A program made the position numbers and the translations under genes. The notes under the pieces were generated by a model. It had not been told where the DNA came from. It saw only the letters and a list, made by a program, of their open reading frames with translations, and made no database searches. 40,147 nucleotides of DNA from Kiritimatiellia bacterium (GTDB lineage: Bacteria > Verrucomicrobiota > Kiritimatiellia > RFP12 > UBA1067): NCBI GenBank assembly GCA_017418445.1, contig JAFONM010000024.1, forward strand, positions 1-40,147. The letters are read 5' to 3'. Position 1 is the stretch's first letter, and every line of letters starts with the position of its first letter. Below are positions 1 to 40,147 of the stretch, piece after piece.

Positions 1-2
1 CG

Positions 3-1646
3 AAGGCGCTCCGTCAGGTGTCGTGCGAGGTCCGTCCGCTCACGACCGTCGTGAGCTACGAGGGAGACGACGGACTTGCCGCGACGCTCGAGTTCCTGAC
101 GGCGAAGGATCCGTCGGACCTCGAGACGTTCTCGCGTCCAGTGACCTATGTGACGGCGAAGGTGACCGGCGCTAATGCATGGAGCCTGCGCGTGTGGTTT
201 GGCCCGAACATCTGCCGCGAAGATGAAAATGCGCAGGTGACGACGAATTCATTCGTGGTGTCCAGGCACCATCCCGGGGTGTGGCTTGGGCGGACCGAGC
301 AGCGTCCGCTTTCCGCCTCCGGCGACACGGTGCGGTGCGACTGGGGGTATGCGTGGACTGTGGACTGCGGCGACCACTTCGTCCTCGCCTACGACGACGT
401 GAAGTCGATCCGCTGGTTCGACAAGGACCTCGACGCGTACTGGCGCCGCAACGGCAGGACCTTCGAGTCGATGCTGGCGGATTCCGTCCGCGACTATGCC
501 GCCGTGCGCGAACGCGCAGACAGGAAGGACGCGGAGCTGATGTCGGCGTTCCGCAGGCGTGGAGGGGAGAAGTATGCGCGGCTCTGCTCGCTGGCGTGGA
601 GGCAGAGCTTCGCCGCATGCAAGCTCGTGGTCGGTCCGAAGGGAGAGCTCTTCTATTTCTCGAAGGAGAACGGGTCCAACGGCTGCATAGGGACGGTCGA
701 CGTGTTCTATCCGCAGATGCCGCTATTGCTCTATTCCTCGAAGGAGCTCGTGCGCGCGACTCTGCGTCCGATTCTTGAATACGCGTCCTCGGGCAGGTGG
801 CCGTACGACTATGCGCCGCACGACATAGGACAGTATCCGCTCGCGACGGGGCAGGTCTACGGGATGGGGAACGACAGTCACGGCAGGCCATATGGCGATG
901 CGGACCGGATGCCGGTCGAGGAATGCGGCAACATGCTCATCTCGCTCGCGGCGCTGGCGCAGCGGGAGGGCAATGCGGATTTCGCAGGCCGGTACTGGCC
1001 GACCGTCGTCAAGTGGGCGGAGTACCTCTCGCGTTTCGGATTCGACCCGGGCGACCAGCTCTGCACGGACGACTTCGCGGGACACCTTGCGCACAACGCG
1101 AACCTGTCGCTGAAGTCGATTCTGGCCATTCGTTCGTACGCAATGCTCGCCGAGATGCGCGAAAAGGCGCAGGGCGGCGGTTCGGGGGAGTCCGAGAGGT
1201 GGCGCAGGGATGCGGAGCGGATGGCGAAGAGCTGGATGGATGCGGCGAAGGGCGGTCGTGACGGAGCGACGCGGCTCGCGTTCGACCAGGCGGACACCTG
1301 GAGCCTCAAGTACAACCTTGTGTGGGATCGTGTGCTCGGCTTCAACCTCTTCCCCGCAGAGGTCGCGCGCGGCGAGACGGCCGCCTATCGGAAATTCGCG
1401 AACGACTTCGGGGTTCCGCTGGACAGCCGCAGGACATACACGAAGTCCGACTGGATCATGTGGTGCGCGGCGATGGCGGAGGATCGCGCGGACTTCGACG
1501 CCCTTGTCTCCGGCATCTATCGCTTTGCGAACGAAACGCCGTCGAGGGTTCCGCTCTCGGACTGGTACGAGACCGTGGGAGAAGGCAGGTTCGTCGCGTT
1601 CATCGCCAGAAGCGTAGTCGGCGGATTCCTGATGCCGATGCTCTGA
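3..1646 (+). CDS. GtaA-like DUF4965/DUF1793 family protein, 5'-truncated by the window edge
   Basis: The reading frame is open to the window edge, so the true start lies upstream. A GTG at 18 is in frame but falls inside conserved sequence and is unlikely to be the start. The order matches the family called glutaminase A in fungi (DUF5127, DUF4965, DUF1793). The N-terminal part has the 'SRPVTYVTAKV' beta-sandwich stretch. The middle has 'WRQSFAACKLV' and 'FYPQMPLLLY'. The C-terminal all-alpha part has 'HDIGQYPLATGQVYG', 'MPVEECGNMLI' and 'DDFAGHLAHNANLS'. About 547 codons of a protein usually near 700-850 residues are present. Members are typically exported; the signal peptide would be outside the window. 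Many bacterial members sit with glycoside hydrolases and the true substrate is uncertain, so the glutaminase name should not be taken literally. The downstream eno has its own promoter, so this gene probably ends a separate transcript. Confidence 0.85.
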   Translation, partial: KALRQVSCEVRPLTTVVSYEGDDGLAATLEFLTAKDPSDLETFSRPVTYVTAKVTGANAWSLRVWFGPNICREDENAQVTTNSFVVSRHHPGVWLGRTEQRPLSASGDTVRCDWGYAWTVDCGDHFVLAYDDVKSIRWFDKDLDAYWRRNGRTFESMLADSVRDYAAVRERADRKDAELMSAFRRRGGEKYARLCSLAWRQSFAACKLVVGPKGELFYFSKENGSNGCIGTVDVFYPQMPLLLYSSKELVRATLRPILEYASSGRWPYDYAPHDIGQYPLATGQVYGMGNDSHGRPYGDADRMPVEECGNMLISLAALAQREGNADFAGRYWPTVVKWAEYLSRFGFDPGDQLCTDDFAGHLAHNANLSLKSILAIRSYAMLAEMREKAQGGGSGESERWRRDAERMAKSWMDAAKGGRDGATRLAFDQADTWSLKYNLVWDRVLGFNLFPAEVARGETAAYRKFANDFGVPLDSRRTYTKSDWIMWCAAMAEDRADFDALVSGIYRFANETPSRVPLSDWYETVGEGRFVAFIARSVVGGFLMPML

Positions 1647-1685
1647 TCTGCGCGCTTTTCATGCGCCCGTACGCGTGCGCGCGCC

Positions 1686-3778
<2,093 letters not shown>

Positions 3779-3782
<4 letters not shown>

Positions 3783-5488
3783 GAGCGGCATCGGCCATTC
3801 TTGCGTCGCTATTTGCGGTCAGCTGCGCCGCAGACGTCGGGATTTCGACGAGACCTGTGGTGGAAGGGCGCTACGACGGACCCTGGCAGGTCGCCGTCTC
3901 GGCTGCCGAGGAGTTCGAATACGAAGTGAGGGATTCCGAGGGGGAGACCGTGGCCGGCCCCTTTGCATCGCGTGAGTTCCCCGTCCCTGACCCGCGGCTG
4001 TGGTCGGACGAGACGCCCGCGTGCTATACGCTTGTCGCGAAGAACGAGTCCAATCGCGTGGAGAAGGTCTTCGGATTCGCCGAGATGCTCGTGGTTGACG
4101 GAAAGTTCCGTGTCAACGGACGTCCGGTCCGCGTCAAGCTCGGGCCGAAGTCGCTCAACGGCAACGCCGTCGGGAGCGGCGAATGCCCGGCCGAGGATGC
4201 GTGGAGGGAAGGGCTCTACCGCCTGACCGCCGAGGACATCGCCAGGTTCAGCGTGGAAAAGCCCCGCAGCACTCCCGAGGCCGCGCGTCACGCATTCCAG
4301 GACTGGTCGGTGAAGGGCACCAACTACAACCAGCGCTTCGTCGTCGCCAACAGGAACGCCTTCGTCGACGCGAATGCGGTGGACTGCCGCTGGCATCTTC
4401 TCGTCGATGGCGAGGAAGTCGACGACGGCCGGGTCGACCTCTTCGGACTCGGTCCGGGGCGCGAGGCGTCGTTCGACATGCCGCCGGAGGCCATCGCTGC
4501 GCGCTACAGGGACGGAACCGTGAGCGTCCGCTTCACTTTCAGGAAGGACGGCGAGACCGTGGCGACCGATCAGATAGACCTGGTCGCCTCGCGCGAACTC
4601 AATTCGTTCAATCGGCCCGAGGGATGGTTGTCGGAATACCTCGTTCCTGGATTTCTCAAGCCGTCCGTCGGCTTCAGGTCCGGAGCAGTCCGCGTCTTCA
4701 CGACGCGCAAGACCCGCTTCACATACGGCGAGGACGGGATATGCACAGGGCGGTTCGAGAAGCGCGGCATCTTCGACACGACTCTCGTGACATCCATCAC
4801 GCCCTGCAGCGAGGAGCCTGCGGAGAATCCGACGACGGAGTCAAGGCCGCTCTCGTCCGTGGAGTCGCGCGGCGGAGCGCTGACCTTTGTCTCGGCAGGC
4901 ACCTGTCTGGGTGTCGAATGCGCGGCGCGGCTGACCGTTTACCGATCCGGCGAGGTGACCTGCCGTTCCCGTCTGAGGGCGCCATCGGTCCCCAGGGGGA
5001 CTCGTCTGGGACTCCTGCTGGGTTTCCCGCCGGATGAGTTCGGCGGCAGGGATGTGACTTGGTTCGGACTTGGACCCGCGGCGACGAAGCGGACCGAGCG
5101 CGAAGGCTCGTTTCTCGGGCGTTGGACGCACGAGAACCTGGGAGGGGAGTTCACGATGGAGGAGGTTCGCGGCGTCTGCATCGGCGACCTGACCGTCCGC
5201 ACGCTCGGCGCGCCGTTCGGCGTCCTTGTCGATTCGTCCCGCCTGGTAGTCTACGGCGAGCCGGACGAGAACGGAGTCGTCGAGCTCTCGTTCTCGCTTT
5301 CCGCGGACGACGACGACCTTTCCGCGCGCACCCCGGACGAAACGTCAGACCTGCCGATCCTCCCGGACGGCGGGCCGAAGGGCGTGACGGAGCGAAATCT
5401 TGAATCCCGTTCCCCCGTCCCTTGGGAATTTACGCGGTTCATCCCGTCCGCGGACGGGATAAAAATGGTAGAATATAGGAACATATGA
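3779..5488 (+). CDS. GH2/beta-galactosidase-like exported protein lacking the catalytic TIM barrel
   Basis: The protein has 569 residues starting at the ATG that overlaps the previous stop. Residues 1-16 look like a lipoprotein-type signal ending 'LFAVSC', though the lipobox is imperfect. Residues about 75-120 match the GH2 immunoglobulin-like domain and the lead-in to the barrel ('DPRLWSDETPACYTLV', 'FGFAEMLVVDGKFRVNGRPV'). The roughly 300-residue barrel with its two catalytic glutamates should follow but is absent. By about residue 165 the sequence is already in the domain-4-like part (DUF4981: 'WHLLVDGEEVDDGRVDLF'). Residues about 290-530 resemble the beta-galactosidase small-chain domain ('DVTWFGLGPAATKRTEREGSFLGRW'). 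The frame is continuous, so this is not a frameshift artefact. It is probably a carbohydrate-binding or vestigial protein. Its 3' end carries a perfect palindrome and the glnS -10 element. Confidence 0.75.
5441..5460. promoter_or_regulatory. Perfect 20-bp palindrome just upstream of the glnS -10; possible operator
   Basis: The arms ATCCCGTCCG and CGGACGGGAT are exact reverse complements with no spacer. The site lies in the last codons of the GH2-like gene, 5 nt before the TGG of the glnS extended -10, so it covers the -35 and spacer region. No T-run follows on either strand, so it does not look like an intrinsic terminator. Confidence 0.4.
5466..5474 (+). promoter_or_regulatory. Extended -10 promoter element for glnS
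   Basis: TGG followed by TAGAAT at 5469-5474, ten nucleotides before the glnS ATG at 5485. No convincing -35 is present; a perfect palindrome occupies that region. The predicted transcription start falls about 4 nt before the ATG, so the AGGA at 5477-5480 would be mostly or wholly excluded from an mRNA starting here. Confidence 0.55.
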
Positions 5489-7224
5489 GCGAATCAGACA
5501 CCTCAAGGCACTTTCTCAGGCAGTGGATCGAAAAGGACGTCGCCGACGGCAGGACCGGCGGCAAGGTCGTGACGCGGTTTCCGCCGGAACCCAACGGCTA
5601 CATCCACATCGGACACGCGAAGGCGGTGTGCGTGGACTTCGGAATGGCCGCGCTCTTCGGCGGCGAGTGCCACCTCCGTCTCGACGACACGAACCCGGCG
5701 AAGGAGTCCGACGAATACGCCGAGAACATCAAGAAGGACATCAACTGGCTCGGCTTCCAGTGGTCCGGCGAAGGCGACTCCGGCGAGCCCGGCTTCTACA
5801 ACGCGTCGAACATGTTCGACAGGATGTACGAGATTGCGGAGAATCTCGTCAAGGCCGGCCAGGCATACTGCTGCAACCTCACGCAGGACGAGTGGAAGGT
5901 CTACCGCGGAGTCCCAGAGAAGCCCGGCACGCCCAGTCCCTCGCGCGACACGACTCCCGAGCGCAACCTCCGGATCTTCCGCGAGATGCGGGACGGGAAG
6001 TACGCGGACGGCGAGTGGTGCCTTCGCGCGAAGATCGACATGGCCTCGCCCAACATCCACTTCCGCGATCCGGTCATCTACAGGATCCGCCACGTCGCCC
6101 ACTACCACCTCGGCGACAAGTGGTGCATATATCCGATGTACGACTTCGCGCATCCGATCGAGGACGCTCTCGAGGGCGTCACTCACTCGATGTGCACGCT
6201 CGAGTTCGAGGTGCACCGTCCGCTGTACGACTGGGTCGTCGACAGGCTCGACGAGATGGGGATGCTCCCAGTCCGAAACGGAGTCAGGATCCGCACGCAG
6301 CAGCGCGAGTTCGCTCGCCTCAACATCACCTACACCGTGATGTCGAAGCGGCTGCTCCTGCAGATGGTGAAGGACGGACATGTCGCGGGATGGGACGATC
6401 CGAGGATGCCGACCGTCTGCGGAATGCGCCGCCGCGGCTATACGCCGGCCGCAATCCGCGAGTTCTGCGACAGGGTCGGCGTCTCCAAGGTGGAGAGCGA
6501 GTCCGATCCGGCCCTCCTCGAGTGGTGCGTCCGCGAGGATCTCAACAGGACGGCGACGCGCCGCATGGCGGTCCTCGATCCGGTGAAGGTCGTCATCGAC
6601 AACTTCGAGGGAACGCGCGAGGTGGAACTCCAGAACAATCCGCTCGACGAGACGGCGGGAACGCGCAGGGTGGGCTTCTCGCGCGAGATCTGGATCGACC
6701 GCGCGGACTTCCGCGAGGTCCCTGAGAAGAAGTTCTTCCGCATGGCGCCGGGACAGGAGGTCCGCCTCCGCGGAGCCTGCATCTTCAGGTGCGAGAGCTT
6801 CGTGAGGGACGCGGACGGCGTCGTCGCGGAGATCCACGGGACATGGGACGAGAGCTCCTGGGGCGGCAACGCGGCCGACGGCAGGAAGGTGAAGGGGACG
6901 ATCCACTGGGTAGACTGCGCGACCGGCGCGAAGGCCGAGGTGAGGCTCTACGACAGGCTCTTCACGGAGAAGGATCCGATGAAGGACGGCGCCGACAACT
7001 TCCTCAAGTACCTGAATCCCGACTCGCTCAAGGTCGTCGAGGCGTACGTCGAGCCGGCGCTCGCCAGGGCGAAGCCGGGCGAGCACTTTCAGTTCGAGAG
7101 GACCGGCTACTTCGTCGTCGACGAGCCGAACAACCTTCCCGACGGCGAACCGGCGGCGGCTGATTCGTCCAGGCTCGTCTTCAACCGCACCGTGACGCTG
7201 AAGGATTCCTACAAGCCGCTGTGA
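5485..7224 (+). CDS. glnS: Glutaminyl-tRNA synthetase
   Basis: Class I aminoacyl-tRNA synthetase charging tRNA-Gln; 579 residues against about 554 in E. coli. The HIGH motif is at residues 41-44 within 'PPEPNGYIHIGHAK'. The KMSKS-type loop appears as 'VMSKRLL' near residue 286. GlnRS-specific stretches include 'LRLDDTNPAKESDEYAENIK', 'YDFAHPIEDALEGVTHSMCTLEFE' and 'DDPRMPTVCGMRRRGY'. The C-terminal half is the two-barrel anticodon-binding region. Direct glutaminylation means a GatCAB route is not needed for tRNA-Gln, although GatCAB could exist elsewhere. The start ATG overlaps the preceding stop and the stop overlaps the GTG of the Sir2 gene. Expression could come both from the eno operon and from its own -10. 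Confidence 0.97.
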   Translation: MSESDTSRHFLRQWIEKDVADGRTGGKVVTRFPPEPNGYIHIGHAKAVCVDFGMAALFGGECHLRLDDTNPAKESDEYAENIKKDINWLGFQWSGEGDSGEPGFYNASNMFDRMYEIAENLVKAGQAYCCNLTQDEWKVYRGVPEKPGTPSPSRDTTPERNLRIFREMRDGKYADGEWCLRAKIDMASPNIHFRDPVIYRIRHVAHYHLGDKWCIYPMYDFAHPIEDALEGVTHSMCTLEFEVHRPLYDWVVDRLDEMGMLPVRNGVRIRTQQREFARLNITYTVMSKRLLLQMVKDGHVAGWDDPRMPTVCGMRRRGYTPAAIREFCDRVGVSKVESESDPALLEWCVREDLNRTATRRMAVLDPVKVVIDNFEGTREVELQNNPLDETAGTRRVGFSREIWIDRADFREVPEKKFFRMAPGQEVRLRGACIFRCESFVRDADGVVAEIHGTWDESSWGGNAADGRKVKGTIHWVDCATGAKAEVRLYDRLFTEKDPMKDGADNFLKYLNPDSLKVVEAYVEPALARAKPGEHFQFERTGYFVVDEPNNLPDGEPAAADSSRLVFNRTVTLKDSYKPL

Positions 7225-7976
7225 ACAGGATGCTCGATCTCATAGGGAAGGCGGACAGGATCGTCGCCTTCACCGGCGCCGGCGTGTCGACGCTGTGCGG
7301 AGTCCCGGACTTTCGCGGTCCGCAGGGGCTCTACAGGCAGAAGGACGCCGAGCGCATCTTCGACATCGACTGGTTCGAACGCGATCCGTCGATCTACTAC
7401 CGCGGATGCCGCGAGCTGGTGTACGGACTCAAGGACGTCAAGCCGGGTCCCGTGCACCGCGCGCTCAAGAAGCTCGAGGACGACGGCAGGCTCATCGGCG
7501 TCATCACGCAGAACATCGACATGCTCCACCAGAAGGCCGGATCCTCGAATGTGTGGGAGATCCACGGGACGCCGGCAGTCCACCATTGCCGCCGTTGCGG
7601 AGCCGCGAGGACGTTCGCCGAAATCTGCGCGATGATCGAGGCCGGAGAGAAGTCGCTCGAGGCCGCGGGCCGCGCCGGCGAGACGTTCGTTCCGCGCTGC
7701 GGATGCGGCGGAGTCTTCAAGCCCGACATCACCTTTTTCGGCGAGGCGCTCCCCGAGGCGGCGTTCATGTCCGCGCGCGAGGCGGCACTGGAGGCCGACC
7801 TCATGCTCGTCCTGGGCACCTCGCTCACGGTCTATCCTGCGGCCGGGCTCCCCGAGCTTGCGCTTCGCCGCGGCGGAAAGGTCGCGATAGTGAACGGACA
7901 GCCTACGATGCTCGACGACCATGCCGCGGCGATCGGCCGCGACCTTGCGGAATTCGCCTCCGCAGTGCTCGGTTAG
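7221..7976 (+). CDS. Sir2-family NAD-dependent protein deacylase
   Basis: The protein has 251 residues. It removes acyl groups from lysine using NAD+, yielding nicotinamide and O-acyl-ADP-ribose. NAD-binding motifs are 'FTGAGVSTLCGVPDFRG' (residues about 17-33) and 'ITQNIDMLH'; the catalytic histidine is in 'EIHGT'. Zinc ligands are the pair in 'CRRCG' and a second pair in 'RCGCGG', with the last two cysteines only one residue apart. 'FFGEALP' and 'LVLGTSLTVYPAAGLP' are typical of bacterial CobB/SrtN-type sirtuins. The GTG start overlaps the glnS stop (GTGA); an internal ATG at 7230 is an alternative costing three residues. The residue before 'GVPDFRG' is Cys instead of the usual Ser, which is unlikely to matter. 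Whether it prefers acetyl or succinyl groups cannot be told. Confidence 0.93.
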   Translation: MNRMLDLIGKADRIVAFTGAGVSTLCGVPDFRGPQGLYRQKDAERIFDIDWFERDPSIYYRGCRELVYGLKDVKPGPVHRALKKLEDDGRLIGVITQNIDMLHQKAGSSNVWEIHGTPAVHHCRRCGAARTFAEICAMIEAGEKSLEAAGRAGETFVPRCGCGGVFKPDITFFGEALPEAAFMSAREAALEADLMLVLGTSLTVYPAAGLPELALRRGGKVAIVNGQPTMLDDHAAAIGRDLAEFASAVLG

Positions 7977-7990
7977 GGCGTTTTTACGCG

Positions 7991-8052
7991 TCTTAAGGGA
8001 ATCTTAAGTAAATCTTAAGCGAATCTTAATTGAATCTTAAGAAAATCTTAAG
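7991..8052 (+). repeat. Six TCTTAAG boxes at exact 11-bp spacing upstream of comM
   Basis: TCTTAAG (fourth copy TCTTAAT) begins at 7991, 8002, 8013, 8024, 8035 and 8046, always 11 bp apart. The three or four intervening bases are mostly AA-rich. The core CTTAAG is itself palindromic. The array lies in the 142-bp gap between the Sir2 gene and comM and ends 22 bp before the comM -10, so the last box reaches the -35 region. A looser TCTTTTC follows at 8059. Eleven-bp iteration is the known arrangement for OmpR/PhoB-type response-regulator sites; that assignment here is inference. Confidence 0.8.
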
Positions 8053-8070
8053 ACTAAATCTTTTCTTTTC

Positions 8071-8079
8071 TGGCATAAT
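8071..8079 (+). promoter_or_regulatory. Extended -10 element for comM
   Basis: TGG followed by CATAAT at 8074-8079, giving a leader of about 35 nt before the comM ATG at 8119. No recognisable -35 exists; the place where it should be is occupied by the end of the 11-bp repeat array, as expected of an activator-dependent promoter. Confidence 0.55.
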
Positions 8080-8118
8080 ACCTCTCGTCCGGCGGAACCG
8101 GGCGGAAAGAGGTGTTGA

Positions 8119-9672
8119 ATGCTTGCAAGATGCTATTCTGGTTCGATAAACGGCGTCGAGGCCTCGACGATCGAGATAGAGGTGTATGCCGCGAAGTCCA
8201 CCAGTTCTTTTGCGATAGTCGGTCTTCCTGACACTGCGGTCAAGGAAGCGAAGGACCGCGTCTCGACCGCGCTCAAGAATTCCGGCTATCGTTCCAAGGA
8301 CGAATATTCCGTCACCGTGAACCTCGCTCCGGCGGACGTGCGAAAGGAGGGTCCGATCTACGACCTTCCGATCGCGGTCTGCCTCCTCAAGGCGACGCAG
8401 CGCCTCCGCACGGAATCCCTCGATGACTACGCGCTTGTCGGCGAACTTTCCCTTTCGGGGCGTGTCCGCCGCGTTCGCGGAATCCTGCCGATCGTGATGG
8501 AGATGAAGCGCATCGGGAAGCGCGCGATAATCGTCCCCGAGGAGAACGTCGACGAGGCGAGCGTCGTGGAGGGAATCGACGTGGTCCCGGTGAAGACTCT
8601 TCGCGAGGCGGCGCAGTATCTTTCGGGAGAGACGTTCATCGAGCCGAGATTCACCGATCTTGCGGACCTCGTCGCGAAGGATCGCGACTCGGGAGACGAC
8701 TTCGCGGACGTGAAGGGTCAGCAGACGGCGAAGCGCGCGCTCGAGATAGCGGTGTCCGGCGGCCACAATGTACTTATGATCGGCTCTCCAGGCTCGGGCA
8801 AGACGATGCTCGCGAGGCGGGTCCCGTCCATTCTTCCGCCGATGTCCGTCGAGGAGGCGCTCGAAGTTTCGCGCATACACTCCGTCGCCGGACGCGAGAA
8901 AGGCGGAGGAATGTTCGTGACGACGCGTCCCTTCCGTGCGCCGCACCACACGGTCAGCTCCATAGGGCTCCTCGGCGGCGGGACGCATCCCGTCCCCGGC
9001 GAGGTCTCGCTCGCGCATCGCGGGGTTCTCTTCCTCGACGAGTTCGCGGAGTTCCCGCGCGCCGCCCTCGAGGTCCTCCGCCAGCCTCTCGAGGACGGAC
9101 ATGTCGGCGTTTCGCGCGCGGCCGCCGCGTGCGACTTCCCTTCGCGCTTCATGCTCATAGCGGCGATGAATCCGTGTCCCTGCGGATACTCCATGGATCC
9201 GTCGCACGAGTGCAGCTGCAATCCGGCTCAGGTGAAAAAGTACCAGCACCGCATATCTGGTCCGCTCCTCGACCGCATAGACATCCAGGTCGCGGTCCGC
9301 GCCGTTCCCCCGAAGGATCTCGACGGACTCGCCAACGGCGAGCCGAGCGCGGCGATTCGCGCGCGGGTCGTCGCCGCGCGCGAGATCCAGCGGAGGCGAT
9401 ACGCGGGGGTGCATGGCGTAGTCGTCAACGCGGACGTCCCGAGCCGCGACCTCAGGGACGTGTGCAGGCTCTCGTCCGTCGCGGCGCAGAGGATGCGCGA
9501 ATGCCTCGAAAGGCTCAACATGTCCGCCCGCGCGTACGACCGCGTGCTGCGGGTTTCGCGGACGATCGCGGACCTTGCCGGGAAGGAGGACGTCGACGAC
9601 GAGTGCGTCCTCGAGGCGGCGACGTGCCGCGAACTGGACAAGGAGTCCGGAACCGGCGAAATCTGGACGTGA
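8119..9672 (+). CDS. comM: ComM/YifB-family AAA+ ATPase (Mg-chelatase-like)
   Basis: The protein has 517 residues, normal length. ComM is a hexameric helicase that promotes branch migration during natural transformation in Vibrio and Haemophilus; related YifB proteins are widespread. The N-terminal Lon/S5-like domain contains 'SSFAIVGLPDTAVKEAKDRV' and 'VTVNLAPADVRKEGPIYDLP'. The Walker A motif GSPGSGKT is at residues 222-229 and Walker B is 'GVLFLDEFAEF'. The cysteine cluster 'CPCGY...CSC' precedes 'RISGPLLDRIDIQ', and the C-terminal Mg-chelatase lid domain is complete. A good ribosome site, AAAGAGGTG at 8106-8114, precedes the ATG. It heads a run containing an unrecognised gene, yraN and recA, all consistent with DNA recombination, and is preceded by the 11-bp repeat array. 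Confidence 0.93.
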   Translation: MLARCYSGSINGVEASTIEIEVYAAKSTSSFAIVGLPDTAVKEAKDRVSTALKNSGYRSKDEYSVTVNLAPADVRKEGPIYDLPIAVCLLKATQRLRTESLDDYALVGELSLSGRVRRVRGILPIVMEMKRIGKRAIIVPEENVDEASVVEGIDVVPVKTLREAAQYLSGETFIEPRFTDLADLVAKDRDSGDDFADVKGQQTAKRALEIAVSGGHNVLMIGSPGSGKTMLARRVPSILPPMSVEEALEVSRIHSVAGREKGGGMFVTTRPFRAPHHTVSSIGLLGGGTHPVPGEVSLAHRGVLFLDEFAEFPRAALEVLRQPLEDGHVGVSRAAAACDFPSRFMLIAAMNPCPCGYSMDPSHECSCNPAQVKKYQHRISGPLLDRIDIQVAVRAVPPKDLDGLANGEPSAAIRARVVAAREIQRRRYAGVHGVVVNADVPSRDLRDVCRLSSVAAQRMRECLERLNMSARAYDRVLRVSRTIADLAGKEDVDDECVLEAATCRELDKESGTGEIWT

Positions 9673-9713
9673 GATTCAACCGAAACACAAACCAAAAAGA
9701 AAGGAACGAAAAG

Positions 9714-10313
9714 ATGAACGAAACCACCAGAACCACGCAGGCGGACTCCGAGACCCGCCGATTCCGGCCGTCGTTCGCCATCTTCAAGGCGAACGGAAAG
9801 GGGACGGGATGCGCGCTGAAGCTCGAGCTCCATCCCGCGCACGACACGACGGACGGCTCGATATGGGCCACGTTCGCGAACCAGCTCACGATCGGAGACA
9901 GGCGGGGTCCGAACCCGACCTACGCGCGCTTCGACTGGGACAACCGCATCTGCGTGAAGCTTGACTTCAACGACCTCACGAAGATGCTGCAGGTGTTCCG
10001 AGGCGAGTGCGAGTCGATCGGGGACGGCAAGGGGCTCTGCCACAGGTCTCCGCGCGGGATGACGGTCATCGGGCTCAAGCACTTCGTCGAGCCTTGCTGC
10101 GGCTATTCCTTCGAGGTGCACAGGACGGGCCCGAACGGAGGCGAGGAATCGCATGCGCACATCTTCATCCTGCCCAACGAGGCGCTCGGCCTCTCCGCGG
10201 CGATCGAGGGTTCGCTCGGCGTCGTCTGCTTCGGGATTCCCGAAGTGATCGAGCACGACACTTCGTCGTACCGCAGCGACGTGAAGGAGATGCGCAATGC
10301 CGCGGTCGCCTGA
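9714..10313 (+). CDS. Unrecognised protein between comM and recA; possible Whirly/PC4-type ssDNA binder
   Basis: The protein has 199 residues. The ATG at 9714 has AAAGGA 8 nt upstream; the longer open frame running back into comM is a shadow. After a short polar tail the sequence looks like alternating beta strands with a late helix: 'FAIFKANGKGTGCALKLEL', 'ARFDWDNRICVKLDFNDLTKML', 'GMTVIGLKHFVEPCCGYSFEV' and 'HIFILPNEALGLSAAIEG'. The layout of a 'K.NGKG.G.AL' opening, a basic DNA-size core and a C-terminal helix recalls small Whirly/PC4-like single-strand binders seen in some bacteria; I cannot confirm this without a profile search. No catalytic motif, signal peptide or membrane segment is visible. 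Sharing an operon with ComM, YraN and RecA supports a role in DNA handling. Its end overlaps yraN by 17 nt. Confidence 0.65.
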   Translation: MNETTRTTQADSETRRFRPSFAIFKANGKGTGCALKLELHPAHDTTDGSIWATFANQLTIGDRRGPNPTYARFDWDNRICVKLDFNDLTKMLQVFRGECESIGDGKGLCHRSPRGMTVIGLKHFVEPCCGYSFEVHRTGPNGGEESHAHIFILPNEALGLSAAIEGSLGVVCFGIPEVIEHDTSSYRSDVKEMRNAAVA

Positions 10314-10740
10314 CGAGGAGGAGAACGTCGGCGTCTCCCACGGCAGGTGGGGCGAGGAGGTCGCCGTCGCGGAGCTCCGCGTGGAGGGGTTCGAGATCGT
10401 CGAGCGGAACGTACATCCATGCAAGGACGACAGGCGCATCGAACTCGACGTGATCGCCTACGATCCGCGGCGCGACCTTCTCGTCTTCGTGGAGGTGAAG
10501 CAGCACAAGGCGAGGAGCGCCAGGCAGCGGCGTCTGAGGAGCCTCGACAGGCGGAAGCGGATGCTCGTCGGGCGCGGATGCCGCGCGTGGCTCCTCCGGC
10601 ACCACTGGCAGGGCGCCTACCGCTTCGACGTCATCGAGGTGTACGGGACTCCGGAATCCGGACGCCCCGCCGAGGTGGACCACGTGGAGCACGTCAGGCT
10701 CTTCAAGAGCCGCGAACAGTTCGTAGACTGGGAAAACTGA
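10297..10740 (+). CDS. YraN/UPF0102 family nuclease-like protein
   Basis: The protein has 147 residues and resembles a compact PD-(D/E)XK endonuclease fold. Visible family features are '[25 protein letters not shown]', the acidic pair in '[10 protein letters not shown]' and the '[10 protein letters not shown]' strand carrying the E-x-K of the active site. The usual 'GEIDLIA' reads 'IELDVIA' here, keeping the catalytic Asp. The ATG overlaps the preceding gene by 17 nt. An N-terminal extension of about 15 residues precedes the conserved part, so a later start is possible, but no better-placed ATG exists. The cellular role of this widespread family is poorly established; structural similarity to Holliday-junction resolvases and its position next to recA suggest work on recombination intermediates. 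Confidence 0.88.
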
Positions 10741-10762
10741 AAAAAAACGAAAGGAGATCAGC

Positions 10763-11800
10763 ATGTCAGGATCATTCATACTCAAGAAGGTCGGCTCGGC
10801 GCTCGAGGAGGCGCTGGGCGCCATAAGGAAGGAGTTCGGCGAGATGTCGATCATGCGCCTCGGAGACGAGGCGCGCGGCGACGTCGAGGTCATCCCGACG
10901 GGCGCGCTGGCGCTGGACCTCGCGCTCGGCGTCGGAGGACTCCCCAAGGGACGCATCGTCGAACTCTACGGGCACGAATCGTCCGGCAAGACGACGCTCG
11001 CGCTCCATGCGGTCGCGAGCGCGCAGAAGGCCGGCGGGACCGCGGCGTTCATAGACGCCGAGCATGCGCTCGATCCGGGATACGCGAGGAAGATCGGGGT
11101 TGACCTCGACTCGCTCGTCGTCTCGCAGCCCTCGAGCGGCGAGGAGGCGCTCGCGATCTGCGAGGAGCTCGTCAAGTCCGGCGCGGTGGACATCGTCGTC
11201 GTCGACTCCGTCGCTGCGCTGACGCCGCAGGCGGAAATCGACGGCGCGATGGGCGACAGCCACGTGGGGCTGCAGGCGCGCCTCATGTCGCAGGCGATGC
11301 GCAAGCTCACGGCGGCGATCGCACGCACGAAGACGCTCTGCATCTTCACGAACCAGGTGCGCGAGAAGATAGGCGTCATGTTCGGGAATCCAGAGACGAC
11401 CCCCGGCGGAAAGGCGCTCAAGTTCTACGCAACGTGCCGGCTAAACGTCCAGCGGATCGGCGCGATAAAGAACTCGTCGGGCGAGGTGGTCGGCAACAGG
11501 ACGCGCGTAAAGGTCGTCAAGAACAAGGTCGCGCCGCCGTTCACCGAAGCGGAGTTCGACATCCTCTACTCGTGCGGAATCTCGCGCGAGGGGTCCGTCG
11601 TCGACGCGGCGCTCGCCCGCGGCGTGATGGAGAAGCGCGGGAGCTGGCTGAGCTACGGGTCGAAGCAGATCGCGCAGGGGAGCCTTGCCGCGATCGAGTA
11701 TCTCAAGGGGCATCCAGACGTCCTCGACGAGATAGTCCGCAAGGTGAAGGAGGCCCCGGCTGCGCCTGTGTCCGCCAGGAAATCCCTGAGAGCCGCCTGA
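10763..11800 (+). CDS. recA: Recombinase RecA
   Basis: The protein has 345 residues. It forms ATP-dependent filaments on single-stranded DNA and drives strand exchange and LexA-type autocleavage. The Walker A motif is GHESSGKTT from residue 70; the family norm is GPESSGKTT, so a His replaces the Pro. Other landmarks are intact: '[25 protein letters not shown]', '[19 protein letters not shown]', loop L1 '[20 protein letters not shown]', '[29 protein letters not shown]' (L2) and '[11 protein letters not shown]'. The C-terminus is short and basic ('SARKSLRAA') without the acidic tail of many RecA proteins. AGGAG at 10752-10756 is a strong ribosome site. No SOS box is evident upstream, so transcription probably comes from comM. 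Confidence 0.98.
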
Positions 11801-11940
11801 CGATGCGCTGTCCGCAATATGACAGGCTCGGGGGCGAGACCCTCGCGGAACGCCATGTCGCTCGTGGACGCGAACGACTTCTCGATGCCAGGCCCATCCC
11901 GACTGCAGCGGCTGCCATCTGCCCATTCTCCCGCTATTTT

Positions 11941-11949
11941 TGGTATAAT
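11941..11949 (+). promoter_or_regulatory. Extended -10 element for the DUF2723 gene
   Basis: TGG followed by a perfect TATAAT at 11944-11949, ten nucleotides before the ATG at 11960. No good -35 is seen. The predicted start of transcription leaves only about 3-4 nt of leader and no Shine-Dalgarno sequence. The 159-bp gap after recA (11801-11959) holds nothing else I recognise apart from a weak hairpin near 11834 with no T-run. Confidence 0.65.
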
Positions 11950-11959
11950 ATACCGAAAT

Positions 11960-14900
11960 ATGAAGAACAGGTTCTTTTCAAAGTTCGACTGGGCGGCCTT
12001 CTGGACTGCGACCCTGGTGACTTTCGCGGTCTATTTCTACACCATCGGTCCTTCCGTCGGCCTCGAGGATTCCGGCGAACTCGCGACGGCGTCGGCGCAT
12101 CTCGGCGTCCCGCATCCGCCGGGATACCCGTTCTGGACGTTCTGCACGTGGCTCTTCTGCAAGGCGTTCTCCTTCGTCACATACATGGGTCATCCCACCC
12201 CCGCCTGGGCCGCGAGCCTCTTCTCCGCCGTCGCGGGCGCGTTCGCGGCCGGCTGCACCGCGATGCTCATCTGCCGCTCCGCCCGGGACTTCCTCGAAGG
12301 CGTCAATCCTGAGTGGAAGATAGAGGAGGGCGGGTCTCACATGTGGCTTTCGTTCGCCGGCGGCGTCGGCGGAGCGCTCGCCTTCGCGTTCTCGCCGGTC
12401 GAGTGGTCGCAGTCCACGATCGTCGAGATATATTCGCTCGGCTCTCTCTTCCTGATGCTCGTCCTGCTGCTCTCATACCGCTGGATGAGGAGGCCTACGG
12501 ACATGACGCTGTGGCTCACGGCGTTCGTGTTCGGCCTCGGGCTCACGAACTACCAGGTTCTCCTCTTCGCGATAGTGCCGCTCGCCATCATAATCGCCCT
12601 CCGGAACATCTCGATGTTCCGCGACTTCGCGCTGTTCCTCGTGCCCGTCCTCCTGACGTACCAGGTCCTCCAGGTAGGCGACCTCGGCCGGGCTCAGTAC
12701 GGAATGGACAAGGACGTGATCGCGAAGCACCAGCCGGTCGGCATCACCGACCGTCAGGCCGCGGACGGCATCATCGTCAGTCTCCAGCCGTATCAGCAGT
12801 ACTTCAGGGAATTCTTCGCACATCCCGACAGGTGGGCGCTGGCGAAGGAGGCGGCGCGCCGGGCGTTCATACGTGCGCAGAACTCCGGCGACAAGAAGGC
12901 CTTCGAGGATGCGCAGCGCTATGGGACGATTCTCAGGCTCGTCGAGCAGCAGGCGGTGCTTCTCGACCCCACGGTGAGAAAGCTGCTCGCCGAGAAGGAC
13001 GGTCCGCGCTTCGAGCTCGTGCCGGGGACAAACTGGTGCCCCGACGGAACCATGGTCGCGCTGTCGCTCGTCCTTTTCGTCGGCGCGCTGCTTGCGGCCG
13101 TCCGCTTCAAGTCCAAGGGACGGCGGGACCTCGCGGTCTGGTGGGCGCTCGGCGGCGGAGCTGCGGTCGTGGCCGGATTCTTCCTCGCGACTGCGTTCTT
13201 CTCGCATTCCGAGACCTGGGTCGGCGTCACTGCCGCCACGGCGCCTCTTGCCGAGCCGGCGGTCTACCTGACGGTCGCGGCCTTCGCCGCGGTGTCTCTT
13301 GCTGCGGCCGTGGCGTCCTCGATAGCGGAGGATGATCCCGCCCTCTCGTCTCGCGGAGTCGCTCGCACCCTCTTCTGGGTCTCGGCCGGCGCGGCAGCGC
13401 TCGCGGTCCTGTCCGTCTTCGTGCTTGTCGGCCAGGCGCAGGACCTCGCTATATCCGGACCGGTCATAGGCGGCACGGCGGGATACGTCGGTCCGCAGTT
13501 CCCGTGGGACGCCTCGACGTTCGCGTTCTGGGCCGTGATAGTCCTGCTCTTCGCGATCGCGCTCTTCGTCAAGAAGGGGATGCTCTTCGCGATTCCGGTA
13601 GCCGGATTCCACATCGCGCTCTTCTACCTCCTGCGGCGCGGCGCGATGAACGGGCTCGTGAGTCCGGCGAGCTGGTGGTTCTGGTGGCCGATTGCGTGGA
13701 ACTTCGCGGTCCTCGCGCTCTCCTGGCACGTCCTGCCGCACGGCCGCTCCGTGGCCGGAGCCGCGTTCTTCACCCAGCTCGGCGTTTCGTTCTACGCCTA
13801 CATGCCGTTCGTGTCGGACATCAGGAATCCTCCCATGAACTGGGGCTATCCGCGCACCTGGGAGGGCTTCAAGCACGCCATCACGCGCGGGCAGTACGAG
13901 GCCATCAAGGCCGCCTCCTTCGACACTCTCGGGGGGTTCTTCGATTTCTTCCGCATCCAGATGGGGCACTACTTCCGCGACGTGAAGCTGCAGTTCACGG
14001 ACTTCCTCGCGATTCTCGCTGCCGTGCCGTTCGTGTGCTGGCACTTCACCTTCCGCGGCGGCGCGAAGCGCATCGCGGTCAGGATCATCTGGGCCGCCGC
14101 GGCGATCCTCGGCGTGTTCGTCCTCAGGGACGTCTTCTCGGGCATCCTCGGCGCGACGGAGGTCGCGGACGGGTCGTTCTGGAGCTACTTCGACCGCGCG
14201 CTCGTCGTCGCGCTCGGCACGCTGGCGGCCGTCGGCTGCATCCTGATCGGCGTCCTGCAGCTCCTGTTCCGTCCGGCGGTCGCGCTCAGGCGCTACCTGG
14301 AACTCGCGCGCAAGAACGGCGACTGGCGTCCTTTCGTCGGCTTCGGACTCATCGCGGCGGTTGCGGTGTTCCTGCCTCTGGGGATGCACATCGGCAGGGG
14401 CGGCGGCGGCGCGACGTCCCTCGCCGTCATCCTGCTGCTGGCCGTCTTCGCCGCAGTCGTCTTCGCGACGAGGCCGATTCTCGCCGCGATTCGCCGTGCC
14501 CACGCGGCCGGGCACAGGCTCGCCTTCGACGCGAGGAACGTCTCCCAGCAGTGGCTCATAGCGCTCGGCGCGTGCTTCATCGTGATGTCCGTCCTCCTCA
14601 TCCTCCTCGCGAAGGTGCAGGGCGACGTGCAGGACGGCTTCATCCAGAAGGTGAAGTTCATCATGTCACACGCGATGATAGCGATGTGGATCGGCTACGG
14701 ATTCGTGTTCGCCTCGATGATGCTCTCGCGCTTCATCCCGAGGCGCTTCCGGACCCTGGCGGTATGCGTGCTCGGAGTCGTCTGCATGGCGGTCGGCGCG
14801 ATTCCGCCGATCGTCCAGAACTACACGAACGACAGGCTCGTCCTCGAGCTTGGCGGAGCCGAGCAGAACGGGCACACGTTCGGATGGCAGTTCGGCGCGT

Positions 14901-16276
14901 ACCAGCTCGACGGCGCGAAGGCGATACGCCGCCAGATAGCCGCGGACGAGGAACCTCTTCCTGATCCGGACTGGCCGGAGCCGATGGAGGACCACGCCTT
15001 CTTCTTCGGCGGGACAGATCCGGGCCGGTTCGTCCCGACGTACATGATCTATTCGGCGCAGTTCCGGCCGGACGTATACCTCATCACGCAGAACGCCCTT
15101 GCCGACGGGACGTACATGTCCGTCGAACGCGACCTCTACGGAGACGAGATATGGATTCCCGCGAACGAGGACAACGCGTCCGCCTTCAACGAGTTCGTCT
15201 CGAGGCTTTCCGAGGAGGAGAGACAGCGCTACGGCGTCGTCATGGACAACGGGCGCGTCCAGGTGACGGGCGCTCAGAGCGTCATGCTCATCAACGCCAT
15301 TCTCGCGCAGAAGATGTTCGAGAAGAACAGGGACCGCAACGCGTTCTACGTGGAGGAGAGCTATCCGATAGAGTGGATGTACGACTACCTCACCCCGCAC
15401 GGGCTCATCATGAAGATAGAGCGCGACAAGACCGAGAACGGGGCGGACTCCGCGACGTGGAAGCGGCTCGTGAGGAAGGACCGCGACTTCTGGGACTGGT
15501 ACGTGAGGAAGCTTCTCGACGACCCGATGTTCCGCCGTGACTTCGCCGCGCAGAAGTCCTTCGCGAAGCTGCGCAGCGCGATCGCCGGGCTCGAGATGCA
15601 GAAGATGCTCAGGGGCGGCGGCAGCGGCGCCAGGTCGGCGGACGGGATGGACTTCCGCTCGTCCTGCGAACAGGCGTTCCGCGAGGCCTGCCTGCTCAGT
15701 CCGATCTCGCCGGAGTCGACGTTCCGCTACATCCAGACGCACCTTTTCAACCGCGGACAGCTGACTCCCGACGGCGAGGCGAGCGCGAACGTCGTCGAGG
15801 ACCTCCTGAACTACCTGAAGCGGGAGGATCCGCATTCGACCCGTCCCGACCCCTATCTCGAGGAGGTCAGGGCCTGGCGCCTGCTCGCCAGGCTCCAGCG
15901 CGAGACCGCCGAGCTCGATCAGGAACTCCAGAAGACGACCGACGCACAGAAGAGGCTGCGTCTCGCGTGGGAGACGGCGGTCAGGTACGATGCCCTGGGG
16001 GAGGCGTGCTCAAGGGCCGGGAACGGCGCGCGCGCCGGCATGTTCGCGCGCATGGCGGCCGAACGCGCGGCGGGGGTCTGGCCGCAGCGCGCGGCGATTC
16101 CCGAACTCAACTCCGCGCAGGGCATCCTGGCCGCGGCGGAAATCTTCGACGCCGCGGGCCGCATGGACATGGTGGCGCAGGCCGTGAACGCATTCTACCG
16201 CGTCTCGTCCGCCCGTCCGCCAGAGCTCAAGGCGCTCGTGGAAAAGCTTAAGAACAACAAAAATCAAGGAAAGTGA
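11960..16276 (+). CDS. Giant DUF2723 (TMEM260-like) membrane protein, probable glycosyltransferase
   Basis: The protein has 1438 residues, larger than the roughly 700-1100 usual in bacteria. The N-terminal DUF2723 hallmark is clear: a first membrane helix, then 'GLEDSGELATASAHLGVPHP' with E36, D37 and E40, followed by 'PGYPFWTFCTWLF'. In GT-C enzymes an acidic pair in this first loop is catalytic, and human TMEM260 is an O-mannosyltransferase; the donor and acceptor here are unknown. Residues up to about 960 contain many membrane helices. The last 450 or so form a soluble region with 'HAFFFGGTDPGRFVPTYMIY' and 'RPDVYLITQNALADGTYM', recurrent in this family, then helical repeats. Earlier in-frame ATGs (11819, 11855, 11885) lie before the promoter and encode unconserved sequence, so 11960 is chosen. 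ilvE begins 3 nt after the stop. Confidence 0.88.
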   Translation: MKNRFFSKFDWAAFWTATLVTFAVYFYTIGPSVGLEDSGELATASAHLGVPHPPGYPFWTFCTWLFCKAFSFVTYMGHPTPAWAASLFSAVAGAFAAGCTAMLICRSARDFLEGVNPEWKIEEGGSHMWLSFAGGVGGALAFAFSPVEWSQSTIVEIYSLGSLFLMLVLLLSYRWMRRPTDMTLWLTAFVFGLGLTNYQVLLFAIVPLAIIIALRNISMFRDFALFLVPVLLTYQVLQVGDLGRAQYGMDKDVIAKHQPVGITDRQAADGIIVSLQPYQQYFREFFAHPDRWALAKEAARRAFIRAQNSGDKKAFEDAQRYGTILRLVEQQAVLLDPTVRKLLAEKDGPRFELVPGTNWCPDGTMVALSLVLFVGALLAAVRFKSKGRRDLAVWWALGGGAAVVAGFFLATAFFSHSETWVGVTAATAPLAEPAVYLTVAAFAAVSLAAAVASSIAEDDPALSSRGVARTLFWVSAGAAALAVLSVFVLVGQAQDLAISGPVIGGTAGYVGPQFPWDASTFAFWAVIVLLFAIALFVKKGMLFAIPVAGFHIALFYLLRRGAMNGLVSPASWWFWWPIAWNFAVLALSWHVLPHGRSVAGAAFFTQLGVSFYAYMPFVSDIRNPPMNWGYPRTWEGFKHAITRGQYEAIKAASFDTLGGFFDFFRIQMGHYFRDVKLQFTDFLAILAAVPFVCWHFTFRGGAKRIAVRIIWAAAAILGVFVLRDVFSGILGATEVADGSFWSYFDRALVVALGTLAAVGCILIGVLQLLFRPAVALRRYLELARKNGDWRPFVGFGLIAAVAVFLPLGMHIGRGGGGATSLAVILLLAVFAAVVFATRPILAAIRRAHAAGHRLAFDARNVSQQWLIALGACFIVMSVLLILLAKVQGDVQDGFIQKVKFIMSHAMIAMWIGYGFVFASMMLSRFIPRRFRTLAVCVLGVVCMAVGAIPPIVQNYTNDRLVLELGGAEQNGHTFGWQFGAYQLDGAKAIRRQIAADEEPLPDPDWPEPMEDHAFFFGGTDPGRFVPTYMIYSAQFRPDVYLITQNALADGTYMSVERDLYGDEIWIPANEDNASAFNEFVSRLSEEERQRYGVVMDNGRVQVTGAQSVMLINAILAQKMFEKNRDRNAFYVEESYPIEWMYDYLTPHGLIMKIERDKTENGADSATWKRLVRKDRDFWDWYVRKLLDDPMFRRDFAAQKSFAKLRSAIAGLEMQKMLRGGGSGARSADGMDFRSSCEQAFREACLLSPISPESTFRYIQTHLFNRGQLTPDGEASANVVEDLLNYLKREDPHSTRPDPYLEEVRAWRLLARLQRETAELDQELQKTTDAQKRLRLAWETAVRYDALGEACSRAGNGARAGMFARMAAERAAGVWPQRAAIPELNSAQGILAAAEIFDAAGRMDMVAQAVNAFYRVSSARPPELKALVEKLKNNKNQGK

Positions 16277-16279
16277 AAA

Positions 16280-17305
16280 ATGCCCAGGAATGACATCGAT
16301 TGGGAGAAGCTGGGATTCGGCTTCTCGGACGTCAACTGCCACATCCGCGCTGTCTGGAAGGACGGCGAGTGGGGGGAATTCGAATTGGTGAAGGATCCCT
16401 TCATCACGATGCACATCGGAGCGAGCTGCCTCCACTACGGACAGGAGTGCTTCGAGGGAATCAAGGCGTTCCGCCAGAAGGACGGCAGGATCGCGATCTT
16501 CCGTCCGATGGAGAACGCGAAGCGCATGGAGCGCACCGCGATCCGCTGCGTAATGCCTCCGATGCCGCCCGAGAAGTTCGTCGAGGCCTGCGACAGGGTG
16601 ATCGCGGCGAACGAGGAGTTCGTTCCGCCGTACGGGACCGGCGGCTCCCTCTACATCCGTCCGCTCCTCATCGGGACCGGTCCGCAGATCGGCGTCGCCC
16701 CCGCCAAGGAATACACCTTCATGATCATGGTCATGCCCGTAGGCGCGTACTACAAGGGCGGCATGAAACCCGTCCGCGCCGTCATACTGGACGACTGGGA
16801 CCGTGCGGCGCCGCACGGAATGGGCGACGTGAAGGTGGGCGGGAACTACGCCGCCTCGCTCTTCGCCCACGAGAAGGCGAAGCACGACGGCTGGCCCGTC
16901 GAACTCTACCTCGACGCGAAGAGCCACCAGTTCGTGGAGGAGTTCTCGACCTCCAACTTCATGGGCATCACGAAGGACGGCAGGTACGTGACCCCCGACA
17001 GCTGCTCGGTCCTCCCGTCCGTCACGAATCTTTCGCTCCGCGACGTCGCCAGAGATCTCGGCATGACCGTCGAGCGCCGTCCGATTCCCTACACGGAGAT
17101 CAGGGACTTCGCAGCCGTCGCCGCGCTCGGCACGGCCGTCGTCATCACGCCCGTCTGGGAGATCACGCGCGGGTCGGACGTCATCAGGATTTCCGATCCC
17201 GACGTCGTCCATCCTACGCTCACGAAGCTCTACCAGACCGTGCAGGGCATACAGTACGGAGAGATTCCGGACACGCACGGCTGGTGCCACGAAGTCAGTA
17301 TCTGA
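16280..17305 (+). CDS. ilvE: Branched-chain amino acid aminotransferase
   Basis: The protein has 341 residues, fold-type IV PLP enzyme interconverting Leu, Ile and Val with their 2-oxo acids using glutamate/2-oxoglutarate. The PLP lysine is K185 in 'GDVKVGGNYAAS'. 'LHYGQECFEGIKAFRQKDG', 'SLYIRPLLIGTG' and 'FVEEFSTSNFMGI' (usually '..E.GTMNLF') place it in the eukaryote/Bacteroidetes-like BCAT2 subgroup (about 340-360 residues), not the shorter E. coli type. The ribosome site AAGGAAAG lies inside the end of the DUF2723 gene, giving tight coupling. ilvA lies about 13 kb away on the same strand, in a different transcript. Intact and unremarkable. Confidence 0.95.
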   Translation: MPRNDIDWEKLGFGFSDVNCHIRAVWKDGEWGEFELVKDPFITMHIGASCLHYGQECFEGIKAFRQKDGRIAIFRPMENAKRMERTAIRCVMPPMPPEKFVEACDRVIAANEEFVPPYGTGGSLYIRPLLIGTGPQIGVAPAKEYTFMIMVMPVGAYYKGGMKPVRAVILDDWDRAAPHGMGDVKVGGNYAASLFAHEKAKHDGWPVELYLDAKSHQFVEEFSTSNFMGITKDGRYVTPDSCSVLPSVTNLSLRDVARDLGMTVERRPIPYTEIRDFAAVAALGTAVVITPVWEITRGSDVIRISDPDVVHPTLTKLYQTVQGIQYGEIPDTHGWCHEVSI

Positions 17306-17335
17306 CCTGAATACCGGGACCCTTCCCTGCATCCA

Positions 17336-19090
17336 ATGGCATCGGAGTGGATCGAGCGCACGGTCGACGAATCGGTCGTGGACGCGCTTGAGGCCGCGGG
17401 CAATTCCCGGCTTCTGGCGCGGATACTGGCGCTGCGCGGCGTTACGCCGGAAACGCTCGACCGGTTCCTGCATCCGTCCATGTCCGACATCGCCATCCCC
17501 GACGGACTTCCCGGCGTCGCCGAGGTCGTGGACCGCATACGCTCCGCTGTCCTCGCCCGCGAAAGGATTGTCGTCTTCGGGGACTACGACTGCGACGGCG
17601 TCGCCTCGACGGCGATAATGGTGAAGACGCTTTCCGCCCTGGGATGCGAGGCCGGAACGTTCATCCCCGAGCGCCTCTCCGAAGGCTACGGAATGAACGA
17701 CAGGTCCATCGCCAGGCTTCTCGCAGAGCATCCGGACGTCAGGCTTGTCGTGGCCGTGGACAACGGCATCAATTCCGTGGACGAGATAGCGCGCCTCAGG
17801 CGGAGGGGTGTCGACGTCGTCGTCATAGACCACCACCTGCCCGGTCCCGAGCTGCCCGACTGTCCGATAGTGAATCCCAAGGCGGAGCCCCGGCCCCCGG
17901 AGTGCTTTTCCTGTCTGTGTGCCGCCGGCGCGGCGTTCTTCGTTTCCCACGCGCTCATGAAGAGGGCCAGGGCGGAGGGCGCGTACTCGGGCGGGAAGAT
18001 AGGGCATCAGCTCGCGGTGCTCGCAGGGCTCGCGTCGATCACCGACATAATGCCCCTCGTGGGTCAGAACAGGATTCTCGTCTCGTACGCGATTTCCCAT
18101 TTTGAGAGCCATGCGCCGACCGGACTCAAGGAGCTCCTGTCCCGCGCCTCGCGTACGACGCCTGCGGAGATGAACTCCCACATCTTCGGATTCCTCATCG
18201 GCCCCAGGATCAACGCGGCCGGCAGGATGGGCAGCGCGATGGACGCGCTGAAGCTGGTCCTTGCGACCGACCAGGATGAGGCGAGCGAACTCGCAAGAAT
18301 CGTCGATCTGCGAAACACGGAGCGCAAGAACGTCGAGCAGACCATGACGGCCGAGGCGAAGGATGAGAGGCATATCAAAGAGGGTGCGGCGGCCCAGGTG
18401 ATAGACCTTCCGGACGGACACCCCGGAGTCGCCGGAATCGTGGCGGCCCGCATCCTCGAGCATCTTGCCAAGGTATCGCCCGACGGCGCGGTTCCGGTAT
18501 GCGTCGCGGTGGGATCCCACGGCAGTGCGCGGGCTCCCGAGGGATACAACCTCAGGAAGGCGTTCGAAGCCTGTGCCAGGCATCTCTCGAACTACGGCGG
18601 ACATGCCGCCGCGGGCGGATTCTCCGTGAAGGAGGGGGAGATCGAGGCCTTCCGCGACGAGTTCGCCAGGGCGTGCGAAGCGCAGAAGAATGAAGCCTGC
18701 GAAAATATGAAGGATGCAGGAGTCCCGTTCGGCGCGACGCCGTTCGACACATGGGTGAAAGGCTCCGACCTGACCGAGGAATTCGTCAGGAGGCTCGGCA
18801 GCCTCGCCCCGTTCGGCGAGGGGAATCCGGAGCCGCTCTTCGCGATGCGCGGGGTGGTTCTCAAGTCGGCAAGCCCCATAGGCGCCGCGGCGCGTCACCT
18901 AAGGCTCTCTTTCGGAGGATCCGTCCCCGAAGCGGTGTGGTGGGGGCATGGCGACGACATTGAAAAGATACGCGCCGGCGCGAGCTCGCCCGTGGACATA
19001 CTGTTCAACGCCGCCGTCTCTGAATACGGCGGACCTCACGTCGAGCTGAGACTCGTCGCGATGCGTCCCTCCGCGGAGGCCGGACGGTGA
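17336..19090 (+). CDS. recJ: Single-stranded-DNA exonuclease RecJ
   Basis: The protein has 584 residues, like E. coli RecJ (577). It is a 5'-3' ssDNA exonuclease for recombination and mismatch repair. DHH-family metal ligands are visible: 'VVFGDYDCDGVAS' (D83, D85, D87; usual DYDVDG), 'VVAVDNGI' and 'VVIDHHLPG' with D165-H166-H167. 'NPKAEPRPPECFSCLCAAGAAF', 'LIGPRINAAGRMGSAMDAL' and the DHHA1 part 'SHGSARAPEGYNLRKAF' with 'YGGHAAAGGFSV' complete the enzyme, followed by the OB-fold domain. It starts 30 nt after ilvE with no strong ribosome site and ends by GTGA overlap with the protease gene. It is the fourth recombination gene in the window, though in a different transcript from recA. Confidence 0.96.
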   Translation: MASEWIERTVDESVVDALEAAGNSRLLARILALRGVTPETLDRFLHPSMSDIAIPDGLPGVAEVVDRIRSAVLARERIVVFGDYDCDGVASTAIMVKTLSALGCEAGTFIPERLSEGYGMNDRSIARLLAEHPDVRLVVAVDNGINSVDEIARLRRRGVDVVVIDHHLPGPELPDCPIVNPKAEPRPPECFSCLCAAGAAFFVSHALMKRARAEGAYSGGKIGHQLAVLAGLASITDIMPLVGQNRILVSYAISHFESHAPTGLKELLSRASRTTPAEMNSHIFGFLIGPRINAAGRMGSAMDALKLVLATDQDEASELARIVDLRNTERKNVEQTMTAEAKDERHIKEGAAAQVIDLPDGHPGVAGIVAARILEHLAKVSPDGAVPVCVAVGSHGSARAPEGYNLRKAFEACARHLSNYGGHAAAGGFSVKEGEIEAFRDEFARACEAQKNEACENMKDAGVPFGATPFDTWVKGSDLTEEFVRRLGSLAPFGEGNPEPLFAMRGVVLKSASPIGAAARHLRLSFGGSVPEAVWWGHGDDIEKIRAGASSPVDILFNAAVSEYGGPHVELRLVAMRPSAEAGR

Positions 19091-19725
19091 CTCGTCCCAG
19101 GCCCGAGACTCTGGCCGCAGTCCTGCCGTACGCGGTCTGGATGGTCATCATGATCGCGCTTCCCGCGACGGCCGTTTCCTACGCCGTCCGTGCGCTCGCG
19201 ACTCTCGCCGTCATGGTCGGTCTCCTTCCGATGGCGAAGAGGGTGAAGATCGGCTTTCCGACCGCTTCGTCCGCACTGTGGGGTCTGATCGTCGGCGTCA
19301 TCGTCTTCGTCCTGTGGATCGCGAGGGAGACGCTCTTTCCCGGTTCCGTGGCGGCTGAGCCCTCGCCGTACGATCCCGCGGTCTGCGGATGGACGCTCAC
19401 TATTGTAAAACTGCTGGGATCGGCCTTCGTCATCGCGCCCGCCGAGGAGATGTTCTTCCGCGGATTCCTTTACCGCTGGCTCGTGAACGACAGGGACTGG
19501 ATGAAGGCCGATTCGCGCAAGTTCGACCTCGCGGCGTTCCTTTGGGTGGTGGCGCTTTTTGCACTGGAGCACAATACGCGCATCGCCGAGGGCGCGATGG
19601 CCGGCGCGTTCTATGGATATCTTGCCATACGCAAGGGGCTCGTTCCGGCGATCGTCGCCCACGCGACTACCAATCTTGTACTGGCTCTTTACGTGATTCT
19701 TACCGAGTCCTGGGGCTTCTGGTAA
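19087..19725 (+). CDS. CPBP-family intramembrane protease of the exosortase-associated (TIGR03008-like) type
   Basis: The protein has 212 residues with several hydrophobic helices. Metal-binding motifs of the CAAX/CPBP (ABI) family are present: E120-E121-x3-R125 in 'APAEEMFFRGFLYRWL', H162 in 'FALEHNTR', and H192/N196 in 'AHATTNLVLALYV'. The extended pattern 'FFRGFLYRWL....FLWVVALFALEHN' and the C-terminal 'WGFW' resemble the 'CAAX prenyl protease-related' family described alongside PEP-CTERM/exosortase systems; this placement is from memory. The GTG start overlaps the recJ stop. A substrate cannot be read from sequence. No exosortase or PEP-CTERM tail is found in this window. A general CPBP protease unrelated to sorting is the alternative. 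Confidence 0.85.
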   Translation: MTRPRPETLAAVLPYAVWMVIMIALPATAVSYAVRALATLAVMVGLLPMAKRVKIGFPTASSALWGLIVGVIVFVLWIARETLFPGSVAAEPSPYDPAVCGWTLTIVKLLGSAFVIAPAEEMFFRGFLYRWLVNDRDWMKADSRKFDLAAFLWVVALFALEHNTRIAEGAMAGAFYGYLAIRKGLVPAIVAHATTNLVLALYVILTESWGFW

Positions 19726-19747
19726 GGCAGGTCGCGCCTCTCGGCAC

Positions 19748-19777
19748 TTTACATCCCAAGGCCATTTATGGTAGACT
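19748..19777 (+). promoter_or_regulatory. Promoter of pflB-pflA
   Basis: TTTACA at 19748-19753 and TAGACT at 19772-19777 are 18 nt apart, with TGG at 19769-19771 making an extended -10. The leader to the pflB ATG is about 60 nt and contains the ribosome site AAGGGT at 19830-19835. I see no clear FNR- or ArcA-like inverted repeat nearby. Confidence 0.65.
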
Positions 19778-19843
19778 ATCCCCGTTTCTTCTCAGAGGGG
19801 GAATATACAAGATATAGAGATTTTACTGAAAGGGTGCAACAAG

Positions 19844-22087
19844 ATGTTGGATAACGAGGCTTGGAAGGGGTTCAAGGGAGACAAATGGAAAACGCGCATC
19901 GACGTGCGCAACTTCATCCAGGAGAACTACACCCCCTACGATGGCGACGAGACGTTCCTGGCGGACGCGACGGAGGCCACGGACAGGCTGTGGGGTGAGC
20001 TTCAGAAGCTCCAGAAGGCCGAGCGCGCGAAGGGCGGCGTCCTCGACATGGACACGGACGTCGTGAGCGACATCGACTCCCATCCGGCGGGATACCTCGA
20101 CAAGGACCTCGAGAAGATCGTCGGACTCCAGACCGACAGGCCGCTCAAGCGCGCCTTCATGCCCTACGGCGGCATCAAGATGGCGGAGGAGGCCTGCACC
20201 ACCTACGGATACACGCCGAGCCCGAAGCTCCACGAAATCTTCACGCGCTACCGCAAGACGCACAACCAGGGCGTCTTCGACGTGTACACTCCCGAGATGC
20301 GCGCGGCGCGCAAGAACAAGATCATCACCGGACTCCCGGACACCTACGGCCGCGGGAGGATCGTCGGCGACTACCGTCGCGTCGCGCTCTACGGCATCGA
20401 CGCGCTTGTGGCCGCCAAGAAGGCCGACATGGTCCACTGCGGCTACGGCTCGATGCCGGAGGACGTCTGCCGGCTTCGCGAGGAGGTCGCGGAACAGATC
20501 AAGGCCCTGGAGAAGATGAAGACGATGGCGGCGACCTACGGCTTCGACATCTCCCGTCCCGCGGCGAACGCGCGCGAGGCGGTGCAGTGGACGTACTTCG
20601 GATACCTCTCCGCCGTCAAGACGCAGAACGGCGCTGCGATGTCCATCGGCAGGATCTCGACGTTCCTCGACATCTACATCGAACGCGACCTGAGGAGCGG
20701 AGCCCTGGACGAGAAGGGCGCGCAGGAGCTCATCGACCACCTCGTCCTCCACCTGAGGATGGTCAAGTTCGCCCGCATCCCGTCCTACAACGAGCTCTTC
20801 TCGGGCGATCCCGTCTGGGCGACGCTCTCGATCGCCGGGCTCGGCAGCGACGGACGCTCGATGGTGACGAAGAACTGCTTCCGCATCCTCCACACCCTCG
20901 AGACCATGGGCCCCTCCCCCGAGCCCAACATAACCGTCCTCTACTCGCGCAGGCTCCCGAAGACGTTCCGCGACTACGCCGCGAAGATCTCCATCAAGAC
21001 CTCGTCCATCCAGTACGAGAACGACTGCGTCATGCGCCGCGTCTGGGGCGACGACTACGCGATCTGCTGCTGCGTCTCGGCGACGCAGGTCGGCAAGGAG
21101 ATACAGTTCTTCGGCGCGCGCGCGAACCTCGCAAAGTGCCTCCTCTACGCCATCAACGGCGGGATGGACGAGAAGACCCGCGTGCAGGTGGCGCCGGAGT
21201 TCCCCCGCATCACGTCGGCCGTCCTCGACTACGACGAGGTGATGAAGCGCTACGACGTCATGATGGACTGGCTCGCGAGCCTCTACGTCCACACGCTGAA
21301 CCTCATCCACTACATGCACGACAAGTACTACTACGAGGCCGCCGAGATGGCTCTCATAGACACCAACCTGCGTCGCACCTTCGCGACGGGCATCGCCGGC
21401 TTCTCGCACGCCGTCGACTCGCTCGCCGCGATCAGGTACGCGAAGGTCGAGGCGGTCCGCGACGAGTCGGGCCTCGCCGTCGACTACAAGATCACGGGCG
21501 ACTTCCCGCGCTACGGCAACGACGACGACAGGGCTGACGACATCGCGAAGTGGCTGCTCAGGGAGTTCATCGACAAGGTCCGCGGGCACCACATCTACCG
21601 CAACGCGGAGCCCACGACGTCGATCCTCACCATCACCTCGAACGTCGTCTACGGCAAGGCTACGGGCGCGATGCCCGACGGACGTCCCGCGGGCGAGCCG
21701 CTCTCGCCCGGGGCGAATCCGAGCTACGGGGCGGAGATGAACGGACTCCTCGCGTCCCTCAACTCCGTCGCGAAGCTCCCCTACGAGGACGCGCTCGACG
21801 GAATCTCCAACACGCAGACGATCCATCCCTCGGCGCTCGGCAACACCGAAGCGGACCGCGTGAAGTCCCTCGTGAACATCCTCGACGGCTATTTCGACAA
21901 GGGCGCGCACCATCTGAACGTGAACGTGTTCGGCACGGAGAAGCTCGTCGACGCGATGGAGCATCCGGAGAAGCCCGAGTACGCGAACTTCACGATCCGC
22001 GTCTCCGGCTACGCGGTCAAGTTCATCGACCTCACCCGCGAGCAGCAGATGGACGTCATCAAGCGCGCCTGTCATAAATGCCTGTGA
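19844..22087 (+). CDS. pflB: Pyruvate formate-lyase (formate C-acetyltransferase)
   Basis: The protein has 747 residues (E. coli PflB 760). This glycyl-radical enzyme converts pyruvate plus CoA to acetyl-CoA and formate under anaerobic conditions. The active-site cysteines are C409-C410 in '[20 protein letters not shown]'; a third Cys (C408) precedes the pair. The radical glycine is G722 in '[20 protein letters not shown]'. '[20 protein letters not shown]' and '[14 protein letters not shown]' confirm a true PFL and not a diol dehydratase or other glycyl-radical enzyme. The C-terminus ends 'RACHKCL'. The adjacent pflA overlaps the stop by 10 nt. Its presence implies mixed-acid-type fermentation in an anoxic habitat. 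Confidence 0.97.
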
Positions 22088-22896
22088 CCAGTGCCTGTTA
22101 TCGGTTCTTGAAGCACCCGCCGGCCGCCACCCGCCAGCCGCCAGCCGCCATCAAAGGCCGGATACATTCGTTCGAGACGTTCGGGGCCGCGGACGGCCCC
22201 GGAGTCCGCTTCATCGTCTTCCTCTCGGGCTGTCCGCTCCGCTGCGCGTACTGCCACAATCCCGACACCTGGGCGAGTCCGCCCGCGTTCGAGCAGGAGC
22301 CCCGCGAGGTCCTCGACCGGGCGCTCCGCTACCGCGCCTACTGGGGCGAGGACGGCGGCATCACGGTGTCCGGCGGCGAGCCGCTCCTCCAGCCGGAGTT
22401 CGTCTCGGAGCTGTTCGAACTCGCCGGGGCGGAGGGGATTTCGACCGCCCTCGACACGAGCGGATACGTCGAAGGGGCGGCGGACGACGTGTCGATCTTC
22501 TCGAATCCGCTCAGGCCGTATGCGAAGCTTCTGTCCCTTGCGGACGTCGTCATCCTGGACATAAAGGCGTTCGACGCGGATCTCCACAGGAGGGTGACGG
22601 GCCGTTCCGGCGAGCCGATGCTCGCATTCGCGAGGCACTGCGCCGGAATGGGGAAGCGCATGTGGATTCGCAGGGTCCTCGTCCCGGGACTCACCGACGG
22701 CGAGGCGGACCTCCGCGCGACGGGCGAATTCGTCCGTTCGCTGGGATCCTGCGTCGAGCGGGTGGAGGTTCTGCCGTACCACGACTTCGCGATCCCGAAG
22801 TACGAGAGGCTCGGCATCCCCTATCCGCTCCGCGGCGCGGTTCCGCCGACGCCGGGGCAGGTTGCCGCCGCCAGGTCGCTCCTTGGCGCCGGCTGA
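22078..22896 (+). CDS. pflA: Pyruvate formate-lyase activating enzyme (radical SAM)
   Basis: The protein has 272 residues and installs the glycyl radical on PflB using S-adenosylmethionine and a 4Fe-4S cluster. The radical-SAM cysteines are C52, C56 and C59 in '[16 protein letters not shown]'; '[16 protein letters not shown]' is the SAM-binding GGE region and '[18 protein letters not shown]' the conserved end. The family normally begins at the '[16 protein letters not shown]' block, here residue 27. The upstream 26 residues come from the overlap with pflB plus five copies of a GC-rich heptamer (22116-22150) translated as a Pro/Ala/Arg/Gln stretch. The start is uncertain: ATG 22078 overlaps pflB, with GTG 22084 and TTG 22108 as alternatives; all lie upstream of the heptamers, so every version translates them. 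Confidence 0.93.
22116..22150. repeat. Five tandem GC-rich heptamers inside the 5' end of pflA
   Basis: Units are CCCGCCG, GCCGCCA, CCCGCCA, GCCGCCA and GCCGCCA, consensus SCCGCCN. The same kind of heptamer array occurs at 33758-33813. The array sits between the start codon and the conserved domain of pflA, so gaining or losing one unit would shift the frame. Confidence 0.8.
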
Positions 22897-22906
22897 AAAG
22901 TGCGCC

Positions 22907-22936
22907 TTGCCACAAGCGGCCGAATTATGATATAAT
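22907..22936 (+). promoter_or_regulatory. Promoter of hisG
   Basis: TTGCCA at 22907-22912 and a perfect TATAAT at 22931-22936 are 18 nt apart, with TGA at 22928-22930 giving an extended -10. The leader to the ATG at 22967 is about 25 nt and includes a weak AAGAG ribosome site. No histidine attenuator fits in this short space. Confidence 0.75.
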
Positions 22937-22966
22937 CTCCACTCCTTTAACGGAAAAGAGACAAAA

Positions 22967-23836
22967 ATGGCAATAGTACTAGGTCTACCAAAGGGCAGCC
23001 TGCAGGAGTCGACCTTCGCGCTCTTCAAGCGCGCGGGGTTCAACGTCACCTGCTCGAGCCGCAGCTACACCCCGTCCATCGACGACGAGGAAATCAAGTG
23101 CCGCCTCCTTCGTCCGCAGGAGATGAGCCGCTACGTGGAGCTCGGCCTCCTCGACGCGGGAATCTGCGGCTACGACTGGGTCTACGAGAACGGCAGCGAC
23201 GTGCACGAGATCTGCGAGCTCAACTATTCGAAGGCGACTTCCAATCCGGTCCGCTGGGTCCTCGCGGTTCCGAACGATTCGAAGATCAGGACGGTCAAGG
23301 ACCTTCAGGGCAAGCGCATCTCCACGGAGGCGATGGGCCTCGTCAGGCGCTACCTCAAGAAGAACCGCGTCAAGGCGGACGTCGAGTTCTCCTGGGGCGC
23401 GACCGAGGTGAAGGCCCCCGAGCTCGTGGACGCGATCGTCGACCTCACCGAGACGGGTTCGAGCCTTCGCGCGAACAACCTTCGCATCGTCGACACGATC
23501 CTCACCTCCACGACCCGCTTCATCGCGAACAGGAAGTCGTGGAAGAACGCCGCCAAGCGCGCGAAGCTCGAGCAGCTCCAGATGCTTCTCACGGGAGCCC
23601 TCGAGGCGCAGCGCCGCGTGCTCCTGAAGTGCAACGCGCCCGCGAAGTCGCTGGACAGGATCGTCAAGGTCATGCCGGCCCTCCACGCGCCGACCGTGAA
23701 CAGGCTCAACGACAGCGAGTGGTACGCGGTCGAGTCCGTCGTCGAGGAAAGGACGGTCCGCGACCTCATCCCGCAGCTCACGAAGAACGGTGCGACGGGA
23801 ATCATCGAGCTGCCGCTCAACAAGATAATTTTCTGA
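22967..23836 (+). CDS. hisG: ATP phosphoribosyltransferase, long form
   Basis: First enzyme of histidine biosynthesis, joining ATP and PRPP. At 289 residues it is the long (HisG-L) form, which carries its own C-terminal ACT-like regulatory domain and needs no HisZ. The N-terminus 'IVLGLPKGSLQESTFALFKRAGF', 'LGLLDAGICGYDWVYENG' and the PRPP-binding 'DAIVDLTETGSSLRANNLRIVDTI' are intact. The C-terminal 'VNRLNDSEWYAVESVVEERTVRDLIPQL' is the regulatory domain, predicting histidine feedback inhibition. No other his genes are nearby. The next gene downstream is the 29-residue COX24-like protein, apparently in the same transcript. Confidence 0.96.
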   Translation: MAIVLGLPKGSLQESTFALFKRAGFNVTCSSRSYTPSIDDEEIKCRLLRPQEMSRYVELGLLDAGICGYDWVYENGSDVHEICELNYSKATSNPVRWVLAVPNDSKIRTVKDLQGKRISTEAMGLVRRYLKKNRVKADVEFSWGATEVKAPELVDAIVDLTETGSSLRANNLRIVDTILTSTTRFIANRKSWKNAAKRAKLEQLQMLLTGALEAQRRVLLKCNAPAKSLDRIVKVMPALHAPTVNRLNDSEWYAVESVVEERTVRDLIPQLTKNGATGIIELPLNKIIF

Positions 23837-23882
23837 GTCAGAAAACGGCCTAGCTAGCCGGTCAACAAATCAAGGAGAAACC

Positions 23883-23972
23883 ATGGGATCCATCAAGAAG
23901 AAAAGGCGCAAAAAAATGTCGAAGCACAAATACGACAAGCGCATGAAGGCGCAGCGCCATAAAAACAAGTAA
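23883..23972 (+). CDS. 29-residue AURKAIP1/COX24-domain basic protein
   Basis: The protein reads MGSIKKKRRKKMSKHKYDKR followed by nine more residues ending 'HKNK'; about half of all residues are Lys or Arg. A strong ribosome site, AAGGAG at 23872-23877, sits 5 nt before the ATG, and a clear terminator follows within 6 nt of the stop, so this is a real gene despite its size. The 'GS.KKKRRKKM.KHK..K' pattern is that of the bacterial AURKAIP1/COX24 (DUF1713, mS38-like) miniproteins found in Bacteroidetes and PVC genomes. Mitochondrial mS38 is a small-subunit ribosomal protein that contacts rRNA at the decoding region. By analogy this may be an accessory 30S protein; no function is shown by the sequence. 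Confidence 0.85.
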   Translation: MGSIKKKRRKKMSKHKYDKRMKAQRHKNK

Positions 23973-23977
23973 GCACG

Positions 23978-24014
23978 GGGCCCGGTTCGAAAGGACCGGG
24001 CCTTGTGTTTTCTT
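23978..24014 (+). terminator. Intrinsic terminator after the hisG/COX24-like unit
   Basis: A 10-bp stem (GGCCCGGTTC at 23979-23988 with GGACCGGGCC at 23993-24002, one G-T wobble) closes a GAAA tetraloop, followed by a T-rich tract TTGTGTTTTCTT. This is the clearest Rho-independent terminator in the window and separates hisG from pheA. Confidence 0.9.
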
Positions 24015-24044
24015 CGTCCTCTCTGCCGCTGCGCACGGCAAAAA

Positions 24045-24053
24045 TGCTATACT
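24045..24053 (+). promoter_or_regulatory. Extended -10 element for pheA
   Basis: TGC followed by TATACT at 24048-24053, nine nucleotides before the pheA ATG at 24063. No convincing -35. The implied leader is about 2-3 nt, with no Shine-Dalgarno sequence. Confidence 0.6.
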
Positions 24054-24062
24054 CTACGCGAT

Positions 24063-25208
24063 ATGGAAGACCTTAAGAAAGCAAGACAGGAGATAGACGC
24101 GATAGACGAGGAGCTCGTGAAGCTCTTCGTGAGGCGTCTCGAGGTGTCCGCGCGCGTCGCCGCATCGAAGCGGGAGAGCGGTGCGGGAGTGAGCGATCCG
24201 GCGCGCGAGCGCGCCATAATCTCGCGCGTCACGGCGGAGGTTCCGCCGGAGTTCGAGAACGGAGCGAGACTCTTCTTCAACACGCTGTTCTCGATCTCCA
24301 AGGCGCGGCAGAGGCTTCTTCTTTCCGGCGAGGCGCCGCTCGCGAAGTCCGTGAGAGGCGCCCTCGCGGCGGGCTCCAGGTTCCCGCGCCGCGCGCTCGT
24401 CGCGTGCTGCGGCACTGAAGGCTCGTACGCGCAGCAGGCCACGACGTTGATGTTCGCGGCGCCGACGATCGCCTACTTCGAGTCGTTCGAGAACGTGTTC
24501 GAGGCTGTCGAGAAGGGGCTCTGCCAGTACGGCATGCTGCCGGTCGAGAACTCCGCCGCGGGGTCCGTCGCCGCCGTGTACGACCTGATGCTCAGGCACC
24601 GCTTCCACATCGTCCGCGGACTCCGTCTCAAGATCGACCACGTCCTCCTGGCGTCGCGCGGGACGTCCCTCGCGGACATCCGCGAGGTGACGAGCCATCC
24701 GCACGCCCTCGCGCAGTGCAAGGAGTTCCTGCGCGCGCATCCCGAGATCAGGGCGACGCCCGCCGCGAACACGGCGATCGCCGCGCGCACCGTCGCGGAA
24801 TCCGGGAGGAGGGACTTCGCGGCCATCGCGTCGCGTCCGTGCGCCGAGCTCTACGGACTCGGCGTCGTCGCGGAGGGAATCCAGGACGCGTCCTACAACT
24901 ACACGCGGTTCATCTGCATCTCGAAGGACCTCGAGATATATCCGGACGCGAACAAGTTCACGGTGATGCTTTCGCTTCCGCACAGGCCCGGGGCGCTCAA
25001 CGCGATCATCTCGAAGTTCGCGTCGATAGACGTCAACCTGACGAAGCTCGAGTCGCGTCCGATACCCGGAATGGACTTCGAATTCCGCTTCACGTTCGAC
25101 TTCGAGGCGGCGCCGAACGACGATGGCGTCCTCGCGCTCCTCTCCGAGCTCTCCTCGGACCCCGACATCGAGCATTTCGACTTCCTCGGAGCCTATTGCG
25201 AGCACTAG
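24063..25208 (+). CDS. pheA: Bifunctional chorismate mutase / prephenate dehydratase
   Basis: The protein has 381 residues. It converts chorismate to prephenate and then phenylpyruvate for phenylalanine synthesis. Residues about 1-85 are an AroQ-type chorismate mutase ('ARQEIDAIDEELVKLFVRRLEVSARVAASKR'). Residues about 110-285 are the dehydratase with 'GTEGSYAQQA', 'GMLPVENSAAGSVAAVYDLM', 'TSHPHALAQC' and the catalytic 'SYNYTRFICIS'. The C-terminal ACT domain ('LPHRPGALNAIISKFASIDVNLTKLESRP') predicts phenylalanine feedback inhibition. An upstream in-frame ATG at 24003 lies inside the terminator and before the promoter, so 24063 is the start. There is no attenuator leader peptide. Confidence 0.96.
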   Translation: MEDLKKARQEIDAIDEELVKLFVRRLEVSARVAASKRESGAGVSDPARERAIISRVTAEVPPEFENGARLFFNTLFSISKARQRLLLSGEAPLAKSVRGALAAGSRFPRRALVACCGTEGSYAQQATTLMFAAPTIAYFESFENVFEAVEKGLCQYGMLPVENSAAGSVAAVYDLMLRHRFHIVRGLRLKIDHVLLASRGTSLADIREVTSHPHALAQCKEFLRAHPEIRATPAANTAIAARTVAESGRRDFAAIASRPCAELYGLGVVAEGIQDASYNYTRFICISKDLEIYPDANKFTVMLSLPHRPGALNAIISKFASIDVNLTKLESRPIPGMDFEFRFTFDFEAAPNDDGVLALLSELSSDPDIEHFDFLGAYCEH

Positions 25209-25225
25209 ATTTTCGCCAGGCTTTT

Positions 25226-25234
25226 TGGTATAAT
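25226..25234 (+). promoter_or_regulatory. Extended -10 element for guaB
   Basis: TGG followed by a perfect TATAAT at 25229-25234; no good -35 is seen. The leader is about 33 nt and holds a possible 7-codon upstream ORF and the guaB ribosome site GAGGAG at 25263-25268. Confidence 0.65.
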
Positions 25235-25253
25235 TTCCATGTAAAAAGGGTGC

Positions 25254-25277
25254 ATGACGCCCGAGGAGACTCAATGA
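25254..25277 (+). other. Possible 7-codon upstream ORF overlapping the guaB start
   Basis: ATG at 25254 opens a frame encoding MTPEETQ, ending in a TGA at 25275-25277 that overlaps the guaB ATG (ATGA). An AAAAAGGG ribosome-like stretch at 25243-25250 lies only 3 nt before it. Its GAG GAG codons double as the guaB ribosome site. Translation is unproven. Confidence 0.3.
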
Positions 25278-26770
25278 ACAAGCACATGGACCAGTTTATG
25301 AAGGCCTTCCCGTTCGAGGGCCTCACGTACGACGACGTTACCCTCGTCACGCAGTACGCCGATTTCCTGCCCGACGACGCCTCGCTGGAGACCAGGCTCA
25401 CGAGCCGGATCACGATGAAGATCCCCTTCGTTTCGGCGGCGATGGACACGGTGACGGAGTCGCCGATGGCGATCGCTATGGCGCTTGCCGGCGGCATCGG
25501 ATGCATCCACAAGAACCTCGAGGAGGACGACCAGGCGAGGGAGGTCGCGAAGGTGAAGAACTACCTCAACGGGCTCATCGCCTCGCCCGTCTGCTTCCAC
25601 CAGGACGACGACATCAGCTTCCTCCGCTCCGAGAAGAGGCGCATGGGCCTCAAGTTCAACGGCTTCCCCGTCCTCGACGACAAGGACCGCCTCGTCGGCA
25701 TGATCACGACGTCCGACATGCGCTTCGCGCCGATGGAGGCCAGGAAGCTCCGCGATGTCATGCAGCCCGCTCCGATCACCGCGAAGCCGGGGACGTCGCT
25801 CAAGAAGGCGTACGACCTCATGCGCGCGGCGAAGGTAGGCAAGCTTCCGCTCGTCGACAAGGCCGGCCGCGTGGTGGGTCTCTACAGCTTCACGGACGTC
25901 CAGCGCCTCGTCGAGAACCAGAATCCGACCTACAACTGCGACTCGAAGTTCCGTCTCAGGGTGTCCGCCTCCGTCTCCGGCGGCAGGGGGGATCTGACGC
26001 GCATGGAGAAGCTCGCGGACGCCGGCGTCGACGTCGTCGTCGTGGATTCCGCCCACGGTCACTCGAAGGGCATCATGGACATGACGAAGTACATCGCCAG
26101 GCACTATCCGAAGATCGACGTCATCGCCGGCAACATCGCCACGGGCGAGGCGGCCGTGGCGCTTGCGAAGTGCGGCGCGCACGCCGTGAAGGTCGGCATC
26201 GGCCCCGGGTCCATATGCACGACGCGCGTTGTCTGCGGCGTGGGGATTCCGCAGCTCACCGCCGTCTACAACGCGGCGAAGGCGCTCCGCGGGACCGGCG
26301 TCGCGGTCATCGCTGACGGCGGCATCAAGCTGTCGGGCGACGTCCCGAAGGCGCTCGCCGCGGGTGCGGACTCCGTCATGCTCGGTTCGGTCCTCGCCGG
26401 CACCGAGGAGTCTCCGGGCGAGAAGATATACCAGAACGGACGCCAGTACGTCGTCTACCGCGGCATGGGATCGATGGCCGCCCTCAAGAACGGCAAGGGA
26501 TCCCGCGCGCGCTACTTCCAGGACAACGAGTCGGAGGACGATCTCGTGCCGCAGGGCATCGAGGGAATGGTGCCGTACTCGGGGCGTGTGAAGTCCATCA
26601 TGACCCAGTTCTGCGGCGGACTCCGCGCGTCCCTCGGCTACTGCGGCGCGCGCACCATCAGGGAACTGCAGGAGAAGGGCAGGTTCTACCGCGTCACCGC
26701 GAACGGACTCAAGGAGGCCCGTCCGCACGACATCACGATCACGAAGGAGGCGCCCAACTACCGCGCATGA
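25274..26770 (+). CDS. guaB: Inosine-5'-monophosphate dehydrogenase
   Basis: The protein has 498 residues and catalyses the NAD-dependent oxidation of IMP to XMP, the committed step to GMP. The substrate loop with the catalytic Cys is '[20 protein letters not shown]'. The (beta/alpha)8 barrel shows '[11 protein letters not shown]', '[20 protein letters not shown]', '[12 protein letters not shown]' and '[20 protein letters not shown]'. The flap is '[19 protein letters not shown]'. Two CBS domains (Bateman module) are inserted, as in '[23 protein letters not shown]', so ATP/GTP regulation is expected. GAGGAG lies 5 nt before the ATG; a GTG at 25250 is a weaker alternative. The stop overlaps the lepB ATG. 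Confidence 0.97.
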
Positions 26771-27723
26771 CGAAGACCTGGCAGGACTACGGCCGCGAGT
26801 GGCTCGACACGCTGGTCGTCGCGATTTCCGTCGCGATGGCCTTTCGCGCATATCTCTTCGAGCCGTTCAACATCCCCACCGGGTCCATGATGCCCACCCT
26901 GTACGGCAACCATTCCGAACCCTGCAGGGATCCGGGCGTCTTCGAGACGACTCCGCTCAAGTGGCTCAACTGGGCGGTTTCCGGGCGCGACTACAAGGAG
27001 CTCGTCGCTCCGTGCGAAGGGACGCTCGTGCTGATGGACCGCGGCGACGGGCGCTACGACTGCTGCATACAGCCCCTGGGCGGGGCACAGCCCTCGAAGC
27101 CCGTCTCGCTCCCGACGGACTTCGTGCACTCGATGAACCTGGCCGATCTGGCTCCGGGGCGCGCGATAGTCCCCGGCAGGATCGACGGCTCTCGCCAGGT
27201 CGTATGCTCCGTGGATGCGGGCGGAAAGCTCTCGCCGCTGGTTATCCCGAAGGGGCGCGTCGTGTGGAAGGGCTACGACACCACCGGCGACTTCATATTC
27301 GTCAACCGCTGGCGCTGGAACTTCCGTCGGCCTGCCCGCGGCGAGGTGATGGTCTTCGCCACGACGGGCATAGACAGGCTGGTCCAGGGGACGCACTACA
27401 TCAAGCGTCTCACCGCGCTTCCGGGCGAGACGGTGGAGATAGTCAGTCCGGACGTCTTCATCGACGGCAGGAAGCTCGACGCTCCGCTGAAGCCCATGAT
27501 CGGCAAGCGCGGGGAGAAGACTCCGGAGCCCAATCCCGGGGCGGCAGGCGGGATGACAGGGCCCAGGACAATGGGCGCCGACGAGTATTTCGCGTGCGGA
27601 GACAACTCCGACAACAGTTTCGACAGCCGTTACTGGGGGCCCGTCCCCCGGGAGAACCTCAAGGGCGTCGGGTCCTTGGTGTTCTGGCCTATCGTGAATC
27701 CTAGATGGGGATTGATACCATGA
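26767..27723 (+). CDS. lepB: Signal peptidase I
   Basis: The protein has 318 residues and cleaves signal peptides from exported proteins at the outer face of the cytoplasmic membrane. A single N-terminal membrane helix (about residues 13-30) precedes the Ser box 'FNIPTGSMMPTL', with catalytic S40. The general-base Lys is K213 in 'HYIKRLTALPGETVEI', and the late box 'YFACGDNSDNSFDSRYWGPV' is intact. The roughly 170-residue spacing between Ser and Lys is larger than in minimal enzymes because of an inserted periplasmic segment (about residues 60-170) typical of larger Gram-negative enzymes. The ATG overlaps the guaB stop and its own stop overlaps the kinase ATG. Confidence 0.94.
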   Translation: MTKTWQDYGREWLDTLVVAISVAMAFRAYLFEPFNIPTGSMMPTLYGNHSEPCRDPGVFETTPLKWLNWAVSGRDYKELVAPCEGTLVLMDRGDGRYDCCIQPLGGAQPSKPVSLPTDFVHSMNLADLAPGRAIVPGRIDGSRQVVCSVDAGGKLSPLVIPKGRVVWKGYDTTGDFIFVNRWRWNFRRPARGEVMVFATTGIDRLVQGTHYIKRLTALPGETVEIVSPDVFIDGRKLDAPLKPMIGKRGEKTPEPNPGAAGGMTGPRTMGADEYFACGDNSDNSFDSRYWGPVPRENLKGVGSLVFWPIVNPRWGLIP

Positions 27724-30629
27724 GCGAGGAGCAACTGATAAAGACGCCGGGAGTGTTCGGGGAGAACGGGAACTTCCTTCTCGAGCGCGAGCTCGGGCGC
27801 GGCGGAATGGGCGGCGTCTACATGGGTCGAGACAAGATGCTGGACCGCCCCGTGGCCGTGAAGGTCATGCTGCGCGAGTACGGCAGCGACGCGGAATTCG
27901 TCGAGAAGTTCAAGAAGGAGGCCCAGGCCGCGGCGAGGCTCATACATCCGAACATCGCGCAGATATACTCCTACGGCATCTCCGACGGAATGCCGTACAT
28001 CGCGATGGAGCTCGTGCCCGGCGGCTCCCTGGAGGGACTGATGCGGACGCATGGCGCGAACATCGACGTTCCGCGCGTCATGAAGATCGGCGAACAGGTC
28101 GCGCAGGCGCTCCGCTGCGCCGCCGACCAGGGGCTCGTCCACGGCGACGTCAAGCCCGAAAACGTCCTCCTGGACGCGAACGGCAACGCGAAGCTCGTCG
28201 ACTTCGGACTCGCCGCGATGCAGAAGGACACGGACGAAATCTGGGGGACTCCGTACTACATCGCCCCCGAGAAGGTCAAGAAGCAGGCCGTCGACTACCG
28301 TGCGGACATGTACTCGCTCGGCGGGACGCTCTACCACGCGCTCACGGGCGTCGCCCCGTTCGAGGGCGACGACGCCGCGTCCGTCGTGAGGAAGCGCTTC
28401 CAGGGACCTCCCGCCAGGCCCAGCGAGGTCCGCCCGGGGCTCTCCCCTCAGATCGACTACCTCGTCATGAAGATGCTTGAGGCGGATCCCTACAAGCGGT
28501 ATCCCAGCTTCGAGGCGCTCCTTGCGGACTTCAAGAAGGTCATGACGACCGGCCTAGCCCCCGTGTCGGCCCAGCCTCAGTCTTCGGGCGGCAAGATCAA
28601 GCTTTCCACAAGCAGGTCCAAGCTCAGGCCCGCCAAGATGAAGCTCTCGTCTTCTTCGCCGGACGAAGGCGGCGAGGAGCAGCCTTCGCCGGCCGAGGCC
28701 GCCTCGGCGGGCGCAAAGCTGACGCTCAAGCCCAGGCGCAAGTTCACCATCCACCATCCCCCCGCGACGCCGGCCGAGGAGGGCGGAGGCGAGGACGAGG
28801 TCGCCGAGCTCGACCCGGTGGAGGGTTCGCCCGATTCCGCGATACCGGATCGCCTTCGCATCCCGGGGATGGGCGACGATGAGTTCGCCGACGACGAGGG
28901 CGGAACCCACTTCGGCCTCATCGTCGGAATCGTCCTCGGCGTAATAGGCCTCGCGGCAGGCGGCCTCTTCTGGTACTGGAGCGCCTTCCATGCCGGCGAG
29001 TCGGCCTCCGCGCAGGCCCGGGTCGACTCCGGGTTCGAGACGGTCCGGAGGAACTATTCCGTCCTCACCACCAAGGTGAACGAGTTCCAGGACCAGCTGG
29101 ACAAGATCGCCAGCGAGGCGACGAACGAGTGCCAGAGGATAACCGACGAGATGGCCAGGAAGATGGAGGAGATCTATCCCGAGGAGTACATCGGGCTCCT
29201 CAAGCCTCCGAAGACCGCGATGCTCCTCAAGGCCGAGGCCGAACTCGAGAGGGAGCTGGCTCCGCCGGCGGACACCAACGCCGCGCCCGCGGCCGCAACC
29301 AACGTGGCGGACACCGCGGCCGCGGCGCCGAAGGCGGCCGCAGGGGCCAATGCCGCTCCGGGGGTTCCGCAGTTCCGTCCGCCCGTCGGGGACGAGGCGG
29401 ATCCGATGTCGCCGGAGCACGAGGATTACATGAAGGAGAAGGCCGAGTGGGAGGCCAAGCAGAAGGCGAAGTCGGCCGCGCCCGCCGCACAGGACCAGGG
29501 CGCCGCGGCACCCGCCGCCGATGCCGCGAAGACCGATTCCGATTCCTCCGGAGGCGAAGACGGCGAGGTCCTCGACAAGCCGACCTGCATCGAGAAGATG
29601 AACAAGATATGGGAGGCTACCTACGACTGCCAGGGCGCGGTGATCGTCGTCCAGCGCAAGCTGAACAAGATCAAGGCCGACATCGCGTCCAAGTCGCAGA
29701 TGCCCGCCCCTGAGATGCGCAGCGAGGCCACGCTCAAGGCGTTCAACGACGCGCAGATGCGGCTCGACGAAGACTACAAGGCGCTCAAGAACTCGGACGA
29801 GGTCACCGAGCACGTCCAGAAGATCAACAATCTCCTGAAGAGCCGCGGCAAGAAGGCGCTGAAGGACTGCCACGACCAGGTCAAGCGCATCAAGGAGAAG
29901 CGCTACCAGAAGAAGCTCGAGGAGGAGAACGCGACCAGGATCAAGGAGGAGAACGAGCGCCGCGAACGCGAGCTCAGGGAGCGCAGGGAGAAGGAGGTCG
30001 CCCAGGCGAAGGAGATCTACGAGGGTCTCGTCTCGGAGGGCCACATCCGCACGCTCGACTGGCGCGGCTGCACGAACAAGCTGCTCCTCGCGAAGTCCAA
30101 CATGTCGTCCGGCGAAGGCAAGGCCGAGGCCGATTTCCAGATACTGAAGATCAAGATGATGGCCGACGTTCAGGGGGTCATCCAGCGGAACATTGCCGGC
30201 TGGACCTTCAAGCTCGGCGAGGGCAGGGATTCCAAGGCCAAGCCCATCAAGGACTGGACCGTCACCGGCGTCGACGACCGGCACATATTCCTGAGGAGCA
30301 GGAAGGGCGAGAAGCGCGAGATCACCTGGATGAGGTTCTACAACGACTACCACGCCAACTTCAGCGCGCTCATCAACAAGTACATCCGCAACGGCGACAG
30401 GTTCGGCAATCCGAAGCTGAGAAAGCTCGACCGCGTCAACGCCATGATCGGCGCCGCGCTCACGCTCGAGATAATATGCTCCAACGACGCGACGGCCGAG
30501 GGCTTCGCCAACAACATGGCGAAGCAGGCGCTCAAGGCCTTCCCCGAGATGACCGACACGATCAAGCGCATATGGCCCGACAAGGACTTCTCCGACGTCG
30601 AGGCCGAGGCGCAGTCCGAAAACCTGTAG
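27720..30629 (+). CDS. Transmembrane Ser/Thr protein kinase with coiled-coil and novel C-terminal domain
   Basis: The protein has 969 residues from the ATG overlapping the lepB stop; an in-frame ATG 15 nt earlier is less likely. Residues about 18-280 are a Hanks-type kinase: glycine loop 'LGRGGMGGVYMGRD', Lys in 'VAVKVML', catalytic loop 'HGDVKPENVLL' and Mg-binding 'DFGLA'. The catalytic loop reads HGD, not HRD, so it is a non-RD kinase, but the Asp is kept. An acidic/Ala-rich linker leads to one membrane helix near residues 398-420. Beyond it lie helical, Ala/Pro-rich linker segments, a long charged coiled coil (about residues 650-780) and a C-terminal domain of about 200 residues ('NIAGWTFKLGEG', 'GEKREITWMRFYND') that I do not recognise. 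It is likely a membrane sensor kinase with a periplasmic C-terminus. Confidence 0.9.
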   Translation: MSEEQLIKTPGVFGENGNFLLERELGRGGMGGVYMGRDKMLDRPVAVKVMLREYGSDAEFVEKFKKEAQAAARLIHPNIAQIYSYGISDGMPYIAMELVPGGSLEGLMRTHGANIDVPRVMKIGEQVAQALRCAADQGLVHGDVKPENVLLDANGNAKLVDFGLAAMQKDTDEIWGTPYYIAPEKVKKQAVDYRADMYSLGGTLYHALTGVAPFEGDDAASVVRKRFQGPPARPSEVRPGLSPQIDYLVMKMLEADPYKRYPSFEALLADFKKVMTTGLAPVSAQPQSSGGKIKLSTSRSKLRPAKMKLSSSSPDEGGEEQPSPAEAASAGAKLTLKPRRKFTIHHPPATPAEEGGGEDEVAELDPVEGSPDSAIPDRLRIPGMGDDEFADDEGGTHFGLIVGIVLGVIGLAAGGLFWYWSAFHAGESASAQARVDSGFETVRRNYSVLTTKVNEFQDQLDKIASEATNECQRITDEMARKMEEIYPEEYIGLLKPPKTAMLLKAEAELERELAPPADTNAAPAAATNVADTAAAAPKAAAGANAAPGVPQFRPPVGDEADPMSPEHEDYMKEKAEWEAKQKAKSAAPAAQDQGAAAPAADAAKTDSDSSGGEDGEVLDKPTCIEKMNKIWEATYDCQGAVIVVQRKLNKIKADIASKSQMPAPEMRSEATLKAFNDAQMRLDEDYKALKNSDEVTEHVQKINNLLKSRGKKALKDCHDQVKRIKEKRYQKKLEEENATRIKEENERRERELRERREKEVAQAKEIYEGLVSEGHIRTLDWRGCTNKLLLAKSNMSSGEGKAEADFQILKIKMMADVQGVIQRNIAGWTFKLGEGRDSKAKPIKDWTVTGVDDRHIFLRSRKGEKREITWMRFYNDYHANFSALINKYIRNGDRFGNPKLRKLDRVNAMIGAALTLEIICSNDATAEGFANNMAKQALKAFPEMTDTIKRIWPDKDFSDVEAEAQSENL

Positions 30630-30636
30630 AATCAAG

Positions 30637-32139
30637 ATGAACTACCTGACCAAGATACTCAACGCGACGGTCTACGATGTCGCAAGGGTGACGCCCCTCG
30701 ACGAGGCGACGGCCATCTCGAAGAAATACGGAACGACCTTCCTCCTCAAGCGGGAGGACCTGCAGGACGTGCACAGCTACAAGATCCGCGGGGCCTACAA
30801 CAAGATGTCCCAGCTCCCGCGAAAGGAGCTCGACAAGGGCGTGATCTGCGCCTCCGCCGGGAACCACGCGCAGGGCGTCGCGCTCTCCGCGAAGAGGCTC
30901 GGCGCGAAGGCGACGATCGTCATGCCGGTCACAACCCCGGAGATCAAGACCTCGGCCGTAAAAGCCTACGGCGCGTCGATCGTCCTCCACGGCGACTCCT
31001 ACTCCGACACCTACGAGGAGCTTCACCGTCAGATCAAGGAGCATGGCTACGTCTACATCGCTCCGTTCGACGATCCGGACGTCATCGCCGGACAGGGAAC
31101 GGTCGGCAAGGAGATACTCGACCAGGCCGGACGCAGCCTCGACGCCGTGTACGTCCCGATCGGAGGCGGCGGACTCGCCGCGGGAGTCTCCGTCTACATC
31201 AAGAGCGTCCGTCCGTGGATCAGGGTGTACGGAGTGGAGCCCGACGATTCCGACTGCATGTTCCGCTCGCTCAAGGCCGGCAGGCGCGTCACGCTGGACA
31301 ACCCGGGACTCTTCGCGGACGGCGTCTGCGTGAAGGAGCCGGGCGTCGAGACCTTCAGGCTCTGCCGTGAGAACCTCGACGGAATCGTCCATGTCTCGAC
31401 CGCCGAGACATGCGCCGCGATAAAGGACATCTTCGAGGCTACCCGCGCCGTCTGCGAGCCCGCCGGAGCGCTTGCCCTCGCGGCCGCGAAGAAGAACGCC
31501 AGGAAGGGCGAAAGGGTCGCGTGCGTCATCTCCGGCGCGAACATGAACTTCGACCGCATACGTTTCGTGAGCGAGCTCACCGAGCTCGGCGAGGGCCGCG
31601 AGGCGATATTCGACTGCGCGATCCCCGAGAAGGCCGGCAGTTTCCTCAAGTTCGTCGAGAAGCTCGGCAGGCACAGCGTCACGGAATTCAACTACCGTAT
31701 GTCCGAGGGACTCAACGCTCACGTGTTCGTGGGCGTGGGCGTGAGGGACCTTGCCGAGCGCAAGGCGCTCCAGAAGTCCTTCCGCGCGGCCGGCTTCCAC
31801 TGCATCGACCTCTCGGACAACATGCTCGCCAAGGAGCACGTCAGGTTCATGGTCGGCGGACGCTCCCAGGTCGCGGTCGCGAACGAGGTCGTCTACAACT
31901 TCGAGTTCCCGGAGCGCCCCGGCGCGCTGATGGACTTCCTCAGGGTTCTTGGCGGACGCTGGAACGTGTCGCTCTTCCACTACCGCAACCACGGCGCGGA
32001 CCACGGCAAGGTGCTCGTAGGCTTCCAGGTTCCCAGGGACCAGCGCGACGAGTTCGCGAGGGCGCTCGACGAGATCGGCTATCCGTTCTCCGACGTTACG
32101 CGCGATCCCGCCTACAGGTACTTCCTCGGCAAGAGATAA
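30637..32139 (+). CDS. ilvA: Threonine ammonia-lyase (threonine deaminase), biosynthetic type
   Basis: The protein has 500 residues (E. coli IlvA 514). This PLP enzyme converts threonine to 2-oxobutanoate for isoleucine synthesis. The PLP lysine is K49 in 'DVHSYKIRGAYNKM'; 'CASAGNHAQGVALSAKRLG' and 'VPIGGGGLAAGVS' bind the cofactor. The C-terminal third contains two ACT-like regulatory domains ('EKAGSFLKFVEKLGRHSVTEFNYR', 'ERPGALMDFLRVLGGRWNVSLFHYRNHGADHGKVLVGFQV'), so isoleucine feedback is expected. The gene starts 7 nt after the kinase stop and its TAA shares one base with the ATG of the debranching enzyme. Confidence 0.96.
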   Translation: MNYLTKILNATVYDVARVTPLDEATAISKKYGTTFLLKREDLQDVHSYKIRGAYNKMSQLPRKELDKGVICASAGNHAQGVALSAKRLGAKATIVMPVTTPEIKTSAVKAYGASIVLHGDSYSDTYEELHRQIKEHGYVYIAPFDDPDVIAGQGTVGKEILDQAGRSLDAVYVPIGGGGLAAGVSVYIKSVRPWIRVYGVEPDDSDCMFRSLKAGRRVTLDNPGLFADGVCVKEPGVETFRLCRENLDGIVHVSTAETCAAIKDIFEATRAVCEPAGALALAAAKKNARKGERVACVISGANMNFDRIRFVSELTELGEGREAIFDCAIPEKAGSFLKFVEKLGRHSVTEFNYRMSEGLNAHVFVGVGVRDLAERKALQKSFRAAGFHCIDLSDNMLAKEHVRFMVGGRSQVAVANEVVYNFEFPERPGALMDFLRVLGGRWNVSLFHYRNHGADHGKVLVGFQVPRDQRDEFARALDEIGYPFSDVTRDPAYRYFLGKR

Positions 32140-35100
32140 TGAGACAGACGCCACCCCCCGAAAGCTTCCTCCTAAAGTGGAGGGGCGATGTTCTCGCTGT
32201 AACCCTCGAACTCGACTCTCCCCGCAGGGGACGGGCCGCATTCCGCACGAACATCGGCCGTGCGCGGGTCCGGCGCCGCGAAATCATCGCGGAGACCGAA
32301 CGCGGAGAGACGCCGCTCGCGCGCGCCTGGACGGACATTCCGCTCCCCGAGGTTTCGCCCGGAGTTTTCCGCGCGGACATTCCGCTCGACGAGGTCGGCG
32401 TCTTCTCCGGCAAGGCCTGCTTCTTCCCCGAGGGCTCCAACGTGCCGGAGTGGCCCGAGGGACAGAACCTGCACGTAAAGGTCGAGAGCGCCCTGACGCG
32501 CAGGAACAACTCGATCTACACCGTCTTCCCGCGCCAGTTCGGGTCCTTCCGCGAGATCGTGCGGAGGCTTCCGCTCATCATGGACAAGATGGGCTTCAGG
32601 CTCATACAGACTCTCCCGCCGTTCCCCGTCCCGACCACCTACGCCGTGATGGGCGAGTACGGATGCCCGTTCGCCGCCCTCGATTTCTTTTCCGTCGATC
32701 CCGCGATGGCGGAGTTCGACGAGTACGCGACGCCGCTCGACCAGTTCCGCGAACTCATCGACGCGATACACGCGCGGCGCGGACTCTTCTTCGTCGACCT
32801 CCCCGCGAACCACACCGGCTGGGCGTCGACGCTGCAGACCCACCATCCCGACTGGTTCCACCGCGAGCCTGACGGACGCTTCGTGTCGCCCGGAGCGTGG
32901 GGCGTCAAGTGGGCGGACCTCGTGGAGCTCGACTACTCGAATCCTGAGCTGAGGTCCTACATGGCGGACGTCTTCCTGTTCTGGTGCCGCAACGGAGTGG
33001 ACGGCTTCCGCGGCGACGCGGGCTACATGATTCCCGCGCAGACCTGGGAATACATCGTCGCGCGCGTCCGCGAGGAGTATCCGGACACCATATTCATGCT
33101 CGAGGGACTCGGCGGAGACATCAAGGTGACCGACCGCCTGCTCGCGGAGTCCAACCTCGACTGGGCCTATTCCGAAATCTTCCAGACCTATGACCGCGGA
33201 GCCTTCGAGTGGTATCTCCCGGGCGCCATCGAGCGCAGCGAGAAGTACGGGACGCTCGTCCACTTCGCGGAGACGCACGACAACGACCGCCTTGCGAAGA
33301 AGGGCGAGACCTACGCGCGGCTCCGCGTCCAGCTTGCCGCGCTCCTGAGCGGACAGGGCGCATGGGGAATCGCCAACGGCGTCGAGTGGTACTGCAGGGA
33401 GAAGATCGACGTCCACGGCAGGAACGACCTCAACTGGGGCGCCGAGAACAACATGGTCGAGCTGATTTCAAGGCTCAACTCCATCCTCGATTCGAATCCG
33501 CTCTTCTCCGGCGCGAGCCACCTCTCCGTCGTCACGCGCGGAGCCGGCAACACGCTCGCGGTCGTTCGCGAGAAGGGCGGCGACAAGGCGCTTCTCCTCG
33601 CGAACCTCGACTGCGAACGGCCTGCCGCGATCGAGTGGGACCTCAATGCCTTCTCCGAGAAGGAGGCGTTCGACCTCCTTGCGGAGCGCAAGGTCGCGCT
33701 CACGGGCCCCGTCCGTCTCGGCCCCGGCCAGGTCCTCTGCCTCGCCGCCCGTCGTCAGCCGCCGGCCGCCTGCCGCCTGCCGCCACCCGCCTGCCGCCAG
33801 CCGCCGGCCGCCACCCACCTCTTCCACTGGGTGTTCCCGCGCGACCTCAGGCGCGAGGTGGTCGTCCCGGAGGACGAATGGGTGGAGGTGTCGGCCCCGC
33901 ACCATTTCCGCATGCGCATCATCGATTCGGCGACCGGCATGACTCTTCGCGTCTTCCGCTCGCTGGACGAGGAGAACGGACGCCACGTCGCGTATTTCGA
34001 CGCGCCGCACTACAAGGGCGACGGCACGTCCTGTCGCAGGCTCGTCTTCTCGATGATCGTGTACGAACCAGAGAAGCCGCGGCGGACGACTTCGACGTTC
34101 CTCGTTCCTCCGCGCGGAGATTCGGCTCGCGCCCGCCTTGCGCTCGACGGCGAGGGCGTGAGGGCCGCGCCGGAAACGCGGACGATACTTTCCAACGGCG
34201 CCGGCGCGGCGAGTCAGATGCGCGCGGGATGGGGCGACATACGCAGCCAGTACGACGCCATACTCGCCGCGAATCCGAATCCGGACTGCCCCGGCGACCG
34301 GCTCAACCTCTGGACGCGCACTCGCTGCTGGCTGCAGCGCGAGGGATATACGAGGGAGTTCGACAGGCGGTGCGTCACCTCGTTCATCGCAGATCCCGCG
34401 GGACGGTTCGCGCGCTGGGAGTTCCTGGTTCCGTGCGGAATGGGCAAGACCACTTCATTCGTATTCGACGTCTCGCTCGCACGCGGAGTCAACGCCGCGC
34501 GCATCAAGGTCGCCCGCATCGACAAGGGAGAGGACGACGTCGGCGACCAGGTCCGCATCGTCTTCCGTCCCGACATCGAGTGGCGCAGCTTCCATTCCGC
34601 GACCAAGGCATATGCGGGACTCGAGCAGAAGTTTCCGGCGAGCGTCGTTCCGTCGCCGCGCGGATTCGCGTTCTCGCCGTACGACGGCACGTTCGTCCTT
34701 TCGGTCGACGGCGGAGACTACCACCACGAGCCTCAGTGGTCGTACAGCGTCGGACATCCCGAGGAGGCCGCGCGCGGACAGGATCCGGCGGGGGACCTCT
34801 TCAGCCCCGGCTGGATATCGGCAGATCTCAAGGTCGGCGAAGTAGTGACCCTCACGGGCGAGCTGAATCCCGGGGAATCCCGTCCGGTATTCCCGGAAGG
34901 GGTCGACTTGATGCACGAATCGCTCGACGCCGGCTGCATGCCCATCGCCGAGGCGCTGTCCTCCTCGCTCGATCTCTTCATCGTGAAGCGCGACGACCTC
35001 AAGACCGTCATCGCCGGATATCCGTGGTTCCTCGACTGGGGACGCGACACGTTCATCTTCATGCGGGGAATGATCGCCGCCGGAAAGATAGACGAGTCCG

Positions 35101-36056
35101 TCGCCATACTCAAGGCGTTCGCCGCGTTCGAGGAGAAGGGGACGCTTCCGAACATCATCTACGGCGGCAAGGCCGGGAACCGCGACACGACAGACGCCCA
35201 GCTCTGGTTCATCCGATGCGTACAGGAGGTGGAGCAGAGCGGCGAAGCGGGTTCCGACGGCGACAATCTTGCGCTTGCGCCCGCGGCGGCCTCCGAGGCC
35301 GCCGCGCTCAGGAGGACGTGCGAAGCCATCGTGGACAACTACATCAAGGGAACGCCCAACGGCATCAGGGTCGATCCGGACTCGGGTCTCGTATTCTCGC
35401 CGTCCCACTTCACGTGGATGGACACGAACTACCCGGCCTGCACTCCTCGTGAGGGATATCCCGTCGAGATACAGGCGCTGTGGGTCTCCGCCCTGCGGTA
35501 TCTCGGACGCGACGAACTCGCCGAGAAGGCGAAGGCTTCGATAGTCAGGTACTTCAGGAGACCGGACGGCAACGGATACTACGACTGCCTTGCGGCGCCC
35601 GCCGGCGAACGCGCGGCGGACGCGAAGCCCGAGGATGCGATCCGTCCCAACCAGCTCTTTCTCGTCACGCTCGGCATCCTCGACGACAGGTCGATTCTCG
35701 ACGCGACCGAGGAGCTTCTCGTCCCAGGCGGCATCCGTTCCCTCAACGCCGACAACGCGCTGTATCGCGGCGTCTACGAGGGCGACGAGGATACGCGGCG
35801 CAAGCCCGCCTACCACAACGGGACCGTCTGGGCGTGGCAGTTCCCGCTATGGGCGGAAGCCCTCGCGAAGACCGGCAAGGCGGCGAAGGACGTCGCGCGC
35901 GAACTTCTCGCGGGAGCGGTTGACAACCTGAACTCCGGCTGCCTCGGACACCTCAGCGAAATCGCCGACGGAGACGCGCCGCACGCGCAGAAGGGCTGCA
36001 CGGCCCAGGCCTGGAGCGACTCCGAGCTGCTGCGCGTCTGGCTGAAGCTGCGCTGA
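32139..36056 (+). CDS. GH13 alpha-glucan hydrolase/transferase fused to GDE-type amylo-alpha-1,6-glucosidase
   Basis: The protein has 1305 residues. Residues about 1-120 are beta-sandwich; about 125-530 form a GH13 barrel with nucleophile D293 ('GFRGDAGYM'), acid/base E322 ('FMLEGLGGD') and D381 ('ETHDNDR'). A Pro/Ala/Arg-rich linker (about residues 540-563) is encoded by tandem heptamers. The remainder is a glycogen-debranching-type unit: a beta-rich part about 565-920, then an (alpha/alpha)6 GH133-like domain with 'YPWFLDWGRDTFIFMRG' near 963-979, 'LPNIIYGGKAGNRDTTDAQLWFI' and 'RPNQLFLVTLGILDD'. The order transferase-like GH13 then glucosidase mirrors eukaryotic glycogen debranching enzyme, suggesting both debranching steps in one chain. 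There is no signal peptide, so it probably acts on cytoplasmic glycogen. The ATG shares a base with the ilvA stop. Confidence 0.9.
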   Translation: MRQTPPPESFLLKWRGDVLAVTLELDSPRRGRAAFRTNIGRARVRRREIIAETERGETPLARAWTDIPLPEVSPGVFRADIPLDEVGVFSGKACFFPEGSNVPEWPEGQNLHVKVESALTRRNNSIYTVFPRQFGSFREIVRRLPLIMDKMGFRLIQTLPPFPVPTTYAVMGEYGCPFAALDFFSVDPAMAEFDEYATPLDQFRELIDAIHARRGLFFVDLPANHTGWASTLQTHHPDWFHREPDGRFVSPGAWGVKWADLVELDYSNPELRSYMADVFLFWCRNGVDGFRGDAGYMIPAQTWEYIVARVREEYPDTIFMLEGLGGDIKVTDRLLAESNLDWAYSEIFQTYDRGAFEWYLPGAIERSEKYGTLVHFAETHDNDRLAKKGETYARLRVQLAALLSGQGAWGIANGVEWYCREKIDVHGRNDLNWGAENNMVELISRLNSILDSNPLFSGASHLSVVTRGAGNTLAVVREKGGDKALLLANLDCERPAAIEWDLNAFSEKEAFDLLAERKVALTGPVRLGPGQVLCLAARRQPPAACRLPPPACRQPPAATHLFHWVFPRDLRREVVVPEDEWVEVSAPHHFRMRIIDSATGMTLRVFRSLDEENGRHVAYFDAPHYKGDGTSCRRLVFSMIVYEPEKPRRTTSTFLVPPRGDSARARLALDGEGVRAAPETRTILSNGAGAASQMRAGWGDIRSQYDAILAANPNPDCPGDRLNLWTRTRCWLQREGYTREFDRRCVTSFIADPAGRFARWEFLVPCGMGKTTSFVFDVSLARGVNAARIKVARIDKGEDDVGDQVRIVFRPDIEWRSFHSATKAYAGLEQKFPASVVPSPRGFAFSPYDGTFVLSVDGGDYHHEPQWSYSVGHPEEAARGQDPAGDLFSPGWISADLKVGEVVTLTGELNPGESRPVFPEGVDLMHESLDAGCMPIAEALSSSLDLFIVKRDDLKTVIAGYPWFLDWGRDTFIFMRGMIAAGKIDESVAILKAFAAFEEKGTLPNIIYGGKAGNRDTTDAQLWFIRCVQEVEQSGEAGSDGDNLALAPAAASEAAALRRTCEAIVDNYIKGTPNGIRVDPDSGLVFSPSHFTWMDTNYPACTPREGYPVEIQALWVSALRYLGRDELAEKAKASIVRYFRRPDGNGYYDCLAAPAGERAADAKPEDAIRPNQLFLVTLGILDDRSILDATEELLVPGGIRSLNADNALYRGVYEGDEDTRRKPAYHNGTVWAWQFPLWAEALAKTGKAAKDVARELLAGAVDNLNSGCLGHLSEIADGDAPHAQKGCTAQAWSDSELLRVWLKLR
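33758..33813. repeat. Eight tandem GC-rich heptamers in the linker of the GH13 fusion
   Basis: Units follow SCCGCCN (for example GCCGCCG, GCCGCCT, GCCGCCA, CCCGCCT). They share a 16-base identical run with the pflA array at 22116-22150. They are translated as a Pro/Ala/Cys/Arg-rich hinge exactly at the boundary between the GH13 and debranching halves. Confidence 0.8.
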
Positions 36057-36060
36057 GACG

Positions 36061-36089
36061 CACGCTCGACCGCAGTCGGTCAGAGCGTG
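36061..36089. terminator. Hairpin between convergent genes, possible two-way terminator
   Basis: CACGCTC (36061-36067) pairs with GAGCGTG (36083-36089), and ACCG (36069-36072) with CGGT (36077-36080) inside it. It lies between the stop of the GH13 fusion and that of the SGNH-GH78 gene. No T-run follows on either strand, so termination is only inferred from position. Confidence 0.35.
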
Positions 36090-39000
36090 TTGTCGCCGGG
36101 CTTCAGCTCGACGGACCTGCCGCCGAATTCGAAGACGCCGGGCACGGGAGTGCGGACGCTGCCCGCAGCGGCGCCGTTCTCGAACCTGAGGTCGACTTCG
36201 ATCCATCCCTTCGGATGCGGATGCTTCGCCTTGAGCGACCTGAGTCCGCCCGGGCACGGCGCGATGCGCACCTTGCCGAAGAAGGGCGCGTCGGACTTGA
36301 TGCCGGCGAGTCCGGTCTGCATGAACCATATCGGATGCGCGCCCCAGGCGTGGCAGTCGCTGCGGGACTCGTTCTGTCCGTTCTTGCCGGTGTCCGGCGC
36401 TTCCTGGGTCGTCGTAAGCCCCTTCTTCACATAGTCGCGCCAGAGGTCGAGGCGCTTGAGGAAGAGGTCGCCGCGCCCGAACTTGAAATAAGTCTCAAAG
36501 AGGTAGTACGAGAAATACACGGTGCAGCGCTTGAGGTCGCTGTCCTCGACAAGATGGCGGAACGCAGTCTCGGCCTTGTCCTTCGGCAGCACGTCGCCGA
36601 TGAGCGCAAGCGCCTGGGCGTGCTCTGAGAAATCTGCCCGCGCCGGAGTATCGGCCAAGATACCGCGCTTCTCGTCCCAGAACGCCTTGACGATCGCCCG
36701 CTTGAGCTTCTTCGACTTCTCCTCCCAGTACTTCGCCTGCAGCTCGTGTCCGCACACGCGCTCAACTGCGGCCGCAGAGCGCATCGCGAGGTTCCAGTAG
36801 AGGTTGAGCTCGGCGTTCACGCCGTCGCCGAAGCGGCAGCCAGGGGCCGTGCCGTCGCCATCCCAGCCAACGACCCAGTCCATGAAGTTCCAGCCCGGGA
36901 TATTCTCGAGGAGCCCGTCCTCGTTCTCGTAGTATTCCATTCCGGCCATCGACTTCCTGAGGCCGGGGAGACGCGCCCTCAGCCACTCGCGGTCGGCGTG
37001 GTTCATCACGTAGTCGCCGTACATGAGGAGGTAGCAGAGCGTGTAGCTCGCGCCCTCCTGCGTGCCGCGCGTCGGGAAGTTGAACGGGCACTGCCCGTCG
37101 TCGCGCGTATTGAGGTCGTAGATCTCCATCGCCCTCTTCACCATGCGGTCGTCGCGCGACATCGCGGAGAGGACGTTCAGCTGTACGCGCGTGTCGCCCG
37201 GGTACATCTGCTGCTCGTAGAACGGGCAGTCGAAAAGCATTTCGTGGCAGCACATCTGCATCGCGCGCGCAGAGATGTCGCGTATGGCGCCGAGCGAAGT
37301 GTCGTCAGGCGACGAAAAGACGCTTTCCATCTCGACGGGATAGCGCGACTCGATTATCGCGACCGAGTCGACCGTCAGCGGCTCGTCCTTCGTCTCGATG
37401 TCGATGCGAGCCCACTTGCCGCAGCGGAACCACGGCGCGGAGAACTTCGCGTCCTTCCGCCCGTCGCTCACGAACGTGTCGCCAAAAGCGGGAAGATAGC
37501 GCCCGGCGATCTTGCCGCGCGCATCCGGCTCGCTCGTCTTGAGCTTGTTGTCGCCGCGATGCGACGCCTCGGCAAAGCAGATAGCGAACTTCGCGCCCTT
37601 TCCGCCGGAGAGGACAACATCAGGATAGGCGCAGTAGTAGCGCCCGAGATCCCAGGCGAGCTGCATGCGCGTATTGGCTGGCACGGTAAAGGGCTTCTCA
37701 AGGTCGATAGTCTCCTTCGCCTCTTCGTCTGTGAACACATGGAGGCTCCTGAACTCCGCACTCTTCGCCACTGCCTTGACGCGCCCCGGCACGCAGCGAA
37801 TCTCCGTCTGGTCTGGAATCTGCGACGGGAACAGCATCCAGCCTTTGGTACGCCCGCCGTATATGTACGGGCCCTTTGCGCCGGCTGTGCCACGGACAAC
37901 AGTGGCCTTCTTCCACTCCGTCGGCTCGCCCGAATAAGGCCCGCAGCCCTCAATCTCGAACTGAGAGCCGGTGCCCCACGCCTGTGCGGCCTTGTCCTTG
38001 CCGATAGAGCGCACTCCCGAAACGCGCCCGACCTCCCACTCGGCCTTGCCAGTCGTGAGTTTCGCGTCATATGCGCCGTTCGCCTTGAAGACGAATCCGC
38101 CGCGGTACGAGAGCTGGGCGAGCGGGGCGAAGTCGCCAAGCCGCTGTACGTACGCCTCGAAGACGTGGCGCCCCGGCTTGAGGCCTGCAGCGACGTACGT
38201 CTGGTACTGCCAGTTCTCGACGGTTCCGCGATTCGGGCCGCGCGCGACAAACTCCCCGTCGAGGAAAAGGACGAACCTCTCGTCTGCCGAGACGTCGAAG
38301 ACGAGCGTCCCGTCGCCTTCTGCGACATCGAACCCCCTGCGGAACTTGAGTATCGCCAATTCCGCCGCGGCCATGTCGCCATTCCTCTCGCCGGCCCAGA
38401 AGTCGGTCGTTCCGGCTTTTGGCTCGCCGGCGTCCGGATGCCACACCCACGACGCCTCGTCGATCGGCTGGATGCGCAGGATGTTGGTGTTCCCGCGGGT
38501 GACGCGCGCGTCGCGGAAGGCCCTGCGTGCACCATTGAAGGCAGATGCATCCATCGCGCACCGCTTGAGTTCGTCCGCGCGTGCGGCGTCCATCCAGTCC
38601 GGCCTGTAGGCGCACTCGGTCACGTCGAGTCCGAAAAGCTTCGCCGTCCAGACGAGTCCCTGCAGATACTCGCCTTCGCGGTTGAAGTGGAAGTCGGGTT
38701 TTGTGAAAAGGGCGTTGCGGTCCGGACAGAACTCCGCGGCCGTTCCTACGGGAATGGTTTCGAACCCGTGCTTCTTCGCGAACGCGGCGTAGGCGTCGTG
38801 GAGGCGCGCGTACATCTCCACCTGGTCGAAGCCGAACTTCTTGAGGCGCCTGTCCCACGGCGGATAGCTCCAGGTCTCCTGGACGACGATCTTCGCCTGC
38901 GGAGCGAGCTCGCGGATCTTCGCGACAAGGTCGTCGCCCCATGGGTGGTAGGTCTCCGGATTCCAGCTCGCGTGGCTCGCCTGCTGGACGGTGACGACGT

Positions 39001-39349
39001 CCCACTTGTCCAGGGTGAGCGCCTCGTTGACGTTGATGCGTCCGTTGTCCACGACGGCCCTGCAGTCGACGTAGCGGTCGAAGCGGTAGGGCTTGAACGT
39101 CGCGTTGGTCGTCCCTTCGACGAAGTTGCTCCAGTGGCGCTCGAGCGAGCATCCGCCGATGAAGAGCGATGCGAGATCGAGCTTTTTGCCCATCGACTGG
39201 GCGATCTGCGGCATCTGCCTGGTATTGCAGATGGAGAAGCTGTTGCCGATCATCAGCACCTTCAGCTCCGGTCCAGACACGTCCTTCGCCGACGATGCAA
39301 AGGCACACAACGCGGCAACCGCCGCCCCTACCACTGTTTTGATGTTCAT
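36080..39349 (-). CDS. Exported SGNH hydrolase (DUF4886-like) fused to GH78 alpha-L-rhamnosidase
   Basis: The protein has 1089 residues with an N-terminal signal peptide (about residues 1-21, ending 'CAFASSAKD'). Residues about 29-265 are an SGNH esterase-like domain: block I 'VLMIGNSFS' with the nucleophile Ser near 37, and a C-terminal 'DFHFNREGEYLQG' holding the Asp/His pair. A short linker leads to GH78: beta-sandwich parts ('WVWHPD', 'FVLFLDGEFVARGPNRG') and an (alpha/alpha)6 barrel with the acidic set in 'FDCPFYEQQMYPGD' and 'TTQEAPDTG' followed by 'SDCHAWGAHPIWF'. It should remove rhamnose from plant or algal polysaccharide while the esterase half removes acyl groups. An earlier in-frame ATG adds 22 residues that lie across the promoter, so 39349 is preferred. 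It converges on the GH13 fusion. Confidence 0.9.
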   Translation of the reverse strand: MNIKTVVGAAVAALCAFASSAKDVSGPELKVLMIGNSFSICNTRQMPQIAQSMGKKLDLASLFIGGCSLERHWSNFVEGTTNATFKPYRFDRYVDCRAVVDNGRINVNEALTLDKWDVVTVQQASHASWNPETYHPWGDDLVAKIRELAPQAKIVVQETWSYPPWDRRLKKFGFDQVEMYARLHDAYAAFAKKHGFETIPVGTAAEFCPDRNALFTKPDFHFNREGEYLQGLVWTAKLFGLDVTECAYRPDWMDAARADELKRCAMDASAFNGARRAFRDARVTRGNTNILRIQPIDEASWVWHPDAGEPKAGTTDFWAGERNGDMAAAELAILKFRRGFDVAEGDGTLVFDVSADERFVLFLDGEFVARGPNRGTVENWQYQTYVAAGLKPGRHVFEAYVQRLGDFAPLAQLSYRGGFVFKANGAYDAKLTTGKAEWEVGRVSGVRSIGKDKAAQAWGTGSQFEIEGCGPYSGEPTEWKKATVVRGTAGAKGPYIYGGRTKGWMLFPSQIPDQTEIRCVPGRVKAVAKSAEFRSLHVFTDEEAKETIDLEKPFTVPANTRMQLAWDLGRYYCAYPDVVLSGGKGAKFAICFAEASHRGDNKLKTSEPDARGKIAGRYLPAFGDTFVSDGRKDAKFSAPWFRCGKWARIDIETKDEPLTVDSVAIIESRYPVEMESVFSSPDDTSLGAIRDISARAMQMCCHEMLFDCPFYEQQMYPGDTRVQLNVLSAMSRDDRMVKRAMEIYDLNTRDDGQCPFNFPTRGTQEGASYTLCYLLMYGDYVMNHADREWLRARLPGLRKSMAGMEYYENEDGLLENIPGWNFMDWVVGWDGDGTAPGCRFGDGVNAELNLYWNLAMRSAAAVERVCGHELQAKYWEEKSKKLKRAIVKAFWDEKRGILADTPARADFSEHAQALALIGDVLPKDKAETAFRHLVEDSDLKRCTVYFSYYLFETYFKFGRGDLFLKRLDLWRDYVKKGLTTTQEAPDTGKNGQNESRSDCHAWGAHPIWFMQTGLAGIKSDAPFFGKVRIAPCPGGLRSLKAKHPHPKGWIEVDLRFENGAAAGSVRTPVPGVFEFGGRSVELKPGDNTL

Positions 39350-39356
39350 GATGGAT

Positions 39357-39385
39357 ATTCTACCAAAAATCCCCGCGGTATTGAA
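39357..39385 (-). promoter_or_regulatory. Promoter of the SGNH-GH78 gene
   Basis: On the minus strand TGG-TAGAAT (39365 down to 39357) is preceded at 17 nt by TTCAAT (39385 to 39380). Only seven bases separate the -10 from the ATG at 39349, so transcription should begin at or within a base or two of the start codon. The remaining bases to the next gene (39386-39429) show nothing further. Confidence 0.6.
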
Positions 39386-39429
39386 GCGATTCCGTCGCGG
39401 CGGGGGCATGTCCATGGCGAGGCTCTATG

Positions 39430-40147
39430 CTACCGGAAGAAAATGATCATCCCGCGGCGTGCCGTCCATGATACGGACACGGTCTTCGGCGAGGCCTCGT
39501 TGTCGATCGTGTATTTGCACTCTGAGAGCCAGCTCGGAACGACGAACTCGTTGAGGCCGGTATCGATGTCGCCCGCCTGACGCGAAAAGAGGAGTTCGGT
39601 CGAACCGCTTGACGGCCCGGTCTTGAACGCGGGGCTGTCCCTGTCGAGCGTCCAGAGGATCGGCGCGTAGCCGCCCATGCTGCCGCCGATGTTCGTGAAG
39701 CGGAACGGCGTCTTGTTGTAGCCGCCGGCGGGGATGGAGAAGACGAACTTGCCCGTTCCGGTCGTCGTGCCGGTCTGCGAGCGCAGCGTGAGGAATACGC
39801 GCATCTCCGGGTTGTCGCCCCCGATCCAGATGGTTCCGCCCGGCACGTTGACGTTCATGATGAGGAACCCCAGGACGAGGGTCGCGTCGTCCACGACGAT
39901 CCGCGTGTCCGCGTTCATCATCGAATTTTCGCTGTTCTGTCCGTTCCCGAAGGTGGCCTCGGAACCGGAGCGGATTTCGAATACCGAGTCGTAGGCGCGC
40001 TGGATTTCGTTGTTGCACAGCTTCAGCCCGTGCAGGCTGTAGGCCCTCACGCCGTTTTCGAGGCGGAGCGTGCTTCCCATGCCGACGGCCATGAGGTTCG
40101 TGACGGCGATTGGTCCGCTGAAGACGAAGGTCGAACCCTTGACGCCG
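39430..40147 (-). CDS. C-terminal part of a probable surface/autotransporter-like beta protein, truncated by the window edge
   Basis: The frame stays open to the end of the window, so the start lies beyond 40147; the ATG at 40092 is internal. About 239 residues are visible. They are rich in Gly, Thr, Asn and Ser with short beta-strand runs such as 'GSTFVFSGPIAVTNL', 'MGSTLRLENGVRAYSL' and 'GTGKFVFSIPAGGYN', as in secreted beta-helix or autotransporter passenger proteins. 'IEVRSG'-like strand turns recur irregularly. The C-terminus is 'KTVSVSWTARRGMIIFFR'; no LPXTG, PEP-CTERM or beta-barrel signature is visible. Function unknown. It is in the same direction as the SGNH-GH78 gene but separated from it by that gene's promoter. 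Confidence 0.6.
   Translation of the reverse strand, partial: GVKGSTFVFSGPIAVTNLMAVGMGSTLRLENGVRAYSLHGLKLCNNEIQRAYDSVFEIRSGSEATFGNGQNSENSMMNADTRIVVDDATLVLGFLIMNVNVPGGTIWIGGDNPEMRVFLTLRSQTGTTTGTGKFVFSIPAGGYNKTPFRFTNIGGSMGGYAPILWTLDRDSPAFKTGPSSGSTELLFSRQAGDIDTGLNEFVVPSWLSECKYTIDNEASPKTVSVSWTARRGMIIFFR

Follow-up and report, generated by a model that had tools for sequence, protein, structure and literature searches.

A phased box array before comM and comEC is a putative OmpR-family operator of a competence regulon in Kiritimatiellae

Results

The window analyzed here, a stretch of 40,147 nucleotides, comes from a Kiritimatiellae MAG of 1.39 Mb in 77 contigs that is 65% complete (G000). An operon of four genes on the forward strand begins with comM (8119 to 9672), which encodes a YifB/ComM family Mg-chelatase-like AAA ATPase (NCBIfam TIGR00368, 592 bits; Pfam Mg_chelatase and ChlI) whose nearest named relatives are in Kiritimatiellae MAGs from ruminant guts. 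The second gene (9714 to 10313) is kept downstream of comM throughout the genus. It is followed by a yraN-like gene (10297 to 10740), which several YraN-family NCBIfam models match below their cut-offs (best E 2.8e-15), and by recA (10763 to 11800; TIGR02012, 506 bits). Upstream, also on the forward strand, lies a gene for a Sir2-family deacetylase (7221 to 7976).

Pfam and PDB sequence searches gave no credible match for the product of the second gene. Its AlphaFold model, built from two sequences, has a pLDDT of 50; at E<=0.001, Foldseek returned 19 matches to this model, all of them Whirly or MRP1/MRP2 chains (best E 4.7e-7). The product is hence predicted to be a Whirly-fold protein of the single-stranded DNA (ssDNA)-binding type, an assignment of low confidence because it rests on a poor model and Foldseek. 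Whirly ssDNA-binding proteins are otherwise known chiefly in plants and in trypanosome mitochondria. Such a protein would suit the ComM-RecA context.

Between the Sir2 gene, which ends 15 bp before it, and comM there is an array of six 7-bp boxes separated by 4-bp spacers (7991 to 8052, forward strand), a putative cooperative operator for a response regulator (RR). The boxes start at 7991, 8002, 8013, 8024, 8035, and 8046, with an 11-bp step throughout. The initial annotation had described six TCTTAAG boxes in exact 11-bp phase; the spacing held, but the copies are not all identical, since five read TCTTAAG and box 4 reads TCTTAAT. When the window was searched for TCTTAAG-N4-TCTTAAG with at most 3 mismatches, all 10 matches fell within the array. 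Shuffled versions of the window gave a mean of 0.61 matches and a maximum of 4, never 10. We conclude that the comM array did not arise by chance.

The promoter-proximal box (8046 to 8052, forward strand) ends exactly 21 bp before the -10 element CATAAT (8074 to 8079). This element is preceded by TG to form an extended -10, TGG-CATAAT (8071 to 8079, forward strand), without a recognizable -35. The last box abuts the position where a -35 would be expected, just as the initial annotation had placed it. No other 11-bp array on either strand of the window is set 21 bp before an extended -10, and the CTTAAG arrays of congeners likewise have 21 bp between the last box and the -10. As CTTAAG is a palindrome, the orientation of the boxes cannot be read from the array in the window.

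Does the array occur elsewhere in the genome? A genome-wide search of G000 for the pair CTTAAG-N4-TCTTAAG, with at most 1 mismatch, found the comM and comEC promoters only. The comEC gene, which encodes the DNA-uptake channel, was identified by its Pfam Competence (ComEC/Rec2) domain; its array has four boxes and stands exactly 21 bp before a -10 element, TATCAT, that also carries the TG. The genes for the channel, the transformation helicase, and the recombinase share the array through comEC and comM-recA, as a natural competence regulon would, and the second array supports the suggestion that the comM operon is a DNA-uptake and recombination unit.

For comparison across the genus we used 61 genomes, in which 55 comM and 55 comEC regions were scored against dinucleotide shuffles. 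At p<=0.01, an array with an extended -10 was significant in 43 of the 55 comM regions and 21 of the 55 comEC regions; the other 12 and 34, respectively, fell short of this threshold. When periods from 7 to 17 bp were scanned, box triples with at least 11 of 12 positions matching occurred in 28 of 55 regions at period 11 and in 0 to 1 at the other periods. TG precedes the -10 in 41 of the 43 significant comM promoters, in which the -35 position is random (mean match, 0.6 of 6). In the sister genus, clear 11-bp arrays were present in 4 of the 7 comM regions tested.

The boxes themselves vary by species. In several species of the genus, CTTAAG arrays stand before comM or comEC; in relatives that lack CTTAAG, the equivalent place holds an 11-bp array built from a different word: CTTTAG, CGTAAG, CGTAAC, TGTCAC, CGACCC, and others. 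In many species whose box is not palindromic, the most upstream copy is inverted, a common layout being one inverted box followed by three direct boxes. The initial annotation had tied its reading to the persistence of the array in close relatives. The exact TCTTAAG array is missing from many of them, but the 11-bp layout and the 21-bp spacing are kept with another box. Across the genus, then, the promoter architecture appears to have been kept while the box and, as described below, the recognition helix of the regulator changed together.

Two further observations concern comM regions in the genus. Short TCTAGAA or CCTAGAA repeats are clustered upstream of comM or next to an array at L153 (G027) and L126 (G061). 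On contig C85 of G061, comM is apparently split: the promoter and N-terminus (L130) lie at 81 kb, and the remainder, which has an internal stop, lies about 38 kb away, at 120 kb (L170).

In the 21 genomes in which both promoters are significant, comM and comEC boxes are closer within than between genomes (P=5e-5), and this P value was unchanged when near-copies were removed, leaving 13 genomes. Strict, universal identity of the two boxes is nonetheless ruled out: they differ in G024, in G080 (whose comEC array is below significance), and in one clade, where comM has GACCC and comEC has ATTCAT or ATTCAC. More than one regulator may be at work in these genomes. For the RRs of the GACCC clade (L182, L185 to L187, L192, L194, and L195), the split between comM and comEC boxes suggests two regulators.

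A candidate regulator is found beside comM. In eight congeners (G034, G018, G064, G024, G077, G079, G067, and G028), a gene for an OmpR-type RR with Response_reg and Trans_reg_C domains adjoins comM; in a ninth, G032, it does so by partial match only. In all nine the RR gene lies upstream of comM, where the window has the Sir2 gene, and in G077 the gene order is comEC, RR, comM. Elsewhere in the genus the RR gene sits amid unrelated genes, and no adjoining kinase gene was seen in the five such loci examined. The acidic pocket, phospho-acceptor Asp, Thr/Ser, and Lys of the receiver are intact in all of the RRs, and the usual Lys-Pro is Lys-Ala, Lys-Ser, or Lys-Thr. The cognate RRs have a median identity of only 43%, whereas comM is 64 to 81% identical to that of the window. 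For the RR of G081, the nearest solved structure by sequence is RpaA. The proposal of a dedicated regulator thus gains a candidate, linked to comM in congeners and with a recognition helix that covaries with the box.

A search of G000, a 65%-complete assembly, did not turn up the cognate RR. The two nearest matches in this genome look like PhoB-type paralogs and were rejected. The one on contig C27, 35% identical to the G034 RR, has a PhoB-like helix and groups with paralogs outside the competence-RR clade (100/100); the one on contig C71 also has a PhoB-like helix and was judged on the helix alone. The DNA-binding domain of this PhoB-like regulator (L317) is apparently about 15 residues short before the recognition helix.

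We compared recognition helices with box words, fixing the register from the CTTAAG promoters and the 21-bp distance and numbering residues as in PhoB. At RR position 201, Asn accompanies T at box base 2 in 9 of 9 cases and Arg accompanies G in 16 of 21. At position 196, Tyr accompanies G at box base 6 in 15 of 15 and Arg accompanies C in 16 of 20. Among all RR columns scanned, position 201, which is homologous to PhoB Arg201, was the best predictor of base 2 (leave-one-out, 0.97), while position 196 was among the leaders for base 6 (leave-one-out, 0.86) and not first. In PhoB, each half-site has a guanine bonded by Arg201 (PMC3973317). That position 201 predicts base 2 suggests, indirectly, that the specificity of the regulator matches the site.

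Several points bear on how far this correspondence can be taken. The pairing of helix and box positions was spotted before it was tested. In phylogenetically independent comparisons for base 2, both of the 2 supported pairs agreed, which is too few changes for significance; because independent changes on the RR tree are few, phylogeny may still be a partial source of the apparent covariation. With the 21-bp register fixed, the code fails for the TTTCAACG genomes. Both helix types occur in G080, each in one of its two RRs, and its boxes are likewise of two matching types.

Might the array instead be bound by some other DNA-binding protein, such as a repressor, a nucleoid protein, or another two-component regulator, the RR near comM being incidental? 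The location of the RR is variable, and in G000 it is not beside comM; the genomes in which comM and comEC boxes differ imply more than one factor. Against this stand the linkage in nine congeners, the covariation of box and helix at the counterpart of PhoB Arg201, the fit of the two G080 regulators to its two box types, and a 7+4 tandem layout that is typical of the OmpR family (PMC4832192). We regard such a protein as an unlikely occupant of the array. Linkage and covariation argue rather for the PhoB/OmpR-type layout that the initial annotation had recognized.

The initial annotation had also raised intrinsic bending, by which helically phased A/T steps would curve the promoter DNA. The boxes of the window do hold TTAA, phased near one helical turn. 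However, CGACCC, CGCAAC, CCGGAC, and ATCAGC boxes in congeners retain the 11-bp phase and the 21-bp distance. What is conserved is spacing and not A/T content. Because GC-rich boxes keep the phase, we reject bending as highly improbable.

Do other genes have this promoter architecture? We ran a strict scan for it over 0.9 Mb of sequence from the genus and family, covering loci picked for comM, comEC, a regulator, or a box match. It gave 76 matches (duplicates included), versus 0 in shuffles, and within these chosen loci the targets were comM, comEC, and a few others only: ORF6N genes (several in G064, one in G009), RhuM-like and 23S-IVP-like (four-helix-bundle) genes, IS200-like Y1 transposase genes (G061 and G012), and a DUF2851 gene (G082). 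With looser settings, a second scan also picked out Y1 transposases of G010 and G027, as well as one further gene in G024. Genome-wide box-pair searches in G077, G022, G073, and G081 found mainly comM and comEC.

The dispersed ORF6N genes (L131 and L133 to L136 in G064, L009 in G009) have near-identical promoters, starts, and ends; their middles differ, as if domains had been exchanged. The Y1 transposase genes (L356 in G010, L139 and L140 in G012, L342 in G027, and L129 in G061) each carry the array of the local species, each with another box word. Y1 transposases act on ssDNA, the form in which DNA is imported during transformation.

That the array is a selfish or incidental tandem repeat, nonregulatory and spread by slippage, deserves scarcely any credence: near-identical promoter cassettes do precede several ORF6N genes in G064, but the spacers differ between units, the distance to the -10 is fixed, and box words turn over while the architecture stays.

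Discussion

The array has the features of an OmpR/PhoB operator: tandem direct repeats roughly 7 bp long and 4 bp apart, a fixed distance to the -10, and, in congeners though not in G000, a linked RR with REC and winged-helix domains. Taking together the array, the promoter geometry, the sharing of both by comM and comEC, the linkage of the RR in congeners, and the helix-box covariation, all of them read from sequence, we consider it very probable that an orphan OmpR/PhoB-type RR uses the array as its operator, cooperatively activating a competence regulon, and that the specificity of this RR is rapidly diverging.

We infer that such an RR is present in this strain and responds to a signal. 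Once phosphorylated, it would bind the boxes head to tail along one face of the DNA, each 11-bp turn taking one protomer. The last protomer would sit beside the vacant -35 position, and RNA polymerase would be recruited to the extended -10, so that the effect would be activation and not repression. Switching on comM, the Whirly-fold protein gene, yraN, and recA, together with the distant comEC, would amount to a DNA uptake and recombination regulon.

CtrA sites are TTAA-based, and the CTTAAG array contains TTAA-N7-TTAA, which we take to be the CtrA motif. In Rhodobacterales, CtrA controls comEC, comM, and comF (PMC6473078; Brimacombe et al. 2015 via PMC10883770). The likeness lies in an OmpR-family RR over comEC and comM and, in CTTAAG genomes only, in TTAA-N7-TTAA before both genes. 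Unlike the CtrA system, the one proposed here has a six-box array with an extended -10, an orphan RR with an unrelated helix of the YVHVSNL type, a box that varies by species, and recA in the operon. The site is not conserved as a CtrA-like one, the box being non-TTAA in most congeners, and in the search of solved structures the only CtrA chain matched the receiver domain alone.

In Synechococcus elongatus, dusk and competence genes have an OmpR-type master regulator, RpaA (PMC7125226). Here, too, an OmpR-type regulator would govern competence genes; RpaA is a global clock output, whereas the sites described here are few and centered on comM and comEC. ComK, ComX/SigX, and Sxy-CRP co-induce genes for DNA uptake and recombination, recA included in some Firmicutes. 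Their regulator families and operators are unrelated to those proposed here.

In PhoB promoters, about 10 bp separate the last box from the -10. Mycobacterium tuberculosis PhoP, of the OmpR family, recognizes strict 7+4 bp direct repeats and binds more tightly when there are three and four of them (PMC4832192). The 7-bp motif with a 4-bp spacer and the head-to-tail cooperative binding, proposed here from sequence, resemble PhoB and PhoP, and it is the PhoB Arg201 position that varies (PMC3973317, PMC4832192). The present promoters depart from both in having three to six boxes (with one upstream copy inverted in many species), 21 bp from the last box to the -10, and rapid turnover of the box. 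OmpR-family control of com genes is thus already known from CtrA and RpaA; the new elements are an architecture that stays fixed while its word changes, the recA link, and the lineage. Our searches, as far as they reached, brought up no paper on competence in Kiritimatiellae or Verrucomicrobia.

A wider reading, which we offer tentatively and hold to be slightly more doubtful than probable, is that one operator architecture has been kept across the genus, with 11-bp comM arrays in the sister genus as well, while its word was rewritten many times with matching changes at two helix residues, and that mobile or selfish-looking genes in several species (IS200-like Y1 transposases, ORF6N, RhuM, and 23S-IVP-like genes) carry a copy of the local competence promoter. 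If this is true, elements that act on imported ssDNA would be expressed in competent cells alone.

A shared promoter geometry, combined with differing words and matching helix changes in dozens of species, would form a natural series for the co-change of transcription factor and operator, one that may be used for reading OmpR-family specificity from sequence. With so fixed an array layout, competence regulons may be found by layout instead of by motif. If our reading of the array as an RR operator is right, it predicts when the uncultured gut bacteria of this lineage take up DNA.
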